DNA from: a virus | DNA length: 64,000 nt | IMG/VR virus record: IMGVR_UViG_3300025121_000038 | Coordinates: 16,999 to 80,998 of that record | Strand: one strand, 5' to 3' | In this document: positions 1 through 64,000 of the stretch, one piece after another | How positions within the stretch are numbered: position 1 is the first letter of the stretch | Layout of the letters: every line of letters begins with the position of its first letter | Notes under the pieces: model-generated | The model's input: the letters and a program-made list of their open reading frames with translations, nothing else | Told to the model about the DNA's origin: nothing | The model's database searches: none | Program-made: the position numbers and the translations under genes

Positions 1-341
1 CCAAGCTCTAATCTTTCTTGACCATCTATATCATTATTGAGACCGACTCCAAAGTCTCTCCAGAAAGACCCCATTTGGTCCAGCATGCTCCAACAAGATT
101 TGAATACTTTAGGCTTTGCCCAATCTTCTGTGGATCTAATATTTCTAACACAATCTTCAGGCTTTTGAACATCGTACCGTTCTGCAAATCCATCTAAAAT
201 TGCGAGACATTTGTGGACATAATCTCTTTCTGGACTGATTTTGGCTTCTTTATACGGCAGAAGAGTCAAGTAATAGCTGGCTAGAAGGCCTTCAAACTCT
301 TCATATCGAAAGTCTGTATTAGGCATACATCCGGAATTCAT
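1..341 (-). CDS. Hypothetical protein, 3' end outside the window
   Basis: An open frame starts at the ATG ending at 341 (first residues MNSGCMPNTDFRYEEFEG) and runs without a stop to the window edge, giving at least 113 residues. The product is soluble and acidic-to-neutral with several Trp and Cys residues. I see no recognisable motif. It is first in line on the minus strand after the small gene at 351-563, so they are probably co-transcribed. Function unknown. Confidence 0.7.
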   Translation of the reverse strand, partial: MNSGCMPNTDFRYEEFEGLLASYYLTLLPYKEAKISPERDYVHKCLAILDGFAERYDVQKPEDCVRNIRSTEDWAKPKVFKSCWSMLDQMGSFWRDFGVGLNNDIDGQERLEL

Positions 342-350
342 AGGTCCCTC

Positions 351-563
351 TTACTCATAGATTACAGAAATAAATTTGACGTTATCATTTCTATGAACTT
401 TTTTCCAAGCTTCTACTGCTTTGTAATGTTGATTTTTGTCTTCAAAACAATAACGTTCAAAGCGTTGTTCCCAATATCTATCCTCTTTCTGGAACCAGAA
501 CTTTACTACATAAGATTCCGACAATATGGGAGTATGTGTTTTATGTGTATGTTTCCGTTTCAT
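351..563 (-). CDS. Small hypothetical protein, 70 aa
   Basis: I place the start at MKRKHTHKTH rather than further upstream, because the upstream extension is hydrophobic and overlaps the next gene. The product is highly charged with many aromatic residues (KFWFQKEDRYWEQRFERY). It looks like one of the many small phage accessory proteins. No family recognised. Confidence 0.6.
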   Translation of the reverse strand: MKRKHTHKTHTPILSESYVVKFWFQKEDRYWEQRFERYCFEDKNQHYKAVEAWKKVHRNDNVKFISVIYE

Positions 564-631
564 ACAATCTCTTATTCTGGTTTTTATATTAAGATATGAC
601 GATAAAAGGATGGGATAAGTAAGAAACGAAA

Positions 632-994
632 TTAAGTAAGAAGAGACCATTCACAAGGTATGACATTAAGATTGTAATCAATCCTGATAGGACGTATTAG
701 GTCTCCATCATCCATTTCATTAGCAAGAGATCCGCAACCCCAAGCCTCTCCTGGTTTATCTCGTTTATAATAAACCATAGAGAGGAAATCATCCAATCGA
801 GTCTCTATAAAAAACTGACCGTGACGAACGGATGGGGTTAATTTCATTAAGGAGGTAAATTCTTGTATTGGACCGAGACTTGTATATTCTTCTGATCCTT
901 CGTCCCATTCAACTTTGGAATATACTTGCCAGTAATGAGGCCATTCGAGGTCTTCTACGTCAGGGAGAGTAGGTCTAAAAAAAGACATATCCAT
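632..994 (-). CDS. Hypothetical protein, 120 aa
   Basis: The start is taken at MDMSFFRPTLP; a TTG five codons upstream is also possible. The protein is acidic and Trp/Tyr-rich, with no signal peptide or membrane segment. It is the last coding gene before the first tRNA cluster. No family recognised. Confidence 0.6.
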   Translation of the reverse strand: MDMSFFRPTLPDVEDLEWPHYWQVYSKVEWDEGSEEYTSLGPIQEFTSLMKLTPSVRHGQFFIETRLDDFLSMVYYKRDKPGEAWGCGSLANEMDDGDLIRPIRIDYNLNVIPCEWSLLT

Positions 995-1099
995 AAATAT
1001 TGAACACAAAATATAGGATTATAAAAGGGAAGAGAAGTCAGGGGAGTTTGCAAGACTCCCAACATCCAACTTAGTAGAATATTTCAGTCACTCATATCA

Positions 1100-1127
1100 G
1101 ATTATATGTTTGCGCAAACATATAATC
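1100..1127. repeat. 28-bp perfect palindrome
   Basis: A perfect inverted repeat (left arm gattatatgtttgc) lies between the tRNA cluster and the gene ending at 632. There is no T run on either side, so it is not a classic terminator. It could act as an RNA hairpin protecting or delimiting tRNA transcripts, or as a protein-binding site. Confidence 0.5.
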
Positions 1128-1336
1128 GTCATTTATGAGGAGAGCCTTTACCCTCAATGCAGCCGACCCATAGCCTAGTAACGACTGCATATCCGACCCG
1201 ATATAACTGCTCTCATTAGCCTCGTACAATCGGTCTATCGGTACTTTATTCACCCAAGCCATCCGCACCCCTCTTTAAGAGCGAGAGGGTACATTTCCTC
1301 CGGAGTCAGAGGAACATTCTGTCACTGACTTCTCCA

Positions 1337-1414
1337 TGGTATGAGTGAGAGGAGTCGAACCTCCATGATGTCCTGTTTCCAAAACAGGCGACTTAGCCAT
1401 TAGTCCACACCCAT
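1337..1414 (-). tRNA. tRNA-Pro(UGG)
   Basis: A full cloverleaf with encoded CCA, a 7-bp acceptor stem and anticodon loop TTTGGAA. Position 37 is A, whereas bacterial tRNA-Pro normally has G37. It ends directly against the next tRNA. Confidence 0.9.
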
Positions 1415-1491
1415 TGGTCGAGGCGAAAGGAATTGAACCTTCATGATGTCCTGCTTCCGACGCAGGCGACTTACCATTAGTCCACGCCTCG
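1415..1491 (-). tRNA. tRNA-Pro(CGG)
   Basis: Cloverleaf with acceptor CGAGGCG/CGCCTCG, A73 and encoded CCA. The anticodon stem is CCTGC/GCAGG with loop GTCGGAA. It is immediately adjacent to tRNA-Pro(UGG) and again has A37. Confidence 0.9.
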
Positions 1492-1511
1492 ATTTTTAGA
1501 TACTTAAAACA

Positions 1512-1587
1512 TGGTGGAGCTGGTCAGGGTCGAACTGACATCCTCTTGATTGCAGGTCAAGTGCTCACCCAATTGAGCTACAGCCCC
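1512..1587 (-). tRNA. tRNA-Ala(UGC) with C33
   Basis: The acceptor GGGGCTG/CAGCTCC contains the G3:U70 pair that identifies alanine tRNAs, and CCA is encoded. The anticodon loop is CCTGCAA, so position 33 is C instead of the near-universal U. The second tRNA-Ala at 15713 has the normal U33. Confidence 0.88.
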
Positions 1588-1593
1588 AATTTA

Positions 1594-1848
1594 TCAATAC
1601 ATCACATACTCTTTAGTAGGGTCACCATTTGGGCGTCTACGTCCACTTTGGGGGTTACGCATCCATCCATCAGGCTCTCCTACCCCATCCCATGCTTCAA
1701 AAACTGCGACCGCAGTCGAATATTCGTCGTATCACCAACTATCATCATAAAACATCTCGGAGCCTATGGCTATACGACCCCTTCCAAAAGTCAAAGGAAA
1801 TACAGATAAAACTTTCCCTGTAGTCAAAACTTTTTGTTTAACAGACAT
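1594..1848 (-). CDS. Small conserved-looking protein interrupted by an in-frame UGA
   Basis: From the ATG at 1848 the frame reads 38 codons (ending FYDDSW), then TGA at 1732-1734, then 45 more codons in the same frame (YDEYSTAVAVFEAWDG ... SGRRRPNGDP) to a second stop. The part after the UGA is clearly protein-like; I associate the AWDG...GW...SGRRR pattern with a family of small phage and bacterial proteins. So the gene is either read through at UGA (as Cys, Sec or Trp) or carries a nonsense mutation. A short hairpin lies about 15 nt after the UGA. Confidence 0.6.
1703..1716 (-). promoter_or_regulatory. Hairpin after internal UGA, SECIS-like geometry
   Basis: On the mRNA strand ACTGC-GGTC-GCAGT forms a 5-bp stem with a GGUC tetraloop. 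The loop begins 20 nt after the UGA codon. Bacterial SECIS elements such as that of E. coli fdhF place a GGU-containing apical loop at a similar distance. The resemblance is suggestive only. Confidence 0.3.
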
Positions 1849-1931
1849 ATAAGATCCATTGGTAAGGTCTTCAATAAATACTTATCCGTATAAACAAAGA
1901 TCAGGTCAAAAAGTGCGAATGGAATATCTAA

Positions 1932-2456
1932 TCAGGCTAGAAAAATCTGAGCTATCTTGCGAAAATCTGAAAATGACATATGAACATCTTTGATGTCTGG
2001 TCCAGTCTTCTGTAATAGAGTAATTCTGTCGTCTTTTATCAATAAATCTAACGTGTTTGTAAGTTTAGTCTTATGACCTTTCTTCAATAAAGTAGCCACA
2101 GAGTCTAACTCTTGTTCTAATTTTGTTTTCTCTCCAATCAAAGATTCAGATAAAGCTAATGTTTTCATAAGATCCGAGAGTTCGAAATCTTCTATCTCTT
2201 CTGGTAAAAGAACTTTTAATTTGTCATTTATGGGTGTAGATGGAAATGCTACTTTAACAGGTGCTGTAAGATCGCCCTGAGTATATTTAAGTCGTTTACA
2301 ATTGTGGCGCTTTATAGTTTTAGAGTCCCACTCTACCGTTACACCATATGTATCAATACCTATCACCACACCTACAGCCCCCAGAGGGATACCGTATCTT
2401 CTCACAGAATCATTTAAAAGAACAAAATCACCAATCTTGAATTTGTGTATAGGCAT
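1932..2456 (-). CDS. Hypothetical protein with an N-terminal SH3/KOW-like domain, 174 aa
   Basis: Residues 1-58 (KFKIGDFVLLND ... GAVGVVIGID ... VTVEWD) have the alternating beta pattern of small SH3/KOW-type folds found in phage and ribosome-associated proteins. Residues 60-174 are charged and largely helical. It sits just upstream of the UGA-containing gene. The domain call is by pattern; function unknown. Confidence 0.65.
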   Translation of the reverse strand: MPIHKFKIGDFVLLNDSVRRYGIPLGAVGVVIGIDTYGVTVEWDSKTIKRHNCKRLKYTQGDLTAPVKVAFPSTPINDKLKVLLPEEIEDFELSDLMKTLALSESLIGEKTKLEQELDSVATLLKKGHKTKLTNTLDLLIKDDRITLLQKTGPDIKDVHMSFSDFRKIAQIFLA

Positions 2457-2473
2457 CTAAAGACTCCGAAGTG

Positions 2474-2701
2474 TTAATTGCGATCGGGAACTAACTCATG
2501 AACTATACCACGCCACCCACATGCACATACAGCTCTGTTGTTGTCTACTGCTGTCTGTAGATCTGTAAATATGACACCTTTACAAGTAGTTTCCACATCT
2601 TGAGACCCACATGTTGGACAACACCTATGTATATTGTGATATTGGGTATAAACAGACTCTCTAACAGTCGGCTCTGGTATTGAAGATATTAGTATAATCA
2701 T
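2474..2701 (-). CDS. Small zinc-ribbon protein, 75 aa
   Basis: Two cysteine pairs, CPTCGS near residue 29 and CACGWRG near residue 60, fit a zinc ribbon that probably binds nucleic acid or protein. The gene begins one base from the 3' end of tRNA-Gly(CCC), so its mRNA 5' end could be made by tRNA 3' processing. Confidence 0.65.
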   Translation of the reverse strand: MIILISSIPEPTVRESVYTQYHNIHRCCPTCGSQDVETTCKGVIFTDLQTAVDNNRAVCACGWRGIVHELVPDRN

Positions 2702-2775
2702 TGGAGCGGAATAAGGAAATTGAATCCTTAACTACGGCTTGGGAAGACGTCGTGTTACCCTTACACTAATCCCGC
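2702..2775 (-). tRNA. tRNA-Gly(CCC)
   Basis: Acceptor GCGGGAT/ATTCCGC, T73 and CCA encoded, D-stem GTGT/ACAC, anticodon loop TTCCCAA. One mismatch (T30:C40) lies in the anticodon stem. Confidence 0.85.
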
Positions 2776-2831
2776 ATATACTAGCATACTGAACAATATG
2801 AAGGTAAGCAAAATTTGAGATTTAGTCTAAA

Positions 2832-3092
2832 TTAATTTGACGGACCACATTCTAGTTCGTAGTCTATAATGGCTTGTTGTATTCTGGTGAGATTAACGAA
2901 AGAAATTCTACCCATTTGTTCAGAGGATAAAAAAGCAAAAGCTGTGTTAGCAAAACTAGGGGAGATATGTGTTACACACGTAAAATCTAAAATAATACTT
3001 TGGGATCCAGACAGGAACTTTTCTCTAAAGGTCTTACCGCCGTCTCTGCCCGACAGTCTAGATTTAAACTCAGAGGCAATGTCTATAAGCAA
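2832..3092 (-). CDS. STAS-like protein (DUF4325-type), 86 aa
   Basis: The segment IILDFTCVTHISPSFANTAF matches the core strand-loop-helix of DUF4325 STAS-like proteins, which in bacteria often partner with anti-sigma or ATPase proteins. The start is a TTG preceded at 8 nt by GGAG. It overlaps the end of the gene at 3070-3375, so translation is probably coupled. It may regulate a switch or partner protein; the partner is not evident here. Confidence 0.7.
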   Translation of the reverse strand: MLIDIASEFKSRLSGRDGGKTFREKFLSGSQSIILDFTCVTHISPSFANTAFAFLSSEQMGRISFVNLTRIQQAIIDYELECGPSN

Positions 3093-3375
3093 TTGTACAC
3101 TCCACTTGTTGAGGGGTTAGAGAGCCTATACCTTTCCATCTTGCGGAATTGTCTTCAATTTCTATTAAACCGGAGTCTCTATACGAAGATAAAGTGTCGT
3201 ATAGTAGGTCTCCTAAAGTGTTGTTGGTCCAAAAGATATGTTTATTATCTCGAAACTCTTGAAATTTATCTTCCGAAGAACTAACACCTTGGAAAATACC
3301 TAGAGTAACTCCTAAATAATAAGCAGCTACATCAAGATCTGTCCAATCCGTAAGATATTCTTTAAGTCTTTTCAT
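3070..3375 (-). CDS. Hypothetical protein, 101 aa
   Basis: A mostly helical protein (MKRLKEYLTDWTDLDVAAYY) with no recognised family. It overlaps the STAS-like gene downstream by 23 nt and the upstream gene by 4 nt, so it belongs to a translationally coupled operon running 4600 to 2832. It may act with the STAS-like protein, judged only from overlap. Confidence 0.65.
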   Translation of the reverse strand: MKRLKEYLTDWTDLDVAAYYLGVTLGIFQGVSSSEDKFQEFRDNKHIFWTNNTLGDLLYDTLSSYRDSGLIEIEDNSARWKGIGSLTPQQVECTIAYRHCL

Positions 3376-3779
3376 AATTTTGAACTCAAAACAAAGACCA
3401 TTGTGGTCCCCTCTATAGCCGTGATGTCAACTATTCTCAAAATCTCTTGAGTGTTATCCATAAACTCTACATTCAAAGATTTAACAAACATCGCCTTTTC
3501 AAAAGTATGCTCAAGATGAGTTTTACACCCTAGGTACCACCATGCGTTTGGGTGTTTCTCATCGTTCTCACTCAAAGTTATGTCATCAGAGTTTGTTTTT
3601 AGCAAAACTCGTTTAAGGATATATTTGTCGGGTACCTTTATATCCTCTCTTGCTTCTGCTTCTTCTATATCTATACCTAGAAGGACTTCCATTCTAGAAT
3701 ATAAGTCATCCATAGAGATGAACATTTTCTTATTTAACGCGTCATGAAATTCTGGATCGTTGTATCTAGGTATATTCAT
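3372..3779 (-). CDS. Hypothetical protein, 135 aa
   Basis: Begins MNIPRYNDPEFHDALNKKMF and overlaps both neighbours by 4 nt (ATGA type). It contains a mixed alpha/beta pattern with no catalytic motif I recognise. Part of the 4600-2832 operon. Confidence 0.65.
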   Translation of the reverse strand: MNIPRYNDPEFHDALNKKMFISMDDLYSRMEVLLGIDIEEAEAREDIKVPDKYILKRVLLKTNSDDITLSENDEKHPNAWWYLGCKTHLEHTFEKAMFVKSLNVEFMDNTQEILRIVDITAIEGTTMVFVLSSKL

Positions 3780-4087
3780 GAATCAAACCTTATATCAAAC
3801 ATCTGTCTATGACTATATTCTCTATAATCTTGTATAACAAGATCAAATTTGTGATTGTGTACTATGGGAATATCCGACCAAAATACTTTTAAATATGCTG
3901 GGTTTGACCGTGGATAATCACTTGATACTACACATGCCAATTTTTCTGGCAGATCCTCACACAAATGCCCTTTAACAAAACCAGCAGAAGAAAATATATT
4001 CCATCCTTCATATAAAAGCTCTTCAAAAGAGAATTTCTTGATACCAGAGTAGGAATTTCTAACCTGGATAGAAGCAGCTTTAGACAA
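3776..4087 (-). CDS. Hypothetical protein, 103 aa
   Basis: Begins MSKAASIQVRNSYSGIKKFS. No family recognised. It is coupled to the downstream gene through an overlapping stop/start. Confidence 0.65.
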   Translation of the reverse strand: MSKAASIQVRNSYSGIKKFSFEELLYEGWNIFSSAGFVKGHLCEDLPEKLACVVSSDYPRSNPAYLKVFWSDIPIVHNHKFDLVIQDYREYSHRQMFDIRFDS

Positions 4088-4109
4088 ATGGATAGTTTGT
4101 GGAGCTATA

Positions 4110-4250
4110 TTAGAATAGACGACATATATGGTCTATGACAAAAGGCGTACACCGGGTAACATAACACGCATCAACAGGTAGAGTAATTATGGTTTTAGAA
4201 TTTCTATGAATCCAAGGACCTATATTAGAAAAATTACTTCCACAATTCAT
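4110..4250 (-). CDS. Micro-protein, 46 aa
   Basis: The ATG overlaps the TGA of the upstream gene (ATGA), as elsewhere in this operon, which is the main reason to accept such a short frame. The product has four cysteines (CGSNFS, ACYVTRC, HICRLF) and may bind metal. No homologue recognised. Confidence 0.5.
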   Translation of the reverse strand: MNCGSNFSNIGPWIHRNSKTIITLPVDACYVTRCTPFVIDHICRLF

Positions 4251-4600
4251 GGAATTGGTACTCTAGAATCACCCCAACCACCGTGTTCTAAGCCACCCAA
4301 TAAGGGTTTTACGGGCCTGCCTAGTTCTATTAGAACCTTTTCTATTTCTTTATATGCTCTATTTCTATTTGGAAGTACTTTCTCAGGTACAGGTAGAGTT
4401 ATAGTCAAAATACCTATCAACACACTAAGGTTGTCTTTAAGGTCAAAGGCATGGTCCGCGAAGATACCACATAAATCATCAGAAATTTTGAACTCCCCTT
4501 TCCGGTGTAAGTCATCTAACTCACCGAACATTATATCCAGAGCACCCTCTATTAGGGGTTCTGCAAGTATTTTGTTATAAAGTTCTTGAGCTTCTGTCAT
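4247..4600 (-). CDS. Hypothetical protein, 117 aa
   Basis: First gene of the coupled operon, starting MTEAQELYNKILAEPLIEG. It is acidic and helical with a central hydrophobic run (LSVLIGILTITLPV) that may be buried or membrane-associated. No family recognised. Confidence 0.65.
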   Translation of the reverse strand: MTEAQELYNKILAEPLIEGALDIMFGELDDLHRKGEFKISDDLCGIFADHAFDLKDNLSVLIGILTITLPVPEKVLPNRNRAYKEIEKVLIELGRPVKPLLGGLEHGGWGDSRVPIP

Positions 4601-4659
4601 AATTTATTCTAAGATTGATATATTATTAGATAACACTATTCAAAATGGATTAGTGTAGA

Positions 4660-4700
4660 ACAAAGAAGGGGATTAGAATTATTCTAATCCCCTTCTTTGT
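4660..4700. terminator. Strong bidirectional hairpin terminator
   Basis: A near-perfect 19-bp inverted repeat (caaagaaggggattagaa and its complement) separates the tRNA array from the operon starting at 4600. On the minus strand it would terminate tRNA transcripts. The U tract is weak. Confidence 0.7.
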
Positions 4701-5163
4701 GATGAAGTTGCCTGTTCCCATCTCGATCGGCTTTTTGCCAACTTACATGTTAGTAAGTGTAATCAACCTCATCAGACCTTCTGCGTGTCCTAGCACTGGT
4801 TTTATCCAGTTGCAGAATTGCTCTTCCATAATCTGGCACTTAGCAGGCTTATCTATCAGATTGAGCTAGGCTCTCGAAGTCCTAGCACCGAAAGTGCTCC
4901 CATGCTCTTGTGTGGCACGAAAGGTATCAGTTAAGGTATAGGATGAGTTACTCCGTCGGACATTTCTTAGGAAACATACACGGTTAAAATCCGCAGTAAA
5001 CCTAAGCCGTCTTCCCAACCAGTTTTACTCTCAAACTTCTTTTCACAGAAATTTCGCAGTCCTATACTACGGCTTTGACAAGCAGCCCGTCTTTTCCAGG
5101 AGCAACCCTGGTTCTCATCGTGAGTTGTAACGGCTCTCACTAGCTGGAAGCTAACCAGCACGT
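4701..5163 (-). other. Structured non-coding spacer with tRNA-like remnants
   Basis: No credible gene in 463 nt. On the minus strand there are several hairpins (for example AGCAC-TTTC-GGTGCT and ACTGG-ATAAAA-CCAGT). A tRNA D-arm-like stretch TAGCTCAATCTGATAGA is closed by complementary CCTAGC/GCTAGG. I read this as decayed tRNA sequence or an uncharacterised structured RNA between the terminator and tRNA-Met. Confidence 0.4.
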
Positions 5164-5242
5164 TGGTAGCGGGGGCTGGATTTGAACACAGCGATCTTTT
5201 GGTTATGAGCCAAATGAGATGACCAAGCTTCTCTACCCCGCT
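5164..5242 (-). tRNA. tRNA-Met(CAU), initiator-like
   Basis: The acceptor strand GCGGGG, the D-stem pair A11:U24, the loop CTCATAA and the T-arm closely resemble bacterial tRNA-fMet. However 1:72 is an A:U pair rather than a mismatch, and the anticodon stem has two G:C pairs next to the loop instead of three. CCA is encoded. Confidence 0.88.
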
Positions 5243-5245
5243 ATA

Positions 5246-5330
5246 TGATTTTCTGAAAGGGATTCGAACCCCTAAGTCTTTCGACCGGACCTTTTATGGG
5301 CCCTTTGTTTACCAATTTCATCATCAGAAA
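5246..5330 (-). tRNA. tRNA-Leu(UAA), long-arm type, A33
   Basis: Acceptor TTTCTGA/TCAGAAA, A73, no encoded CCA, and a variable arm GTC-GAAA-GAC typical of class II tRNAs. The anticodon stem GGGCC/GGTCC encloses the loop CATAAAA, giving anticodon UAA with A instead of U at 33. Possibly weakened in function. Confidence 0.7.
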
Positions 5331-5335
5331 ATTGC

Positions 5336-5419
5336 GCCTTGGAGAGGGGTTTTAACCCTCACGCCACGTCTGGCAGAGTATTTATAGTACTCCACGTCTG
5401 TCTTTTCCGTCATCCAAGA
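5336..5419 (-). tRNA. tRNA-Tyr-like, anticodon AUA, probably decaying
   Basis: A long variable arm GCCA-GACG-TGGC and loop CTATAAA resemble bacterial tRNA-Tyr (CTGTAAA) with G34 changed to A. The D-loop GG and T-loop C56 are also lost (T-loop TTAAAAC). No CCA is encoded. Probably non-functional, but it could give an inosine-free AUA anticodon. Confidence 0.5.
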
Positions 5420-5544
5420 CTAAAGCCCGCATTTTGTTGGGTGCCAGCCCTTCTCCATGCACTATATAACTGGCATATATAGTGAGTTCAAGCCACTTAC
5501 CATGTGTGCATGGTAGTAATACTATCTACCTCAGGCTCTTTTTA

Positions 5545-5645
5545 TACTCAAGGAAGGGTTCGAACCTTCAACCTAACAAGTGTATTGTTAGGTGCCTTAA
5601 TGACTAAAGCCATTAATTGATATGTTTTACAACATTTCTTGAGTA
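5545..5645 (-). tRNA. Atypical long-arm tRNA-like gene, 101 nt
   Basis: It has an 8-bp acceptor TACTCAAG/CTTGAGTA, a 5-bp D-stem with 4-nt loop GTAA, a 6-7 bp anticodon stem around CTTTAG, an 8-bp variable arm and a normal T-arm GAAGG-TTCGAAC-CCTTC. The long acceptor and variable arm recall selenocysteine tRNAs, but the anticodon is UUA or UAG depending on register, not UCA. No CCA. It may be a degenerate tRNA-Leu(UAG). Confidence 0.45.
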
Positions 5646-5734
5646 TGTATCAAGTATCAGAGACCAGGGTCAGTCCACCACTGGAACGTCTGAACTAGGA
5701 ATAGAATGAAGTCCATTTGTGTATCCTTTCTGTG

Positions 5735-5953
5735 TTAGTTGTTTAGCTTTTGAAGCTCGCTCTCAGCCCAGTTTTTGAGGCTAGTCCAGTGTCTACACTG
5801 CTCGTCCAGACTATATTCTGAAGGGCCTTCTTCAGATCCGAAAGTATCTTGGCCCAAGTTACAATGGGTCAAACTACTATTTGCAGTAGTAAGCATATGC
5901 TCAAACTCAGTACGACGACTTTCGGTAGATTCTGGTTCACGAGAGCTAAACAT
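5735..5953 (-). CDS. Small acidic hypothetical protein, 72 aa
   Basis: Starts MFSSREPESTESRRTEFEHM and is very rich in Ser and Glu. It is an isolated small gene between tRNA clusters. No family recognised. Confidence 0.55.
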   Translation of the reverse strand: MFSSREPESTESRRTEFEHMLTTANSSLTHCNLGQDTFGSEEGPSEYSLDEQCRHWTSLKNWAESELQKLNN

Positions 5954-6028
5954 GGGTTTTACCTTTTGTTAATATTGATGTATTTAGTCTTCTTGCAACA
6001 TATATACAACGATATAATCAAATCAAAA

Positions 6029-6210
6029 TTAAGAGCGTTTCTTAAGTTTTCTATAATCTAAACCGTAATCAAAAGCCCATTTTCTGATCGCATTATCTGA
6101 AACACCGTATTTTAACCCAAGTGCGGGTATAGTATTAAATTTTATATCTTGTTCGAGTACTTTTTGATGGTCTTCCACATCTTCTACGACTTTTTGAAAA
6201 ACATTCTTGA
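6029..6210 (-). pseudogene. Frame-shifted C-terminal HTH module of the upstream endonuclease
   Basis: This stretch is open in the +1 frame relative to the gene at 6135-7049. It encodes a helix-turn-helix (YGVSDNAIRKWAFDYGLDY) like the C-terminal DNA-binding module of other endonucleases in this window. The frames join cleanly at an A5 run (TTTTTCAAAAAGTC, about 6210), so a single inserted A probably broke the gene. Confidence 0.7.
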
Positions 6211-7049
6211 GAACATGTTTTCATAGTGGGTCTTACTTTTAAGACCTGTTTTCCACAAATACATACAAAATATATTTTAGGTTTCAAGTCAACATCTTTC
6301 TTTTCTTGAAGAGATTTTGCTTGAAAAGCATCATATATTATATCGAATTTTTCTGAACATAAATCTTGGAATTCTTCTATGTTTTGAGTATTACTCAATT
6401 GAGTAAGTTGTTTGTACCTAACAAACAAGAGTTTTATATCATTAGATGATAATATCCTTTGTAATTTGTCTAAATCATACGCGGAGAAAAATCCCTTTAC
6501 TTCTACATACAAATCATAATTAGGCAAATAAAAATCGGGAGCATATGTTTTTAATACATCGCTTGATGAAAGGTACTTTAGGTATACTTTTCTAATCCAT
6601 AATATACCTTTAGAGTTAAACCATTCTGCTACTTTTACTTCCCAGGTTCCTCTACATACATATTCTTCTCCTTGTATGTTTTTAATAGTGTACCACTTCA
6701 CATCTTTAAATCCACCTCCACCTTTTTCTTCCAAAAATTTAGATCTTGCTGCGGATATTTTCTCTTTAGCTTCTTTCGACATTATCTTTGTAGGTTGTAG
6801 TTTAGCTTTTTCTGATCTTTTAGCTTTAATAGAAGCAAGATTGGGGTTTAGAGAGCATTTTAAAGTATGTGCCCCCAACCGGACCCAGTCAAAAGATTGA
6901 TGGCAAAATTTACACGAATAAATATTCGAAAGCTGTGCTAGAAATACTTCTCTATGAATGGTTTTGGATTTTTGTGAGTGAGAATTATTATGGCCGCCTA
7001 ATTGGGCCACCGTATCAAAAGTTTTATCGCATTTTGAACATTTATACAT
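6135..7049 (-). CDS. Zinc-finger PD-(D/E)xK homing endonuclease, C-terminus frameshifted
   Basis: Two N-terminal C2H2-like fingers (CSKCDKTFDTVAQLGGH; CKFCHQSFDWVRLGAH) precede a lysine-rich linker and a Vsr/PD-(D/E)xK nuclease core near residues 140-200 (WEVKVAEWF, YAPDFYLPNYDLYVEVKG). A Cys cluster follows. The frame then ends early at RYKI, and the expected HTH lies in the next frame. Such enzymes cut tRNA or phage genes to spread. The start lies just upstream of a terminator, so it needs its own promoter or readthrough. Confidence 0.8.
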   Translation of the reverse strand: MYKCSKCDKTFDTVAQLGGHNNSHSQKSKTIHREVFLAQLSNIYSCKFCHQSFDWVRLGAHTLKCSLNPNLASIKAKRSEKAKLQPTKIMSKEAKEKISAARSKFLEEKGGGGFKDVKWYTIKNIQGEEYVCRGTWEVKVAEWFNSKGILWIRKVYLKYLSSSDVLKTYAPDFYLPNYDLYVEVKGFFSAYDLDKLQRILSSNDIKLLFVRYKQLTQLSNTQNIEEFQDLCSEKFDIIYDAFQAKSLQEKKDVDLKPKIYFVCICGKQVLKVRPTMKTCSQECFSKSRRRCGRPSKSTRTRYKI

Positions 7050-7066
7050 ACCCGTCCTAAAATAAA

Positions 7067-7096
7067 AAAGGGCTCTGAAATGTTTCAGAGCCCTTT
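7067..7096 (-). terminator. Intrinsic terminator
   Basis: The stem aaagggctctgaaa pairs with its complement across a 2-nt loop and is followed on the minus strand by TTTTTTATTTT. It starts immediately after the CCA of the tRNA at 7096-7181. Confidence 0.8.
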
Positions 7097-7181
7097 GGTC
7101 CGAGTCGCGGGAGTTGAACCCGCATCCAACCAGTTACCTCATTATAATGGACCGCTTATAAGACGGGAAGGTTACACTCGG
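7096..7181 (-). tRNA. Atypical tRNA, Ile(UAU)-like anticodon arm
   Basis: Encoded CCA, acceptor CCGAG/CTCGG and T-arm GCGGG-TTCAACT-CCCGC are normal. The arm CCCGT-CTTATAA-GCGGT gives anticodon UAU. Only about 8 nt separate it from the acceptor, so the D-arm is missing, and about 27 extra nt sit before the T-arm. Either remodelled or a pseudo-tRNA. Confidence 0.5.
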
Positions 7182-7225
7182 ATATTAACTTTTCTAACTG
7201 CAATCTTCTGTACACTATCAAAATC

Positions 7226-7300
7226 TGGTGACCCTAGAGGGGATCGAACCCTGCGTTACCGGATTGAGAATCCAGCGTTCTACCATTAAACTATAGGGCC
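7226..7300 (-). tRNA. tRNA-Glu(CUC)
   Basis: Cloverleaf with acceptor GGCCCTA/TAGGGTC, loop TTCTCAA and encoded CCA. Confidence 0.88.
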
Positions 7301-7687
7301 GTATTTATCTTACTTCTATATAACGTTTCTATCTTAAAAAAGTTAAGAGAGAAAAACAAAAATTCGAGAAAAATTTGAGATCGATTGGATTTTAACCAAT
7401 ACCTCGACGATGCCCCCTCGACAACGTGCGAAACTTTTAGGGTTTCTCTAGAGGCTGTCCTGTGAATAATCACCCCGTTCGCATCCTTTTTTACATCGGC
7501 TTTTCATCTATGGATAACCTTTGTTGATTATGTTTCTACCATAGATCCGAAAACTGAGGCAGTGCCCTCTACCTGTACTCTCCACGAGCTACGATCTCAA
7601 AGGATTAAAAAATCACGGTCTCCCTTAGATTGTTATTGCCAAGTCTGGTGGCCAGCCGTGACAATCAACACGTTATATGTGGGTTTT
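7301..7687 (-). other. Non-coding spacer with a decayed T-arm
   Basis: No convincing gene. A T-arm-like hairpin ATTGG-TTAAAAT-CCAAT near 7385 lacks a matching acceptor, and other short hairpins are present. Probably tRNA debris. Confidence 0.35.
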
Positions 7688-7759
7688 TGGTAGGAGAGCA
7701 GGGAATCGGACCCTGTAAACATCCTTATAAGAGACGCGTCTGCAACCAGCAACTCTCCC
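7688..7759 (-). tRNA. tRNA-Ile(UAU) with shortened D-arm
   Basis: Acceptor GGGAGAG/CTCTCCT, encoded CCA and loop CTTATAA. The D-stem TTGC/GCAG closes a 5-nt loop directly after the acceptor, and the T-loop begins TCC rather than TTC. 72 nt in total. Confidence 0.7.
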
Positions 7760-7994
7760 ATTATAACTTATCTAGCTCAACATTCCTCTGGGTTCTCCTA
7801 CATACGTATCTATTATAGCGTCCACTTATACGGGATCAACTTAATAGCCCTACCTTATGTAAAAGGTGCAATACCCCTTCTCAGAGCCTTCGTTTAAACT
7901 GCACTTGGTTCTTACTCTAGCTCAATGGCTTAATCCTCCATGTACTCACTAATGTTAGAGTAACGAAAGGTCTTAGCAAAAAGTAAGAGATTTA

Positions 7995-8177
7995 TTAAAA
8001 TCCGTCAAATTCAGGTAAAGCTTTATATTTGTCTTCTTCCATTTCTTCGACATGGATAATTAATTTACTGCTTTGACATAACTCTGTTAACTCTTGAGTT
8101 ACAAATTGTCCTATTGCATCTGCACTGGTATCTATGTAACCACCTTTTTCACTGTCTAAGACTCTATATACAATCAT
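7995..8177 (-). CDS. Small hypothetical protein, 60 aa
   Basis: The start is taken at MIVYRVLDSEKGGYIDTSAD; the longer frame upstream runs through a tRNA half. The product is acidic with an alpha/beta look. It is the first gene after the CCA of the split tRNA. No family recognised. Confidence 0.6.
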   Translation of the reverse strand: MIVYRVLDSEKGGYIDTSADAIGQFVTQELTELCQSSKLIIHVEEMEEDKYKALPEFDGF

Positions 8178-8198
8178 TTGTATTGCCTCTTTATGTTT

Positions 8199-8237
8199 TG
8201 GCGGTCCCAGAGAGAATCGAACTCTCGTTTTTTCACG
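8199..8237 (-). pseudogene. 3' half of a split Asp-like tRNA
   Basis: Contains CCA, G73, acceptor strand TGGGACC, T-arm GAGAG-TTCGATT-CTCTC and anticodon-stem strand CGTGA. These pair with the half at 9154-9183 (GGTTCCA; TCATG). The two halves are separated by about 916 nt holding an HNH endonuclease gene. Confidence 0.75.
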
Positions 8238-8305
8238 TTTTATTAATGTTATATAACAAGCAAATTTGACTTCATTTAAAATAAATCGTACATTCATGGA
8301 TAAAC

Positions 8306-9157
8306 ATGCAAAAACAATATATTAAGAGTAGGCGTAAAGATCAAAAAAGAGAGATGCTAACCTACAAAGGTGGATCATGTCAATTATGTAATTACGCGAT
8401 ATGTGCTAGAGCAATGGATTTTCATCACAAAGACCCTACTCAAAAAGACTTCGGAATATGTGGTATGAATAAATCTTGGGAAGAAATTAAGACAGAATTA
8501 GACAAATGTATTTTAGTCTGTAAAAACTGTCACGGAGAAATACACGATGGCCTTCACGACCAATTTAAAATACTCAATGTAAAAGTGCGCTCAAACTATG
8601 CTAATAGAATATATTATTATCGAAAACAATTCAAACACAATTTAGTCCAATACGCGGGTGGGTATTGTGCTATTTGTACTTACAAAAAGAGTTACAGATG
8701 TTTATCTTTTCACCATTTGAACAAATCAACAAAAACATTTGAAATAAATGAAGCTACTCAGAAAACTTTGGAAGAGATAGCAGTAGAACTTGATAAATGT
8801 ATTTTATTATGTCTAAACTGTCACTCTGAGGTACATGACGAAATTTCTGACATAAGCGATGTTAAACCAATAAAAAATCTTGAATATCTCGATATCATAA
8901 AATCTCTCATTCAAAAAGATGAAAAACCATTAATAATAGAAAAATATTATTGTTTAGATTGTAATGTGGAAAAGAAAACATCCGCCGCAAGATGTGTTCC
9001 TTGCAGTCAAAAATACCAAGAGAAAGTGAAATGGCCAGAAATAGAAGAATTGATAGAAATGTTAAAAACAAGTAATAAAGTGTTATTGGCTAAACAACTC
9101 GGTGTTTCAGAAGCTGCTATACGGAAAAGGTTGTCAAAATATATGTTCAATACATGA
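8306..9157 (+). CDS. Double-HNH homing endonuclease with HTH, 283 aa
   Basis: There are two HNH modules: CQLCNY ... MDFHHKDPTQKDF ... CKNCHGEIH, and CAICTY ... LSFHHLNKS ... CLNCHSEVH. A Cys pair region and a C-terminal helix-turn-helix (AKQLGVSEAAIRKRLSKY) follow. The gene lies antisense inside the anticodon loop of a tRNA, and its TGA overlaps the tRNA anticodon stem. It is a mobile endonuclease that has interrupted, or is carried within, a tRNA gene. Confidence 0.85.
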   Translation: MQKQYIKSRRKDQKREMLTYKGGSCQLCNYAICARAMDFHHKDPTQKDFGICGMNKSWEEIKTELDKCILVCKNCHGEIHDGLHDQFKILNVKVRSNYANRIYYYRKQFKHNLVQYAGGYCAICTYKKSYRCLSFHHLNKSTKTFEINEATQKTLEEIAVELDKCILLCLNCHSEVHDEISDISDVKPIKNLEYLDIIKSLIQKDEKPLIIEKYYCLDCNVEKKTSAARCVPCSQKYQEKVKWPEIEELIEMLKTSNKVLLAKQLGVSEAAIRKRLSKYMFNT

Positions 9158-9183
9158 CGTACTAACCACTGTACGATGGAACC
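9154..9183 (-). pseudogene. 5' half of a split Asp-like tRNA
   Basis: Acceptor GGTTCCA, D-arm GTAC-AGTGGTTA-GTAC and anticodon-stem strand TCATG, complementary to the half at 8199-8237. The intact tRNA-Asp at 11747 has the same acceptor, which supports an Asp origin. Confidence 0.75.
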
Positions 9184-9187
9184 CTTT

Positions 9188-9493
9188 TTAATGACAGCCA
9201 GTTTCTTTCATAGTCTTTCTAAACATAGAAACTATGCTTGAACGACATAATATTTTCACATCTTCAGGTAAGCGTTTATCTTTATTGACCCGTTTCAAAG
9301 ACTCGTCTCTACACAAAATAGCAATTCTCTGTCTCATATGATTGTCTTGTATATCCCTTATCGCAGACATACATTCAGACATATACGTAAGACAATGGGT
9401 TACTTTTTTAAATACTGCCTCCTTGTTTTCATCCATTCTATGGATAGCTTCTTTTAGTTCGGAGGTTATTAAAACATGTTCCATAATTTTCAT
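9188..9493 (-). CDS. Hypothetical protein, 101 aa
   Basis: Helical, charged protein starting MKIMEHVLITSELKEAIHRM. Conserved-looking Cys residues are scattered but form no ribbon. It is the last of four collinear small genes at 10243-9188. No family recognised. Confidence 0.6.
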   Translation of the reverse strand: MKIMEHVLITSELKEAIHRMDENKEAVFKKVTHCLTYMSECMSAIRDIQDNHMRQRIAILCRDESLKRVNKDKRLPEDVKILCRSSIVSMFRKTMKETGCH

Positions 9494-9551
9494 TTTTAAA
9501 ATATCTGGTTAAACTACAAATCATCCTAAGCATTAACCTATGGAACCTTAG

Positions 9552-9785
9552 CTACCAGGTCAGTAGTCCACTTTTATCCCCACTAAACCATTTGCCTTGA
9601 TGAACCGTATCATGTCCCTTTATTTGGTGACATACAACCTGTTTGTTATCTTTATGTTCTTCACCACAAAGACCCAAACCTTGAGCCATTTTTGAAAAAT
9701 TGGGAGTAGGTAAATAAGGAGTCAAAGGTAAATCAGACTGGAGATATTGGTTCATTAATAAGTCCATGTCTTTAGAGGAAATCAT
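9552..9785 (-). CDS. Hypothetical protein, 77 aa, Cys/His-containing
   Basis: Starts MISSKDMDLLMNQYLQSD. The C-terminal half has a CGEEH ... VCHQIKGHDTVHQGKW pattern resembling a short segment often seen in phage proteins that may bind zinc. Function unknown. Confidence 0.6.
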   Translation of the reverse strand: MISSKDMDLLMNQYLQSDLPLTPYLPTPNFSKMAQGLGLCGEEHKDNKQVVCHQIKGHDTVHQGKWFSGDKSGLLTW

Positions 9786-9829
9786 TATTAAATATATCCG
9801 TTTTAGTTGTTAATCAAAATTATGTAACC

Positions 9830-10054
9830 TTAAACATCAACAACAGTATAACCGTGATCCTCTAAGATGGATGTCAATAAATTTACGTGATAATCAGAAC
9901 CTTGAAATGAGGTATTCACACAAAGGTACGAATGTAATGGCTCTAGAGTCTCTGGTAAGGCTCTAGACAAAATCTCTTGCCTTATGGCTCTAACCTCAGG
10001 ATCCAACTCTTTGAGGTCTGAGATTACTTTTTTATTCCAACATACTCTTTTCAT
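9830..10054 (-). CDS. Hypothetical protein, 74 aa
   Basis: Starts MKRVCWNKKVISDLKEL. No motif recognised. It follows the gene at 10058 after 3 nt, so the pair is probably one transcript. Confidence 0.6.
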   Translation of the reverse strand: MKRVCWNKKVISDLKELDPEVRAIRQEILSRALPETLEPLHSYLCVNTSFQGSDYHVNLLTSILEDHGYTVVDV

Positions 10055-10057
10055 AGC

Positions 10058-10243
10058 TCACCACTGAACAGAAGAAAAAACTACAACACAGGTACGTAGA
10101 AAATCTTCCCGAGCTTTACGTTCATTTGGGTCATAGCCCCACTCCGTCGCGGCTTTGTCTTTAGCCTCTTCTTCACTAAGAGCTTTTATCATCTTAGCGC
10201 CATCTTCGGTATATTCTGGGTCGTAAACAAAGTAGCAATTCAT
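10058..10243 (-). CDS. Small hypothetical protein, 61 aa
   Basis: Starts MNCYFVYDPEYTEDGAKMIK. A strong AGGAGG ribosome site lies 8-9 nt upstream, the best in the area, within a CCTCCTTAGGAGG palindrome that might fold over the site. No family recognised. Confidence 0.65.
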   Translation of the reverse strand: MNCYFVYDPEYTEDGAKMIKALSEEEAKDKAATEWGYDPNERKAREDFLRTCVVVFSSVQW

Positions 10244-10314
10244 GTCTAAGTTCCTCCTAAGGAGGAAAACGATTTGGTAGGAGAAAGACTTAGAGAGTTT
10301 TTGAAGATATAGAG

Positions 10315-10403
10315 CGGAGACGGAGAGATTCGAACTCTCGGACCTTTTTAGGGGCCACTTCCTTAGCAGGGAAGTACCTTAAACCAGACTCAGACACGTC
10401 TCC
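10315..10403 (-). tRNA. tRNA-Ser(GCU)
   Basis: Class II cloverleaf: acceptor GGAGACG/CGTCTCC, G73, anticodon arm CTTCC-CTGCTAA-GGAAG and a long variable arm. CCA is not encoded. Confidence 0.9.
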
Positions 10404-10408
10404 ATAAA

Positions 10409-10497
10409 TGGCGGAGAGTTGGGGAATTGAACCCCAGAACGGGTATTAGCCGCCAGCCGCCTTCCAAGCGGGTTCCTCGACCAACCGGACACTCTCC
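10409..10497 (-). tRNA. tRNA-Ser(GGA)
   Basis: Class II cloverleaf with acceptor GGAGAGT/ACTCTCC, G73, encoded CCA, loop TTGGAAG and a long variable arm. Confidence 0.9.
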
Positions 10498-10552
10498 AAA
10501 AATCAGCAAAATCTAATAATTTAAACAATAGTGTAGCAATAGTTTAAATTAT

Positions 10553-10607
10553 TTGGTCAGGGGCTATCCTGGATTATAGCAGGTGCCATAAGCCGCTCGA
10601 CCACCCT
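10553..10607 (-). pseudogene. tRNA remnant without T-arm
   Basis: A D-arm of class II type (GGTCGAGCGGCTTATGG), an anticodon arm CCTG-CTATAATC-CAGG and a CCA end remain. No T-arm is present and only four acceptor pairs form. Confidence 0.5.
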
Positions 10608-10615
10608 TCTATAAA

Positions 10616-10689
10616 TGGAGCTCCTGAGAGGAATCGAACCCCTATCCTCTGAGTACAAAACAGACATTCTACCGTTGAACTACAGGAGC
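10616..10689 (-). tRNA. tRNA-Thr(UGU)
   Basis: Acceptor GCTCCTG/CAGGAGC, T73, encoded CCA, loop TTTGTAC with a T31:T39 mismatch. Confidence 0.85.
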
Positions 10690-10691
10690 AT

Positions 10692-10765
10692 TGGAGCGGG
10701 TAGAGAGAATCGAACTCTCAATTGTAACTTGGAAGGATACCGTGTTACCTTTACACTACACCCGC
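10692..10765 (-). tRNA. tRNA-Gly(UCC)
   Basis: Acceptor GCGGGTG/CTACCCGC, D-stem GTGT/ACAC, loop CTTCCAA, T73 and encoded CCA. Confidence 0.88.
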
Positions 10766-10790
10766 AATCGATTCGAACCCCGACCAAACA
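10766..10790 (-). pseudogene. tRNA T-arm remnant
   Basis: CGGGGTTCGAATCG looks like a T-arm but is joined directly to the 5' end of tRNA-Gly(UCC), with no acceptor strand of its own. It probably belonged to the Gly-like tRNA whose 5' half is at 11585-11615. Confidence 0.45.
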
Positions 10791-10849
10791 TCAAAATTTA
10801 ATCTTTTTATACTTCTCTTGATTAGACTAAATAATTGACGAGAAGTTAA

Positions 10850-11590
10850 ATGCACATAACAAAAAATTTTTCTGAAGAAGGATTTGTTAAAAATATTAAA
10901 TGTTCTGACTCGGACTTCATAATTGCTGTAAATAAAACCATAAGTATCGCAGAATTACTAAGATACTTAAACATACCTCAACATAGGGGCAGGCATTATG
11001 AGTCTGTTAAATTTAAAATAAAACAATTAAAATTAGACACATCTCATTGGGGTCCTTATGTTAAACGTAATGGTCATAAAAGAAAAGATTTAAAAGACAT
11101 TCTTACAATAGGCACTTCCATATGTCATTTAAAAAGATTATTAGATGAAAATGTCTTAAAAAATGAATGTTATGAGTGTGGCCTAATACCCTATTGGAAA
11201 GAAAAACCTCTTAAATTACAAATTGACCATATCAATGGTATAAATACAGACAATAGACTTGAAAATCTAAGACTATTGTGTCCCAATTGTCACTCTCAAA
11301 CAGACACGTTTTGTGGTAGAAATGTAACAAAACGACATAAAAAGCCAACTTGCATAGATTGCAATACACAAATAAGCAGGAAATCTTTAAGGTGTACTAT
11401 TTGTCAAGCAAAAATTAATAAAGTTACTACAAAAATTACATGGCCAGAAACAAGAGATCTTATAAAGATGATAGAAAATAGTTCTGTATTGGCCACTTCA
11501 AGAAATTTAAAGTGTTCTGATGCAGCCGTATATAAACACTTAGAATCAAGAGGGTTTGTAGTAAAAAACAAAAAAGTTTATAAAGACTGA
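10850..11590 (+). CDS. HNH homing endonuclease with HTH, 246 aa
   Basis: The HNH core CYECGL ... LQIDHINGINTDNRLENLRL ... CPNCHSQT (residues about 103-150) is followed by a zinc knuckle (CIDCNTQIS ... CTICQA) and a C-terminal HTH. The N-terminus also resembles an HTH used in related endonucleases. The TGA overlaps the anticodon stem of a Gly-like tRNA 5' half, exactly as in the gene at 8306, so the insertion logic is shared. Confidence 0.88.
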   Translation: MHITKNFSEEGFVKNIKCSDSDFIIAVNKTISIAELLRYLNIPQHRGRHYESVKFKIKQLKLDTSHWGPYVKRNGHKRKDLKDILTIGTSICHLKRLLDENVLKNECYECGLIPYWKEKPLKLQIDHINGINTDNRLENLRLLCPNCHSQTDTFCGRNVTKRHKKPTCIDCNTQISRKSLRCTICQAKINKVTTKITWPETRDLIKMIENSSVLATSRNLKCSDAAVYKHLESRGFVVKNKKVYKD

Positions 11591-11615
11591 CACACTACCA
11601 TTGTGTTATACCCGC
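11585..11615 (-). pseudogene. 5' half of a Gly-like tRNA
   Basis: The acceptor GCGGGTA, D-arm ACAC-AATGGTA-GTGT and start of an anticodon stem match the first 25 nt of tRNA-Gly(GCC) at 15015 almost perfectly. It is cut by the HNH gene. Confidence 0.7.
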
Positions 11616-11746
11616 ATAAATTTTATCAGAGCGTAGGTCGAATTCCACTCCACCGTGTCCAGGTCTTTACCCTATTGGACCCTGTCTGCGAATGCCCGGT
11701 TCGACTCACGCATCCACCTTCACAGATTACGGTATGATAAAATTGT

Positions 11747-11820
11747 TGGCGGTCCCAAGGGGAATCGAACCCCTACAGTCTCGTAGACAGCGAGACATAC
11801 TGCCGTTATATTATGGAACC
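11747..11820 (-). tRNA. tRNA-Asp(GUC)
   Basis: Acceptor GGTTCCA/TGGGACC, G73, CCA, anticodon arm TCTCG-CTGTCTA-CGAGA. Confidence 0.92.
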
Positions 11821-12269
11821 AAATGCTACTTAAGCGTGCTTTTACGCCAAAGACCTCAAAGGGTTGATTAGGAAGTCCCAGAAATACCCCTATCCTATTA
11901 CCTGTATTTCTAGTCAGACCCTCAGTTCCTCTGGTACTGTGAGGGCAATTCCTAACCCGCTACTGCTATGTTTTACAGATCTTTACCTTACGAGGGGAAC
12001 TTCAGCTATTGCTAACTTACTAAACCTCCGACAAAGATCCATAACCCATCATTCACACGCCCATTCGTAGTTTAATCTTACATATTCCGGAGCACATAGA
12101 GTATATGTTAAGGTCTTAAACCTTCAAACCTCTATGAGGGTCTCCCCGCTTATTAATTCGGATCAACAACCAAGTAAGATATCTTGATTTCGGATGCGCT
12201 TTCCTACTTTCTTCTACATTTCGGTCACTCATTAAGGGTGGACGCTTCTAATCCTACCTCTTAAGTAGC
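11821..12269 (-). other. 449-nt structured non-coding spacer
   Basis: No credible gene. Several inverted repeats occur, such as AGAAATAC...GTATTTCT and CCCTCA...TGAGGG. It may be an uncharacterised RNA or decayed tRNA material. Confidence 0.35.
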
Positions 12270-12343
12270 TGGCGGTCCCGAAGGGAGTCGAACCCTCAAA
12301 TCTTGATAGACAATCAAGCATTTTACCGTTAAATTACGGGACC
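12270..12343 (-). tRNA. tRNA-Asp(GUC), second copy
   Basis: Acceptor GGTCCCG/CGGGACC, G73, CCA, anticodon arm CTTGA-TTGTCTA-TCAAG. Confidence 0.92.
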
Positions 12344-12491
12344 GTTACCTGTGTAATATGCTCCTCAGGCCGGAGTTTTAAGGTTTAGATAGAGCTCCAA
12401 AGCTCTAGTTTCTTAACAGATTGAAGGTTTGGAGTCCCTCGTGTGTTAATTGACTAAAGGATCTGTCCTTGCGGTACAGTACCCTATCTAA

Positions 12492-12566
12492 TGGTGGTCT
12501 CGGAGAGGATCGAACTCTCTTCTCCAGGTTGAAAGCCAAGCGTCTTAGCCAATGGACCACGAGACC
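12492..12566 (-). tRNA. tRNA-Glu(UUC)
   Basis: Acceptor GGTCTCG/CGAGACC, loop CTTTCAA, encoded CCA. Confidence 0.9.
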
Positions 12567-12775
12567 AAAATTGTAAACTCACAAACAGATAATCGCATTC
12601 CCAAATGCGCGCTCTTGTAATGTAAAGAGGGGTCTTGTTCTCTTTACTTTTCGTTTACTCACTTATAACGTTCTTAAGTTGCACAAAGTTAGATGTTATT
12701 TTAAAATAAAGCGGAACAGGTGGTGCGACCCACACTCGGATCCTAGTTCACTTCGCGCTAGCTGTGACTGTCCGC

Positions 12776-12850
12776 TGGCTGGGGTAATAGGATTCGAACC
12801 TATAATAAGAGATTCAGAGTCTCCTGGTTTGCCAATTAGCCTATACCCCA
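12776..12850 (-). tRNA. tRNA-Gln(CUG)
   Basis: Acceptor TGGGGTA/TACCCCA with the U1:A72 pair typical of glutamine tRNAs, G73, CCA, anticodon arm GGAGA-CTCTGAA-TCTCT. Confidence 0.9.
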
Positions 12851-12856
12851 ATTATC

Positions 12857-13216
12857 TTATGCTATAAGATGTTTACGCATCTTATCATATTCAAGGTTTA
12901 GATACTCTATGTGTTTCTTTAGTCTTTCACAATTTTCCTCTACTAAAGAATTATAATGTCTTACACATTCTTCTTTATTGTCAAATATACATATAAATTC
13001 TGGAAATCTAGTATTATCCCACATGGGAATCTTCTTTCCAGATTTAGTTTTAATCTCTTTCAAATTTGGTTGATAAATTTGCGGCACGACAAGACATGTT
13101 ACTTCTGTAGGTTTTACATGTCTTGTCGGAGTATATTTACGTACATCAGAAAATCTATAATCACATACCCAATATGTCATACCTTCTTGAAGGGTAGTGT
13201 CTGATAAAATTTTCAA
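12857..13216 (-). CDS. Hypothetical protein, about 119 aa
   Basis: I favour a TTG start at 13216, preceded by AGGAA, giving KILSDTTLQEGMTYWVCDYR; the ATG at 13180 is an alternative. The N-terminal half is beta-rich, the C-terminal half a helix with heptad character (EENCERLKKHIEYLNLEYDK) that may form a coiled coil. Function unknown. Confidence 0.6.
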   Translation of the reverse strand: MKILSDTTLQEGMTYWVCDYRFSDVRKYTPTRHVKPTEVTCLVVPQIYQPNLKEIKTKSGKKIPMWDNTRFPEFICIFDNKEECVRHYNSLVEENCERLKKHIEYLNLEYDKMRKHLIA

Positions 13217-13234
13217 AATAATTCCTATAAATGT

Positions 13235-13300
13235 TGGATGGGGAGGAAGGATTTGAACCTTCAACCTCTTGGTGCTGAGTCTGATGTAGTGCCACTTCTG
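13235..13300 (-). pseudogene. 3' remnant of a long-arm tRNA
   Basis: It has CCA, T73, acceptor strand CTCCCCA, T-arm GAAGG-TTCAAAT-CCTTC and a variable-arm hairpin ACC-AAGA-GGT. No 5' half is found nearby. The stop codon of the adjacent endonuclease gene abuts it. Confidence 0.6.
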
Positions 13301-13978
13301 CTATAATTTAAACAGATGTTTTCTTATAGCCGCCTCAGAAACCCCTAATCTTTTGGCAACCGTAGTTCTATTTGTTAATTTTATTTCTTCCAATAAATCT
13401 ATATCAGATGGCCAAATTATTTTCTTTTTCTTAGGGAGACTGTTAAAACACTTTTTGCATGTTGAAGCATTCAACGTTATTGTCTTTTGACAATGTGGAC
13501 ACTTATTACCAACAAAATCTGTCTTTTTCTTATTACGACCAGCAAAAGTAGGAGTTTGACTATGACAATTTGGACACAACAATCTTAAATTTTCTAACCT
13601 ATTGTCGGTATTAACCCCATTGATATGGTCAAGATGTAAAACCAAGGGTTCACCTTGCCAGATTGAACTTACCCCGCATTTCTCACACTTCTCTTGTATT
13701 ATATTATCTCGTATCAATTTTGTTTTCAAATCACGAGGTCTAAAGTTGGAATTGTCCCGTAATGGTTCTAATTTTAGACTTTTTCTATCATTAGGTTTCT
13801 TCAAGTCTGAAAGAGACAGGTTTTCTTCAGCCATTCTATTTTTTAATGTCTGACAATTTCCACCGGCTTGTTGCAGACCATAATGTGCTAGAATTTCAGT
13901 TAAAGTCTCACAACTTAAAACAATGTTTTTAAAATTCTCAGAAGAATCTTTCCAAATTGGACTTCGTCGTTTATTCAT
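13301..13978 (-). CDS. HNH homing endonuclease with HTH, 225 aa
   Basis: The HNH core CEKCGVSSIW ... LHLDHINGVNTDNRLENLRL ... CPNCHSQT is followed by a zinc knuckle (CPHCQKTI ... CKKCFN) and an HTH (AKRLGVSEAAIRKHLFKL). It is closely related to the gene at 10850. The ATG directly follows the CCA of tRNA-Gln(UUG), so tRNA 3' processing would create a leaderless mRNA. Confidence 0.88.
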   Translation of the reverse strand: MNKRRSPIWKDSSENFKNIVLSCETLTEILAHYGLQQAGGNCQTLKNRMAEENLSLSDLKKPNDRKSLKLEPLRDNSNFRPRDLKTKLIRDNIIQEKCEKCGVSSIWQGEPLVLHLDHINGVNTDNRLENLRLLCPNCHSQTPTFAGRNKKKTDFVGNKCPHCQKTITLNASTCKKCFNSLPKKKKIIWPSDIDLLEEIKLTNRTTVAKRLGVSEAAIRKHLFKL

Positions 13979-14058
13979 TGGCAGACGTGGTAGGATTCGA
14001 ACCTACATAAATGACCTGGGTTCAAAGCCCAGCGCAACGCCAATTTTGCTACACGTCT
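13979..14058 (-). tRNA. tRNA-Gln(UUG)
   Basis: Acceptor AGACGTG/CACGTCT, G73, CCA, anticodon arm CTGGG-CTTTGAA-CCCAG. The CCA abuts the endonuclease ATG. Confidence 0.9.
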
Positions 14059-14256
14059 AAAACCTTTTAAAATTACTTCAAACCTGAAATTGTGCTACTC
14101 CCCAATTATGTTGAGGTCACCTAATTTTCATGTTTGATACACCTCAAGGTCTCAAACACTAGATGGTTTCGTTATCCATCTCCATATTTGCCTTCATGTT
14201 CTCCAAAACACATCTCACATATCATTTTTTACCTTTAATTTCTTCCAAATCTTTAG

Positions 14257-14340
14257 TGGCTGTGGAGAGACTCGAACTCTCACATCCTTTCGGACCCTGG
14301 TTCTGAGCCAGGTGCGTCATACCAATTGCGCTACACAGCC
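14257..14340 (-). tRNA. tRNA-Leu(CAG), long-arm type
   Basis: Acceptor GGCTGTG/CACAGCC, A73, anticodon arm CCTGG-CTCAGAA-CCAGG, variable arm TCC-GAAA-GGA. CCA not encoded. Confidence 0.92.
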
Positions 14341-14341
14341 A

Positions 14342-14370
14342 AATTGCCTCTACCGTTGGGCTACACCGGC
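14342..14370 (-). pseudogene. 5' half of a short-arm Leu-type tRNA
   Basis: The sequence GCCGGTGTAGCCCAACGG and following AGAGGC match the 5' part of the short-arm tRNA-Leu(UAA) at 16949. It stops before the anticodon. Confidence 0.55.
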
Positions 14371-14571
14371 ATTTTTCAAAATAACAAATTACAAATGGTT
14401 TGAAACACTAACAAAGCCATCAAATCATAAGTAACAACGTTAACAAAGACTCCATTCAAAAGTAGGTTCTCAAATGCTTCTTTTATTTTGGTCGTTTCGT
14501 TATATAACCTTAGTTTAAGGGTTCAAGTTGATAACGAAATCTGTTTCAAGTATCTAAGATATAAAGTTTAT

Positions 14572-14648
14572 TGGTCGGAACGGCGGGATTTGAACCCACG
14601 ACCCCTACCACCCCAAGGTAGTGCTCTACCAAGCTGAGCCACGTTCCG
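14572..14648 (-). tRNA. tRNA-Pro(GGG)
   Basis: Acceptor CGGAACG/CGTTCCG, CCA, anticodon arm CTACC-TTGGGGT-GGTAG. G37 is present here, unlike the other four proline tRNAs. Confidence 0.92.
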
Positions 14649-14724
14649 TGGTCTAGGTGACTGGATTCGAACCAGCGTGAACCTGCTTCCAACGCAGGTA
14701 GGTCAACCACTGCCTTACACCTAG
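14649..14724 (-). tRNA. tRNA-Pro(UGG), second copy
   Basis: Acceptor CTAGGTG/CACCTAG, CCA, anticodon arm CCTGC-GTTGGAA-GCAGG, A37. It directly abuts tRNA-Pro(GGG). Confidence 0.88.
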
Positions 14725-14727
14725 ATA

Positions 14728-14931
14728 CTAATCTGTAACAGTCGAATCAATCTCGATGCGGTAATCTCCGCCGTCATAAAGATCATAGCCGAAACATTGA
14801 AACTGCTTATAATCGATATCAAGGCTAACCTTGGAGAGATCTACATCATCCCCGTACTTGGCCTTAATTGCGTCAATAAGGTCCTGAGCGGTAACCTGGA
14901 TCGAACTGCCACACATCAAAAGAGCATCCAT
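14728..14931 (-). CDS. Small acidic hypothetical protein, 67 aa
   Basis: Starts MDALLMCGSSIQVTAQDLID. Asp-rich, with an alpha/beta pattern (YGDDVDLSKVSLDIDYKQF). Base composition is less AT-rich than neighbours. No family recognised. Confidence 0.65.
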   Translation of the reverse strand: MDALLMCGSSIQVTAQDLIDAIKAKYGDDVDLSKVSLDIDYKQFQCFGYDLYDGGDYRIEIDSTVTD

Positions 14932-15014
14932 GATAAAGTTCCTTTTTGGTTTTAAGGTTTGTTTATCGTAAACGTTCTTTCCTACAAAGAAATCAGATAA
15001 GTTCTGAAATAAAT

Positions 15015-15088
15015 TGGAGCGGATGGAGAGAATCGAACTCTCACCTTCTGCATGGCAAGCAGATACACTACCATTGTGTTACACCCGC
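15015..15088 (-). tRNA. tRNA-Gly(GCC)
   Basis: Acceptor GCGGGTG/CATCCGC, D-stem ACAC/GTGT, anticodon arm TCTGC-TTGCCAT-GCAGA, T73, CCA. Confidence 0.92.
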
Positions 15089-15162
15089 AAATGTGAGATG
15101 GTTACAACCAACGGCAGTGAGCTGTAGCAACGACGGGCCTACTAATTATCCGTCTCATCTCA

Positions 15163-15237
15163 TGGTCAGGGTGGCTGGGATCGAACCAGCGACCGCCTGC
15201 TTCCAAGGCAGGAAAGCTACCACTGCTCTACACCCTG
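15163..15237 (-). tRNA. tRNA-Pro(UGG), third copy
   Basis: Acceptor CAGGGTG/CACCCTG, CCA, anticodon arm CCTGC-CTTGGAA-GCAGG, A37. Confidence 0.88.
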
Positions 15238-15427
15238 ATTGCGGACACCGTGAAAACGATGTCTGAACTCCTTGTACACATGGTACATGAGCTAAAGCTT
15301 ATTATCAATCACTAATAGAAGCCATCTGTCAAGGTTTTCACAATTGAATAGATTTAGATCCTATTAGCTGAGCTAGTTGCATCCCTTATGTCCCTTAATG
15401 GGACTCTGGTTAGCAAATAATAAGCTA

Positions 15428-15514
15428 TGGTAGCTGTGGTCGGATTCGAACCGACACGTCCATTACAGACACGGATTTTGAGTCCGCTTCGTCATGCCAA
15501 TTGCGTACACAGCC
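15428..15514 (-). tRNA. tRNA-Leu(CAA), long-arm type
   Basis: Acceptor GGCTGTG/CACAGCT, A73, CCA, anticodon arm GCGGA-CTCAAAA-TCCGT and a long variable arm (GTC...GAC). Confidence 0.92.
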
Positions 15515-15712
15515 ACAAAATTAATTGTCGAGTTTACCTTTACATCAAATCCGGTGCCACCGTAGGTTTCCCGGTTTGGTACTGGAACCACAAGAGGATT
15601 GGTTACCCCTACTTTTTCGGCTTAGTGCCTATGCCTCTAGTTGGGCTATGTGGTTTAAAATGAGGTGCAAGTTGTTAACATTTTATTCTGTCCATACACC
15701 TGTGTTTTAATA

Positions 15713-15792
15713 TGGTGGAGCACCTGGGATTTGAACCCAGCTAAATATCCGAATTGCAAGTCCGGCGACCACCCCTAGCAGTCTCGTGCCCC
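15713..15792 (-). tRNA. tRNA-Ala(UGC), second copy
   Basis: Acceptor GGGGCAC/GTGCTCC with G3:U70, CCA, loop CTTGCAA (normal U33). It has an enlarged D-loop region. Confidence 0.88.
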
Positions 15793-15814
15793 ATAAATAT
15801 GTTTCTACCAAAAC

Positions 15815-15891
15815 TGGTGGCCGTGAGAAGATTTGAACTTCCACTGAACAGGCTCTCAACCTGCTTCCTCTGCCAGTTGGGATACACGGCC
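15815..15891 (-). tRNA. Short-arm tRNA with Leu anticodon GAG
   Basis: A clean cloverleaf (acceptor GGCCGTG/CACGGCC, A73, CCA) with anticodon arm GCAGG-TTGAGAG-CCTGT but a 5-nt variable loop TCAGT. Bacterial leucine tRNAs normally have a long variable arm, so what this one is charged with is uncertain. Confidence 0.85.
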
Positions 15892-15944
15892 AATTTGAGT
15901 GTGATGTTCACACTCGTTTCTATATTCAATTGTCAAAGATCTAA

Positions 15945-15967
15945 TGGGGTGCTATGAGAGAGTTGAA
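15945..15967 (-). repeat. 3'-end remnant of tRNA-His (direct repeat copy 1)
   Basis: It repeats 21 bp (gggtgctatgagagagttgaa) of the tRNA-His at 16652-16672 and carries the CCA the intact copy lacks. It flanks the endonuclease gene at 15954. Confidence 0.75.
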
Positions 15968-16712
15968 AACTAATTTTCTCTTTATAACTTACCCATTTAT
16001 GATAAAAAAATTTACATATGACCAATATAACCAAGCTAAAAGTCTAGATAATCTATTACTAGAATGTCTATTTTGTAAACAAGATTTTCTATGTACAAAA
16101 CGAAATATTAAGCATGCATTACTCAACTCAACAAAAGACAAACGAAAATTCTGTACATTAAAATGTAGCAAAGAATATTTAAAGTCACTAAACTTCATTA
16201 TTTGTTCTTATTGTAACAATAAATCACATAGACAAAAAGCTCTTATAAATGTTGGCAATAATTTTTGTACTCAATCATGTGCGGCAAAATACAATAATGC
16301 ACATAAAACAAAAGGTACTAGAAGATCCAAACTTGAACAATGGTTAGAAATAAAATTACTTGAACTTTATCCAGACTTAGAATTTCACTTCAATAAAACA
16401 GATGCTATAAATGCTGAGCTTGACATATACATACCAAGTCTTAAACTGGCTTTTGAGCTAAATGGTATCTTTCATTATGAACCAATCTATGGTCAAGATA
16501 AATTAGATAAAATTCAATCTAATGATCACAGAAAATTTCAAGCATGTATAGAACATGACATATCCCTTTGTATTATTGATACATCAAATCAACTTTATTT
16601 CAAAGAACAAACATCTAAAAAATATTTAGACATTATAACTAATATAATTGAGGGTGCTATGAGAGAGTTGAACTCTCGTATTCGGATCCACAAACCGACG
16701 TTCTACCGTTGA
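15954..16712 (+). CDS. PD-(D/E)xK (Vsr-like) homing endonuclease, 252 aa
   Basis: Zinc-binding Cys clusters (CLFCKQDF; CTLKCSKEY; CSYCNNK; CTQSCAAKY) precede a nuclease core near residues 120-210 (KLEQWLEIKLLELYPD ... AELDIYIPSLKLAFELNGIFH ... CIEHDISLCIID). The natural start may be MIKKFTYDQY, since the first codons overlap tRNA-derived sequence. The gene lies between a tRNA-His 3' remnant and intact tRNA-His, and its last codons overlap the tRNA on the opposite strand. Confidence 0.82.
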   Translation: MRELKTNFLFITYPFMIKKFTYDQYNQAKSLDNLLLECLFCKQDFLCTKRNIKHALLNSTKDKRKFCTLKCSKEYLKSLNFIICSYCNNKSHRQKALINVGNNFCTQSCAAKYNNAHKTKGTRRSKLEQWLEIKLLELYPDLEFHFNKTDAINAELDIYIPSLKLAFELNGIFHYEPIYGQDKLDKIQSNDHRKFQACIEHDISLCIIDTSNQLYFKEQTSKKYLDIITNIIEGAMRELNSRIRIHKPTFYR

Positions 16713-16724
16713 ACTAATAACACC
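16653..16724 (-). tRNA. tRNA-His(GUG)
   Basis: The acceptor GGTGTTAT/ATAGCACC includes the extra G-1:C73 pair diagnostic of histidine tRNAs; loop TTGTGGA. CCA is not encoded here. Confidence 0.92.
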
Positions 16725-16948
16725 ATAATTTAGAACTGATATTAACAATTACCTTGAGTTGTTAATACCTATAGCAGAGTCTAGAACTTAAGATCTGCCT
16801 CGTAGTGTTCACACCATACCATTTTTATTGGTAGAGAGGTGTCGTCCACATCTCTTTTCAGAAATGCACTCCCCTAAGTATAGGATGCAGAGTGTCAAGG
16901 GTTTCGCATCCTTAGTGTTGAAGTCAGTAGTTCCGTACCGTATCAACT

Positions 16949-17024
16949 TGGTGCCCCTCCCCGAATTCGAATCGGGACTTTACAGATTTTAAGTCTGTTG
17001 CCTCTGCCGTTGGGCTAGAAGGGC
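16949..17024 (-). tRNA. Short-arm tRNA with Leu anticodon UAA
   Basis: Acceptor GCCCTTC/GAGGGGC, A73, CCA, anticodon arm ACAGA-CTTAAAA-TCTGT, 5-nt variable loop AAAGT. It is the short-arm counterpart of the long-arm tRNA-Leu(UAA) at 5246. Confidence 0.88.
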
Positions 17025-17103
17025 ATATTGTCTTGCTTACTCATTATACAACATACAGGCTTATAAGTGCGAATGGTCTATAAACTTATTCAGCCTATTT
17101 TTG

Positions 17104-17136
17104 GTGGTCCTGGAGAGTATCGATCTCTCGCTACTG
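17104..17136 (-). pseudogene. 3' tRNA remnant with CCA
   Basis: T-arm GAGAG-ATCGATA-CTCTC, acceptor strand CAGGACC and CCA. No matching 5' half was found. The endonuclease stop codon lies at its upstream edge. Confidence 0.55.
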
Positions 17137-17820
17137 ATAATGTATCCATTTATATATCTTCTTAGACTTTATAAGAGTCACAGTACTTCTAGACACTCCG
17201 TATTCAAAAGCTAATTCTTTATGTAATTTATCAGTATGATATATCTCTAATGCTTGTTCTTTCGTTAATTTTAAAGGTTTGCCATCTAGACCATGAGTCC
17301 AAACATCCCCTTTTTCTGACATAATTCTATTCGTATTATACAATCCAAAACAAGACTTTGAACAAAAAGGTAGTACATTATATTTGACATCTCTAGAAAA
17401 AATCTTTTGACAATATGTACATTTAAACTCATGTTTAGGTTTAAAATTATCATATAAAATGTGATAATTTTTTGTTCCAAATTTATTCTTTACATAATCG
17501 AAAGCGAACTGTAAATCTTTTTCACGCAAAACTATTACTGTAAAACCATGATGTTCTGCTACTTTAGTTTTTGCTTCTACCTTCGAAGGAAGTTCATACC
17601 CTTTTATTTCTATTATGGTTTTATAGTCATCAAGTAAAAAATCAGGGACATACTTCAACCCATTATTTTCTAATATGCCAGAAAATCTTGTAAAGTTAAT
17701 ATTATGGTCTAAAGCATATACTACCCAACATAATTCATATGTTGACCCACAATAAATACCTTTATAATAACCATGTTTTGATCTTCCAGATCCTTTTCTA
17801 TACCCACCAATTTGTTTCAT
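17131..17820 (-). CDS. PD-(D/E)xK homing endonuclease with zinc knuckle and HTH, 229 aa
   Basis: Nuclease core near residues 25-95 (YCGSTYELCWVVYALDH ... YVPDFLLDDYKTIIEIKGY), Cys cluster CTYCQKIF ... CSKSCFG, then a C-terminal HTH (KELAFEYGVSRSTVTLIKS). The ATG abuts the CCA of tRNA-Glu(UUC) and the stop abuts a tRNA 3' remnant, so processing at both tRNA ends would excise the mRNA. Confidence 0.85.
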   Translation of the reverse strand: MKQIGGYRKGSGRSKHGYYKGIYCGSTYELCWVVYALDHNINFTRFSGILENNGLKYVPDFLLDDYKTIIEIKGYELPSKVEAKTKVAEHHGFTVIVLREKDLQFAFDYVKNKFGTKNYHILYDNFKPKHEFKCTYCQKIFSRDVKYNVLPFCSKSCFGLYNTNRIMSEKGDVWTHGLDGKPLKLTKEQALEIYHTDKLHKELAFEYGVSRSTVTLIKSKKIYKWIHYQ

Positions 17821-17894
17821 TGGTGCTCTCGGAGGGTGTCGATCCCTCGTTACCAGATTGAAAGCCTAGCGTTCTACTGTTGAACTACGAGAGA
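17821..17894 (-). tRNA. tRNA-Glu(UUC), second copy
   Basis: Acceptor TCTCTCG/CGAGAGC with a 1:72 mismatch, CCA, anticodon arm CTAGG-CTTTCAA-TCTGG, T-loop ATCGACA. Confidence 0.82.
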
Positions 17895-17909
17895 AAACTT
17901 TCAAAAAAC

Positions 17910-18014
17910 TAGTGAGTACGGGAGGAATCGAACCTCATTGCACCCTTGCCATCTGTAGGAATCGAACCTACAATTACAGACGTCTCTGTAGTCACCTGAC
18001 TTTCATACTCACTA
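17910..18014 (-). other. tRNA-like RNA with two T-arm hairpins
   Basis: A 9-bp closing stem TAGTGAGTA/TACTCACTA encloses GTCA-GG-TGAC, ACAGA-GACG-TCTGT, TGTAGG-TTCGATT-CCTACA and GAGG-TTCGATT-CCTC. There are two T-arm-type hairpins and no normal anticodon loop. Either a fused tRNA remnant or a novel folded RNA. Confidence 0.5.
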
Positions 18015-18059
18015 AAAATGGTGGCGTTTAATGGATGCTACACGCCAAAGTCTAATCAT

Positions 18060-18179
18060 GAACATTAAGGATTCGAACCTCAGTCTCTGAAGAGCGATAA
18101 AGGCCTCCGATGGCTTCGGGATTCGAACCCTCTTTATCGACTTATAACATCAGTGCTCTCCCGTTGAGCTATTTTGTTC
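18060..18179 (-). other. tRNA-like RNA with extra T-arm-bearing insert (Ile UAU-like)
   Basis: It has closing stem GAACA/TGTTC, D-arm AGCTC...GAGC, a weak anticodon arm with loop GTTATAA, an 8-bp insert stem CGATAAAG/CTTTATCG containing GGG-TTCGAAT-CCC, and a final T-arm GAGG-TTCGAAT-CCTT. Like its neighbour at 17910 it carries two T-arms. Confidence 0.5.
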
Positions 18180-18195
18180 ATTTTAAAACGCCCCT

Positions 18196-18257
18196 GCATT
18201 GTTTCAACATAGTTTCTCTCGGGTCAAGAGCTATGCTATGTGTAGATAAAACAATGC
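18196..18257. ncRNA. Structured RNA motif, copy 1
   Basis: It has an outer 9-bp stem GCATTGTTT/AAACAATGC, an inner stem ACATAG/CTATGT and an apical CTCT/AGAG stem. It shares a 25-nt block (gtttctc..gggtca..agctatgc) with copy 2 while stem bases differ in a compensatory way. Strand unknown. Confidence 0.55.
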
Positions 18258-18270
18258 TGCATCCAACCCT

Positions 18271-18331
18271 GCTCTCTGTCAGTCCGGTTTCTCGTGGGTC
18301 ACAAGCTATGCCGGGTTTTACAACAATGAGC
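18271..18331. ncRNA. Structured RNA motif, copy 2
   Basis: Same layout as copy 1 with different stem sequences: outer GCTC...GAGC, inner TCCGG/CCGGG, apical stem around GGGT. The two copies are 13 nt apart, which suggests tandem duplication and selection on structure. Confidence 0.55.
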
Positions 18332-18378
18332 TAATACCTACTTAATAAACTCTACTGAGTGGGTTTCAACAAATGACC

Positions 18379-18402
18379 CTTTATGTATTTTAATACATAA
18401 AG
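18379..18402. repeat. Perfect hairpin
   Basis: ctttatgtatt pairs with its complement across 2 nt. Together with the hairpin at 18469 it sits in an AT-rich 200-nt stretch without genes, possibly terminators or operators. Confidence 0.5.
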
Positions 18403-18468
18403 TAGTAAAAGTTGGCCTTGTTAGGGCTCATTTACTCTACACAAATGTTTCTACCTCGTCTAACCTAT

Positions 18469-18496
18469 TATACTACAGTTACATAACTGTAGTATA
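18469..18496. repeat. Perfect palindrome
   Basis: tatactacagtta and its complement form a 13-bp stem with a 2-nt loop. Operator or terminator-like; role unknown. Confidence 0.5.
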
Positions 18497-18550
18497 CTCT
18501 AAAATATATAACATATAATAACAAAATATAAGATAAATTTGGAGGAAGTT

Positions 18551-18960
18551 GGTCTTATGAGGACGCGTCCTCCGTTTTTTATTAGTTGCTAACTCTTCTA
18601 AATCTCTACAATGGGTTAGCATTCATTGTAGCGGAAGCATTACTTTCAACAAGCCCTCAGTCACTGTTACACCTTTTACAGTGTCCATCAACGCGTCCTA
18701 AAACGCTCAGACGTACTTTATCAGTACCGTTTTAAGGGCTCTCCAGTTTTTCTTCCGTCGCTCACAAGTGCTTGTCTTTTCCCCGCGTTACTTTGCATTT
18801 CTCGCGATTATTTAAGTCAAAACACTAATTTGCTTTTTTGCCCTTTGGAAGTGGATAATGGCTCGACCCTTTCAGGTATTAGCAACTGGGTCCATTATGC
18901 CGCTTTTGTTCCGCTCTTTACTTCCATCGTTCATATAATACTAACGAACTACTATCAAAG
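18551..18960 (-). ncRNA. Candidate large structured RNA, about 410 nt
   Basis: No gene on either strand. On the minus strand I see a nested 5' domain (GGAAGT/ACTTCC, ATAATGG/CCATTAT, GACCC/GGGTC), a multi-stem middle (AGCCCT/AGGGCT, AAAACG/CGTTTT, GTAC/GTAC, CACTGT/ACAGTG) and hairpin CTACAATG/CATTGTAG. The loop of that hairpin (GCTAAC) pairs with downstream GTTAGC, a pseudoknot. Large ornate RNAs of the GOLLD and ROOL classes are known beside phage tRNA arrays; membership is not shown. Confidence 0.5.
18559..18580 (+). terminator. Plus-strand intrinsic terminator
   Basis: The palindrome gaggacgcgtcctc is followed by TTTTTT on the plus strand. It could end a plus-strand transcript covering the two motifs at 18196-18331. 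On the minus strand the same palindrome closes the 3' end of the large RNA. Confidence 0.5.
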
Positions 18961-19001
18961 TTAATCAGAGAGATTCTAAATTATTTTAAAATTATCCAAA
19001 A

Positions 19002-19292
19002 TCATTCAGACAAATTCTTGAACCCAGGTAAAAATCGAACCCCCACCGTCGCAACAATAGAAGGTCTCCATACCATGCCACATTTTTGACATGCATGAGT
19101 ATGATGTGCTTTTGTTTCAAACTCACCCGTATCTATATGTCTTTCGCCACATGAAGGACACCATAGCAACATCGGTATAGGCCTGGACAATACAAAGACT
19201 GCCTCTGTAAGGTCTTTTAAAGTAAACAGTACAGGGGCAGTCTTAATAGTTTCTACGCCCTCAATTATCTTGCGCAGATAGTCCTGGTTCAT
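19002..19292 (-). CDS. Zinc-ribbon protein, 96 aa
   Basis: A C-terminal ribbon with [17 protein letters not shown], then [21 protein letters not shown]. This arrangement is familiar from small conserved phage and bacterial proteins of unknown function. The ATG overlaps the TGA of the EF-Tu gene (ATGA), so it is translated together with EF-Tu. Confidence 0.75.
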
Positions 19293-20482
19293 ACATTACC
19301 AATATTAGTGATCACCCCAGCCCCAATGGTACGACTACCTTCTCTAACCGCGAAGCGAGAGTTCACCTCAAAGCCAGCTGGTTTATTCAGTTCAACCTTG
19401 ATAGTAGTACGGTCACCTGGGTTGACACACTCTAACCCTTCTGGAAGAGTGATTACCCCAGTAACATCTGTAGTACCGAAATAGAATTGAGGTCTATACC
19501 CACTCTTGAATGGTTTCTCACGACCCCCTTCTTTTGCGGTCAAGGTATAAAACTCAGCCTCGAATTTTGCATTGCTTCTAATAGACCCAGGAGCGGCCAA
19601 AACTTGACCTCTCCGTATCTCGTCTCTCTTAACCCCACGGAGCAACATACCGATGTTCATACCAGCAAGACCTTCCGGTACATCTTTACGGAACATCTGG
19701 ACTCCTGTAACGACTACCTTTCTGGGTTTGCCACCCTCGTCTTCGGTAAGACCTACTATCTCAACCTCGTCTCCGATCTTGACCTTACCACGGTCAATAC
19801 GGCCTGTAGCTACCGTACCACGCCCAGATATTGTAACAACGTCTTCTACCGACATTCGGAACGGAGAGTCCATATCTCTAACAGGCTCTGGAATAGTATT
19901 GTCCAAAGCATCCATCAATTCTGGGATGGATCCGATCCAAGGGCTAGTCCAGTCTCCTGCATTAGCCGCTTCAAGAGCCTTAAGAGCGGATCCTCTCACG
20001 AACTTGACATCAGTATACCCATAGCTCTCGAGGATTTCGTTTGCTTCCATTTCTACGAGAGACAAGAGCTCTTCGTCTTCACAACGATCAACTTTGTTCA
20101 CGAAAACAACGATATGCTTTACCCCTACTTGAGATGCAAGCAATACGTGTTCCTTGGTTTGGGGCTCAGGTCCTTGAGATCCATCGACCAAAAGTATAGC
20201 ACCGTCCATCTGAGCAGCACCCGTGATCATGTTCTTGATGTAGTCAGCATGTCCTGGACAGTCAATATGTGCATAATGTCTGTTCTTTGTTACATACTCT
20301 ACGTGAGCGGTATTGATTGTAATACCACGAGCTTTTTCTTCAGGAGCTTTATCTATTTGATCATAGTTAAGGGCTTGCCCACCATGTTCTTTAGCCTGTA
20401 TCTTTGTGATAGCTGCCGTAAGAGTGGTTTTACCATGGTCGATGTGACCTATACTTCCGACTGTTAACATTACTCTACCCAT
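19289..20482 (-). CDS. tuf: Elongation factor Tu (phage-encoded)
   Basis: The 397-residue product matches bacterial EF-Tu (about 394 residues) along its whole length. Signatures: G1 GHIDHGKT, switch [12 protein letters not shown]3 DCPGH, G4 NKVD, G5 SALKAL, then domains 2 and 3 ([39 protein letters not shown]). It should deliver aminoacyl-tRNA to the ribosome. I take the start at [13 protein letters not shown], preceded by GGAG; an upstream extension is possible. It differs from host-like EF-Tu in [16 protein letters not shown] and has a short N-terminus. It keeps the RGITI region cut by the Lit protease. Confidence 0.96.
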
Positions 20483-20583
20483 CTTTTTCTCCAAATTTAA
20501 TTTACCACAGAACAACTAACGGATAATAACAATATTCCTTTTATGAAGTACTTCATCGAACCTAAAATTCATGGAGACTTCAT

Positions 20584-21501
20584 TTGCCAAATAACATTTC
20601 TACACGCACTAGGATTTGTCCAAATTGTCAAAACTCATATCTCTTAAATGTGACTATTGACGGAGAACGAATAGCCCTCCACAAACGTAAATATTGCTTA
20701 GATTGTTCTCCTTTTATCAAAGGTAGCAACAAAATAAGTAACCGAAAGACCTTAGAAAAACACAACAAGTCTGAATCTTTTTGCAAAGAATGTAACTCAA
20801 TAAAACCTATAGATCAATTCTATTTTAGGCACAGTGGACTACCCTTGTCTATCTGTAAAAAATGTCATCACGAAGAATCTAAACAACAAACTAAATCTTA
20901 TAAGGAGCAGGCAGTCGCTTATAAAGGCGGATCCTGCGAGCTTTGTAATTATAGCAAATGTTTAGATGCAATGGACTTTCATCACAAAGACCCTACTCAA
21001 AAAGATTTCACTTTTAGTAGAAGATTTCCATGTTTCAAAACAGCTAAACCAGAACTCGATAAATGTATGCTCTTATGTGCCAACTGTCACCGCGAAGAAC
21101 ATCAGCGTATGGCAGACATAGATTTTAAAAATTCTGACCACGGGCAGCTTGACCCATTAGGCCATAGATGTCGTAGATGCAACCTACATAAAACTATAAA
21201 TTCTTTCCCTATAGATAAAGGAATACCAAAACCTTGGTGTAAGTCATGTACTCGTTTATATGGTAGACAAGGTAGAGCAAAAATCAAACAAGAAATTATC
21301 TCCTATAAAGGAGGGGTTTGTGAAATATGCTCCTATAACAAAAACATTGCTGCATTAGATTTACATCACAAAGACCCAACTCAAAAATCTTTTGGCATTG
21401 CCGAAATGAGAGATAAATATCTCTCTGAAATCAAAGATGAGGTAGATAAGTGCATTTTAACCTGTGTAAACTGCCATAGAGAACAACACGTTAAACCTTA
21501 A
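20584..21501 (+). CDS. Double-HNH homing endonuclease, 305 aa
   Basis: The TTG start is preceded by GGAGA at the right spacing. An N-terminal zinc segment (CPNCQNSY ... YCLDCS), CKECNSIKP ... CKKCHH, HNH 1 (CELCNY ... MDFHHKDPTQKDF ... CANCHREEH), a zinc spacer and HNH 2 (CEICSY ... LDLHHKDPTQKSF ... CVNCHREQH). It is related to the gene at 8306 and lies between the EF-Tu leader and tRNA-Leu genes on the opposite strand. Confidence 0.85.
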   Translation: MPNNISTRTRICPNCQNSYLLNVTIDGERIALHKRKYCLDCSPFIKGSNKISNRKTLEKHNKSESFCKECNSIKPIDQFYFRHSGLPLSICKKCHHEESKQQTKSYKEQAVAYKGGSCELCNYSKCLDAMDFHHKDPTQKDFTFSRRFPCFKTAKPELDKCMLLCANCHREEHQRMADIDFKNSDHGQLDPLGHRCRRCNLHKTINSFPIDKGIPKPWCKSCTRLYGRQGRAKIKQEIISYKGGVCEICSYNKNIAALDLHHKDPTQKSFGIAEMRDKYLSEIKDEVDKCILTCVNCHREQHVKP

Positions 21502-21571
21502 TCTCCACGTGTCCTACCGTCCCTGTGTTAACATGAGTCTTCATAAGGTCCTTTCTAGGTTTTTTGATTAT

Positions 21572-21631
21572 GCAAACATTTGGATTCGAACCCTTGACCT
21601 ATTTAGTCATCATACCTATCTCATATGTCTG
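21572..21631 (-). pseudogene. Shrunken tRNA, about 60 nt
   Basis: It has acceptor CAGACAT/ATGTTTG, a TGAC-TAAATAG-GTCA arm and a T-loop TTCGAAT with a stem of only two or three pairs. D-arm reduced, no CCA. Probably decayed. Confidence 0.45.
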
Positions 21632-21632
21632 C

Positions 21633-21711
21633 TGGTGCCGGAAGTGGGGTTCGAACCCACACTGTCCACCTTCTGAAGATGGCGACTCCTTGCCAATTGG
21701 TCTATTCCGGC
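21633..21711 (-). tRNA. Short-arm tRNA with Leu anticodon CAG
   Basis: Acceptor GCCGGAA/TTCCGGC, A73, CCA, anticodon arm CCATC-TTCAGAA-GGTGG, variable loop ACAGT, D-stem GAC/GTC with a long D-loop. Short-arm counterpart of tRNA-Leu(CAG) at 14257. Confidence 0.88.
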
Positions 21712-21717
21712 ATATAT

Positions 21718-21840
21718 TTATTCTACTGTCGTAACATAAGTACGAACAATACGTTCATATCTCTCAAGCCTTACTAACTTTATTCTGATATTATTTTTCT
21801 CCCCAAATTCGACAGCTCGTTGTTTCAACAATTGTAACAC
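21718..21840 (-). CDS. Small hypothetical protein, about 40 aa
   Basis: The reading frame extends upstream into the preceding gene. A GTG at 21840 just past the neighbour's stop is the simplest start (VLQLLKQRAVEFGEKNN). Basic and helical, no family recognised. Confidence 0.4.
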   Translation of the reverse strand: MLQLLKQRAVEFGEKNNIRIKLVRLERYERIVRTYVTTVE

Positions 21841-21851
21841 TCTTTGATTTC

Positions 21852-22178
21852 TTAGAGTAAAGTCTCCTTCATCTTCTGTATCTGAGCTAAAAAGATTGCT
21901 ACATCTTTGCAACCTTCTCCAGTTATAGTACAAACAACAGACCCGTATTCACTATACACATAATCGAGTTCAAATATGGGATCATACTCTTTAGATTCTG
22001 GAAAATGCTTATGCCAGAATTTCTTGGCATCCTTTGCATATTTCTCACATTTCCCATGGTAGTGTTCGCCAACATAACCAGTAAGATATGAGGTCATATC
22101 TCGTTCGAAATTACCAGCATAACTGTCCGTCTCTATGATCAATGCCTGTGATATTTGTTTTGCAAAATTTGATACCAT
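21852..22178 (-). CDS. Hypothetical protein, 108 aa
   Basis: Starts MVSNFAKQISQALIIETDSY; the ATG directly follows the TAA of the UGA-containing gene, whose last codons supply the GGAGG ribosome site. Mixed alpha/beta, no known motif. Confidence 0.65.
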   Translation of the reverse strand: MVSNFAKQISQALIIETDSYAGNFERDMTSYLTGYVGEHYHGKCEKYAKDAKKFWHKHFPESKEYDPIFELDYVYSEYGSVVCTITGEGCKDVAIFLAQIQKMKETLL

Positions 22179-22541
22179 TTAATCCTCCATCAGATCATAC
22201 CAGGAAACAATAGGCTGAGCAAAAGCTTTCAAGTTAGACATGTACGTATCTAACTGACCTTTCAATCTAATTCTTTCTTCATCTTCCAATCCAAACTGGA
22301 TTGCGTCTTCTAATGAGTCATGTTCACTAGAAGATCCATTCTCTTGTCAGCCCCATCCAGTATAATCACAACCAGCTCTGACTACACCATATTTGCCATT
22401 CTGAAGACAAAATAGACCTATCCAATTAGGTCCATCATTATCTCCATCTTCTTGAGCTATAGACTCAATGACGTCTTCTCTTGAAAAAGAAGCATATTTG
22501 AAAACTTCTGCCCAATCGGAATCGTCAATATCTAATATCAT
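22179..22541 (-). CDS. Conserved-looking protein with an in-frame UGA, 120 codons
   Basis: 64 codons (ending AGCDYTGWG) are followed by TGA at 22347-22349 and then 55 further codons in frame (QENGSSSEHDSLEDAIQFGL ... SWYDLMED) to TAA. That TAA abuts the next ATG and carries its ribosome site, which argues that the extension is translated. In related bacterial proteins I recall a Cys at this place (YTGW-x-C-Q). A 10-bp hairpin follows 13 nt after the UGA. It may be read through as Cys or Sec, or be a nonsense mutant. Confidence 0.6.
22307..22333 (-). promoter_or_regulatory. Hairpin after internal UGA
   Basis: On the mRNA strand CTTCTAGTGA pairs with TCATTAGAAG (10 bp, one G:U) around a 7-nt loop. 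The stem begins 13 nt after the UGA, within the range of bacterial SECIS elements or stop-codon readthrough stimulators. Confidence 0.35.
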
Positions 22542-22550
22542 AAATCCTCC

Positions 22551-22627
22551 TGGTGCCTCTCCTCAGATTTGAACTGAGACTGTGTAGATTTTGAGTCTAC
22601 TGACTCTAACCGTTGGTCTAGAGAGGC
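22551..22627 (-). tRNA. Short-arm tRNA with Leu anticodon CAA
   Basis: Acceptor GCCTCTC/GAGAGGC, A73, CCA, anticodon arm GTAGA-CTCAAAA-TCTAC, variable loop ACAGT, D-stem GAC/GTC. Short-arm counterpart of the tRNA at 15428. Confidence 0.9.
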
Positions 22628-22823
22628 TTTTAAGGGAATAGGTTATCACCCTTTATGCACGAATCAACCTAGACGTGCTTTCAGAAATTGATTGATCGGA
22701 ACCAATTTCCACAATGTCCCTCGTTCTATCCGATCCTGAGTATTAAACTACATCCGCAACTATGGGCATAATGCCGTGTCTCAAACCGGATGCCAGGATT
22801 TCATACCTGGATTAAGGGCCTAA

Positions 22824-22906
22824 TGCGAGAGGTGGGATTCGAACCCACACGATCTTTCGATCGCCAGCCCCTCAAGCTGGTGCGGCTACCATTACGCCAC
22901 TCTCGC
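22824..22906 (-). tRNA. tRNA-Leu(GAG), long-arm type
   Basis: Acceptor GCGAGAG/CTCTCGC, A73, anticodon arm CCAGC-TTGAGGG-GCTGG, variable arm CGATC-GAAA-GATCG. CCA not encoded. Confidence 0.92.
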
Positions 22907-22910
22907 ATAT

Positions 22911-23234
22911 TTATCGTCTGCTGCTTCGAAATCTGGGTCTAGGATCATGAACGTGTGAACCTTTTTTATCCAAAACAGTCACAATAGCTTTTTCTATACA
23001 TACGAAAACACAATCATCACTAACATAGAAACTATATTTTCTATCATAACCATACCGTTCACCAAGATAAATCATGAAAGGAGTGTTATTCAAATATGTT
23101 CTGTCTTCTTTAGACCTTTTATATAATTCAACAGCCACTGCTTTATATACGTCGCCATCAAATTCATCAACCTTTTTTGGAAACCGTTCTTTAAATCGAT
23201 TTAAGGCATGATATCTAAAACTAAAAGACTTCAT
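22911..23234 (-). CDS. Hypothetical protein, 107 aa
   Basis: Begins MKSFSFRYHALNRFKERF, an opening seen in several small beta-rich phage proteins. The middle is beta-rich (YSFYVSDDCVFVCIEKAIVTVL) and the tail basic. It ends four bases before tRNA-Leu(GAG). Function unknown. Confidence 0.65.
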   Translation of the reverse strand: MKSFSFRYHALNRFKERFPKKVDEFDGDVYKAVAVELYKRSKEDRTYLNNTPFMIYLGERYGYDRKYSFYVSDDCVFVCIEKAIVTVLDKKGSHVHDPRPRFRSSRR

Positions 23235-23240
23235 TTCAGT

Positions 23241-23417
23241 CTACCAAGTTTTTAGTGTTCCTTCTACTTTTAATCTTTCATGATCAGACATCTTGTACCA
23301 CAAAACATCCAGTTCATCTAGCAAATCATCTTCCTCTTTTGAATCGATTCCGTTATTCTTTCTACGTATCTCTAAAACTTGTTTTGCTAATGCTAAACAT
23401 GCCTCAACTAACATCAT
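23241..23417 (-). CDS. Small helical protein, 58 aa
   Basis: Starts MMLVEACLALAKQVLEIR, with its ATG overlapping the TGA of the phosphoesterase gene (ATATGATG). Acidic, likely two helices. No family recognised, but the overlap supports it as a real gene. Confidence 0.6.
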   Translation of the reverse strand: MMLVEACLALAKQVLEIRRKNNGIDSKEEDDLLDELDVLWYKMSDHERLKVEGTLKTW

Positions 23418-24169
23418 ATCTCCACAACGAAGTCAGATATAAAACCTGACTTCTCTTTAGGGTAACCTCGGGGGTTAGACACAATCCTAGTCTGTCCTAA
23501 CATGTAATCATTATGATCATGTATATGACCGTGTATCCATAACTCAGGTTTAAAGGTTTCGATATATGTCTCCATGTTAGAGGCATATGTTGGAGACAAC
23601 TCATCGGATTTCCACCCAGGCTCTAAAGACTTGGCACTTGGAGCATGATGTGTAATAACAACCTTCTTACCTGTATACGAACTATCTATCTGTTTTTCCA
23701 ACCAAGATTTAGAAAATGCATTTATAGCTGCTGTATCTCTTGTCCTAAGTTTCCTAAAGTCTGAACTAACACGTATTTTTCTGTAGTCATTCATTCGATC
23801 TTGAGCGGCAGTATAACTAGAGACCGAAGTACCAAAAAGATCAAAATCTGTCCAAAGGGTACACCCATAAAATCTGGTATTATCAATATCTATGAACTCA
23901 TTCTCTAAAAAGATTACGTTCGAGGTTTTGGACGCAGCCTCTCTCAATTTCTCAGCAAACCTAGGATAAGAGTTACTATAATACTCATGATTACCCGCTA
24001 TGTATAGGACCATCTGATTTGGGAAAGACTCAGATGCCCAGAGAATGCCTCGTATACCCTCAATAGTATCACCCGCCAATATGACCACATCTGCGTCTGT
24101 ATTGACAGGTTTATACCAGTGATTGGTAATCCCTATATGTAAGTCTGACATTATCTGTATCTTCACCAT
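23414..24169 (-). CDS. Calcineurin-like metallophosphoesterase, 251 aa
   Basis: All metal-binding blocks are present in order: SDLHIG near residue 8, LAGDTIEG near 33, GNHEYY near 60, THHAPS near 175 and HGHIHDH near 214. It should hydrolyse phosphomonoesters or diesters using two metals; the substrate is not known. A second, only distantly similar member lies at 41477. It begins after the terminator at 24187, so it likely has its own promoter. Confidence 0.88.
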   Translation of the reverse strand: MVKIQIMSDLHIGITNHWYKPVNTDADVVILAGDTIEGIRGILWASESFPNQMVLYIAGNHEYYSNSYPRFAEKLREAASKTSNVIFLENEFIDIDNTRFYGCTLWTDFDLFGTSVSSYTAAQDRMNDYRKIRVSSDFRKLRTRDTAAINAFSKSWLEKQIDSSYTGKKVVITHHAPSAKSLEPGWKSDELSPTYASNMETYIETFKPELWIHGHIHDHNDYMLGQTRIVSNPRGYPKEKSGFISDFVVEI

Positions 24170-24186
24170 TGCCCCATAAAATAAAA

Positions 24187-24217
24187 AGCCCGTCTTCTGT
24201 ATTAGAAGTACGGGCTC
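24187..24217 (-). terminator. Intrinsic terminator
   Basis: GAGCCCGT-A-CTTCT pairs with AGAAG-ACGGGCT, followed on the minus strand by TTTTTATTTT. It ends transcription of the upstream operon before the phosphoesterase gene. Confidence 0.8.
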
Positions 24218-24261
24218 TTAAAGGTCTCAATCTTAACAAGATCCTCTAAGGCCCTCCATCC

Positions 24262-24292
24262 AACAGATCTTCCAGAGATAGGAAGATCTGTT
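24262..24292. repeat. 12-bp perfect hairpin
   Basis: aacagatcttcc pairs with its complement around a 7-nt loop in a gene-free 185-nt stretch. A small hairpin CTATC-TAAC-GATAG follows. It may be a small RNA or mRNA 3' structure. Confidence 0.45.
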
Positions 24293-24404
24293 CTAAACTA
24301 TCTAACGATAGCGAATATGGAATGGTAAGAGATATAGGTACGGAATTAATCATGTAGGCTTAAACTGTTCTTCTGTCGAGAAAGTTGTATCAAGGTCAAA
24401 AGAT

Positions 24405-24602
24405 TTATTCAGAAGGATCTAACAAAAGTTTCTCTAATTCATTAGCTGCTTCAACAGACAAGAATATGGTTGGGACTTGTGTCATACCTGAAACAGCTTT
24501 TAAATACACGGTCCTATATGAAACACCTATACCATGTATAGTAGGGCCGATAGCTAATACATGTTCTGGGTCTATTAGAAAATCACTTACTTGTACAAAC
24601 AT
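24405..24602 (-). CDS. Small hypothetical protein, 65 aa
   Basis: Starts MFVQVSDFLIDPEHVLAIGP; beta-rich with a C-terminal helix (EAANELEKLLLDP). It resembles small phage proteins with a single beta-sheet domain; no function known. It overlaps the KH-like gene upstream. Confidence 0.6.
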   Translation of the reverse strand: MFVQVSDFLIDPEHVLAIGPTIHGIGVSYRTVYLKAVSGMTQVPTIFLSVEAANELEKLLLDPSE

Positions 24603-24834
24603 TATTATCCTCTATATGTAGTTCTATGCGTTTATCTAATTTTCCGCCTACGGCTTTCAAAATAGTGTTTATAGTTTCATATGCTCCAGAAGATGTTAGT
24701 TTTTGGTTATCTTTGGCATTTACAGAGAGACGTAAAGTCAAAAAAGACCCCTCATCAACTAAAGAGGAATGAACTTCTGCCGGGCTGTCTACTATAGACT
24801 TGACTAGTTGTTCAAGAAGCTTATCTGGGTTCAT
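24583..24834 (-). CDS. KhpA-like single KH-domain protein
   Basis: The start at MNPDKLLEQLVKSIVDSP is preferred; an ATG six codons upstream is possible. The domain layout follows KhpA (LVKSIVDSPAEV ... beta strands ... AYETINTILKAVGGKLDK). The GxxG RNA-binding loop is altered to TSSG, so nucleic-acid binding may be weakened. KhpA proteins bind RNA in bacteria. Confidence 0.6.
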   Translation of the reverse strand: MNPDKLLEQLVKSIVDSPAEVHSSLVDEGSFLTLRLSVNAKDNQKLTSSGAYETINTILKAVGGKLDKRIELHIEDNNVCTSK

Positions 24835-25411
24835 GTTTAATATGATTGTCAAGAGCGTTTAATATTATTTTCCAGATGTAAGTACCAATAGGAGCGGGAG
24901 GTTTTAAAATGTTATTACCTACTGCCAATTCTTGACTAGTAGGCAACCCTCCAAACCAATTAGCAACATTAATAGCTGGTTCCCAAGTATCCCACCCAGC
25001 TATCCACATTTCTACACATAAAGCACGTATGTCAACATGCTTTATCTTTTCTTGCATAGCATGTGTAGGCGGCCATGTAAAACCCAGTGCGGTATGGACT
25101 CTGGCTTCCCACTTTTCTTCAATGGCACAGTAGTCTGGAAGTACTTCTTTCAAACCTTTCGGTAAATCGTTTATATAACTCTCGTGTAGATCATGGGCAG
25201 CACAATAAGCTATCTCTTCTACAGAGTACCCGTATAGCTGAGATAGGCCCGTGCATATAGCACTATGTTGCATAATGCTTACGAGGTTTTGACCGGAGTA
25301 CCTTATATTACGTTGACCGGCGTATATGTCTTCTAAAAGAATTTGAGTTTTCTCTGGGTATAGATACCAAATAGGTTGGCCAGAGGCAGTTCGTATGTTT
25401 GTTTTTTGCAT
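24821..25411 (-). CDS. HD-domain phosphohydrolase (YfbR-like), 196 aa
   Basis: The motif set IMQHSAICTG, CAAHDLHESYINDLP and KHVDIRAL fits HD hydrolases related to 5'-deoxynucleotidase YfbR, with the H, HD and D metal ligands. It probably dephosphorylates nucleotides. It overlaps the KH-like gene. Confidence 0.78.
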   Translation of the reverse strand: MQKTNIRTASGQPIWYLYPEKTQILLEDIYAGQRNIRYSGQNLVSIMQHSAICTGLSQLYGYSVEEIAYCAAHDLHESYINDLPKGLKEVLPDYCAIEEKWEARVHTALGFTWPPTHAMQEKIKHVDIRALCVEMWIAGWDTWEPAINVANWFGGLPTSQELAVGNNILKPPAPIGTYIWKIILNALDNHIKHEPR

Positions 25412-25484
25412 GTGTTTCCTTTTAATTTTAATATCTTATCAAGGAAACATGCAAAAAAGAAAGGCTTATATAAATGTAGGAATA

Positions 25485-25808
25485 TTAGACAGAGAAGCTC
25501 TCTCCACACCCACAAGATTTGGTAGCATTAGGGTTCAGAAACTTAAACCCTGTTTCCATTAATGACTCTACATAATCTAATGTAGTACCAGATAAATATA
25601 TGTGACTTTTAGGATCTACGAATATTTTAAGTCCTTCAATGTCCCATATTAAATCGTCTTCCTCTGGGTCCTCCGCAAACTCTATTAAATAGCTTAAACC
25701 CGAACAACCACCCCCACGGACACCTATCTTAAGTCCGTAATGCGGTATATTATCTTGTTCTTTGAGATATTTGATTTTAGTCGATGCTTTAGGAGTGATA
25801 TTTATCAT
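25485..25808 (-). CDS. iscA: Iron-sulfur assembly protein, IscA/ErpA type
   Basis: 107 residues, the usual length. The three ligands are conserved: GGGCSGLSY near residue 35 and SCGCGESF at the C-terminus. IscA proteins carry Fe or Fe-S clusters to targets. It overlaps the end of iscU by 4 nt, so both are made together. Confidence 0.92.
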   Translation of the reverse strand: MINITPKASTKIKYLKEQDNIPHYGLKIGVRGGGCSGLSYLIEFAEDPEEDDLIWDIEGLKIFVDPKSHIYLSGTTLDYVESLMETGFKFLNPNATKSCGCGESFSV

Positions 25809-26188
25809 TTGATTTGTTTCTTCTTGTAGTCAGTTATAGCTGCTAATATGGCATCTTGAGACAACACACTGCAATGAATTTTTACAGGAGGAAGAGACAA
25901 CTCTTGAGCTATTTCTTGATTGGATATTTTTGAAGCTTGGTCTAAACTCTTACCATTAATTAATTCAGTCACATAACTAGAACTGGATATCATTGCCCCA
26001 CACCCAAAAGCTTTAAACCTTGCCTCTTCTATTATACCTTTCTCATTCACTCGTATTTGTAATTTAAGTAAGTCCCCACAACTCGGAGCGCCTACTAAGC
26101 CTGTACCTACATTTGGGTCAGACTTATCTAAGGATCCTACATTTCTGGGGTTTTCGTAATGGTCTAAAACTTTTTCGCTGTATGCCAT
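25805..26188 (-). CDS. iscU: Iron-sulfur scaffold protein IscU
   Basis: 127 residues from MAYSEKVLDHYENPRNVG, a typical IscU start; an in-frame TTG upstream lies inside a hairpin. The three cluster Cys are conserved: GAPSCGD, FGCGAMISSS and IHCSVLSQDA. No cysteine desulfurase is in the window, so it must use the host enzyme. Its ribosome site GGAG lies within an 11-bp hairpin. Confidence 0.92.
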   Translation of the reverse strand: MAYSEKVLDHYENPRNVGSLDKSDPNVGTGLVGAPSCGDLLKLQIRVNEKGIIEEARFKAFGCGAMISSSSYVTELINGKSLDQASKISNQEIAQELSLPPVKIHCSVLSQDAILAAITDYKKKQIK

Positions 26189-26195
26189 GGAGGGT

Positions 26196-26232
26196 CTCCG
26201 TATATATCGCTTAAACAAAGGTATATACGGAG
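26196..26232 (-). promoter_or_regulatory. Hairpin sequestering the iscU ribosome-binding site
   Basis: On the mRNA, CTCCGTATATA pairs perfectly with TATATACGGAG. The GGAG in the right arm is 7 nt from the iscU ATG, so the folded form would block translation. A regulator, temperature or an upstream ribosome could open it. Confidence 0.55.
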
Positions 26233-26401
26233 TATGATTTAAAATAAGGCAGGAAAGTTGCTAAGGATCTCCAGAATCTTTTGAACCACATCCCAAGCCA
26301 CATTTGTCAGCATATTGCACCCAGCTATTGTGTTGAAGGTTGACCAATAACGGGTAAATGTAAGGGCTTTATGGCACAAGTAAAGCAAACTCGTCTAATG
26401 A

Positions 26402-26743
26402 CTATTCATCGTCTAACCGTATTTCTGAAACTTTTTTCCAAGATAAGTTTTTATATACCAAGTCTCTTTCTGGAACATTTAAAACACCATTCTCATCTTC
26501 TATATTTATTAACTCTGAAATGTCTTCCATAGACAATAAAGTGGTAGATAGAATAGATACTCTTTCTTCAGAAGAAAGAGTATCGAAAACTTGGTCTGTG
26601 TAGTCATAATCATAAGCATCAGATAAGTCTATGTTCCAAGGTACTTCTTTATTCCCGTCATGGGTAGGTATTTCTTGTGTTAAGACATACTCTGTTTTAG
26701 ACAGAATTTTTATCTTTTTGATAGTTCTAAGATCAGGCATCAT
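26402..26743 (-). CDS. Hypothetical acidic protein, 113 aa
   Basis: Starts MMPDLRTIKKIKILSKTEYV, very acidic. It overlaps the deoxynucleoside kinase stop by 4 nt. No family recognised. The 26233-26401 gap upstream of iscU holds only a doubtful Cys-rich mini-frame. Confidence 0.6.
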   Translation of the reverse strand: MMPDLRTIKKIKILSKTEYVLTQEIPTHDGNKEVPWNIDLSDAYDYDYTDQVFDTLSSEERVSILSTTLLSMEDISELINIEDENGVLNVPERDLVYKNLSWKKVSEIRLDDE

Positions 26744-27378
26744 ATCCTCACAATACTACGCATGAACTTACTGTTGTTGCGTACCGTGTCATCAATTCTA
26801 TCCGCAACTTCTTCTACAGATAAATAATTATTCCAATCCAAAGTCAATACAGGCACGAAGTTTCCAATTTCTGAGATAAAAGTTTCATACCCTTCATAAA
26901 GATCCTCTAAATAAGAGAGTGGTATACCTGCCTCACAATCCCTTGAACGTTTGTTTATTCTTTCCAAGGCTAGCTCTGGGTACACCTTCAAATATACTAT
27001 AACATCAGGGTATTGAAGAAATCTCTTCATGACGTTGAAATGACTTATGTAGGTGTTATAGTCTCTCTCATCCATCAAACAGTCTCTATAATGCATTCTG
27101 GCAAAGATAGTATCTTCATATATAGTACGGTCTTGTACCACACCAGAACCTATTTGATGACATGGATCCCATATTACTTCTTGATGTTGCTGGTATCTTT
27201 TAGCTAAGAGGAACATTTGCATAGGGAAGGTCCATCTAGACATATCCTTGTAAAAGTCTTCTAAGTATGGGTTTGTTTGAACAGGCTCGTAATAAGCTTT
27301 ATAATTTAGATGTTCCGCTAAAGATTTTGTAAGGGTAGACTTACCGACTCCAATCAATCCAGAAATGCCTATAAACAT
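26740..27378 (-). CDS. Deoxynucleoside kinase, 212 aa
   Basis: P-loop GLIGVGKST near residue 7, the nucleoside-binding QDRTIYED segment near 90 and the lid SRDCEAGIPLSYLEDLYEGY near 155 match the dNK/dGK family. It phosphorylates deoxynucleosides to supply DNA precursors during infection. Confidence 0.9.
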   Translation of the reverse strand: MFIGISGLIGVGKSTLTKSLAEHLNYKAYYEPVQTNPYLEDFYKDMSRWTFPMQMFLLAKRYQQHQEVIWDPCHQIGSGVVQDRTIYEDTIFARMHYRDCLMDERDYNTYISHFNVMKRFLQYPDVIVYLKVYPELALERINKRSRDCEAGIPLSYLEDLYEGYETFISEIGNFVPVLTLDWNNYLSVEEVADRIDDTVRNNSKFMRSIVRI

Positions 27379-27429
27379 TAAATCCTCTTATATGGTGGGG
27401 TTCTAACAGCATTTTCTGGTCAGGTAGAA

Positions 27430-27981
27430 TTAGCTCTGATCTTCGAAAGTATCTTCAAAAGATTCAGCACTCACTGAAGTCTCGGTCGGAGTTACAGACT
27501 TACGTAAAATACCTTTCAGATCCTCCTCATAAACTGCCTTCATGATCTGGTAAGCATCCCGTAATTCGTCAAGGACGAGTCCGTTTCTCTTTATAACGTC
27601 TGGGTAAAACGCAATAGGGTAAGGGATTGACCAATAATGCATGTCTCCGCCCTTGTCGTCTTCTTCTCCTGTAATACCAGACAACAAAGTATCTACCCAG
27701 TATCGTCTTTGAGCTACAGAATATTCCTGCCATATATCATATCCAAACTCTAATACTAAGTCTTTCTTAGTTAGAAGTTCATACTTTCCAGCTCCCATCT
27801 TAGTAAAATTGCCGGGTATTACTTGAGTAGTTTCTCCATCTAGGGTCAGATTTTTTCTAGATGCTTTATCTTTGAAAAGATACGCAATCTTAGCGCTCGC
27901 CAAATATGGATGAGCGTTGGCAATTAGATCTTCAGCTAGTTCTTTTAATTCGTCACTTTCCCAATAATCAGCCATTGTCAT
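27430..27981 (-). CDS. Hypothetical protein, possible degenerate phage metallopeptidase fold, 183 aa
   Basis: The order AKIAYLFKDKASRKN, LVLEFGYDIWQEYSVAQRRYWVD and a Leu/Asp-rich C-terminus resembles phage proteins annotated as putative metallopeptidases. The HExxH-type site expected after QRR is absent (VDTLL), so it would be inactive. Weak similarity by eye. It overlaps the cold-shock gene by 4 nt. Confidence 0.5.
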   Translation of the reverse strand: MTMADYWESDELKELAEDLIANAHPYLASAKIAYLFKDKASRKNLTLDGETTQVIPGNFTKMGAGKYELLTKKDLVLEFGYDIWQEYSVAQRRYWVDTLLSGITGEEDDKGGDMHYWSIPYPIAFYPDVIKRNGLVLDELRDAYQIMKAVYEEDLKGILRKSVTPTETSVSAESFEDTFEDQS

Positions 27982-28418
27982 TTTCTCCTGACACGTAATG
28001 CTCGTTGTTTGTTTTCGATAACTGCTAGTAAGTATGATACTTCATCGCCTATTGTAAAATCATCATACATTACATCCGCAAAGTGGAAAAACACGTCTCC
28101 TTTTGTAGAACCTACAAATCCATATCCTAGATTGTCAAACTTTTTGGTTATTAATCCGATTTGGGTTGGAAGTGTTAAAGGATTTAGTCTTCTAACCCTT
28201 AGAGCTGAAGGTCCACGCCTAAAGTCATGTAGATCATATTCTACAAGCTCTCCAGGAATCAAAATGTCAGAAGGGTCTCCTTCATTCTCTAATATATTAG
28301 AGACATGAACGAATACATCTGCATCTAAGGTCTGAATATATCCAGAAGTATCTTGAGAAGATTTATGGATAAATCCACTTCCGTTTTTTGTTTTGAATGA
28401 TTTGACTTTTCCGAACAC
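27978..28418 (-). CDS. Tandem cold-shock-domain protein, 146 aa
   Basis: Two CSD modules: GKVKSFKTKNGSGFIHKSS ... DVFVHVSNI (residues 3-70) and GLITKKFDNLGYGFVGSTKG with DVFFHFADV (residues 87-145). Each keeps the aromatic/basic RNA-binding patches (GFI, FVH; YGFV, FFHF). Likely binds single-stranded RNA or DNA. Tandem CSDs in one short protein are unusual in bacteria and phages. Confidence 0.85.
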   Translation of the reverse strand: MFGKVKSFKTKNGSGFIHKSSQDTSGYIQTLDADVFVHVSNILENEGDPSDILIPGELVEYDLHDFRRGPSALRVRRLNPLTLPTQIGLITKKFDNLGYGFVGSTKGDVFFHFADVMYDDFTIGDEVSYLLAVIENKQRALRVRRK

Positions 28419-28488
28419 TGATACCTCGTTCTAGAAAAAAGCGTCTACGGTAGGTTACAACAATAAAGATTAGATTGGATATGGAATT

Positions 28489-31400
28489 TTAATAAGAACG
28501 ATCTTGCACTCTTTCTAAGTGTACAACGTACAGTACTCTTATTCTACTTACATCTGCAATTGCATACTCAGCGTCTCTACCGCCATATCCATTATTGTCT
28601 ACTTTCTTGGGCCAGTAAACGCTATCATACCCGGCTGAGTTCCAAGACCTCTTTTGATGATCGTTTTTGTCATTTAAGATCAAACAATTACCTAAATCTA
28701 CTTCACAAATTAAAAAGGCTCCGGATTCAGTATATACCCCAAACCCACCGCTGATATATTGAGCACTCTTGCTTCCGCAATCTGTAAAATATATACCATC
28801 CCCCAACATTCTACCGCTCTTCGCGGTAGTCATGACTTTGAAATGATTTTGTATAATTAATCCAGCTGCAAAGTAGTGAGTGCCATGTATCAATGTTTTT
28901 ACATTTGTAGTGGGGTTTTTCCTCTTCTCATATTCTTTTTGAGGAGGGTTAACAACCTTAAATACACTTTTGATATTTGGTTTGATACCTCGATCTGCAC
29001 CTTTCCAGGTATCCTTTATGAATTTTTCAATCTTATCATGTTCATCGTTAGCTACCGCGTCTATTCTAACCGTAGATTTAGATGCGTCTGCTTCTGGTTT
29101 AATAAAATCAAAAACTCTAAGAGGATTTGATAATAACCATCCTCGAATGTCAGTATCCGACGCACGTTCAAGGGACATACTGAACAATTCTTTGTGCGTG
29201 ATAGTCCTAGATTTGGATTTGATAAGATTCAAAAACTCAGAGGTCTTGCTAGAATCATTAGTTCCAAGAGTAAATTCTGTATCTAAAGGAGCTGATAAAG
29301 GTATGGCTCTTTCTACTAAACTTTGTAGTAATGTTTCTGTGGTACTTCTGTTATTGGTCTCATCAAGCCATTTTTCTTTAGCAGACTGAGTCTTTAAGCC
29401 ATCCCAATAATCTAGTACACTTCCAATTTTCTCTGAGCGAACTCTACCAGACCCATTGAATTTTTCATTTAAAGGGGCTGAGTCTATCTTAGTGACTATA
29501 GGAATCATGTCCAGAGTAAACTGCTTCTTTCTTAATTTGAACTCCTTAGACAACAAGAATGTTAGCAAAATATTTTTGAAGTCTGAGTCTAGATCCAATT
29601 TTTCAAGAAAGGCTTCTCTCACCTTAGGACCAAAAGTACCTTGTACTTCGTAATAATATTTGAAGAGATCTAATGTCTGTGTGGAGTCAGCCCTCTCAAT
29701 CATAGATGCTTTAGTTCTAGTATCCTCTGTAACATAAGATGGGTTTGGCCATTTTACACCCTTAACTTCCATAATACCTTTACCACGCATATATTCTATC
29801 ATGCCAGGTAAGCGTGTGTCAAATTCCCATTTCGGACATGCCTGTATTAAAAGGGTTCTAGAGTTTGTATCAAACTCCCACAAAAAGTCTAAAAGCTCTT
29901 TGGATCCATACTGTACAACTGCCATTTTAAACCCAAAATTTACAGATTTGGATTTCAAAAAATTGGTCAGTACCGTATGAGAAGCGGTATCTAGTGCTGT
30001 TGTACCAGGCTTCCATAAGAGGTTTGCACAAGAAACGGGATCTTGATTTGTAATAGCTTCTGTTATCAAATCAGAATGACTATGTTCTTTCTCTTTTTCT
30101 CTTAAGGTCTGCCTACGTCTCAATTCTTCTTCAAATCTTCCTCTCGGACCCCAACCTAACTCATAATCTTTAGACGCTTTTACAAGGTCTGCGTCATCTA
30201 CCGCAGAAAGCCATACAGGGTGTTTAACATAAAAGCTAAAACATACATCTACTAAATCTCGGAATACCGGGAAAAGTGGTAGTATTGGGGACCTGTACAT
30301 ATCCCAAATAGGGAACCTTGAAGTTAGTTCGGTGAGAGATAAATTATCTAGTATAAATCTACAGTTATTCTGTCCAATATTGTAAAGATCTTTATCCTTT
30401 AAAGATACGATCCGCATCACAGTATTGGGTCCGAATGGTCTCATAGATCTTATGCAAGCTTGTACATCTAAAGTTGTAGCATTACCAAGAGCCAGAGCCC
30501 CTAACGCTGACTTAAATTGGTCATCCGACATCTTTAATACAGCTTCATCAAATCCAATTAAAGATGATTGCCAATTCCCATCCATACGATAGGAATAAGA
30601 ACTAGCCATTCGTTCTAAATGTGCGTTCAGATACATTGGGGCGTTTTCAGCAAAATCATCTCTACCAAAAACACCATTTATTATTGGGTTAGAGGATGCG
30701 GTTATTGTACTCACAACAGTATTAGAGTCTACTCCAATAACTGCTGCTGCTTGGATTAAGTGTGATGAGGATCCAATATAATTGGCGGCTATATCAGGCA
30801 TTGTACGTATGATACAAGCTATAGTAGCATCTCTAGTGTCTGGTCCTACCTCTCTGACTACGGCTCTATCTTCTAACAGAGACAAAATATACTGTTTATC
30901 TGTTTTAGAGAATTCAGTTATTCTGTTGCAAATTTGTGAAATTAATTTATATTTAGACTTCTTAACTTGTTTGATTAACTCATCTGGCGGTATATTGTTA
31001 CCTACCCATGCTTGTATACCATCAACCTCTATGTCCAATAATTCCAAATAATCTCCAGGACGTAATCTAGGCAGAACTACTTCAAGGACATCTCTTGTAT
31101 AATAGAACATATTATGCATGGTCAAAAATTTAGCTAAAGTAGCTACAGACGCTCTTCTTGCTACACATATATCAATATCGGATGATCTGCTATATCTTGT
31201 CAACAAGGCATACTTATCTACTAATTTGTCAGGATCTAAACATTCGAAATATTGCAATAACTGAGAGGAAGACATACTATTGATATCTGAGTATCTTCTT
31301 TCCATTTCTTCAGCTTTTACCTTCAAGCCCTTTGATTTCAACTCTATCGCATCTGACAATTTAGCATGTAAAGGGTCGGATGCATCTACAGACTCTTGCA

Positions 31401-32931
31401 AAACGTCTATATATTTAGACGGCAAAAAAGTAAATAACCATATGTGAACCGGATTAGATGAAACACGCCATATATCTGAGATATAAGCAAGAGACCCACC
31501 CGGATAAGACCCTAAACTATTTTCTAAATAATCTATGAATCCTTTCTTAAAAGTAGTCTCTTCAAGGAAGAGTATGTCTTCTCTAGACAATTTTTGGAAA
31601 AAAGTAAGAAACAAATTGAGGTCTACTGCACTACGAGACCATCTATCAGCTCTTACAGCTTTGATTATCTCACCCCAAGGTCTTCCAAAGATGCTGTTTA
31701 TGAATGTCGCATCTTTCACAAGATTAGCTTTTAACAAGGGTTCTATTTCTGCTCGGGTACAGTCAAAAAGCCACAATACTTCAAGGTTTCTATCACTGTT
31801 ACCATTACGTACAATTTCATTGAATAAAGTTATTCTCTCCGGCTTAGAGAGTCTGTGTATTAATGGATCTGGATCGGGAGCGTAACCCCATATTTGGGAG
31901 ATTTGTGCATTTGTCCACCGTTCTGGACTTACTACAATCACAGCAGCTTTATAAAAATCAGAATTAGCAAACAAACTGTAATCCATCATCTTAAGAGTTA
32001 GACTCTCTCTTCCTTTTAGGAGCGTTTTATAAGTTGCTTCCCAGTTTTTCGGAAACTTAGATCTCCAGCCGTAATTCCCTAAAGTATATCGTAGATACTC
32101 AAATAATATATCATCTTTGAGTTTAGAGAAATTACCTACTGTTACAAGTCCATTTGCCTCATACTTAGGCATTAAATAACCTTGCATGTATCCACGAGCA
32201 AACAAGGCACTTAATACACTCTTATCACCTTCATCTGCTATGGTCGCTAAATTCTTTAATGTCTGATCATCTGTAGTATGTTGAGCAAGGTATAATCTAT
32301 CGCCTTTGGACATTACCCGTATATCAGCTAAATCCGCTATAAAGTTAGTTGGGATACCAGTTTCTGTCGGCTGTGGAGCAGAAGCCACCATTTTGTCTAG
32401 GTCCAACAAAATCATATCCAACATTCTTCGTATGCGTGGGTTACGGAGATTATCTAAGGACTCAATCAACTGTAGCTCTACATCTTTGTTAGGAACAGAC
32501 CCATTCCTGAAATAAATCGTTGCAGGAATCAATACAGCTCTTAACTTAGGAACATGGACATGTTTAATATCATCTCGTATAGATGTGAATATTCTCTTTA
32601 GAGAAGGAGCATGATAGTTACCCGCTGCAACACGGGTCTGCACTTGATCAAATAAAGCTTTTACTTCTCCATACTCACCTGGATTCAAAATACTTTGGAG
32701 GAACTCATAAAACTCTGTAGAATTATTCTCCAAATGCTTGTATCTATTCATAGTGGTTATGAATTGACTACCATTGTAGAGAGTAGTAGCGTCTATAGAC
32801 TTTGAGTCATTTTTATAGAAATCAGACTTCGAGAATATGTACAATATCGCCAAGAATTGGACTATTTCAATCCACTCTGATCTATATTGATCAATTGGGT
32901 GTAAAGAAGGATCAACAGCTACTTTATTCAT
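28489..32931 (-). CDS. 1480-aa protein with C-terminal PARP-type ADP-ribosyltransferase domain
   Basis: Residues about 1335-1480 carry the PARP fold: LIHGTHYFAAGLI (His), LGDGIYFTDCGSKSAQYI (Tyr), and DAEYAIADVSRIRVLYV (Glu before the last strand), an H-Y-E type triad. The first 1300 residues are helical, without transmembrane segments, and look like alpha-solenoid repeats. It would transfer ADP-ribose from NAD+ to unknown targets in host or phage. The size suggests it may be packaged and injected, but nothing here shows that. It overlaps the next gene upstream by 4 nt. Confidence 0.85.
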   Translation of the reverse strand: MNKVAVDPSLHPIDQYRSEWIEIVQFLAILYIFSKSDFYKNDSKSIDATTLYNGSQFITTMNRYKHLENNSTEFYEFLQSILNPGEYGEVKALFDQVQTRVAAGNYHAPSLKRIFTSIRDDIKHVHVPKLRAVLIPATIYFRNGSVPNKDVELQLIESLDNLRNPRIRRMLDMILLDLDKMVASAPQPTETGIPTNFIADLADIRVMSKGDRLYLAQHTTDDQTLKNLATIADEGDKSVLSALFARGYMQGYLMPKYEANGLVTVGNFSKLKDDILFEYLRYTLGNYGWRSKFPKNWEATYKTLLKGRESLTLKMMDYSLFANSDFYKAAVIVVSPERWTNAQISQIWGYAPDPDPLIHRLSKPERITLFNEIVRNGNSDRNLEVLWLFDCTRAEIEPLLKANLVKDATFINSIFGRPWGEIIKAVRADRWSRSAVDLNLFLTFFQKLSREDILFLEETTFKKGFIDYLENSLGSYPGGSLAYISDIWRVSSNPVHIWLFTFLPSKYIDVLQESVDASDPLHAKLSDAIELKSKGLKVKAEEMERRYSDINSMSSSQLLQYFECLDPDKLVDKYALLTRYSRSSDIDICVARRASVATLAKFLTMHNMFYYTRDVLEVVLPRLRPGDYLELLDIEVDGIQAWVGNNIPPDELIKQVKKSKYKLISQICNRITEFSKTDKQYILSLLEDRAVVREVGPDTRDATIACIIRTMPDIAANYIGSSSHLIQAAAVIGVDSNTVVSTITASSNPIINGVFGRDDFAENAPMYLNAHLERMASSYSYRMDGNWQSSLIGFDEAVLKMSDDQFKSALGALALGNATTLDVQACIRSMRPFGPNTVMRIVSLKDKDLYNIGQNNCRFILDNLSLTELTSRFPIWDMYRSPILPLFPVFRDLVDVCFSFYVKHPVWLSAVDDADLVKASKDYELGWGPRGRFEEELRRRQTLREKEKEHSHSDLITEAITNQDPVSCANLLWKPGTTALDTASHTVLTNFLKSKSVNFGFKMAVVQYGSKELLDFLWEFDTNSRTLLIQACPKWEFDTRLPGMIEYMRGKGIMEVKGVKWPNPSYVTEDTRTKASMIERADSTQTLDLFKYYYEVQGTFGPKVREAFLEKLDLDSDFKNILLTFLLSKEFKLRKKQFTLDMIPIVTKIDSAPLNEKFNGSGRVRSEKIGSVLDYWDGLKTQSAKEKWLDETNNRSTTETLLQSLVERAIPLSAPLDTEFTLGTNDSSKTSEFLNLIKSKSRTITHKELFSMSLERASDTDIRGWLLSNPLRVFDFIKPEADASKSTVRIDAVANDEHDKIEKFIKDTWKGADRGIKPNIKSVFKVVNPPQKEYEKRKNPTTNVKTLIHGTHYFAAGLIIQNHFKVMTTAKSGRMLGDGIYFTDCGSKSAQYISGGFGVYTESGAFLICEVDLGNCLILNDKNDHQKRSWNSAGYDSVYWPKKVDNNGYGGRDAEYAIADVSRIRVLYVVHLERVQDRSY

Positions 32932-33149
32932 TCAACATCTCCAACTTGTTTTGCTTCAACATAGGCATACGGGTCTTTTATTTCTATTACTTCTTCCTCG
33001 TCTGTGACGACACACTCTCTACCTAAGCCTTGTAGGCTGCTCCTATAAAAAGGACAGCGGAAACAATCCAATAATACCCCGTGTCTAACAGCGTCTTCCT
33101 TCACACAATAGAGATAGCCATCTGGGTTAGCGTGGCTGTAATATTTCAT
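32928..33149 (-). CDS. Small Cys-containing protein, 73 aa
   Basis: Starts MKYYSHANPDGYLYCVKEDA with a CFRCPFY ... GRECV cluster that may bind zinc or iron-sulfur. It lies between the release factor and the PARP gene and overlaps the latter, so it may work with it. Unknown function. Confidence 0.6.
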   Translation of the reverse strand: MKYYSHANPDGYLYCVKEDAVRHGVLLDCFRCPFYRSSLQGLGRECVVTDEEEVIEIKDPYAYVEAKQVGDVE

Positions 33150-33150
33150 A

Positions 33151-33846
33151 TTATCCTCTTAATAAGTCTAATTTCCCATCTTCCCAATCTTGTAGTCTAA
33201 TCTTTTTATCAGTCCTATGATCAAATACAAAACCATCTTGATACCTTATGGTTCTAATTTTATCCCCACGCATTCCAGAACCTACTTGACTCTGTCGATG
33301 TTGAGATATTTCTGATTTATTCTTCGATTCCATTTCTTCATGTATTCTTGATCTAAGAACAGATAATGCCATCTTTTTATTGGCATTTTGAGACTTAGAA
33401 GCAGAGTATGCTGTAATCTTTGTTGGCACATGAGTTATACGTACCGCAGAGTCTGTAGTATTCCTATGTTGTCCACCTGGACCTGATCCTCTCATAGTTT
33501 CATATATAAGATCCGAAGGTTTTATTTGCAAATCAAAGTCTGTAGGCTCTTTCAATACAGCTACTGTGACGGTAGAAGATTGTCTTCTACCTTTCTTTTC
33601 AGTAGGAGGAACTCTCTGTACTCTGTGCCCTCCAGCCTCGTTTACTAAAAGATTATAAACATCTCTACCAGTTACCATAAACGATATCTCATGGTAACCT
33701 TTAGAGGCTTCTTTCATTTCCAATATTTCAGTATCCCATTTATGGATAGAACAATATCGGACTAACACTTTAAACATATCATAGACAAATAATTTTGCAT
33801 CATCTCCACCTTCGGCGGATCTGATTTCTATAATGACGGTATCCAT
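33151..33846 (-). CDS. RF1-like peptide chain release factor lacking domain 1, 231 aa
   Basis: It aligns to RF1 domains 2-4. The catalytic GGQ is intact (RGSGPGGQHRNTTDSAVRI). The stop-recognition loop reads QRVPPTEKKGRRQSS: PPT in place of PAT/PVT, and Q-S where RF1 has H-T at the residues that read codon bases 2-3. The N-terminal domain 1 of normal RF1 (about 360 aa) is missing, as in PrfH rescue factors, but unlike those the recognition domain is kept. It may release at UAA/UAG, or have altered specificity. Confidence 0.9.
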   Translation of the reverse strand: MDTVIIEIRSAEGGDDAKLFVYDMFKVLVRYCSIHKWDTEILEMKEASKGYHEISFMVTGRDVYNLLVNEAGGHRVQRVPPTEKKGRRQSSTVTVAVLKEPTDFDLQIKPSDLIYETMRGSGPGGQHRNTTDSAVRITHVPTKITAYSASKSQNANKKMALSVLRSRIHEEMESKNKSEISQHRQSQVGSGMRGDKIRTIRYQDGFVFDHRTDKKIRLQDWEDGKLDLLRG

Positions 33847-33855
33847 ACTCCAATT

Positions 33856-33917
33856 CCTTTCTTGTTATTTGAGATTTCTAGTTTCTTTTTATCTAGAAAA
33901 TTCAACTACAAGAAAGG
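33856..33917 (-). promoter_or_regulatory. Leader hairpin of the release-factor gene
   Basis: CCTTTCTTGT pairs with ACAAGAAAGG, with inner pairs TTGA/TCAA and TTTCTAG/CTAGAAA, giving a 62-nt imperfect hairpin. Its 3' arm ends in AAAGG, just before the AGGAATTGGAG that precedes the ATG. It could control translation of the release factor. Confidence 0.45.
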
Positions 33918-33935
33918 AAGAAGATGGACTTGTAT

Positions 33936-34100
33936 CTAACTTTGAGTGACTTTAGGCGAGGCGATAGGATTTTTTGGTACAGCAACAAGTGCTGGTTCTG
34001 GTTCATATTGTTTTACTTCTGGCTGATCAGTCTTTATATAAGATCTATTCACGAATGTACGAGGCGGTCTTAGTATCTTGCCACCTTTTTTATCAGACAT
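33936..34100 (-). CDS. Small basic protein, 54 aa
   Basis: Starts MSDKKGGKILRPPRTF with GGAG 8 nt upstream. Proline- and lysine-rich and probably unstructured. It directly follows the gene at 34103. Function unknown. Confidence 0.6.
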   Translation of the reverse strand: MSDKKGGKILRPPRTFVNRSYIKTDQPEVKQYEPEPALVAVPKNPIASPKVTQS

Positions 34101-34102
34101 TG

Positions 34103-34327
34103 TCAACTCCAATTTACAGCAGTATGTATATTTTCTATAGGCTCTATTTTAGAAAAGTGATCTATAGCATCTTGTAACAGGTCTATCATTGTTTGTGGAC
34201 TATATTGAGTACTTACTATCCAATTGCCTGTATCAGAGTCCACATAAAACTTGATCAAACTATCATATGGGATCTGTTGACCGTTGATTTCAACAAACTT
34301 CTGCTTTCCTTTTTCAAGCTCTCGCAT
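34103..34327 (-). CDS. Hypothetical protein, 74 aa
   Basis: Starts MRELEKGKQKFVEINGQQIP; a small alpha/beta protein with SQ/NW-rich strand region. No family recognised. It precedes the 54-aa gene with 2 nt spacing. Confidence 0.6.
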   Translation of the reverse strand: MRELEKGKQKFVEINGQQIPYDSLIKFYVDSDTGNWIVSTQYSPQTMIDLLQDAIDHFSKIEPIENIHTAVNWS

Positions 34328-34411
34328 ATCGTCTCCTTATAGAGACAAGCGATTACAAACAGATTAGGCTTCAGCAGGATTTTAGGTTTTATGCTTCTGT
34401 TCGAAAAGATC

Positions 34412-34792
34412 TCAGACTTTGGATAAGTCTGCTATTTGCTGACACACCAGGATCAATTCTGAAATAGAATTTGACAAGTCATCATATGTAGAATCAATAA
34501 TGAACTCTCCCCCTATACGTTTTACTTTAAACCTGCTACAAATTTGCTCTATAGCCTCGCCCTTCTCACAAAGAGCCTTAAAGTCAATAAACACGTTTAA
34601 CAAATAAGAAATAGTATGTCCAAGGTCAGTCAATAAGATTTTATCTCTCTGGTCCAAAAATAAATCTATGTTATCCTCATCAGGATACAAGAACGGAGTT
34701 TGCATCCTCAACATACCATTAGCTATAATGTCACATTTGACTACTAATGATTCAGAGACAAAATCATGTATGTTATTACAGGTAATCAGCAT
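34412..34792 (-). CDS. Hypothetical protein, 126 aa
   Basis: Starts MLITCNNIHDFVSESLVVKC and contains YPDEDNIDLFLDQRDKILLTDLGHTISYLLN, a pattern close to DUF1828-type proteins that sit beside nucleases or restriction-like genes. The match is from memory. It overlaps the upstream gene by 7 nt. Confidence 0.6.
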   Translation of the reverse strand: MLITCNNIHDFVSESLVVKCDIIANGMLRMQTPFLYPDEDNIDLFLDQRDKILLTDLGHTISYLLNVFIDFKALCEKGEAIEQICSRFKVKRIGGEFIIDSTYDDLSNSISELILVCQQIADLSKV

Positions 34793-35049
34793 AGTAATTC
34801 AGAAACTTCTTTACGCATAAAATCTTGCAACCTGCGAAGCAATGTGGATGCATATAATCTTGCTTCATGAGGCCAAGGATCATCTTCATCTATAGGTTCA
34901 GTCCGTGGGTATTCTATAATAGAAAGGACTTCCTCTATAGACAACTCTGGCATTTTCACATAAGTATCTGCGGGACCTACCAATACTTTTGCTTCATACA
35001 TAAGATGTTGAACAACTTTTTGCAAATCATTTCTTCTCACTTCAATCAT
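34786..35049 (-). CDS. Hypothetical protein, 87 aa
   Basis: Starts MIEVRRNDLQKVVQHLMYEA, helical. It overlaps both neighbours, so part of a coupled operon 36330-34412. No family recognised. Confidence 0.6.
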   Translation of the reverse strand: MIEVRRNDLQKVVQHLMYEAKVLVGPADTYVKMPELSIEEVLSIIEYPRTEPIDEDDPWPHEARLYASTLLRRLQDFMRKEVSELLC

Positions 35050-35953
35050 GAATTAACTCTCTAAGTTTAAAATCTGCTGTGTTTACTTCTTCCGCCAAAT
35101 AATCTCTGTCTTGAGGACATTTTCTATACCAATACGGGTCTTCAATATCCCCACCTACTGTAGCCGTGTTAAACTTTTGATGAAATTTCTGGTACACTAA
35201 ATGAGCCAAATCCTCGGGTAAAAACAAACCCCACTGCTCATGAAAGAATATTCCTTTCTTTCGGTCTTCATCATGTTTTCCTATCAACTCTCGTGCTTCT
35301 ACCTCGACAGCCTTTAACATATATTGGGCTGCTTTACATACAGCCATTTCGAAAGTTTCAGCATATATTGTTTCAGGATTCATATATGAGTAACCACACG
35401 GTATGCTTACCGGAGCAATCCATTTTATTTTATGGTTGTAAGATTTCCATCTTACAAAAGTTTCAATATCCTCATCTTCAAAATATTTTTCTATAGGTAG
35501 ACACCAGAATTCAAATTTTTCACGTTTATCTACTCGGTATCTACATGGATAAGGATAACGACTGTCTTTTTGTCCAGTTTGAAGTTTATTTAAAGCAGTG
35601 TAAACGTGTTTTGCATATTCTGGATTAGTGCTATATGGGTACGGATAACCACCTCTGTTGAACATTAATGTATGGATGTTCATGTCCAATTCAGAATATT
35701 TCGTCTTATTGTCTAAAACGTACCTAGTATATTTATTTTTTACAGTTAGTATATGATCATCTATTAAGGTTCGGCCTTCCTCAAAAGTATAACATTTACC
35801 ATGCTCTCCAAATACACGCCACGTATGCCAACCATAACCAAGCTCTAGACCATAGACTCGTCCATAATTATTCCAACGTTCCCATCTTTCCCAAGAACTA
35901 CAAAGAGGGTTGAAAATCCAAGGTCCAATTTTTGTGACAAATTTACGTTTCAT
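35042..35953 (-). CDS. Hypothetical protein, 303 aa
   Basis: The start is taken at MKRKFVTKIGPWIFNPLCSS. It is rich in Trp, Tyr and charged residues, with no transmembrane segments and no catalytic motif I can identify. One of the larger unknowns here; coupled to the genes on both sides. Confidence 0.6.
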   Translation of the reverse strand: MKRKFVTKIGPWIFNPLCSSWERWERWNNYGRVYGLELGYGWHTWRVFGEHGKCYTFEEGRTLIDDHILTVKNKYTRYVLDNKTKYSELDMNIHTLMFNRGGYPYPYSTNPEYAKHVYTALNKLQTGQKDSRYPYPCRYRVDKREKFEFWCLPIEKYFEDEDIETFVRWKSYNHKIKWIAPVSIPCGYSYMNPETIYAETFEMAVCKAAQYMLKAVEVEARELIGKHDEDRKKGIFFHEQWGLFLPEDLAHLVYQKFHQKFNTATVGGDIEDPYWYRKCPQDRDYLAEEVNTADFKLRELIHD

Positions 35954-36330
35954 GAACGCCCAACATACCAAGAAAGGTTACGAAAAATAGGTACTCCATT
36001 CAAATCCGTGCCGTCATTTCTACAGTAAGGTCCATTACTATATACGGTTATTACATCGCCTGTCTGTACTTTATACCCACCTATATTAATTTTAAGGCCA
36101 TATTCTAAAGTACACCAAGCGCCATTTCCGATATATTCAACTTCTAAAACTTTGTAATTTTGTTTAGGAACATCTTCCCATCTAGGCCCGGTAGAAGGCA
36201 TAGAAACAAGATGTTGATTAAACTGGCTTTCGACAGTATTTTTAACACCTTTTGGGTCTGCTGAAAATGTCACTTCCAAAACAAGTTCCCAAAATAAGTC
36301 GTATCTTGACACAGACTTCTCCTCGAACAT
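35950..36330 (-). CDS. Hypothetical protein, 126 aa
   Basis: Starts MFEEKSVSRYDLFWELVLEV. The C-terminal half is beta-rich (YKVLEVEYIGNGAWCTLEYG). No family recognised. Confidence 0.6.
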   Translation of the reverse strand: MFEEKSVSRYDLFWELVLEVTFSADPKGVKNTVESQFNQHLVSMPSTGPRWEDVPKQNYKVLEVEYIGNGAWCTLEYGLKINIGGYKVQTGDVITVYSNGPYCRNDGTDLNGVPIFRNLSWYVGRS

Positions 36331-36371
36331 TTATTTGGATAACGGAATTGGAAATGTATGATTAAGAGATA

Positions 36372-37418
36372 TTAAGTGGGGTCATCTAGAAAATCTGTCA
36401 AATTACGAGTACCTGTTCTTGGGTTGGGTGCTTGAACAACAGAACTACCCTTTGGAACCATAGCTACAGATTTTTGTACGAGGTCATAATTTACTGCGCC
36501 ATAAGCGGTACTGCCTCTCCTTGATTGATAAGAAGAGTTGAAGACCTCGTCTTGATCGGTTCGTCTAGCTACACTAGCTAACATAGTCTCTACCACAAGG
36601 TTAGCTCGGTCCAGTTGTAAAACACGGTCAGGCCCTAAGGTAGTATCCCAATACTGGCGAATAAGTCTAGGGCTGTACTCAGGCATATCCGTTTCTTTAA
36701 GTATCACAAACACTTCCATTTTTCGAAGCAACGCTTGAAATATGTGCCGCACTTCCACAAGCTCTGGTTTCAAGGTCAGGGCCACAGATCTCTTTAGGTT
36801 AGAGGCTAATATTCTAGGAGCAGCAGCTTCATCCGTGATAATGTACGCATATACATGTTTAGCGCTGCTTACATCAACACTCTCTAGAAGATAGTATGCG
36901 GCGAGCTCTGGCGATTCTTCACCATCTCCACCACCACTCATCTTGGTAAAAGCCTGAAGATGAGAATCTAGTTCTGGACCACTTCCAAAAGTAGCTATTT
37001 GTATAGTATCTCCGTACTTTACATCCCCAAAAGCGATAAACAAAATCTCCAAACTCTGGCCTAGAAGAGTTTGACTCTCTTCATAGAGATTTACCAGGAA
37101 TTTGAATATGTCTTCTCTCCATTGACCCATGGACCCAGTCATATCCATCATGACTATGAGTACATTTTCTTTCGTGCTCTTAAGTACCTTAGCACGGAGA
37201 TCTGTATATGCGTGGACTGGTGGGGGTACTGCTACACTACCCATCAAGAGGTCTAGTCTGTCCAGAGGACCGCTGTCTGGGGTTGAGGATCTAGTACCAT
37301 ATTGTGACCTCGTTCGAGGACTATCATATGCCCTACGGGCACTAGAAAAGTCATCTCTGTCATTCTGGGGGTTATAAGAAGATCTATCATTACCGCCCCA
37401 TCCATGTGCTCCACTCAT
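36372..37418 (-). CDS. VWA-domain protein, 348 aa
   Basis: After a disordered Ser/Arg-rich N-terminus (residues 1-80) a von Willebrand factor A domain begins: VLIVMMDMTGSMG is the MIDAS motif, followed by FIAFGDVKYGD and GGGDGEESPELAAYY, the pattern of bacterial VWA proteins. It overlaps the kinase gene start by 4 nt, and VWA plus kinase pairs are known in bacterial stress and tellurite-type systems. It may be a kinase substrate or scaffold. Confidence 0.85.
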   Translation of the reverse strand: MSGAHGWGGNDRSSYNPQNDRDDFSSARRAYDSPRTRSQYGTRSSTPDSGPLDRLDLLMGSVAVPPPVHAYTDLRAKVLKSTKENVLIVMMDMTGSMGQWREDIFKFLVNLYEESQTLLGQSLEILFIAFGDVKYGDTIQIATFGSGPELDSHLQAFTKMSGGGDGEESPELAAYYLLESVDVSSAKHVYAYIITDEAAAPRILASNLKRSVALTLKPELVEVRHIFQALLRKMEVFVILKETDMPEYSPRLIRQYWDTTLGPDRVLQLDRANLVVETMLASVARRTDQDEVFNSSYQSRRGSTAYGAVNYDLVQKSVAMVPKGSSVVQAPNPRTGTRNLTDFLDDPT

Positions 37419-38248
37419 ACAGGTCTCCTTTTAAAAGATTCTAGGCACTCAGTACGATCAAACATTCTTTTTCGTAAATCCGCTAATTGAGTTCGAAGTT
37501 CATTGGCATTTGATGGTCTAGCCATAGGGTCCCTGCGTATGAGAGACATCAAAAACTCTCGTAATGGTGGTCTCATATTAGCTGGTGGCTCTCCTTGTTG
37601 TATATTTCCTCCGGCCAGAGCAACCCCTATCTTGCCTACAGAGTAAAAGTCAGACTGAGCTATAGGCGGTAGCCCTAATGCAAACTCTGGCGGCAGATAG
37701 CCCGGAGTCCCACCCTTTGCTAAAGTATCTGCATCGGGTCTTGAAGCTGCCATGCCGAGATCTACTAAGACTACCTCATGGTTTTCTATATTTATAATAC
37801 AGTTACCTGGTTTTAGATCACAGTGTACTATCTGGTGTCTACCATGCAAATAAGCCAGACCATATAAGATACGATCTAATACCCAACAAATATGTTCATC
37901 ATCTATGTGTCTACCAGGATAGTCTCTACCACTAATAGGCCCAGACTCCAGTATTTTATCTAGTGACTCTCCTTGTATGAAGGATAGAACTATAAATCTT
38001 TCTAAACCTTCTTTACCAGGTATCTCTAAGTAATTTTGGAAAGATGGTAAAGCAGGATGTCTCATTTTAGATAAGAGGATAGCCTCTTCCTTGAACATCC
38101 TAATAAAAGGCTCTTGCTGTGTCTTCTCCCTTTTCAGACAGACCGGTACTTCTGTTCCAAGTATAGAATGGTGTCCTGTATATATCCACCCAAAAGACCC
38201 TTCTCCAAGGGCTCCCGTGATATAATAATTACCAACTAATTTTGGCAT
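37415..38248 (-). CDS. Serine/threonine protein kinase, 277 aa
   Basis: Hanks-type kinase motifs: GEGSFGWIY glycine loop, CLKREKT lysine, IVHCDLKPGNC catalytic loop (HCD rather than HRD), DLG for DFG, GGTPGYLPPE activation segment and DFYSVGKIGVAL. All essential Lys and Asp residues are present, so it should be active. No membrane segment. It is coupled by overlap to both the CoaD-CoaE gene and the VWA gene. Confidence 0.92.
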   Translation of the reverse strand: MPKLVGNYYITGALGEGSFGWIYTGHHSILGTEVPVCLKREKTQQEPFIRMFKEEAILLSKMRHPALPSFQNYLEIPGKEGLERFIVLSFIQGESLDKILESGPISGRDYPGRHIDDEHICWVLDRILYGLAYLHGRHQIVHCDLKPGNCIINIENHEVVLVDLGMAASRPDADTLAKGGTPGYLPPEFALGLPPIAQSDFYSVGKIGVALAGGNIQQGEPPANMRPPLREFLMSLIRRDPMARPSNANELRTQLADLRKRMFDRTECLESFKRRPV

Positions 38249-39399
38249 GTTTGTCTCTTAGCTAAAGATGGAAAAACAGTTACTAACTCTTCTGTCAATG
38301 CAGACATAGAATCTACATAATCGCGATTTTCTTTTACATTAGAAAACGTGAAGACACGTCCGTATCTATCTTTACGAATACGATTACGTAAAGTTTCTAT
38401 CTTATTTTCGGTAGACAAATCTCTGGAATTATTCAAGGATATAAAATCCTCTGAATAATTGCTTCTCGCAAATTCATCCCTATTTGGACTATCTACTACT
38501 ATCATGACATTATTGGTCCAGCTAGATAAATTATCTTCTAAAAGGCGACCATAATCCACTAAAATAGTCCCCGCAAAAGATGTTGCTAATCTCTCCCTAT
38601 ATAATCGATGTACATGCGGGAGAATTAACTTCCAGATTTCATCTTTGGCTTCAGGCCCAGCTTTCGTTACGGCCTCTATTAGTTTGACCTTATCTACGGA
38701 CAAACTATCTTCCGATAAAACATCATCTTGGAACATAGCGTTCAAATTGTCTCTAACTAACTGAGCCCCAGGTGTGGCTTCTTGAAAAAGTTTTTGAATC
38801 AAATCATCTATAGATATAAATTGGACAACATGACCTGTTTTATACCGGATATAAGACGATAATCTCTCACAAAGGTATGACTTGCCACTTCCTAAACATC
38901 CAGTGACCCCTATCAAAAGATGTTTGTGCATGCGTTTTTCTAAACTAGCTTTTACAGACAGCCTCACCATTGGCGAGACGTCAACATGATGCCAAGCAAA
39001 GGATTTGATTAATGTAGAAGAGATATGGACTAATTCTGGGTTGGCCAATATATATTGAACATTTAGATGTGGGTATATCAATTTATGAAAAGACATCTGT
39101 TTGTCTTCATATGCTTTGTCAGATTCGTTACGTATACCACGGAAGAGAACGTCACAACCTTCTCGTAGATACATATCTACAAGTGGTAGATTGCCAGTCA
39201 CTACTTCATACTTTATACCCGCAGCTCTTATTAATTCGACTCTCTCTTCTTGAGAATATAAATAAGATCCTCTCTTCTCATCATTATCAGTGATATATAT
39301 GACGAAACTTTGACATTTAGAGGAAGCCACTTGGAACAGATGTTCATGTCCTAAATGAACTGGGTCTCCAGATAAAGCTACCATCCCACGTCGATACAT
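38236..39399 (-). CDS. CoaD-CoaE fusion: pantetheine-phosphate adenylyltransferase plus dephospho-CoA kinase
   Basis: The N-terminal 155 residues carry nucleotidyltransferase motifs SGDPVHLGHEHLF, RGIRNESDKAYE and ISSTLIKSF, as in CoaD. From residue 158 a P-loop kinase follows (LLIGVTGCLGSGKSYLCERL) with CoaE-like order to about 380. The two catalyse the last two steps of CoA synthesis. Bacteria use separate enzymes; a fused pair in this order is familiar from animal CoA synthase. It may supply CoA during infection, or be repurposed. Confidence 0.85.
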   Translation of the reverse strand: MYRRGMVALSGDPVHLGHEHLFQVASSKCQSFVIYITDNDEKRGSYLYSQEERVELIRAAGIKYEVVTGNLPLVDMYLREGCDVLFRGIRNESDKAYEDKQMSFHKLIYPHLNVQYILANPELVHISSTLIKSFAWHHVDVSPMVRLSVKASLEKRMHKHLLIGVTGCLGSGKSYLCERLSSYIRYKTGHVVQFISIDDLIQKLFQEATPGAQLVRDNLNAMFQDDVLSEDSLSVDKVKLIEAVTKAGPEAKDEIWKLILPHVHRLYRERLATSFAGTILVDYGRLLEDNLSSWTNNVMIVVDSPNRDEFARSNYSEDFISLNNSRDLSTENKIETLRNRIRKDRYGRVFTFSNVKENRDYVDSMSALTEELVTVFPSLAKRQTCQN

Positions 39400-39746
39400 T
39401 ACTCTCTTTCTGCTTTCTTCTTATTGATGCCAGTTCGTAAAATTTGCCCAGTCAGATATAGGTTTTCACCGAACATACCTGTGGGCCAGTTAGGGCATGC
39501 TCCATATTTATTAACTGTTACTGGTAAGGCTTGTGTAGTATGAGTTTCTTCGTCAGACTCCTCATACTCAAATCGGACTTCATCTTGGGCTAAAACGCCT
39601 TGAGCTACTAGTAGTCTGAGAGCATTGAAAAGATCGATGTTTTCGATTTTGATTTCAGAGATACGACCTTCTCTATAGTCTTCCAAAATGACCTTAGCTC
39701 GTTCTTGGGCGGATTGGTCAGGATTTTTTAATCTTATTTTTAACAT
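39399..39746 (-). CDS. Hypothetical protein, 115 aa
   Basis: The start is taken at MLKIRLKNPDQSAQERAKV. Charged and helical at first, with a proline/glycine-rich end (YGACPNWPTGMFGEN). It overlaps the CoaD-CoaE start and the gene upstream. No family recognised. Confidence 0.6.
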   Translation of the reverse strand: MLKIRLKNPDQSAQERAKVILEDYREGRISEIKIENIDLFNALRLLVAQGVLAQDEVRFEYEESDEETHTTQALPVTVNKYGACPNWPTGMFGENLYLTGQILRTGINKKKAERE

Positions 39747-39906
39747 GTTTTGCCTTGACAGACGGGTGAAGCCAGTCGTACATCTTCTCAATCAATGGAT
39801 GCCCACAATACCTACAGAACGCATAGTTTCCATCCATAGTTGGAAAGCCGGGTGCATCTTTTGGAATACATTTTCCAGAGTACCTACATGATGTTTTCTT
39901 AACCAT
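39718..39906 (-). CDS. Small zinc-binding-type protein, 62 aa
   Basis: The start is taken at MVKKTSCRYSGKCIP. Four Cys (CRYSGKC ... CRYCGH) suggest one zinc site. It overlaps the downstream gene by 29 nt. Confidence 0.55.
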   Translation of the reverse strand: MVKKTSCRYSGKCIPKDAPGFPTMDGNYAFCRYCGHPLIEKMYDWLHPSVKAKHVKNKIKKS

Positions 39907-39917
39907 TGGATACATTA

Positions 39918-40118
39918 CTATCCTCGCATCGCTACCACACGATTTCCGACTTTAACTCGTTTGGCTGCATACACCCCGCTCTGTCCGACCCAATCAACCA
40001 CCTTCTGAGCCTTGCTGCGGTCAGGGTACACAGTAGCCTTCATGATGTCAGAAAGCCAGGATTCAGTCTTCTTGTCCCAATACTGACTATTTCGAATTAC
40101 AACCCATTCAAAGCCCAT
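39918..40118 (-). CDS. Hypothetical protein, 66 aa
   Basis: Starts MGFEWVVIRNSQYWDKKTES; a small basic beta-type protein. Base composition is less AT-rich than the flanks. No family recognised. Confidence 0.6.
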   Translation of the reverse strand: MGFEWVVIRNSQYWDKKTESWLSDIMKATVYPDRSKAQKVVDWVGQSGVYAAKRVKVGNRVVAMRG

Positions 40119-40139
40119 GATATATTCCTTTCAAAAGGT

Positions 40140-40349
40140 TTAGCGGTTGGGGTCAAACATATAAGAAGGGAGCCGGGTCTCGATATAAATCGGTTTTGTG
40201 GGCTGGCTAGGTGTTAGGTCACGCTTGTTGTCTTCGTAGTTTGAGTACCGGAAGTCGTCATCACGGTTTTCGTCACCGTACTGGTCAAGCTCGTTATCGT
40301 AGCTCATTGCTTCTTCATCCTTATGCTTTCGGTTACTGTTCATGTTCAT
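40140..40349 (-). CDS. Small highly charged protein, 69 aa
   Basis: Starts MNMNSNRKHKDEEAMSYDNE. Asp/Glu/Asn/Tyr-rich and probably disordered; the C-terminus IYIETRLPSYMF may be a binding peptide. Function unknown. Confidence 0.55.
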   Translation of the reverse strand: MNMNSNRKHKDEEAMSYDNELDQYGDENRDDDFRYSNYEDNKRDLTPSQPTKPIYIETRLPSYMFDPNR

Positions 40350-40376
40350 AAAGATAACGATGTGTGGTTAGATTAT

Positions 40377-40835
40377 TTAAGACAAGAAATACATCTTTCT
40401 TGCTTCTGAGGAAGATAAAAGATTCATGCCGAAAATGTTTTCTGGTATTAGTTTATTGGCTCTATTAGCGATATTCATAGTCATGAATGTACCACTGTAC
40501 ATTTTCTTTCCAGTCCAAAAAGCGGCTACCGTGTCACTTAATTCTACTATATGTTCATTCCGAGCACGGTATGTAACTCGACTGTCATGTACTATATCTG
40601 CTGTGTCACATACAGACATGTCTACCTTTTTCTTATCATAAGGTAGAGTCACTATCCTCTTAATGTGAGGATGGTTTATATAGAACCAATGATGGACATA
40701 GACATCGATACCTATACACCCACCTGTAACTATCGTGTCCGGTTGTAGTCTTAAGAATAAATCTTCCAAACACGCATCGACATATGCTTTTTCACCATTA
40801 CGAAGGGTCTGAGTTCCTGTAAATCCTAAGATCAT
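40377..40835 (-). CDS. SLOG/Rossmann-type protein, 152 aa
   Basis: The start is taken at MILGFTGTQTLRNGEKAYVD. The motifs TGTQT, VTGGCIGIDVYVHH and YRARNEHIVELSDTVAAFW match SLOG-superfamily proteins, which bind nucleotide-derived ligands and occur in conflict systems. The ligand is unknown. Confidence 0.75.
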   Translation of the reverse strand: MILGFTGTQTLRNGEKAYVDACLEDLFLRLQPDTIVTGGCIGIDVYVHHWFYINHPHIKRIVTLPYDKKKVDMSVCDTADIVHDSRVTYRARNEHIVELSDTVAAFWTGKKMYSGTFMTMNIANRANKLIPENIFGMNLLSSSEARKMYFLS

Positions 40836-40884
40836 GTTTTTAAGACTTTTGGCCAAAGTTACTTTCAATTATAAGTCTATGTGC

Positions 40885-41181
40885 TCAATCATTTTGATTT
40901 CCACTTTGAATAATATCGCTTTGCTTAACGTGTTTTATCAACCACGGTCTGAAAGTGTTTATAAACACTTCTCTATCTAAAATTTCTAGTATCGCGCGAT
41001 CTTCGGAATAACGAACCACACACCCACGCAACTCTTTAAAAGCGTCTTTAGCATATTCAGCTTCCGTCCGGCCTTTGAATAGCTCTTCGTTGAACTCAAC
41101 CTCCGCTATAATTCTATAGATGTCGTCCAAACTCGGTCGACCTAATACCATATTCATAAAATTATTCAAAAACTTTTTCAT
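40885..41181 (-). CDS. Hypothetical protein, 98 aa, related to the gene at 41244
   Basis: The stretch VEFNEELFKGRTEAEYAKDA ... EVFINTFRPWLIKHV parallels MSFKPELLAGRTEEEVAQEA ... DAFVAGMDAWFEKYL of the neighbouring gene, so the two are tandem paralogues. Function unknown. Confidence 0.65.
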   Translation of the reverse strand: MKKFLNNFMNMVLGRPSLDDIYRIIAEVEFNEELFKGRTEAEYAKDAFKELRGCVVRYSEDRAILEILDREVFINTFRPWLIKHVKQSDIIQSGNQND

Positions 41182-41243
41182 CTAAACTAACCCTTCCATG
41201 AATGATGTGACTAATAACACTTGAGTTCTCGTAAACCCTAAAA

Positions 41244-41465
41244 TCACTGGTCTACAACTAGCTTGTTTAGGTATTTTTCAAACCACGCATCCATACCTGC
41301 TACAAACGCATCTGCATCGACAATACGCAATTCCAAAGCCCCAACAACCTCAACTCCAGGCAGCTCCGAAATAGCTTCTTGAGCTACTTCCTCTTCAGTC
41401 CGCCCTGCCAAAAGCTCCGGTTTGAAACTCATTTTCGTAAAAATCGAAGTCAAGTCTTTAGACAT
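41244..41465 (-). CDS. Hypothetical protein, 73 aa, paralogue of the gene at 40885
   Basis: Starts MSKDLTSIFTKMSFKPELLA. Acidic; shares the E-L-x-x-GRTE core with its neighbour. The more GC-rich codon use compared with the sister suggests different ages or origins. Confidence 0.65.
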   Translation of the reverse strand: MSKDLTSIFTKMSFKPELLAGRTEEEVAQEAISELPGVEVVGALELRIVDADAFVAGMDAWFEKYLNKLVVDQ

Positions 41466-41476
41466 GTTACTACCCT

Positions 41477-42325
41477 CTAAAATTTAGTTTCTCCATGTAT
41501 CGGATGATAGACAGACCTAGCATCCAAATCAATTAAGACGTATTTAGGCGGACAAGCCCCAGGTTGTATAGCTAATGTATCTCCTATACTCGTATACCAT
41601 TGTCCTGTGGTCCTTGGAGACTCATGTATATGTCCGTGGAGACTAAGCAAAGGTTGGTGCTTTGCTATGTAATCCAATCCTGCTTTAGATCCTACACGCT
41701 CTCCATTACTGATTACGTCTAAACCTCCGTGTGAGGGAGGTGAGTGCATAACGAAAATGCTTTTGGAAAAATCAGGTGAACCAGGTAACTTTGACAGTCT
41801 TTCTTTAAGAGTTGGTCTTCTGGCTATTTCATCCTCCCATGATCCACTTAGTTTTACAAAATGGAATTGGTCTGTGATAACTGGATCACTATATTGAACA
41901 AGATTTGGAATGGGTTCTAAGTCTCCACAAACCCAGTCTTTTAAACCAAAGGGATAATCAGGAACCCAAGGCATACCTAAAATCCAATACTCACCGAACC
42001 GAATCCATCCTCTTTCATCTAAACGAATCATAGTACCAAGACTATCTGCTTTATCTAAAAGATGGACAATGCCTTTTGCATCGTCATTACCAAATTGAGT
42101 ATAGAACCGGATTCCATTTTGTCTCAATCTCTCAGCTTCGGGTAATAACCAGGATTGAAAAAATTCCTGCTGTGACTTACTAAAAGGAGTTCCTGATTTG
42201 AAATTCTTGGGTAATATATCTCCACCGTTTACTATTACTTGACATTTAAAATCAATAGCCGCTTGGAACGCTTCTTTATATGCACTATGGTTACCATGAA
42301 AATCTGTGATATAAATAAATCTCAT
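41477..42325 (-). CDS. Calcineurin-like metallophosphoesterase, 282 aa
   Basis: Motifs TDFHGNHSAY, VNGGDILPKN, QFGNDDAKG, VMHSPPSHGG and SLHGHIHESP give the full dimetal site. Function is hydrolysis of a phosphoester of unknown type. Its N-terminus was duplicated: a 21-codon copy lies at 42619-42684. Confidence 0.88.
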   Translation of the reverse strand: MRFIYITDFHGNHSAYKEAFQAAIDFKCQVIVNGGDILPKNFKSGTPFSKSQQEFFQSWLLPEAERLRQNGIRFYTQFGNDDAKGIVHLLDKADSLGTMIRLDERGWIRFGEYWILGMPWVPDYPFGLKDWVCGDLEPIPNLVQYSDPVITDQFHFVKLSGSWEDEIARRPTLKERLSKLPGSPDFSKSIFVMHSPPSHGGLDVISNGERVGSKAGLDYIAKHQPLLSLHGHIHESPRTTGQWYTSIGDTLAIQPGACPPKYVLIDLDARSVYHPIHGETKF

Positions 42326-42598
42326 TTATTCCTCAAAAATTAGGTCTAGTTTGTTTACATGTCTAAGAAACTGTGAAGGAATTCCATATACAGGGTTCTT
42401 CTTTTTACCGTCTTGTATGACCGCTACTATACCGGGACAATCTGAAACTCCAAAATCACAATCTCGATAAAGTTTTACAGGATGGAATTTAGACCCTTTG
42501 AAAAGCGTTACAGAATTGGTCCATATTTCATAATCTTGGGTGAGAATATAAACTTGACTAGATATTTCTCGTATTTCTGTATTACGAACTCTCCCCAT
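42326..42598 (-). CDS. Hypothetical protein, 90 aa, C-terminal LIFEE motif
   Basis: Starts MGRVRNTEIREISSQVYILT. The body (FKGSKFHPVKLYRD ... PGIVAVIQDG ... YGIPSQFLRHVNKL) resembles the gene at 42681 (FKIGDKVKLVKIY ... DYVAVVNID ... RGFPSQKLKLVY). It ends in LDLIFEE, a motif shared by several neighbours. Probably a small SH3-like domain. Confidence 0.65.
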   Translation of the reverse strand: MGRVRNTEIREISSQVYILTQDYEIWTNSVTLFKGSKFHPVKLYRDCDFGVSDCPGIVAVIQDGKKKNPVYGIPSQFLRHVNKLDLIFEE

Positions 42599-42618
42599 CT
42601 AAAACCCTTTTTCTAATC

Positions 42619-42684
42619 TTATGAGATGTCAACATTATAAGCATTGTGATTGCCGTGAAAATCCATGATATAAATAAATCTCAT
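42619..42684 (-). pseudogene. Truncated copy of the metallophosphoesterase N-terminus
   Basis: A 21-codon frame (MRFIYIMDFHGNHNAY) almost repeats the first residues of the phosphoesterase at 42325 (MRFIYITDFHGNHSAY), then stops. It follows the paralogue at 42681, so a two-gene unit was duplicated and one phosphoesterase copy was lost. Confidence 0.8.
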
Positions 42685-42968
42685 ATATCCTCAAACAAAA
42701 GACCTAATTTTGTTACACTATAAACAAGTTTTAATTTTTGTGATGGGAACCCACGTACTTTTGATTTTGTTATATTATCAATATTCACAACAGCCACATA
42801 ATCTGGGGCAACGTCTAAACAATGTCCAAAAGGTTTATCTGGATATATTTTGACAAGTTTGACTTTATCTCCTATCTTAAAATCAAACTTACTACCAAAG
42901 TCCCAAGAGTGAGACTCTACTACCTCATAAGTTTCTTCAGAAACTCCCAATATATCAAGAAACATCAT
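42681..42968 (-). CDS. Hypothetical protein, 95 aa, C-terminal LLFED motif
   Basis: Starts MMFLDILGVSEETYEVVESH, with an SH3/KOW-like centre. Paralogue of the gene at 42326. It ends GLLFEDI and overlaps the upstream NADAR gene by 14 nt. Confidence 0.65.
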   Translation of the reverse strand: MMFLDILGVSEETYEVVESHSWDFGSKFDFKIGDKVKLVKIYPDKPFGHCLDVAPDYVAVVNIDNITKSKVRGFPSQKLKLVYSVTKLGLLFEDI

Positions 42969-43416
42969 TAACCAACCGGTCTCTAATATTATGTAGCCTA
43001 GAGCAAAACTCTGTTTCTGTTAAAACCGTGTCTGATTTTTTGCTTTTACCCATACTATGAGTCAGGACAGCATTACCTGTAGAAAGAAGTGCTCTTCGAA
43101 AACCCTGATTTTTAGACAAAGCATCAAAAGCTCTATCCAATAAGTCTTGATACTCTTCAGAATCTCGTTTGTAAGCTACATCATTCCACCACAGAGTCTG
43201 AACAGATTTCCAGGCTTTATTACGTTTCTGTCCTCTGCGCTTTGCGGCTAAACCAACAAGCTTACATACTTCTACCTGGATGTGGATCTTATCAAACTTA
43301 AAGGACTGTAGGAGGCCTTCAAAACTGTTACATTCTACTCCATCAAACACGAACGGATGAGGAGCAAAATTACTCAAAGAGCTAGAAGCTCCTCCACTTT
43401 TTGACCCTATGTTCAT
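42955..43416 (-). CDS. NADAR (YbiA-like) domain protein, 153 aa
   Basis: The signature LSNFAPHPFVFDGVECNSFE, then AYKRDSEEYQDLLDRAFDAL, RRALLSTGNAVLTHSMG and VLTETEFCSRLHNIRDRL fits the NADAR/YbiA superfamily, N-glycosidases acting on ADP-ribose-type substrates. Some members remove ADP-ribose from guanine in DNA and counter DarT toxins. With the PARP-type protein this suggests ADP-ribose metabolism in the phage. Confidence 0.85.
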   Translation of the reverse strand: MNIGSKSGGASSSLSNFAPHPFVFDGVECNSFEGLLQSFKFDKIHIQVEVCKLVGLAAKRRGQKRNKAWKSVQTLWWNDVAYKRDSEEYQDLLDRAFDALSKNQGFRRALLSTGNAVLTHSMGKSKKSDTVLTETEFCSRLHNIRDRLVNDVS

Positions 43417-43425
43417 GATTTTCTT

Positions 43426-43758
43426 CTACTCCTCAAATAATAAAGATTCCCGTGTTGGTAAATTTGACCATAAAGTCAAACTACTTCTAAGTATTCCCAT
43501 AGCCCAACACTTTGGCTGAGGTATAAAATAGTCTTTTACTGCTAAAACATAAGACGAATTCCACTTATAAAAACCATAGGGCACATCATCTTTTTCACGT
43601 ATTAGTCTAACTCTTTCACCAACATAGAAATTATATTCTATTACGCCAACTGTCATAGGTGTTGTTATGATATATATTTCAGGAGAACATTCCATGACCA
43701 CTATGCTTCCATCTGTAGAATGATTACAAACGTTAGCATATATCATATCACAAGTCAT
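43426..43758 (-). CDS. Hypothetical protein, 110 aa, C-terminal LLFEE motif
   Basis: Starts MTCDMIYANVCNHSTDGSIV; beta-rich centre with FYVGERVRLIREKDDVPYGF, similar in layout to the genes at 42326 and 42681. Ends ESLLFEE. Confidence 0.65.
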   Translation of the reverse strand: MTCDMIYANVCNHSTDGSIVVMECSPEIYIITTPMTVGVIEYNFYVGERVRLIREKDDVPYGFYKWNSSYVLAVKDYFIPQPKCWAMGILRSSLTLWSNLPTRESLLFEE

Positions 43759-44060
43759 TTTTTGAATTTCCTGGGATTATACTGAGCTTTATAACACAAA
43801 GCAATATAGAGACCTTTATCTATCCCCATTCCTTTCCAAAATCTCTTCTCAGCCTCTACGAAGAGATTCCCATAAATATCTTGGGATTTTTCCAGAAAAG
43901 AGTAATACAGGGTCGTCATACGTCTTATGTCCGCCACTGTATATTTTGAATATGCAGCCTTAATAGCTATACCTTTTTCAGACTGCGACATTTCTTCGTA
44001 AAGTTTTGAAGAGACAATAGACTTAGATAGGTCGGTCAATCTAGAAGGAACATCAGACAT
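43755..44060 (-). CDS. Hypothetical protein, 101 aa
   Basis: Starts MSDVPSRLTDLSKSIVSSKL; helical, basic C-terminus. It overlaps the downstream gene by 4 nt. No family recognised. Confidence 0.6.
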   Translation of the reverse strand: MSDVPSRLTDLSKSIVSSKLYEEMSQSEKGIAIKAAYSKYTVADIRRMTTLYYSFLEKSQDIYGNLFVEAEKRFWKGMGIDKGLYIALCYKAQYNPRKFKK

Positions 44061-44099
44061 AGGTCACTCCATATTTTTATGTTATGGAGTACAAACGCA

Positions 44100-45281
44100 T
44101 TACAGCCCAATAAGATAAGGAGCAAATGTTTGCGGATGCAGATTAATATACCAGGCACCATAACCAATCACAACACAACATATCAAACCCACAAAGGCAT
44201 ATCCTACCAGGCTCTTCGCGGGTATCTCAAACAGTTTGATCAATACCCATAGTCCAAGAGCTGTTCCTGCGTATTTTGATAGACCCACAAAGTCAAAATA
44301 CTGCCCGAAGAAAACCATACCTAAAGCACCACCTACCATCAGGAGGTTAGCGAGAAGCCGCTCCGGATCAAACCCGTCACTGTAGTACCATTTAGCAGAG
44401 TAAATTAAGAGTCCGCCGAATCCTGCTATGGAACATATGTGGAAAACGCCTGGCTCAAATATAGATACAAAACCTAACTGACTACCTCCTAGCCTAAACA
44501 TCACGAATGCGGATAACATAAGAAGGGCTGTGATGGTAGTACGAGGTACTAGTCTCTCAAACATTTTACCATACGCGTCGCTAAACCAAATGGACAACAT
44601 TAAGGTCAATATAGCTACAGCTGCGGTCAGTTGGGATCCAAAATATATAGCTAGGATCGCAGTCCCTACCCCGTGTATAAATAGTAAAACCGGACCAGCG
44701 TCTTCTAATTTGACATTGATGTGCAAATACGAGCTGAGCGAAAGTCCACATCCAAACAGTACCGAGGCTAGTAATGTCAAGTATGTTTGTACAGCCGGGT
44801 CAGAACCTGGAAGGATAGATACTACATAGGCTATGAGCGCATAAAGTCCTAACTCCCAAACCACTTTAGGCACAGCTAGTATCACCTCTGATAGATGGAA
44901 AAGTATCACCCCTAAACAGAATACCCCAAGCCCTATTACAAGGACCCATACAAAATTAATGAAAGTGATGTATGCGGCCACCTTTTGCATCACATTTAAT
45001 TCGGGTGTTGTCTCTAACCCCACTTTCAAATTCATTAAAGATTCAATATTAAGAGTTGACTTTGTCAAACTAGAGGCATCTTTAAGATATTGATTTATAA
45101 TAGGTTGGGCTTGTCCTTCTGTGATAGCTTGGCCAGAAACCATCTTTTGAACTGTATCTACTCGTATTTGAAGAACAGCTATGTCTCTTGGATTTGGAGA
45201 ACCATTTTGACTTTGAGCCGACAGGGGTACGGTTAACATACAGAAAAACAAACTTAACATCCAAACCAATCTTTTCAACAT
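44100..45281 (-). CDS. Multi-spanning membrane protein with signal peptide, 393 aa
   Basis: The start at MLKRLVWMLSLFFCMLTVPL (AAAGGAAA upstream) gives a cleavable-looking signal ending near LSAQS. A soluble segment of about 80 residues follows, then about ten hydrophobic helices. It should be an inner-membrane protein with a periplasmic N-terminal domain. No transporter signature recognised; it could be involved in superinfection control or lysis regulation, but that is only a guess. Confidence 0.75.
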   Translation of the reverse strand: MLKRLVWMLSLFFCMLTVPLSAQSQNGSPNPRDIAVLQIRVDTVQKMVSGQAITEGQAQPIINQYLKDASSLTKSTLNIESLMNLKVGLETTPELNVMQKVAAYITFINFVWVLVIGLGVFCLGVILFHLSEVILAVPKVVWELGLYALIAYVVSILPGSDPAVQTYLTLLASVLFGCGLSLSSYLHINVKLEDAGPVLLFIHGVGTAILAIYFGSQLTAAVAILTLMLSIWFSDAYGKMFERLVPRTTITALLMLSAFVMFRLGGSQLGFVSIFEPGVFHICSIAGFGGLLIYSAKWYYSDGFDPERLLANLLMVGGALGMVFFGQYFDFVGLSKYAGTALGLWVLIKLFEIPAKSLVGYAFVGLICCVVIGYGAWYINLHPQTFAPYLIGL

Positions 45282-45291
45282 ACTTTTCCTT

Positions 45292-45626
45292 TCATAGAAT
45301 GTGTATTGCATCTGACTCCCAAATAATCTGATCTTGAATAAACCCATATAAGACGACATCTAAATGTATGTAATGACTAGAGGATCTACGTCTATCATCA
45401 ATACGGTATGTACCTTGATGATATATAAATTCTAGTCCTGGATTGCTTTTATCTAAACCCCTCAATATGTTCTTTTTTCTGAGGATTATACGTGACCCTT
45501 CAGATAAAACTTCAAACCCAACAAATAGTTGATCATTACAGATAAATACAGATTATACAGAAAAGACTCTAAAGCCTCTTCTGTATAATCTGTCTCTTCT
45601 TCAAAAAGTAAGCTTAGTCTATCCAT
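45292..45626 (-). pseudogene. Two-frame gene starting with an LLFEE motif
   Basis: Frame 0 starts MDRLSLLFEEETDYTEEA and stops after 46 codons (45486). In the next frame a well-formed 88-codon stretch follows (NDQLFVGFEVLSEG ... SNPGLEFIYHQGTYRIDD ... DAIHIL) down to 45292 with no start codon of its own. A 15-bp hairpin lies where the frames meet. A frameshift mutation is most likely; recoding is possible. Confidence 0.6.
45548..45593. repeat. 15-bp inverted repeat at the frame junction
   Basis: acagattatacagaa pairs perfectly with its complement around a 16-nt loop inside the coding region of the two-frame gene. It could stall ribosomes, act as an inversion site or be a scar. Confidence 0.6.
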
Positions 45627-45629
45627 ATA

Positions 45630-45704
45630 GGTGCCCCTGGTGGGTTTTGATCCCACTGCCTTGGTATTTAAAGTACCTCGCTCTTCCAATTGAGCTACAG
45701 GGAC
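45630..45704 (-). tRNA. tRNA with ochre-reading anticodon UUA
   Basis: A well-formed cloverleaf: acceptor GTCCCTG/CAGGGGC, A73, D-arm GCTC-AATTGGAA-GAGC, anticodon arm GGTA-CTTTAAA-TACC with U33. Anticodon UUA pairs with UAA. The body resembles tRNA-Lys, whose loop CTTTTAA differs only slightly. T-loop ATCAAAA is unusual and CCA is not encoded. It stands alone, outside the arrays, and overlaps the end of the gene at 45695. Confidence 0.75.
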
Positions 45705-46081
45705 ATTTTTAATTTTATATCTTCTAATGCTTCCTTAATATGTTTTGGAAGACACAAATCTCTCATCCATTTAGGGTATTGTCTTAGCTCTTTATAGTCC
45801 AGGTCAACCCTATACACCCACCATCCATATCTATCATGACCATTCGGAAAGGGTAGTCTGAGCTGTTCGATATAATCTATTATCCATTCTATACACTCTG
45901 AACATGTAGGAGCATTTGACGTTGTCCAGACGCAACTCCCTATGTTCATATAATATAACCTTAAACCACATCTAAAATAGATACTTCCGAATTTGTCTAC
46001 TCTATCTATCATGTGGATAGGTTCTTCATCTTGTTGATACCAACATTGCGATATTGGGTAATGTCCTACGTCTATCATCAA
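45695..46081 (-). CDS. Hypothetical protein, 128 aa
   Basis: Starts MMIDVGHYPISQCWYQQDEE. Trp/Tyr-rich, with Cys residues CSECIEW. The final codons (MSL, TAG) overlap the first 10 nt of the UUA-anticodon tRNA, so mRNA and tRNA cannot both be made from one transcript. No family recognised. Confidence 0.6.
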   Translation of the reverse strand: MMIDVGHYPISQCWYQQDEEPIHMIDRVDKFGSIYFRCGLRLYYMNIGSCVWTTSNAPTCSECIEWIIDYIEQLRLPFPNGHDRYGWWVYRVDLDYKELRQYPKWMRDLCLPKHIKEALEDIKLKMSL

Positions 46082-46515
46082 TCGAACAATAACTCCATGC
46101 GTGACGTAAGTTCTGCTTGAGTCAAACCTTCAGTATTCGGACCCAGATAAACATCACATTCCATCATGTTTACATCTTTAAGCTTTGCCCAGAATAGACC
46201 CGCTTTAATAACTTTTTTGCCAGTTCCATTCCAGTCAAGGTGTTTTACACTGAAAGTAAGACTGTCGTACGTATCCGCTGTTCCCTGACGGATATATACT
46301 CGCCTCACCCGAAAGATGGTGCCTTTAGGTAATGTTACAGATACCACGACATTTACCATGTTTTCTCCGTAAAGTCCCCAATTAGCCCTAATATCTGTAA
46401 AGTGTCCAAGCTTTTGCCCAAAAGACATATTGCGTCGTTCTGGGTACAGGCGAAACGTCCAAGGAGCGGTAAGTATTAGCTCTGTTTTACAATTAGGCAC
46501 GAACAATTTCATCAT
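46078..46515 (-). CDS. Hypothetical protein, 145 aa, C-terminal LLFD motif
   Basis: Starts MMKLFVPNCKTELILTAPWT. The WTFRLYPERRN...VVVSVTLPKGTIFRVRRVYIRQG centre is a pattern also seen in other phage accessory proteins. Ends RMELLFD. Overlaps both neighbours by 4 nt. Confidence 0.65.
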   Translation of the reverse strand: MMKLFVPNCKTELILTAPWTFRLYPERRNMSFGQKLGHFTDIRANWGLYGENMVNVVVSVTLPKGTIFRVRRVYIRQGTADTYDSLTFSVKHLDWNGTGKKVIKAGLFWAKLKDVNMMECDVYLGPNTEGLTQAELTSRMELLFD

Positions 46516-46910
46516 ATCTCCATCTTCAATCGAGTTGTTGGTATCACTATGGCTTTTACTTCACACACTTCTAATATAGCAACTATCTTCTTAGACTCGT
46601 CTTTACTCCAATACCCAAGAAGGAAAGGACCTACCATAGAAGCCATTGCTTCTACCTTTATCTTTGCATCGTATAGTCCGATATCAAAAATCTTTCTAAA
46701 AGCTTTGATTAAATGTAGTTTCCCTCTATGCTCCTGCACTATAACTACGTCATCTTCTCTATATGCATTATCGAATAACGTTTCCGACCCAGGTGAAAAC
46801 TCAGACAAATCTCTGTCAAAATACTTAGAATCTTTAAGTAAGTAGAATATTTCACCTACTTCTTCTAAGTTACTGTTCAAAAGGTATGTCAGAACTTCTT
46901 CTTTAGTCAT
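46512..46910 (-). CDS. Hypothetical protein, 132 aa
   Basis: Starts MTKEEVLTYLLNSNLEEVGE. Alpha/beta protein of unknown role, coupled to the genes on both sides by ATGA overlaps. Confidence 0.6.
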   Translation of the reverse strand: MTKEEVLTYLLNSNLEEVGEIFYLLKDSKYFDRDLSEFSPGSETLFDNAYREDDVVIVQEHRGKLHLIKAFRKIFDIGLYDAKIKVEAMASMVGPFLLGYWSKDESKKIVAILEVCEVKAIVIPTTRLKMEI

Positions 46911-47935
46911 TGAAGTAATGCGAAAATACCGGCCAGTTCAGAGTCTACAACGGGAGTCTGTCCATCCGGAACCAGGGTTCCATTTAAGCAGTCCGTCTTA
47001 CCCATATACTTTTTGAACGTATACGAGATATAACCCATGTTGTTATAATTTTGATTCCACTGGGTATAGTACTCAATAATACTCGTCCTAAACCTAGGAC
47101 CCAGCTCTGCAAGTAGGTTAGGTGGCAGTGGCATGTCACCTACCTTATCTACATAAGAGCAATTCTTCACCACGTTGATTCTGTGGGTCATTTTCTTTTC
47201 TACCATGTACTCATGAAAAGTTCTTAGCCCTTCCTCTTCATCGTGAAACTCGTAAAATTCAAACCACACTTGGTATCGGTCTGTAGATCCATGTCGTCGA
47301 GCAAACCCAATGAAAACACCTCTCTCGCCAGCGGGTCTCGCATAGATACCCCCAGGTACAAGGTCTTTTGCCGAAATTTTCTTAAGCTCCCGTCGCTCCG
47401 TGGTCTTGGTCAAATCTCGATATAGAGGAGACCCTACTCGAGTGAGTTTCATTTGGCTACCTTGAACAGCCCATACATACTCGCCGTTTAGGATCCCACC
47501 CCTCTCAATACCCGCTTCAATCATCGCTTCCAGAATCACGTCTTCTCGAAGATCATAACAGTAACCTTCTTCACTCACTACCTTATAGGCTCGTCCTCCT
47601 TCACCACGAATCTCAAGGGTGATGATACGAAGACCCTTGATCGGAGAGTTAGGCACGTCTTCAAAAAGCTCAGTATCATCTTCAAATAGGACTTGAAGGC
47701 GATTCAGGGTGGGTGCTAGAAAAGGATGTGCCTTCGACCAGCTATCTGCGGTCTGATTAAAGCCTTTACTGTCACGGTCAACCGCAAAGGCTTTTCTAGC
47801 GACTACCTTATTGACCATTTCTGCCTTGTCTTGATACCACCATCCACGTCCCCACATCTCACTGAGGGTGAATGTTTCCGGTTTGCGACTGTAGATACGG
47901 AGATTCTTGGGGATGTGTCCCTTCACGTTTGCCAT
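46907..47935 (-). CDS. Hypothetical protein, 342 aa, paralogue of the gene at 57387
   Basis: Shares the order IPKNLRIYSRKPETF, LAPTLNRLQVLFEDD, RGEGGRAYKVV and LNGEYVWAVQGSQMKL with the plus-strand gene at 57387. The internal LQVLFEDD copy of the LLFEE-type motif is at about residue 82. Less AT-rich codon use than neighbours. No catalytic residues evident. An upstream TATAAATA resembles T4-type late promoters but may be chance. Confidence 0.7.
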   Translation of the reverse strand: MANVKGHIPKNLRIYSRKPETFTLSEMWGRGWWYQDKAEMVNKVVARKAFAVDRDSKGFNQTADSWSKAHPFLAPTLNRLQVLFEDDTELFEDVPNSPIKGLRIITLEIRGEGGRAYKVVSEEGYCYDLREDVILEAMIEAGIERGGILNGEYVWAVQGSQMKLTRVGSPLYRDLTKTTERRELKKISAKDLVPGGIYARPAGERGVFIGFARRHGSTDRYQVWFEFYEFHDEEEGLRTFHEYMVEKKMTHRINVVKNCSYVDKVGDMPLPPNLLAELGPRFRTSIIEYYTQWNQNYNNMGYISYTFKKYMGKTDCLNGTLVPDGQTPVVDSELAGIFALLQ

Positions 47936-47938
47936 TTT

Positions 47939-48049
47939 TTACTTATCCTTGATTGGGGTATTTATAACAAAAAACCATACATACCCTATCAACAAAGTGA
48001 CGGGTATGTTTATACTTAAAGCGATCAAAAGCTTGCAATCAATAATCAT
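47939..48049 (-). CDS. Single-span membrane micro-protein, 36 aa
   Basis: Starts MIIDCKLLIALSINIPVT with GGAG at good spacing. One hydrophobic helix covers most of the chain and a charged tail follows (NTPIKDK). It ends three bases before the next gene's ATG. Confidence 0.6.
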   Translation of the reverse strand: MIIDCKLLIALSINIPVTLLIGYVWFFVINTPIKDK

Positions 48050-48105
48050 AAAATCTCCAAAGCTACTTTCTTAAATCCTTTAAAAATATATTGGATATTT
48101 GATTT

Positions 48106-48327
48106 TTAATCGCTAAAAATAACAGTTTCTTTAGTATCTTCCCATTTCCACTCAGTACAAGGAAGATTTCTAACTATAGACTCAGTCCTACCAGAAACAT
48201 CCAAAAGAATCATTTCTCTTTCAAAATGATGATTTTGTTCTCGAATATTTTCTCTATACACATTGAGTACCGAGACTTTTTGGAGATTGCCTCTGTACAT
48301 TAAATAAAAAGTAAGGGTATAGCTCAT
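48106..48327 (-). CDS. Hypothetical protein, 73 aa
   Basis: The start is taken at MSYTLTFYLMYRGNLQKVSV, preceded by AGAGG; a longer frame overlapping the upstream gene is possible. Beta-rich, Trp-containing tail. No family recognised. Confidence 0.55.
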   Translation of the reverse strand: MSYTLTFYLMYRGNLQKVSVLNVYRENIREQNHHFEREMILLDVSGRTESIVRNLPCTEWKWEDTKETVIFSD

Positions 48328-48340
48328 AAAACCTCTGTTA

Positions 48341-48742
48341 TTATGAAGTTCTAACAACAATCATCTTTTGTAGGTTAGCGAAAGGAGTGTGAGTAAGAAC
48401 TTGGTCTTGAACGCCACCATAAACAGGAGGTGTTACTCGTCGCTCCACAGGATACTCTGTTTCACCGATGGACCTGTAATACTCATTCCAGCGTGTCCGC
48501 TCATCGTCCCAGGAGTCAAAGAGCATTTGGTATGCATCTGCAATAGGCAGAGCACCAGGAGTGCCAAAAGGAACTTCGATAACAGTGTCTCCATCAGAAA
48601 TCTTATCGAAATATTCGATGCCCTCAAGATAGCCGTTCACAACTCGTCCATATCCAGTATGACGACCCTCGTATTCTTCCAGAACCTGAAGTGTCGAACC
48701 ATCCGTACAGGTAAGCGTAATAAACTTGATGTCCTCAGACAT
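48341..48742 (-). CDS. Hypothetical protein, 133 aa
   Basis: Starts MSEDIKFITLTCTDGSTLQV. Beta-rich start and an acidic aromatic centre (QMLFDSWDDERTRWNEYYRS). Codon use is less AT-rich than average. No family recognised. Confidence 0.6.
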   Translation of the reverse strand: MSEDIKFITLTCTDGSTLQVLEEYEGRHTGYGRVVNGYLEGIEYFDKISDGDTVIEVPFGTPGALPIADAYQMLFDSWDDERTRWNEYYRSIGETEYPVERRVTPPVYGGVQDQVLTHTPFANLQKMIVVRTS

Positions 48743-48801
48743 TTAGGTAATCTCCGAATGTTGTTTATGGTTTGATATAAACGACATCGATGTTATTAAA
48801 C

Positions 48802-49161
48802 TCAGATAGAAATATGTAGATATGTCTTTTCTTTCGAAGAGAGATTCTCTACAGATGTGTTTAGAATTCCTGAGTGGGCCTTATAAAAAGCCCTAACTTC
48901 GGCCCATGCAAAGGCCTCTACCAATTGCATATCTGATTCCATCTCTGCCTTAGACGTCACAGTGTTAGCATGTGTCAACATCTTAAGAAAAGTGTCTCGA
49001 ATGCTATTCAGAAGATCCTGATGGATTTGGACCATCTCTAGGAGATCGAACTGAGCCTGGACGGCACTTTGAGCACTGCGAGATAGTACAGCCCGAAGCA
49101 CTGGATCCGAGATAATGTTCTTTTCCAACATATAATCAACACGTTCTTGAAGCGACTTCAT
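48802..49161 (-). CDS. Hypothetical helical protein, 119 aa
   Basis: Starts MKSLQERVDYMLEKNIISDP; almost wholly helical with heptad character. It directly follows the alarmone-hydrolase-like gene, one base between them. Function unknown. Confidence 0.6.
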   Translation of the reverse strand: MKSLQERVDYMLEKNIISDPVLRAVLSRSAQSAVQAQFDLLEMVQIHQDLLNSIRDTFLKMLTHANTVTSKAEMESDMQLVEAFAWAEVRAFYKAHSGILNTSVENLSSKEKTYLHISI

Positions 49162-49162
49162 T

Positions 49163-49747
49163 TTATTCCTTTCCGGGGATATAATCGAGAAGGTTGTTTA
49201 AGTGTACCCAGAGAGACTCCAAAGGAGTGTGAGGTACGTAGAGGGTCTGATAAAACTCTGTCTGCTCTTTTTTGTACATGTCCAGCTTGTGTCCGCCCTT
49301 CGTAAACTTTTCTGAAGCGACTACGCTAGCTTCCATGTTGGCGATACGGTCACAAAGCTTAACCAAGGTAGCACCTGGTGTAATAGGGATCAAGCGATAA
49401 GGTCCAGGTACCGCATCCGTACCCCAATGTCGCAATTTCCTGTTAGCCCCTTCGATCTTCGCATCCGAAACCGCAAATACGATAGAGGCAACTACAGTCC
49501 CAAAAAGGGCCTCAATCATAGCTCTGGTAGCGGGAGTGTCCTCAATGGTGTCATGCAGCCAAAGTGCAATGACCAAGATCTCCCTGGTAAGTCCATAAAA
49601 AGCTACCATCTCATCCGTCACACGGCGACGATATACATCTTGCACCTTCTCAAGGTGGTACTCATACGGAAAATCTCCGTACATCTGGTTACCGTGGCAG
49701 GCAAGGGCAAAACGTTTTGCGGTTAGGATTCGTTGAAGCGTGCTCAT
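49163..49747 (-). CDS. HD-domain (p)ppGpp hydrolase-like protein, 194 aa
   Basis: The layout AKRFALACHGNQ ... YEYHLEKV, ALWLHDTIEDT and VKLCDRIANMEAS matches the hydrolase half of RelA/SpoT and small alarmone hydrolases such as MESH1: His, HD/ED and Asp metal ligands all present. It likely removes pyrophosphate from (p)ppGpp or a related nucleotide, preventing a stringent response in infected cells. Confidence 0.8.
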   Translation of the reverse strand: MSTLQRILTAKRFALACHGNQMYGDFPYEYHLEKVQDVYRRRVTDEMVAFYGLTREILVIALWLHDTIEDTPATRAMIEALFGTVVASIVFAVSDAKIEGANRKLRHWGTDAVPGPYRLIPITPGATLVKLCDRIANMEASVVASEKFTKGGHKLDMYKKEQTEFYQTLYVPHTPLESLWVHLNNLLDYIPGKE

Positions 49748-49796
49748 ATGATTCCTTTCGTTGTGTGTCTATTTAACGAAAGGAATTAGATGAATA

Positions 49797-50279
49797 TCAG
49801 AGAGAATTTCGAAGAATTGTTAAACATTGGTCTAAATGGTCTGGGGTAAGTCCTCCAAGATAATGTGTCTTTAAGAAATGAGGTAGTTGCTCATCTAACA
49901 TATCGTCACTATCATCAAGAATAAGATAAGTGGTAGTCCTGTTATGATCATCTCTCCATTTTTTAATCTCATCTCCACGTATCTTACCGTAGGTAGGGGT
50001 CCTGTCCACTATCCTATGTGTATGTGTAAGACCTCCTTGAGTACTAAACCCACGTCGTATTTCTTCTAAGGTATGTATCTTACGCCAAGCAGAAGAAATG
50101 ATAAGATTAGCAGGACATTGGTCCAAAATCTGTTGTAGTATTGCTACATTACCTGGGTCGAACCCATACAGCTTGGAGCTTTCTACAGGCCACCGTTCGA
50201 CGGTAAGCCAATGTTTATTGAACACCCCGTCTATGTCTACAAAAATGTCAGGAAGAGACGGGTCTAGCACATAATTCAA
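49797..50279 (-). CDS. HAD-family phosphatase-like protein, 160 aa
   Basis: DIFVDIDGVFN is HAD motif I (DxDGV), LIISSAWRKI motif II, and GDEIKKWRDDHN ... LILDDSDDM motif III/IV. It resembles HAD domains linked to RNA repair proteins. It lies next to an RNA ligase, suggesting a 5'/3' end-healing role before ligation. Confidence 0.8.
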   Translation of the reverse strand: MNYVLDPSLPDIFVDIDGVFNKHWLTVERWPVESSKLYGFDPGNVAILQQILDQCPANLIISSAWRKIHTLEEIRRGFSTQGGLTHTHRIVDRTPTYGKIRGDEIKKWRDDHNRTTTYLILDDSDDMLDEQLPHFLKTHYLGGLTPDHLDQCLTILRNSL

Positions 50280-50357
50280 AATAATCCCTCAGTCTTTAAT
50301 TTTCTGTAAGTCTATTATTGAAAAACGTAAATACTATTGAAATATTTAGAGGAAAGG

Positions 50358-50981
50358 TCAACTAAGACGTGTAAACATAGCTTCTGCTTCTTGCTCGTTT
50401 CTGGATGTAGTCTTACATCGATCTCTTAAAGTTTGATACCAAGCATTACTTTTAATCTTAAACATGTCTGGGCCATGTTTACCTTTACCCTTACATACCA
50501 CACCTTCAAAAGCCATTCCTTCTAAAGTTCCATCTTTAATCTGTCTAATCAAATCTTCATTGATAGGCCCTTGGTATAAACACGGGGCATGATCTATATA
50601 CCTACACCAGTCTAAAAACTCATTTGGTAAAAGAATACCCCTCTTATGGACATGTATGTCAATAAGAGTTACGGTATGTGGCTCGTCATAATGTACACCA
50701 AAGGCTGACGTAGGTCCATAAAACTCAAAAAATGCTGTAGCTTCATCTACTCTCTTGGACCTGAAAATTTCATCAAGTTGGTCTCCGTAAAGACTTAGTA
50801 TGAGATCCTTAGCTTGACTCAGGTAGGGAGTTTGGTCATCTAAGAGACCATTACGTTTTCCAAATTTATAGAAACTTCTCTTTCGATTCCACTGAGCCCT
50901 ACAATTCGACCCATCGAATTTTGGAAATACATAATAGTGACCAGACCTAATCTGGGCATCTATACTGGGGTACTGTATCAT
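50358..50981 (-). CDS. RNA ligase (adenylyltransferase domain), 207 aa
   Basis: All nucleotidyltransferase motifs occur in order: I FPKFDGSN with the adenylated Lys near residue 21, Ia FGKRNGL, III AFFEFYGP, IIIa LIDIHVHKRG, IV MAFEGVVCKG and V MFKIKS. The C-terminal domain of T4 Rnl2 (334 aa) is mostly absent. It likely seals broken RNA, plausibly tRNAs cut by host anticodon nucleases. It overlaps the gene upstream by 35 nt. Confidence 0.88.
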   Translation of the reverse strand: MIQYPSIDAQIRSGHYYVFPKFDGSNCRAQWNRKRSFYKFGKRNGLLDDQTPYLSQAKDLILSLYGDQLDEIFRSKRVDEATAFFEFYGPTSAFGVHYDEPHTVTLIDIHVHKRGILLPNEFLDWCRYIDHAPCLYQGPINEDLIRQIKDGTLEGMAFEGVVCKGKGKHGPDMFKIKSNAWYQTLRDRCKTTSRNEQEAEAMFTRLS

Positions 50982-51414
50982 ACATTCTTTCTAAAGCTTC
51001 TAAACGAGACTCAATATTGTCATATACTAGCTCTAAACGATCTAGCTCTTTATTGACTTCTAAAAGGGATAAATCTATAGCATCAAACTCTCTATGCATT
51101 TTATTAAGTCTCAAAATTTCTGGAATAGGTAAAAAGCTCACAATCAAATGTCTGAAACAATCATAAACCACCCTCACAATCATTTGATAACCAATGACAC
51201 TAGAAATGTCTAGCTGCCATACCCTTACTCTATTGGATTGAACCTCAACTAGATATTTGCCGGGTCTGTTCTTTTTGATTATATTACAGATCCGGATATA
51301 CTCTTCATCCGTAAGCAATCTATCGTGTCGTTCTAGGAACCTACGTTTCGCATGAGCTACAATAGCGTTTGTTTTGGAGTTTCTAGATCCGAATTTTTTC
51401 TTGATGGTTCTCAT
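50947..51414 (-). CDS. Hypothetical protein, 155 aa
   Basis: Basic N-terminus (MRTIKKKFGSRNSKTNA) followed by AKRRFLERHDRLLTDEEY and a C-terminal coiled coil (EVNKELDRLELVYDNIESRL). The first part resembles small phage nuclease-like or toxin-like domains but no catalytic set is evident. Confidence 0.6.
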   Translation of the reverse strand: MRTIKKKFGSRNSKTNAIVAHAKRRFLERHDRLLTDEEYIRICNIIKKNRPGKYLVEVQSNRVRVWQLDISSVIGYQMIVRVVYDCFRHLIVSFLPIPEILRLNKMHREFDAIDLSLLEVNKELDRLELVYDNIESRLEALERMYDTVPQYRCPD

Positions 51415-51809
51415 TTAAGATATTGTTCTTTGTATGTTTTCATGCACATGATCTCATCATATGTCAAAAGGTCTGCTTCCAGAAAACCTTTCTTATTATA
51501 TTCAAACAACTCCTCCCAAACACCAGCTTCTTTAAGATATTGACATGATTCCTTTATTACCGGATGTATAGGACCATCTTTATGTTTCCTCTGCAACGTC
51601 ACATATGTTGCAGAGTTAGATGCAAATATAAGCCTTACTGTCCATGGCGGTCTTAACTCAATTTCTTTAGGATAGGGGCTTGCATACCCTGTTTTAGCCC
51701 AACGAGCTTTCCAACCCTTTTTAAGGAAAAGCAAATGCTCACATTGAGCTTCTCTTCTCCACAAATCTTGGTATTGATTAAAAAACTCATTCAGCCATTT
51801 ATATTCCAT
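51411..51809 (-). CDS. Hypothetical protein, 132 aa
   Basis: Starts MEYKWLNEFFNQYQDLWRRE; Trp- and Lys-rich with PPWTVRLIF shared in style with the gene at 46078. Its ATG follows the CCA of tRNA-Arg within a base or two, so tRNA processing could form its 5' end. Confidence 0.6.
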   Translation of the reverse strand: MEYKWLNEFFNQYQDLWRREAQCEHLLFLKKGWKARWAKTGYASPYPKEIELRPPWTVRLIFASNSATYVTLQRKHKDGPIHPVIKESCQYLKEAGVWEELFEYNKKGFLEADLLTYDEIMCMKTYKEQYLK

Positions 51810-51810
51810 A

Positions 51811-51885
51811 TGGTGACCCCGGAAGGGCTCGAACCTCCGACATCTTCTTTAGGAAAGAAGTGTTCTTCCACTGAACTACGGGGCC
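51811..51885 (-). tRNA. tRNA-Arg(CCU)
   Basis: Acceptor GGCCCCG/CGGGGTC, A73, CCA, anticodon arm CTTCT-TTCCTAA-AGAAG. Confidence 0.9.
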
Positions 51886-51891
51886 GAATTA

Positions 51892-51977
51892 AGAGACCGC
51901 TCAGAATCGAACTGAGATTGAGGTATTACCCTCTTCGGTTTTGCAGGCCGACGGCTTTACCAATCACCCACGGTCTC
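51892..51977 (-). tRNA. tRNA-Cys(GCA) with a long variable arm
   Basis: Acceptor GAGACCG/CGGTCTC, U73 (the Cys discriminator), anticodon arm TCGGC-CTGCAAA-ACCGA with one C:A mismatch, and a class II variable arm GAGG-GTAATA-CCTC. Cysteine tRNAs are normally short-armed. CCA not encoded. Confidence 0.75.
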
Positions 51978-51982
51978 AAAGT

Positions 51983-52144
51983 CTATGAAATCCATCCACT
52001 ATATTTATTAACGGGAGGAGCATCTTCCAACATCTTTTTAGCCTGCCTTCGCAGCAGCTTACTGGTCATACGCTTCAGGAAAGCTCTTGTTTTCCGAAAT
52101 GAAGACTTTGTTTGAATATCTATCTGATCGTTGCTTGCGCCCAT
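51983..52144 (-). CDS. Small basic protein, 53 aa
   Basis: Starts MGASNDQIDIQTKSSFRKTR; Arg/Lys-rich (KRMTSKLLRRQAKKMLEDAP) ending in VNKYSGWIS. Short basic proteins ending in a KY-x-GW pattern are common in large phages. Probably binds nucleic acid. Confidence 0.6.
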   Translation of the reverse strand: MGASNDQIDIQTKSSFRKTRAFLKRMTSKLLRRQAKKMLEDAPPVNKYSGWIS

Positions 52145-52701
52145 AACACTCCCTTAAAATTAAATTAGAGGCCCTCAGTTGGCAAACCATTTTATAGGTT
52201 TCTTTTATCCTAGACATCAATCTAGTTAATTCCGGATAAAGGAATCTTTCGATCCTCCAAGTCTCAAGGCTTTACGCCCTGGCATTTTCCTCTACGAGTC
52301 TATGCGAGTCTCTAATACTTAAAATTTGTTGCCCCAGTGGGATTCGAACCCACACCCTCGTCGGATAAAGACGCCATACTAACCAAGAAGACGCCATAAG
52401 CGTCTTTATTTATACTATAGGACAACTTACTAGAATGTCCCGCCTGCATATCCGGGACGTGGGGGATGCTATCTTCGTAGCTAATGTCTTTGTGTTGACA
52501 TTCCTACTCGAAACCCCTTGGGCCTCAATTTTACTTATGTCTCCACCAAGTTTTTGCTTGGCTTCTTAGATACACAAGGTCCCTGAAACCCGCTACTGTG
52601 TCACGTAGCCTGCCCGGTTAGTTTCCATGCGTGATTCACCATCAACCGGGTAACTGGTTTTACTGTCGAGCACACCGTCTCGCCTTGTTAATTATGAGTG
52701 A
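52145..52701 (-). other. Non-coding spacer with tRNA debris
   Basis: No gene. It contains a 3' tRNA half at 52330-52400 (T-arm GTGGG-TTCGAAT-CCCAC, arm CGTC-TTTATCC-GACG) whose 5' acceptor is missing and whose TATGGCGTCTT segment is duplicated. Other short hairpins are present. Confidence 0.4.
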
Positions 52702-52808
52702 TAAGTAAAAACATAAGTAGGAGTTGAACCTACACAAAGCTTAGTATTACTACCTCGCATCACCCAGGCACTGGGCTGCCCTCCCATTAGGCTATTATGT
52801 TTTACTTA
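52702..52808 (-). other. tRNA-like RNA with a 14-bp closing stem
   Basis: TAAGTAAAACATAA pairs with TTATGTTTTTACTTA (one bulge), far longer than an acceptor. Inside are GCC...GGC, hairpin GCCCA-GTGCC-TGGGT, TAGTA-ATACTA and a T-arm GTAGG-TTCAACT-CCTAC. No anticodon loop. Possibly a tRNA-derived decoy or remnant. Confidence 0.45.
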
Positions 52809-52906
52809 CCTTAAGCTGCTTTTCAACAAGGTAACTAAGTAGCTTCTCACTAGGCTGTCTATATAACGCGATGGGTCAAAGAAAAGTAAGAGGATTTCTA
52901 AAATTT

Positions 52907-53164
52907 TTACTCTTTAACTTCTGGATAAGTATACTTTCCACGATTAAAAATCAACTCACTATCTGTAAGCCATCCTTTCTTAATAGCTACAAACCGCCAA
53001 CGCACCCACACTACATCTATTCCAGAAATACCTGGACAGGATCGCAGGGCTCTATCCAAAGCCTTCCCTTCATCTACGGTCACATTGTCAGCATTGTCCA
53101 TAAGAGTATCAGCGTAATTACGCAAGGCAACTGCTACCATTTTTTCGCTATTCTTAGCTTTCAT
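52907..53164 (-). CDS. Hypothetical protein, 85 aa
   Basis: Starts MKAKNSEKMVAVALRNYADT; a helical N-terminal half then VDVVWVRWRFVAIKKGW. No family recognised. Confidence 0.6.
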   Translation of the reverse strand: MKAKNSEKMVAVALRNYADTLMDNADNVTVDEGKALDRALRSCPGISGIDVVWVRWRFVAIKKGWLTDSELIFNRGKYTYPEVKE

Positions 53165-53238
53165 GACTTACTCCATAAGGTCAAATTAAATACCTATGAG
53201 GAGGTAACGGTCGGTCTACGATAGAAGTAAGACTCTGA

Positions 53239-53457
53239 CTAATATATCACACCATCATCTTCATAACCTATAGATCCTACCGCATAATATTCATCTTCAT
53301 CAAGACAATGATAACCGAGCAGAGATTTCTCAGATTTCTGAAGGCTCCATGGGCAAATCTTTTTCTCACGAGCACATTTACCACATATCTTAGGCTCATG
53401 ACCAATCATAGAGTGAGATATAACTATCTGATCACAATATAAACATTTCTTATCCAT
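53239..53457 (-). CDS. Small zinc-binding protein, 72 aa
   Basis: Cys pairs CLYCDQ and CGKCAREKKIC near the N-terminus suggest a zinc ribbon; an acidic tail follows. Unknown function. Confidence 0.6.
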   Translation of the reverse strand: MDKKCLYCDQIVISHSMIGHEPKICGKCAREKKICPWSLQKSEKSLLGYHCLDEDEYYAVGSIGYEDDGVIY

Positions 53458-53469
53458 GACACGATACCC

Positions 53470-53757
53470 TCAATGTTTCAGGACATTATGATAGCCGTTA
53501 GTCAATTTATAAGACTTGAATCCTTCTTCATCATTCTTACCTAAAAACTCTACCAAAGTACGATGATATTCAGAAGGGCTATGTCGGTATGTATTTCTTT
53601 TCCTGCCTGCTTTCAAATGAGCGGCAAGACCTTCTTTGTACTCTCCTTCTCCCAGACGTTGAAGATATTTTTGAGCAGCACTTTGCCAATGAGTGTCACT
53701 TCTGTCATCGGAAACGATCCTGTCTGACAAATTTAATATTTTTGAGAACGTGTCCAT
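53470..53757 (-). CDS. Hypothetical protein, 95 aa
   Basis: Starts MDTFSKILNLSDRIVSDDRS; basic centre KAGRKRNTYRHSPSEYHRTL. It lies 7 nt downstream of the RNase Z-like gene. No family recognised. Confidence 0.6.
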   Translation of the reverse strand: MDTFSKILNLSDRIVSDDRSDTHWQSAAQKYLQRLGEGEYKEGLAAHLKAGRKRNTYRHSPSEYHRTLVEFLGKNDEEGFKSYKLTNGYHNVLKH

Positions 53758-53764
53758 GCGTCAC

Positions 53765-54589
53765 CTATTCTGGAAGTAGTAAGGTCACTCTCTTCTCTAA
53801 ATCCTGTGGAAGTTTATTCTGAAAATGTTTGATGACCTCTTCTCTGGTATACCTAGAAGAAAAATGAGTGAACAAAATATGTTGATTCTGTAGATCAGAA
53901 GCCCTCTCAAGTATGTGGTCTATGTGTATATGTCCGTGTTTACGAGCACCTTCTGCCGTTACTCTCTCATACTCCAAAAAAGTGACTTCTAGGATTAACA
54001 CTTTAGCTTGTCGGACAAGAGGCTGGTCTAATACATCAATAGCAGTATCTCCACAGAACACAGCTTCCACTTCTTTTATTTCTTGAGTTACAGTAACACC
54101 TTTAAGTCTCAAATCACGTATCACATTAGAGCTAAAATCTCTAAGTTCCGGAAGCAACTGTTGTTTCTTGGATACTAAAGCGTACCCTAAAGATGGTGTA
54201 GTATGATAATTTTGGAAGGTATGTATCTCTTTACTATTATCCAAAGGTACTACATCACCTACATCTAAAGGGTGTATTGCACATTCTAGATCAGATCCAT
54301 TTAATCTTCTCCAAACTGAGAACAAATCTTTCAAATCTTGTTCTTTAGGTCTAGGAAGCCAATACTCTGTAGGAGTCATTCGTTTCAATTCACGGGTAGC
54401 ACAGTGCATTTGCACTCCACCCATGTGATCAGAATGACAATGTGTAAAGAATACTTTTGGAAATTTAGTAGAGAATAATGGACAATGTCCTATGTCAAAA
54501 CATAATTTCCAGGCGGGAAAACCTATACAAGTTTCCCACCCTCCAACAGATATAGCTTCGATGTTTTGATTGCCTAGTGTTAATTTCAT
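53765..54589 (-). CDS. RNase Z-like metallo-beta-lactamase, 274 aa
   Basis: MBL motifs FFTHCHSDHMGG (residue 49), EAVFCGDTAID (about 190), VTFLEYE and the late IDHILERA ... LFTHFSSRYTREE are characteristic of the tRNase Z branch. RNase Z trims tRNA 3' ends after the discriminator when CCA is not encoded, which is true of many tRNAs here. So this phage may process its own tRNAs. Confidence 0.85.
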   Translation of the reverse strand: MKLTLGNQNIEAISVGGWETCIGFPAWKLCFDIGHCPLFSTKFPKVFFTHCHSDHMGGVQMHCATRELKRMTPTEYWLPRPKEQDLKDLFSVWRRLNGSDLECAIHPLDVGDVVPLDNSKEIHTFQNYHTTPSLGYALVSKKQQLLPELRDFSSNVIRDLRLKGVTVTQEIKEVEAVFCGDTAIDVLDQPLVRQAKVLILEVTFLEYERVTAEGARKHGHIHIDHILERASDLQNQHILFTHFSSRYTREEVIKHFQNKLPQDLEKRVTLLLPE

Positions 54590-54641
54590 ATGATCCTACA
54601 TGTTGTTGTATCTCATATGATATAGAATAGTACAGATAAGT

Positions 54642-54875
54642 TTAAATAGGCTGTCCATCAATGTTTACTTTCATTTCTTTTAATACTCTTTCTAAATCTT
54701 CAGGTGGTACTTCATTTATAAAATCGTACCACCCGCGTTTCGCAAAATCTATATCTAAATGTTTTCTCTTTTGGAAAAGATCTCCGAATTTTTCTCGAAT
54801 TAAATCTAAAAGAGAGTAAGATCTGCCGCTTTGAATTTGTTTGCTTAATACGGATATCTGATTTGATAATTTCAT
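54642..54875 (-). CDS. Hypothetical protein, 77 aa
   Basis: Starts MKLSNQISVLSKQIQSGRSY; helical and acidic. It lies 8 nt after the 393-residue protein gene. No family recognised. Confidence 0.6.
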   Translation of the reverse strand: MKLSNQISVLSKQIQSGRSYSLLDLIREKFGDLFQKRKHLDIDFAKRGWYDFINEVPPEDLERVLKEMKVNIDGQPI

Positions 54876-54883
54876 AATATTCC

Positions 54884-56023
54884 TTAAGGAAGAGGTTTAG
54901 GAGTCCAACCAGATACTCTTTTTTCCATTATTCGAATATCGGATTTTAATTGTTGTATCTGACCTTCAGTCTGTGCTATTACCATCTTATAAGCCTTGTC
55001 CCATTTATGTTCTCCCTTATGAACAAGTATCGTTCGAGAACTATCTTTAAGATGAAGAGAATCTATTCTTCCGGAGTTTAGGTCCGCTAGGTATTTTTCT
55101 GTACCTTCAAGAGTCGGTATGAGATATGTATCTTTATAATTCTTACACCCAGCAGCGGATATCTCATACGGAGGCCACCCTACCCCAGGACAATCCCCAA
55201 TTACATATCCAATACCAGGTCTTTGGAATCCATGAAGAACCATAACGGGAGGATCCGCTATCTTTAATTTCATGTTCATGTTACATATGGAACATGTGCC
55301 GGTATTCTCTCTAGTCCTTTGATCTGCTGGTATATGTGCGCTTACACCTAATATCTCGGCGGCTTCATCTTTCATTTGACTATTATCTTTAAGCCACCAC
55401 CAAATCTTCTGCATCTCGCTATGGGCAAACGATTTACCATTCGGTAGTCGAATTCTAAAACCTATGGCCCCTCTGTATAAAACTGTTTCAAATCCGTATA
55501 CGTCACCAGAGGTTGAATCAAACCCTGTATTTCTTTTGCTATAAGTCAATCTAGACAGATACGTGGCATAATAGGTCCCTTTCTTTATTTTGTCCGGCAA
55601 CTCATGAACATAAGCTCTAGAGAGTATTTTGTAAGACGTTTCTATTGCTTCTTTTTCTTCTTGATCTCTTTCTTCAATAATTTTTGCTCTCTCAGGGCTT
55701 ACGTTCACTTTCCAACTATCGTCTTTGACTTCTCTATCATAGATATATACATAAATTGACTCCTCGGTAGACCCTCGGGAGGTTAAAAAAACCCCCTTCT
55801 TAAAGTCTTTCTGGAAATCTCTATCAATATAGTCTAATTGAACAGGCACTATATCCTTTTCAAAAGACCATCCTCTGAAATAAGGAATCACCTCTAACAA
55901 TTGTTTAGGGGTTAAACCCATTACAGCCCACTTACGTATCTTTTCTAAGATAGCTTTCGATGTTTGTGGGATGTCATTGATGTCAGCGGATAATTTACGT
56001 ATTTGATTTACTATGTCACTCAT
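54884..56023 (-). CDS. Conserved hypothetical protein with zinc motif, 379 aa
   Basis: The start is taken at MSDIVNQIRKLSADINDI. The first 230 residues are charged and mixed. Near residue 265 a TGTCSICNMNMKL ... VLHGFQRPGIGYVIGDCPG block appears, a module I know from bacterial proteins of unknown function, probably zinc-binding. It ends with a helical coil (AQTEGQIQQLKSDIRIMEKR). Confidence 0.65.
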   Translation of the reverse strand: MSDIVNQIRKLSADINDIPQTSKAILEKIRKWAVMGLTPKQLLEVIPYFRGWSFEKDIVPVQLDYIDRDFQKDFKKGVFLTSRGSTEESIYVYIYDREVKDDSWKVNVSPERAKIIEERDQEEKEAIETSYKILSRAYVHELPDKIKKGTYYATYLSRLTYSKRNTGFDSTSGDVYGFETVLYRGAIGFRIRLPNGKSFAHSEMQKIWWWLKDNSQMKDEAAEILGVSAHIPADQRTRENTGTCSICNMNMKLKIADPPVMVLHGFQRPGIGYVIGDCPGVGWPPYEISAAGCKNYKDTYLIPTLEGTEKYLADLNSGRIDSLHLKDSSRTILVHKGEHKWDKAYKMVIAQTEGQIQQLKSDIRIMEKRVSGWTPKPLP

Positions 56024-56077
56024 ATGTCCTCTTAATGCATTTTTAGAGGATGAATATAAAAACACTATGGAACAAAA

Positions 56078-56109
56078 AAGGCCGTCTGGTGTAAAAACCA
56101 GACGGCCTT
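56078..56109. terminator. Strong intrinsic terminator
   Basis: aaggccgtctggt pairs with its complement around a 6-nt loop, followed on the minus strand by TTTTTT. It ends the transcript carrying the tRNAs at 56144-56501. Confidence 0.85.
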
Positions 56110-56143
56110 CAAATTATCTCTGTACAAGTTTAAAGAGCTGTGT

Positions 56144-56229
56144 CTTTTTAAGACAGCTTTATGGCTGTTGCCTTTTCCAGTTAGGCTACTTCCCCAAATT
56201 TTAGTGGGGAAGGAAGGATTCGAACCTCC
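56144..56229 (-). tRNA. Circularly permuted tRNA-like locus
   Basis: On the minus strand the order is T-arm GGAGG-TTCGAAT-CCTTC, 3' acceptor CTTCCCC-A, a 9-nt linker, 5' acceptor GGGGAAG, D-arm GCC...GGC, anticodon arm ACAGC-CATAAA-GCTGT and variable arm CTT-AAA-AAG. All parts of a long-arm tRNA are present, but the 3' part comes first. The acceptor strands pair perfectly. The 6-nt anticodon loop suggests decay from a tRNA-Leu(UAA). Confidence 0.5.
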
Positions 56230-56235
56230 ATATTT

Positions 56236-56427
56236 GTGTATGCTCTAGGTGTAGTACAGAGAAACCTTAAAAATTTACTTTGTGCAAATTTACAGTGCTA
56301 TGAGCGACCTTAAAACCTACTCCGAGGTTTTAAGGTCTAAACATATATCCGTGTTTTTGTATGCACCGTATGAGGCACAAAGTTTGGTAGCGAGAGGTTG
56401 GAATCGAACCAAGTATCCGCTATATTA
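56236..56427 (-). other. Structured spacer with tRNA 3' remnant
   Basis: Includes a perfect 12-bp hairpin (gaccttaaaacc) at about 56309-56340. At 56385-56425 there is a 3' tRNA remnant (T-arm TTGG-TTCGATT-CCAA, CCA) without a 5' half. Confidence 0.4.
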
Positions 56428-56501
56428 ATGCGGCAGAAAGAATTGAACTTTCGTCATTGGCTTATGAGGCCAAGCTGGAACCACCTCCAGTCTATGCCGC
56501 A
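56428..56501 (-). tRNA. tRNA-Met or tRNA-Ile2 (CAU)
   Basis: Acceptor TGCGGCA/TGCCGCA, anticodon arm TTGGC-CTCATAA-GCCAA, D-stem CTGG/CCAG. CCA not encoded. The CAU anticodon does not distinguish Met from lysidine-modified Ile. Confidence 0.85.
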
Positions 56502-56548
56502 TTAATAGAAACATTATTTCTTAAATAAAGTTAAATTCAGATCCAAAA

Positions 56549-57283
56549 TTATTTCTTATTCTGCCAGAAACCTTTCTCATACCCAAGACCAGAGTAATAG
56601 TCAAAGTCTTCTGGTTTAATTCTTAAATTTTTCTTTTCTTGGACATTACATATACCGATTAAACCTTTGTACTTCTCTCGGTATATTTCTGAATATTTAT
56701 TTTGCATAGTCTGAGAAAGACTTGATCTCATTTCTTCTGTTCTCTCATATTCGCATAAACGTTTCCCCTTAGAATTTTGAGATATCTTTCTTCTTGTTTC
56801 TTCAGAATGTTTAAACCCATTTTTCATTCTTTCTTTTGCTTTCAAAGAGATTTTCTTAAGGGTTTCTTCAGAAAAGAAATTTCCGTGATTTTTCAACAAT
56901 CTTGTCTCTCGTTCTTTTTGGATAACATCTACAGATTTTTTATAGTGAGTACCTATTCTCTTAAGAGATATTTTCTTTTTAGTTTCTTCAGAATGCTTTC
57001 TACCTTTAAAGGTAGCACCACCCTTACCGCCTGGAGCAAGGTTTAAACATTTTTCATCTTTAAGACACTGTTCTAATAAACATATCTCCAAAGCTAAAGC
57101 TTCTTCATATGTAGGTAAATACGCTATTACGGTCTTAATGAAATTATGTCGTCCATATTTTGTGATGGATCTTTTAATACGGATACCTGAACCCATATAT
57201 TTATCATCAATATTTTCAGTTTGATGTACCCCTATATAATATTGATCCGTTAATATATTGGTTATTTTATAAACTATATTCAT
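56549..57283 (-). CDS. GIY-YIG homing endonuclease, 244 aa
   Basis: An N-terminal GIY-YIG core (VYKITNILTDQYYIGVHQTE) is followed by repeated NUMOD3-type DNA-binding segments (KHSEETKKKIS, FSEETLKKIS, KHSEETRRKIS). Lysine-rich. It lies on the opposite strand to the adjacent gene at 57387 and may have moved with it. Confidence 0.9.
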   Translation of the reverse strand: MNIVYKITNILTDQYYIGVHQTENIDDKYMGSGIRIKRSITKYGRHNFIKTVIAYLPTYEEALALEICLLEQCLKDEKCLNLAPGGKGGATFKGRKHSEETKKKISLKRIGTHYKKSVDVIQKERETRLLKNHGNFFSEETLKKISLKAKERMKNGFKHSEETRRKISQNSKGKRLCEYERTEEMRSSLSQTMQNKYSEIYREKYKGLIGICNVQEKKNLRIKPEDFDYYSGLGYEKGFWQNKK

Positions 57284-57386
57284 AATTAAACCTAGAAAGT
57301 GTTGAGCTATCTTAATCGAATTAACCTCCTAAAAAAGAATTATTGTTCTTTACTTCAGACCAAATACTAACCAAAATGAGGATAAT

Positions 57387-58421
57387 ATGGCTATACCAGA
57401 AAATTTACGCGTCTATTCTAGAAAAGCGGAGACATTCAACATCCATAGTCTCGACGAGACGGTAAAGGCTCGTAAAGGTTTCGCAGTAGATATCAAAAGT
57501 AAAAATTTCCAGGCAACTGCAAGCAACTGGAGTCAGTCTATAACCCATCTAGCTCCTACCCTAAATAGATTCCAAGTTCTATTTGAAGAGGATGGAGACC
57601 TGTCAGAAGATACTCCCAACACTCCCATCAAGCTTAGGTTAGTGAGTCTTGAACATAGAGGTCAAGGTGGTAGGGCTTATAAGGTCGTCACAGAAACCGG
57701 TTACATTTATGATTTCAGAGAAGACGCTTTGATGGATGTTCTAACTACTGTTGGGGTAAGTCCAAAAGGACATTTGAACGGAGAATTTGTTTGGGCTTCT
57801 ATTGGTGCTCAGATGAAACTTATCCTTGTAGGTGGGAAAATTTGGAAGTCTTTCCAAAAAGACAAAGCAAGACAAGAAACCAAGAAAATAGATAACAAAG
57901 ACCTAGAAGTAGGTTGTGTTTACGAAACAAAGAACGGGGGTAAGACATTATTCTTAGGGTGGGGTCATACAGCTTTAGCTCCTAACAAGAAGGTTGGGGT
58001 ATGGAGAGGCATCGCAGGTTCTAGACGTGAGTGGGATCCTCAAACCAGAGAGATAAAGTATATTGAACTAACACCAGAGGAGGAGGTTGGTGATTTAGAC
58101 CCTATTATAGGGTCTAGAGATGTCATAAAGAAAATATCTGGGCCACATGACCTATTCATAAACAGGTTCACAGACATAAGAGAACCTGGTATACGACAAT
58201 TTGTTCGTGAATACGAACAAGAAATATCAAGAAGGTACAACATATCTGATCATTGGGGTAGACCTGCCAATAGAATACCCCCAACTAAACAGGACTTTTT
58301 CCAAAGTCAAATAAATAGTACATGGGATAGAAAGAACGTTTTGAGAGCGACTTTATTTCTTAGAACAGAACCTATTGTCATAGACCCAAGGTTGGTAGAT
58401 TTCTTCCCGCCTAAAGTATAA
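57387..58421 (+). CDS. Hypothetical protein, 344 aa, paralogue of the gene at 46907
   Basis: Starts MAIPENLRVYSRKAETFNIH with GAGG upstream. Shares FAVD...LAPTLNRFQVLFEED, RGQGGRAYKVV and LNGEFVWASIGAQMKL with the minus-strand gene at 46907. The two differ in the middle. One of only two non-endonuclease genes on the plus strand. Function unknown. Confidence 0.75.
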   Translation: MAIPENLRVYSRKAETFNIHSLDETVKARKGFAVDIKSKNFQATASNWSQSITHLAPTLNRFQVLFEEDGDLSEDTPNTPIKLRLVSLEHRGQGGRAYKVVTETGYIYDFREDALMDVLTTVGVSPKGHLNGEFVWASIGAQMKLILVGGKIWKSFQKDKARQETKKIDNKDLEVGCVYETKNGGKTLFLGWGHTALAPNKKVGVWRGIAGSRREWDPQTREIKYIELTPEEEVGDLDPIIGSRDVIKKISGPHDLFINRFTDIREPGIRQFVREYEQEISRRYNISDHWGRPANRIPPTKQDFFQSQINSTWDRKNVLRATLFLRTEPIVIDPRLVDFFPPKV

Positions 58422-59181
58422 AAGCTTGATGTCTACGTACCGCTCCTTTAAATCCCGCACCACTAACATCAATATCCACGGGTACTTTTGTATAATGCAT
58501 CAAATAAGTTTTCTCTTTGATGTCCTTCGGAAGGGAGCATAAATCTTCATAATGAGTATGTACCGTACCTAGATATTTGGGTCCAAAGGTACAGTCATGA
58601 AATATGACATCCGCATTAAACAGTCCACATTGAGGATTGAAGATAGTATCTGAAGTGTAGTAAGCTGTTTTCTCCCCTTGTTTTAAGTATATCCCAAAGG
58701 ATGGTTTGTCAAAATTATTGCCTACCACATGTTCTGTTTTATGGAACCGAAATTGTACCCCGCCAAACTCAAACCATGTTGTCGGTATCTCTTCAATTAG
58801 ATCCTTACTACCTGTATTCTTAATGGTTCCATCCTGTGACGTATAATAATCTATACAGCTTGACAGGTATGGGGCAACATCTTTCAAGACACTGGGGGGA
58901 GACCATACTGTTACGCTTTTCCAGCTCGGGCCTAATAAGCCTGTATAATAGCTTTCCCAAATAAGTTGCTCAAGACCGCCTACATGGTCGCCATGCATAT
59001 GAGTCAAAGCGACTCCAGCTATTTCCCAAGGACGAATACCTAATTCTTTGAGGCTTTGTACGGCTGTAGAACCACAATCTATCAAAACCCATCCTTCAGT
59101 GGTTTCTACTATGACATTGTTGTGGTAGTTGTCTCTGTAATCAGTAAAGGCACCACCAGTCCCGAGGAATATTATTTTCAT
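58411..59181 (-). CDS. Metallo-beta-lactamase-fold hydrolase, 256 aa
   Basis: The start is taken at MKIIFLGTGGAFTDYRDNYH. THMHGDHVGG is the metal site; YYTSDTIF and FHDCTF the later ligands. The first residues recall RNase Z-type openings (FLGTGG), but the later FTHFSSR block seen at 53765 is missing, so substrate is open. It converges with and overlaps the plus-strand gene at 57387 by 11 nt. Confidence 0.8.
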   Translation of the reverse strand: MKIIFLGTGGAFTDYRDNYHNNVIVETTEGWVLIDCGSTAVQSLKELGIRPWEIAGVALTHMHGDHVGGLEQLIWESYYTGLLGPSWKSVTVWSPPSVLKDVAPYLSSCIDYYTSQDGTIKNTGSKDLIEEIPTTWFEFGGVQFRFHKTEHVVGNNFDKPSFGIYLKQGEKTAYYTSDTIFNPQCGLFNADVIFHDCTFGPKYLGTVHTHYEDLCSLPKDIKEKTYLMHYTKVPVDIDVSGAGFKGAVRRHQAFIL

Positions 59182-59266
59182 GTCGTATCTCCTTTTGTGT
59201 TTCGAGAAATATGACAACAAAAATGAGAATGGATTGTGAAAGAGATTATTTATTGGATATTTAGAG

Positions 59267-59338
59267 AGCACCTACTCAGATTCGAACTGAGGCTACATCT
59301 TTACGAGGGATGAGTTCTGCCCATTAAACTATAGGTGC
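59267..59338 (-). tRNA. tRNA-Thr(CGU)
   Basis: Acceptor GCACCTA/TAGGTGC, T73, loop CTCGTAA, no encoded CCA. Confidence 0.85.
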
Positions 59339-59347
59339 GGAGATGTG

Positions 59348-59434
59348 TGGCGGAGAGTAGAGGAATCGAACCCCGAGCCTTTTAGAGCCCCGACAGTTTT
59401 CGAAACTGCTTGTCGACCATCGACCGTACTCTCC
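59348..59434 (-). tRNA. tRNA-Ser(CGA)
   Basis: Class II, acceptor GGAGAGT/ACTCTCC, G73, CCA, anticodon arm GCAGT-TTCGAAA-ACTGT. Confidence 0.9.
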
Positions 59435-59543
59435 GGTTTTTTACTTCTTGTTTTTTCGTTCCCAGATCCAGAACCATACTGTTCTAGCTGATTCCCAAAT
59501 CCAAAAATATGCGTTCTTAAAAAATTTCATATATCCCCTTTGT

Positions 59544-59632
59544 GGCGGTGGATAAGAGAATCGAACTCTTGAGAGGGTATTAGCCTCCAGCCGCTTTCAA
59601 GGCGGTTTCCTCGTCCATGCCGGACACCCACC
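59544..59632 (-). tRNA. tRNA-Ser(UGA)
   Basis: Class II, acceptor GGTGGGT/ATCCACC, G73, CCA, anticodon arm CCGC-CTTGAAA-GCGG. Confidence 0.9.
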
Positions 59633-59856
59633 ATATTTAAGACTCAGCAGTCTACCATTTAAATAGAATATGCACAACTCATATCAACAAGATCTAATAC
59701 TTGACAGTGCAAATTAGTCATAAAAATTGTTTTTATATACGATTTTTTATCTCATGACTTTACATTAGAATGAATAGAACTAGACATACTCCATAACCTT
59801 AACGAAACGATCCGATAAGGTTTGTAATCAAAAACTAGAAAACGAGGGTATGACAC

Positions 59857-60510
59857 ATGAGAGCAACCGCAGCACAAGTCGATCAAATCAAAGAATTCCG
59901 CGCTAAAGGCTTAACCTATGACGCGATAGCGCATAAGGTAGACCCGCCAGTGAGCTACTATATCGCTTCTAGGTACTCGAAAGGGGTCGACAAGCCCATC
60001 AAAGGCAATCGTAAAGTAGGACCCACTCCTCAGACAGATACAGCTACACAGACCGTTCAAGCCGTAGGTCAAATTCAAGATACCACTACAAATCAAAGCG
60101 TGACTCAGCCACCTCAAGCTATCTCCAATGTTCAGCACGAGATGGTAGAGATGAGAGTAGCTCTCGCTCTTGCTAAATCCGGTATTACCCCAAGCAAGCC
60201 TATGTTGTGTGGTACATCTTATGAGCTGATCGCAGACAACGGCTCTGACCTGGTCCGGATCAAGGTGGAAGAAGCCATCATCAAGAATGGTGTCCTGTGT
60301 TTCGACAAAATGGGTGGGAGCGTCGACATTTATGCTATCTACGACAAACGTAATGACACCATCTACTGGGTACCCTCCGACGAAAAGTCAAACAAGCTCA
60401 GTCTCAAAGACCGCAAGCGTGGCAAGATGCCAAACGCTTCTGACTATCAGAAGCCGATATTCTCGGGCCTACGATCTGACCAATCTCAATCGGCTTCTAC
60501 TCACCATTGA
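59857..60510 (+). CDS. HTH plus PD-(D/E)xK-like protein, 217 aa
   Basis: Residues 1-40 form a helix-turn-helix (DQIKEFRAKGLTYDAIAHKV). A Thr/Gln-rich linker follows. Residues 115-190 resemble the PD-(D/E)xK domain of intron-type endonucleases (GTSYELIADNGSDLVRIKV ... VDIYAIYDKRNDTIYWVP), but the usual catalytic Lys in the IQVKT position appears changed (KVEEA). GAGGG lies 8 nt before the ATG. Either a variant nuclease or a regulator. Confidence 0.7.
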   Translation: MRATAAQVDQIKEFRAKGLTYDAIAHKVDPPVSYYIASRYSKGVDKPIKGNRKVGPTPQTDTATQTVQAVGQIQDTTTNQSVTQPPQAISNVQHEMVEMRVALALAKSGITPSKPMLCGTSYELIADNGSDLVRIKVEEAIIKNGVLCFDKMGGSVDIYAIYDKRNDTIYWVPSDEKSNKLSLKDRKRGKMPNASDYQKPIFSGLRSDQSQSASTHH

Positions 60511-60793
60511 GATACATTTTTACTTCCTCCGAAATCCCATCCAGTAAGTCCTCGTTCATCTGTCTCATCAAGTCTTTAGCCCTGTCCAAATTACCAGACC
60601 GTAAACTCGCTATTATATAAGTCCAGACCGCTTGATAAATAAAGTCTGGAAGTGATTGTGGATTATTCCTTGTAGATTGGATAGATGTTTGTATAGACGC
60701 TATAACGTTCGAATGATCTTCCTCTTTAATAGACCGTCTAATTTTGTAAATAGTAGTGTCCAACAGGGTATAAACAAAAAGCCCTATGATCAT
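60497..60793 (-). CDS. Hypothetical helical protein, 98 aa
   Basis: Starts MIIGLFVYTLLDTTIYKIRR within the terminator stem; an internal start may be used. Helical, TPR-like look (AIASLRSGNLDRAKDLMRQM). It converges with the plus-strand gene at 59857. Confidence 0.5.
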   Translation of the reverse strand: MIIGLFVYTLLDTTIYKIRRSIKEEDHSNVIASIQTSIQSTRNNPQSLPDFIYQAVWTYIIASLRSGNLDRAKDLMRQMNEDLLDGISEEVKMYLNGE

Positions 60794-60810
60794 TTGATCA
60801 TAGGGCTTTT
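60777..60810. terminator. Intrinsic terminator
   Basis: aaaagccctatgatca pairs with its complement across 2 nt, flanked by A and T runs on both sides, so it can act bidirectionally. Confidence 0.75.
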
Positions 60811-60843
60811 TAAAAATTACCGTTCAAGTCTTAAGGACTAATG

Positions 60844-60915
60844 AGTTATATGCAGGTTTCGAGCCTGCTACATTTCGTGTTCAAGACGAATGCTCTACCA
60901 ATGAGCTAATATGTG
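60844..60915 (-). tRNA. Short-arm tRNA-like gene with anticodon UGA, imperfect acceptor
   Basis: D-arm GCTC-ATTGGTA-GAGC, anticodon arm TTCGT-CTTGAAC-ACGAA and T-arm GCAGG-CTCGAAA-CCTGC are good, but only four acceptor pairs form (CACATAT/ATATAAC). The variable loop is short although UGA is a serine anticodon. Probably decaying. Confidence 0.5.
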
Positions 60916-60943
60916 TATGTCCTAAACGTCAGAACGGCAAAAA

Positions 60944-61075
60944 CTATTTCCAATAAATCTTGATGAACTTTATAGCAGCATATATCAAGAGTATAATACA
61001 AGTAATTTTTAGAATAAAACCAAAATAATAAATCCCAATAAGAGCTAAAAATCCCATAATTAAGAATTCTAACAT
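60944..61075 (-). CDS. Membrane micro-protein, 43 aa
   Basis: Starts MLEFLIMGFLALIGIYYFGF; two short hydrophobic stretches and a Lys-rich tail (KFIKIYWK). A start two codons upstream is possible. Confidence 0.5.
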   Translation of the reverse strand: MLEFLIMGFLALIGIYYFGFILKITCIILLIYAAIKFIKIYWK

Positions 61076-61113
61076 GCCCATTTTTGGAATTACATTTGTG
61101 GTCTTTTTTACCA

Positions 61114-61140
61114 TTGGAGCCAACAGAGAGAATCGAACTC
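61114..61140 (-). pseudogene. 3' half of a split tRNA
   Basis: T-arm GGAG-TTCGATT-CTCT, acceptor strand TGTTGGC, T73 and CCA. The acceptor strand is complementary to GCCGACA at 62038-62044. Confidence 0.6.
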
Positions 61141-61189
61141 CATAGTTGTATTAACTTACTTATATAAGTAAGTTAATACAACTATGGAG
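61138..61189. repeat. 52-bp perfect palindrome
   Basis: Two 26-bp arms (starting ctccatagttgtattaactt) with no loop, overlapping the T-stem of the split tRNA and ending 14 nt before the HNH gene. An unusually long perfect inverted repeat. Confidence 0.85.
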
Positions 61190-61203
61190 TATAAAAAGGT
61201 ACT

Positions 61204-61965
61204 ATGTTTAAATTTCAAGAAATAATTAAAAATCCAGAATTAATCAAAAACTATACTTACACTCAAGACGTTCCTTTAATATGCGAAGCTTGTAAAGCAA
61301 CCTTCTTAAGGAACAAGTTGGACCTTACAATAAAAATCAAAAAAGGCAGGAAAAAGTCCTATTGTTCTAAACAATGTAGTTATACATCCACAAGAAAAAC
61401 AGAAGAAATAAAATGTACTAATTGTCAAAAAGCTATCTTTCGACTTTCTTCACACATCGGTACAAACAATTTTTGTGGCCATACTTGTTCGGCAATTTTC
61501 AACAATACAGGCAGAAAAACCAAAAAATATGTAGCCCCTTTAACACATTGTTTATTTTGCAACAAGAGTTTATTTTCTTCAGAAAATAAACTCTTCAAAA
61601 CTGGAAAGAAATACTGTAATCATAAATGCCATCATGCATTTGTGCGTCAACAAAAAATAGAAAAATGGCTTTCTAATGAAAATGTAGAGGCTACGCCCCA
61701 TGGGAGTTTACCAAATCATATTTACAATTACATACGAAATTTTTATGAAAATAAATGTTCTAGATGTGGTTGGAATGAAATAAATGAGCAAACGAAAAAA
61801 TCACCCCTAAATATACATCATATAGACGGTAATTATAGAAATAACAGATTTGACAATTTGGAGTTATTGTGCCCAAATTGTCACTCACTGACACATAATT
61901 ATGGAAGTTTAAATAAAGGTAAAGGAAGAGAATTTAGGTACAAAAAAGCTCTCACCGGGACTTGA
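61204..61965 (+). CDS. HNH homing endonuclease with zinc fingers, 253 aa
   Basis: Several Cys clusters (CEACKATF, CTNCQKAI, CGHTCSAIF, CLFCNKSL) precede the HNH core CSRCGW ... NIHHIDGNYRNNRFDNLELL ... CPNCHSLTH. Its last codons overlap tRNA-Thr(GGU) on the other strand. It sits between halves of a split tRNA. Confidence 0.85.
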   Translation: MFKFQEIIKNPELIKNYTYTQDVPLICEACKATFLRNKLDLTIKIKKGRKKSYCSKQCSYTSTRKTEEIKCTNCQKAIFRLSSHIGTNNFCGHTCSAIFNNTGRKTKKYVAPLTHCLFCNKSLFSSENKLFKTGKKYCNHKCHHAFVRQQKIEKWLSNENVEATPHGSLPNHIYNYIRNFYENKCSRCGWNEINEQTKKSPLNIHHIDGNYRNNRFDNLELLCPNCHSLTHNYGSLNKGKGREFRYKKALTGT

Positions 61966-62017
61966 ACCCAGAATTTCACCATACCAAGATGATGTTTTAC
62001 CTTTAAACTATAAGAGC
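61947..62017 (-). tRNA. tRNA-Thr(GGU)
   Basis: Acceptor GCTCTTA/TGAGAGC, T73, D-stem GTTT/AAAC, anticodon arm TCATC-TTGGTAT-GGTGA. No encoded CCA. Confidence 0.82.
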
Positions 62018-62044
62018 AGTGTAATACCACTATACTATGTCGGC
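62018..62044 (-). pseudogene. 5' half of a split tRNA
   Basis: GCCGACA-TA-GTATAGTGGTATTAC is an acceptor strand plus D-arm. It matches the 3' half at 61114-61140. Confidence 0.6.
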
Positions 62045-62049
62045 ATTTA

Positions 62050-62114
62050 TGAGTGTAAGGTCCGAATCGAACGGACGCTCTCCAGAATATTCCAAACTGA
62101 ATATGACTGTACAC
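62050..62114 (-). pseudogene. Decayed tRNA
   Basis: T-arm GTCCG-TTCGATT-CGGAC and partial acceptor GTGTA/TACAC remain; the middle is replaced by hairpin ATATTC-AGTTTG-GAATAT. Confidence 0.45.
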
Positions 62115-62131
62115 GCTTGCTCGTGTACTAT

Positions 62132-62205
62132 CTATGAATAGAGGATTTGAACCTCTGACCTCCAGATTGGGGTCCGGCACTCTACCAGACTGAGCTAATT
62201 CATAG
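62132..62205 (-). tRNA. Trp(CCA)-like tRNA with a 6-nt anticodon loop
   Basis: Acceptor CTATGAAT/ATTCATAG (8 bp), D-arm GCTC...GAGT and T-arm AGAGG-TTCAAAT-CCTCT are good. The anticodon stem CCGGA/TCTGG encloses only CCCCAA; one base appears deleted relative to a tRNA-Trp loop. No CCA. Confidence 0.55.
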
Positions 62206-62263
62206 ATACATATTTAATATGAAACTTCCACGGTGACATTCCACTTTGTCCGCATACACTCAC

Positions 62264-62338
62264 TGGTGCCTCCAGTAGGAGTCGAACCTACGTCTCAATC
62301 TTATGAGGATCATATTCTAACCGTTAAAATATGGAGGC
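62264..62338 (-). tRNA. tRNA-Met or tRNA-Ile2 (CAU), second
   Basis: Acceptor GCCTCCA/TGGAGGC, A73, CCA, anticodon arm TGATC-CTCATAA-GATTG. Confidence 0.88.
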
Positions 62339-62392
62339 ATTTTATCTTAGTAAGTATACAACAAGAGGCTTTACGGAAAGTTAATCTAGATC

Positions 62393-62908
62393 CTAAAAAT
62401 TCCTCTTCATACCATTAGGTCCAGTCACATACTCATCCCAATGCCCAACAGATAAATGAAGTGGTACTCGAGGATTACGCGGAAGTCCAAAATACTCTCG
62501 AACATCTAGAAGATCCTCACAACGGATTGAGTACCAGATATGACGTGAGTTATACCAAGGCTCCGGGTCAAACTCAAACTTAAAGACCTTACCGTTCAAA
62601 TAACGTCCCCAATCTTGGACATTACGAGTCGGTCGCTCTTGCCGAAAAACAGACACATGACATCCCCAAGGAGGTGGAAGCATTTTGCCCATCAACCCTA
62701 AACGGGTATCTGTAATTTTACCTGAGCTACCCGTTGACCGAAGTTGATCAATAACATTCATCCAAGTCTGCGGAAGCTGTCCTCGAGTGTCATATTCTGT
62801 TTTCCGGAACCAATCATAGTCACACTTCAAGATCAAACACCACTGAGTAAACTCTACCGAAGTGGCTCGGGGATCATATTGAAGTGTTCCAGTAGCAGTC
62901 AAAGTCAT
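62393..62908 (-). CDS. Candidate 2H phosphoesterase, 171 aa
   Basis: Two H-x-S motifs about 65 residues apart (WGCHVSVFRQE near residue 83; VPLHLSVGHWDE near 151) with intervening beta strands are the hallmark of 2H phosphoesterases. Known members cleave 2',3'-cyclic or cyclic-oligonucleotide bonds, including phage anti-CBASS enzymes. Here no close family is recognised, so the substrate is open. Confidence 0.65.
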   Translation of the reverse strand: MTLTATGTLQYDPRATSVEFTQWCLILKCDYDWFRKTEYDTRGQLPQTWMNVIDQLRSTGSSGKITDTRLGLMGKMLPPPWGCHVSVFRQERPTRNVQDWGRYLNGKVFKFEFDPEPWYNSRHIWYSIRCEDLLDVREYFGLPRNPRVPLHLSVGHWDEYVTGPNGMKRNF

Positions 62909-62983
62909 GATAAACTCGATATAAGGTTTGTATCTAATATAACGAGTTTTAGGCGAGTAGAGTAAGACGAATTATTTGAAGAG

Positions 62984-63187
62984 TTAAGAAAGTAGATCTG
63001 TTATGCACTCCTCATGAAACACGAATCTGTTCCCGTTTGGAACAAAGTTAGGTCTTACTACTGTCTTTTTAGTGTAGATACCATAAGCTTCTTTCTTAGT
63101 CAGCTTCACTTTGGATAAAAGATAGCCTTCATCTACCACAGGCTTTTTACAGATTGGACATTTCTCACTAACGAACACACCAGCCAT
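62984..63187 (-). CDS. Small zinc-binding-type protein, 67 aa
   Basis: The start is taken at MAGVFVSEKCPICKKPVVDE. CPICKKP and a later HEEC form a probable zinc site as in RING- or ribbon-like folds. Function unknown. Confidence 0.6.
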   Translation of the reverse strand: MAGVFVSEKCPICKKPVVDEGYLLSKVKLTKKEAYGIYTKKTVVRPNFVPNGNRFVFHEECITDLLS

Positions 63188-63264
63188 TTTTATACCCAAG
63201 ATTGACTAAGTTCAAGACATATATTTCTGAGGAGGATAGGTCAACAATCTTATTACTTGCCGTG

Positions 63265-63705
63265 TCATACCAACATATAAGGTGCAGTTTCTTTTAATTG
63301 TTCAAGTATCTCTTCTCTGTATTCATTATTTTTGTCAAGCATGTCTTCTATAGATATAGGACCATCTATAAGGTGGACTTCCAGATCCTTATAAACTACT
63401 TCCCATAAGCATTCAAAATCTGATTTTGAAAACTGATTGGGGTCATAAATCCTGGTTGTATACATTATATCATGTACTATGTCAAGTCCGGCAGAGTGTA
63501 ACACCTTGGATGCAAAATCAGGTATTAGCTTACCTTTTGTAACTATATAACTATCTCCAGTGACAGGTCTAGCATATCTATTGAGATGAAGTTTATCCGC
63601 ACGATATAAAATTAGAAAAGCTTTGTAGACGTCAATTTTAGGATAGGCAGTAGCTACCCATATTAAGGTTTCTAGTGTTTTCTTTTCATTGACCTTAAAT
63701 TTCAT
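63265..63705 (-). CDS. Hypothetical protein, 146 aa, PAS-operon-like accessory
   Basis: Starts MKFKVNEKKTLETLIWVATA. The DVYKAFLILYRADKLHLNRYARPVTGD stretch resembles Panacea/SocA-type domains (AxKLxYFADxxHLxxxGxxITG), which act as antitoxins or adaptors. It overlaps the NADAR gene start-side neighbour by 4 nt. Confidence 0.65.
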   Translation of the reverse strand: MKFKVNEKKTLETLIWVATAYPKIDVYKAFLILYRADKLHLNRYARPVTGDSYIVTKGKLIPDFASKVLHSAGLDIVHDIMYTTRIYDPNQFSKSDFECLWEVVYKDLEVHLIDGPISIEDMLDKNNEYREEILEQLKETAPYMLV

Positions 63706-64000
63706 TCTAAATCCTCAAAACTTCCATCAAATAGATCCGTTTCTGGGTCCTCCATACGTAATTTTTCGCGGAGTTCCATCAATAAATACCCAAGCCTATT
63801 CTTACCACTTCCGTCTCCACCATCTCCCCAATAAGAGTCTCGTTCAGTATGCTCAACAAGTTTTGCATCTCCGGTACTGAGTAATAATTTCTTAAGATCT
63901 GGATGCTGTGTAAACTTAGCATAGAGTGCCCGTCTCATTATGTTCTCTTTAACCGACTCCCAGTCGCGGCGTAGGGGTAGCTTTCTATCTCTGCCCATAG
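63702..64000 (-). CDS. NADAR (YbiA-like) domain protein, 5' end outside the window
   Basis: The visible part is the C-terminal half of a classical YbiA domain: LRRDWESVKENIMRRAL, FTQHPDLKKLLLSTGDAKLV, DSYWGDGGDGSGKNRLGYLL, MELREKL. The frame continues beyond the window. A second NADAR protein in the same genome as the one at 42955, here beside a SocA/Panacea-like gene. Confidence 0.88.
   Translation of the reverse strand, partial: MGRDRKLPLRRDWESVKENIMRRALYAKFTQHPDLKKLLLSTGDAKLVEHTERDSYWGDGGDGSGKNRLGYLLMELREKLRMEDPETDLFDGSFEDLE

What the first reader, a model, noticed from the sequence alone, without database searches (positions are those of the whole stretch)
56144..56229. Circularly permuted tRNA locus
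On one strand the order T-arm, 3' acceptor, 9-nt linker, 5' acceptor, D-arm, anticodon arm, variable arm is complete, with perfectly complementary acceptor strands. Permuted tRNA genes are known from some algae and archaea; I know of none in phages. The phage has an RNA ligase and an RNase Z-like enzyme that maturation would need. Decay of tandem copies could give the same layout.
Basis: partly seen in the sequence, partly recalled or inferred. Interest (0 to 1): 0.68.

Follow-up and report, generated by a model that had tools for sequence, protein, structure and literature searches.

The report
Phage tRNA-mimic RNA, Y-RNA-like
What looks like a scrambled tRNA gene in this phage is one member of a conserved family of small structured RNAs in many large phages; it imitates a tRNA on top of a stem like that of bacterial Y RNAs and probably handles or decoys tRNA-acting machinery rather than decoding codons.

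Summary
The permuted layout is real: T-arm, 3' acceptor, 9-nt linker, 5' acceptor, D-arm, anticodon-like arm. The gene is larger than reported, 56117-56262 (- strand). The flanks pair into a two-helix arm (z = -6 for the whole fold), and a terminator follows. It is neither chance nor tandem decay. A covariance model built from 13 relatives without this sequence finds it at 100.3 bits, E = 1e-29; the best ordinary tandem-tRNA match in the window scores 31. Across 39 members, 29 of 31 base pairs change on both sides. About 35 phage contigs carry members. A matured, decoding permuted tRNA is not supported: 6-nt anticodon loop here, U33 in 14 of 22 clean loops against 290 of 300 ordinary tRNAs, no CCA here. 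Architecture, internal-loop residues, distant members near the Rfam YrlA score, and one member 376 nt from a Ro60/TROVE gene point to a Y-RNA-like tRNA mimic. The Rsr motif and a Ro-type gene are missing in this 81-kb fragment, so it is not filed as YrlA. New: a complete anticodon arm, and relatives in ordinary tRNA order with the arm as a giant variable arm.

The parts
56254..56262 (-). helix A, 5' strand TCTCTGTAC (outer stem)
   Evidence: pairs 9/9 with 56117-56125; MFE, flank duplex z = -4.1; covaries in the family
56247..56253 (-). 5' side of the internal loop (TACACCT); place of the Rsr motif in YrlA, motif not present here
56242..56246 (-). helix B, 5' strand AGAGC
   Evidence: pairs with 56134-56138
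56230..56241 (-). junction ATACACAAATAT, family consensus YUACAMGCAAUAU
56213..56229 (-). T-arm GGAGG-TTCGAAT-CCTTC
56206..56212 (-). 3' acceptor strand CTTCCCC (A73 at 56205, no CCA)
56196..56204 (-). 9-nt linker that closes the acceptor hairpin (CTAAAATTT)
56189..56195 (-). 5' acceptor strand GGGGAAG
   Evidence: 7/7 Watson-Crick with 56206-56212
56170..56186 (-). D-arm GCCT-AACTGGAAA-AGGC with the GG of the elbow
56153..56168 (-). anticodon-like arm ACAGC-CATAAA-GCTGT, 6-nt loop
56139..56152 (-). junction CTTAAAAAGACACA
56134..56138 (-). helix B, 3' strand GCTCT
56126..56133 (-). 3' side of the internal loop TTAAACTT (family ..CACUC; YrlA AAAACUU)
56117..56125 (-). helix A, 3' strand GTACAGAGA
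56077..56110 (-). intrinsic terminator (14 pairs, 8 G-C, T tail) directly 3' of the unit
56427..56502 (-). ordinary tRNA-Met (CAT) upstream on the same strand, probably the same transcript

Best explanation
The locus encodes a small non-coding RNA of about 145 nt, transcribed with the tRNA cluster and ended by the terminator at 56077-56110. It folds into a head that imitates a whole tRNA (T-arm, acceptor, D-arm, anticodon-like arm) and a stem of two helices with a conserved internal loop made from its 5' and 3' ends (shown: fold, covariation, family). The acceptor stays closed as a hairpin, so the RNA is not charged and does not decode (inferred from the absent CCA, the 6-nt loop and the relaxed base 33). 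It works like a bacterial Y RNA: the stem docks a protein, most likely a Ro60/Rsr-type ring made by the host or by a missing part of the phage genome, and the tRNA-shaped head is offered to a tRNA-acting enzyme. That head could tether such an enzyme (as YrlA does with PNPase) or act as a decoy for tRNA-cleaving defence nucleases, next to the phage's RNA-repair genes (protein partner and function inferred).
For: Leave-one-out covariance model: window 100.3 bits, E 1.2e-29, full length, runner-up 31 bits. Covariation: 23/31 pairs change on both sides in the plain MAFFT alignment without the window (score 0.501; shuffles 0.173, slid at most 0.127) and 29/31 in 39 members (0.777 against 0.182). 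Same element order as Rfam YrlA: outer stem, internal loop with 3' side AAAACUU, second stem, CUAC, T-arm, acceptor hairpin, UA, D-arm; the window has TTAAACTT and AUACA at these places. Distant relatives in contig G002 reach YrlA full length at 61.7 and 54.8 bits, and that contig has a TROVE gene. In contig G028 a 62.4-bit family member (9007-9160 +) lies 376 nt behind a TROVE gene (6868-8631 +); the phage TROVE profile matches solved Ro60 and Rsr. Decoding constraint relaxed: base 33 and loop length. CCA not tied to the phage's habit, p = 0.23. RNA-repair context: RNA ligase, HAD_SAK_2, RtcB in this contig and 8 of 15 family contigs; bacterial Y RNAs sit in rsr-yrlBA-rtcBA RNA-repair operons (PMC7790460). 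YrlA known as tRNA mimic (PMC8394870); Y RNA/Ro proteins known or proposed in phages (PMC7765460, PMC12282133, PMC7824862).
Against: The window RNA misses the Rfam YrlA gathering score by far (23.7 against 69, and only the tRNA-like part aligns); such partial matches also come from ordinary tandem tRNAs. The Rsr motif GNCGAANG (recalled from Chen 2014, paper not held) is absent. No TROVE or DUF2828 gene and no vWA MIDAS motif in the 81-kb contig, and TROVE in only 3 of 44 contigs searched; the model is however insensitive, since it also misses phage P100, whose gp165 corresponds by size and position to the protein that PMC12282133 reports as Rsr-like. Known YrlA has no anticodon arm. Members in ordinary tRNA order exist, which Y RNAs are not known to have. 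No expression data.
Confidence: 0.6

Rival explanations
1. A true permuted tRNA gene. RNase P and a 3' endonuclease open the acceptor hairpin; the outer helices hold the two pieces together (as in two-piece tmRNA) or an RNA ligase or RtcB seals them, giving a tRNA with a giant or trimmed variable arm.
For: Acceptor always complementary (30 of 31 unbiased sites); CCA follows position 73 in 17 of 30 and T stands at -1 in 25 of 30; relatives in normal tRNA order, one genome with both orders; RNA ligase and RtcB encoded. ARAGORN accepts the joined window sequence as a tRNA without a regular anticodon.
Against: 6-nt loop here; base 33 not U in 8 of 22 clean loops and 9 of 37 loops not 7 nt; in the normal-order relatives base 33 is U in about 1 of 9 (my reading); CCA not correlated with the phage's habit and absent here although 30 of 42 ordinary tRNAs have it. 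The outer arm is conserved as a structure with sequence motifs rather than removed.
Confidence: 0.16
2. A phage-specific tRNA-like RNA family unrelated to Y RNAs by descent, for example a sponge for anticodon nucleases or tRNA-modifying enzymes, resembling YrlA by convergence.
For: Most family contigs, some over 300 kb, show no TROVE or DUF2828 match; the Rsr motif is not kept; full anticodon arm and conserved UACAMGCA junction are not YrlA features; several copies per phage with different acceptor stems.
Against: Internal-loop residues, order of elements and members beside TROVE genes match the Y RNA pattern; absence of TROVE is weak evidence because the model misses divergent phage Ro proteins.
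Confidence: 0.2
3. Decay of tandem tRNA copies that left a 3' half followed by a 5' half.
For: An orphan tRNA 3' half does lie at about 56386-56425; the window is full of tandem tRNAs.
Against: Covariation of all six helices across about 39 sequences, conserved flanking arm, E 1e-29 in a leave-one-out search, and only 2 sites of this pattern in 84,980 prokaryote genomes, one of them a real Y-like unit.
Confidence: 0.02
4. A two-piece (permuted) tmRNA or a remnant of one.
For: Permuted tmRNA model aligns weakly to the T-arm and acceptor part (20.1 bits, gathering score 47).
Against: D-arm with a 4-bp stem and an anticodon-like arm, no tag reading frame, ARAGORN finds no tmRNA in the window.
Confidence: 0.01

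Closest known systems
YrlA, bacterial Y RNA (Rfam RF02553)
   Same: Outer stem of the two ends, internal loop with 3' side A(A)ACUU, second stem, junction with CUAC/AUACA, then T-arm, acceptor hairpin, UA, D-arm in permuted order; RNA-repair neighbourhood.
   Different: Has an anticodon arm after the D-arm; lacks the GNCGAANG Rsr motif; no Ro protein seen in the contig; far below the Rfam gathering score.
Circularly permuted tRNA genes of algae and archaea (PMC3978253 seen as abstract only; rest own knowledge)
   Same: Gene order 3' half before 5' half, complementary acceptor strands.
   Different: No bulge-helix-bulge junction recognised by eye, conserved non-tRNA arm instead, no decoding constraint on the anticodon loop.
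Two-piece permuted tmRNA (RF04321)
   Same: T-arm and 3' acceptor precede the 5' acceptor in a bacterial setting.
   Different: No tag frame, D-arm has a stem, anticodon-like arm present.
Phage Ro60/Y RNA sets (mycobacteriophages, Listeria P100-like phages, jumbo phage pir03)
   Same: Phage-encoded Y-type RNA near a tRNA cluster; P100 shows a YrlA-like unit about 3 kb from gp165.
   Different: Those reported are of the short-head type or were only proposed; the family described here was not found in the papers searched.

Membership tests
YrlA / bacterial Y RNA | 5' and 3' ends form a stem with an internal loop below the head | tested here: met
YrlA / bacterial Y RNA | tRNA-like head with T-arm, acceptor hairpin, D-arm in permuted order | tested here: met
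YrlA / bacterial Y RNA | Rsr-binding motif GNCGAANG in the 5' strand (recalled, not read here) | tested here: not met
   window has TACACCT; G002 units have GACGAATG, L016 units nearly so
YrlA / bacterial Y RNA | Rfam RF02553 gathering score (69 bits) | tested here: not met
   23.7 bits, partial
YrlA / bacterial Y RNA | gene for Ro60/Rsr in the same genome | tested here: inconclusive
   not found in an 81-kb fragment; search shown to be insensitive
YrlA / bacterial Y RNA | binding to Rsr and PNPase | not testable with these tools
   needs protein
Family of model R1 (this study) | full-length match to the covariance model well above tandem-tRNA background | tested here: met
   100.3 bits against 31 for the best tandem tRNAs in the window, window not in the model
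Permuted tRNA gene (functional tRNA product) | 3' half precedes 5' half, acceptor complementary | tested here: met
Permuted tRNA gene (functional tRNA product) | regular 7-nt anticodon loop with U33 | tested here: not met
   CATAAA, 6 nt
Permuted tRNA gene (functional tRNA product) | processed, joined, charged product | not testable with these tools
   needs RNA
Permuted tmRNA | mRNA-like part with tag frame | tested here: not met
   ARAGORN none; RF04321 20.1 bits partial

The most novel reading that the evidence does not exclude
One phage RNA family exists in two natural circular permutations. In one the acceptor is open and a Y-type stem stands as a giant variable arm (normal tRNA order: L003, L008, L105, L137, L163, L203, L206). 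In the other the acceptor is a closed hairpin and the Y-type stem is open (window and most members). This would mean that Y-RNA-type tRNA mimics arose from a tRNA with a protein-binding variable arm by circular permutation, and that large phages keep both forms as tRNA decoys or adaptors in RNA repair and counter-defence.
Probability: 0.35. Interest if true: 0.82.

Novelty: new variant of a known kind. Interest (0 to 1): 0.64.

Why it matters
Standard tRNA finders and Rfam miss this RNA, yet it recurs in about 35 phage contigs, many of them large, often in several copies, among dozens of tRNAs and RNA-repair genes. It extends Y-type tRNA mimics to a complete cloverleaf, links them to phage RNA repair, and offers normal-order relatives that could show how permuted tRNA mimics arose. 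It also warns that apparently permuted tRNA genes in phages may be tRNA mimics rather than tRNAs.

Tried and rejected
Neighbour-protein search in IMG/VR with the 393-aa downstream ORF found nothing. A miscounted pattern wasted one scan. The junction motif TACAMGCA plus T-arm mostly hit ordinary tRNA-Val(UAC) anticodon loops, a trap, although it also gave new members. Partial RF02553 matches (model 30-81) were rejected as evidence because tandem tRNAs and control genomes ring too. CCA as a sign of maturation was tested and not supported. A self-splicing or ribozyme reading of the arm was considered: no Rfam ribozyme or intron hit. BLAST in cultured phages gave mostly T-arm matches of ordinary tRNAs; two unannotated permuted units turned up in Gordonia phage GodonK. 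Rotated copies of the member sequences were written out for a joint model but not used; the two permutations were compared by shared motifs only. MAFFT of the normal-order relatives was poor outside the junction and T-arm, so no model was made of them. hhalign of phage TROVE against DUF2828 aligned only the vWA part (93% probability, E 3e-7).

Full report
Observation. The minus strand carries, in order, a T-arm, 3' acceptor strand, 9-nt linker, 5' acceptor strand, D-arm and an anticodon-like arm. The minimum-energy fold of 56112-56262 shows exactly these arms, and beyond the reported limits it closes them with helix B (AGAGC/GCTCT) and helix A (TCTCTGTAC/GTACAGAGA); -48.3 kcal/mol, z = -5.97, 0 of 200 shuffles as good. 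Flank pairing alone has z = -4.1. No unit of this quality appears in 60 dinucleotide shuffles of the window. An intrinsic terminator follows directly.

Relatives. An exact scan of IMG/VR with 21 nt of T-arm and acceptor returned, besides ordinary tRNA-Tyr and tRNA-Ile, several contigs with the same permuted order. Broader patterns and a small scanner gave about 35 units in about 30 contigs, some with two to five units that have different acceptor stems. In the least biased test only GGGG/CCCC of the acceptor was fixed: 30 of 31 unique sites have all three remaining pairs standard, 27 fully Watson-Crick, against 5% by chance. The same pattern occurs twice in 84,980 prokaryote genomes; one site is tandem tRNAs and one a YrlA-like unit in a small MAG contig. 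The permuted layout is therefore largely a phage feature within the reach of this pattern.

Family test. Thirteen relatives, not the window, were aligned with MAFFT. With the stated six-helix structure 23 of 31 pairs change on both sides; covariation 0.501 against 0.173 in shuffles and at most 0.127 in slid controls. A covariance model from this alignment finds the window at 100.3 bits, E 1.2e-29, over its full length; the next match in the window, tandem tRNAs, has 31 bits. Over the other loci tandem tRNAs and split neighbours reach up to about 58 bits, so only clearly higher full-length matches count as sure. Thirty-nine matches of 57 bits or more give 29 of 31 pairs with double changes, 0.777 against 0.182 (this alignment is fitted to the model, and its last row, L008 at 57.3 bits, is a chance join around a normal-order unit). 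Recurrent residues are the junction YUACAMGCAAUAU before the T-arm and ..CACUC at the 3' side of the internal loop; the window has AUACACAAAUAU and TTAAACTT.

Is it a tRNA? In the family 28 of 37 anticodon-like loops have 7 nt; of the 22 with a perfect stem 14 have U at position 33, against 290 of 300 ordinary tRNAs in the same loci. The window loop has 6 nt. CCA follows position 73 in 17 of 30 units, but its presence does not follow the habit of the phage (p = 0.23), and the window unit has CTA although 30 of 42 ordinary tRNAs of the window encode CCA. A decoding tRNA is thus unlikely for the family and more so for the window. Individual members with U33 and CCA could still act as tRNAs.

What it resembles. 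Rfam hits in relatives named YrlA, the bacterial Y RNA. Its consensus has the same order: outer stem, internal loop with 3' side AAAACUU, second stem, CUAC, T-arm, acceptor hairpin, UA, D-arm. YrlA is described as a tRNA mimic of D, T and acceptor arms on a basal stem that binds Rsr (PMC8394870). In contig G002 full-length YrlA matches of 61.7 and 54.8 bits (gathering score 69) share the genome with a TROVE protein, and in contig G028 a family member of 62.4 bits lies 376 nt behind a TROVE gene. The phage TROVE proteins match solved Ro60 and Rsr. Against membership: the window misses the Rsr motif (motif recalled), scores 23.7 bits partial in RF02553, and its 81-kb contig shows no TROVE, DUF2828 or vWA MIDAS motif. 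TROVE was found in 3 of 44 contigs searched, but the Pfam model also misses Listeria phage P100. By its size and place gp165 of P100 corresponds to the protein of phage CKA15 that PMC12282133 reports as Rsr-like by HHpred; by eye it resembles the DUF2828 proteins. So it works like a Y RNA in architecture, and membership in YrlA stays open.

Two permutations. Some relatives keep normal tRNA order: acceptor strands stand about 96-111 nt apart and the Y-type arm is a giant variable arm capped by a short loop (L003, L008, L105, L137, L151, L163 twice, L203, L206). L008 was found by its acceptor pattern yet shows the junction AUACAAGCAUUAU, so the shared motif is not only a result of selection. Contigs L163, L105, L137 and L206 carry both orders close together. 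This suggests circular permutation between the forms. The homology rests on shared motifs and architecture; a joint model was not made, and L151 is a weak case.

Mechanism. Shown: fold, conservation, terminator, tRNA-cluster context, RNA ligase, HAD_SAK_2, RtcB and EF-Tu in the same contig. Inferred: one transcript with a closed acceptor hairpin; stem bound by a Ro-type or other protein; head offered to tRNA-acting enzymes as tether or decoy. Bacterial Y RNAs sit in rsr-yrlBA-rtcBA RNA-repair operons, and a role of YrlA as competitor of an anticodon nuclease has been proposed (PMC7790460); large phages with RNA ligases and TROVE have been noted (PMC7824862). The decoy reading is plausible for a phage with more than 40 tRNAs but untested.

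Limits.

Noticed in passing
window 19289-20515 (-): Complete EF-Tu with all three domains encoded by the phage inside the tRNA cluster.
   Followed up: partly
G000:C1:4830-7070 (left of the window), window 49797-50279 and 50358-50981: RtcB split by an inserted stretch within a 798-codon frame, plus a HAD_SAK_2 RNA-repair protein beside an RNA ligase.
   Followed up: partly
window 58411-59271 (-): MBL-fold protein matches Apyc1, an anti-Pycsar phosphodiesterase, rather than RNase Z.
   Followed up: no
window 28489-32931 (-): 1480-aa protein with a PARP catalytic domain near its C-terminus.
   Followed up: no
window about 56386-56425 (-): Orphan tRNA 3' half (CTTGG-TTCGATT-CCAAC-CTCTCGC) just after tRNA-Met with no 5' half found nearby; a 12-bp hairpin follows it.
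   Followed up: partly
window 45630-45704 (-): tRNA with anticodon TTA reading the UAA stop codon (57.2 bits): a possible ochre suppressor.
   Followed up: no
L226 3995-4200 (Gordonia phage GodonK MK620899, about 81.4-81.7 kb): Two unannotated permuted tRNA-like units in a gap of the tRNA cluster of a cultured phage.
   Followed up: partly
L209 about 36020 (-), Listeria phage P100: YrlA-like unit about 3 kb from gp165 (resembles DUF2828 by eye); a ROOL RNA at 34073-34624 with 86 bits. PMC12282133 saw unexplained abundant RNAs in this part of a related phage.
   Followed up: partly
L076 (Vibrio phage BUCT194, 5.3-5.7 kb): Interleaved tRNA 3' half, long-arm unit and 5' half directly before a DUF2828 gene.
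   Followed up: partly
L210 1473-1606 (Micrococcales MAG contig): YrlA-like permuted unit in a bacterial or phage contig.
   Followed up: no
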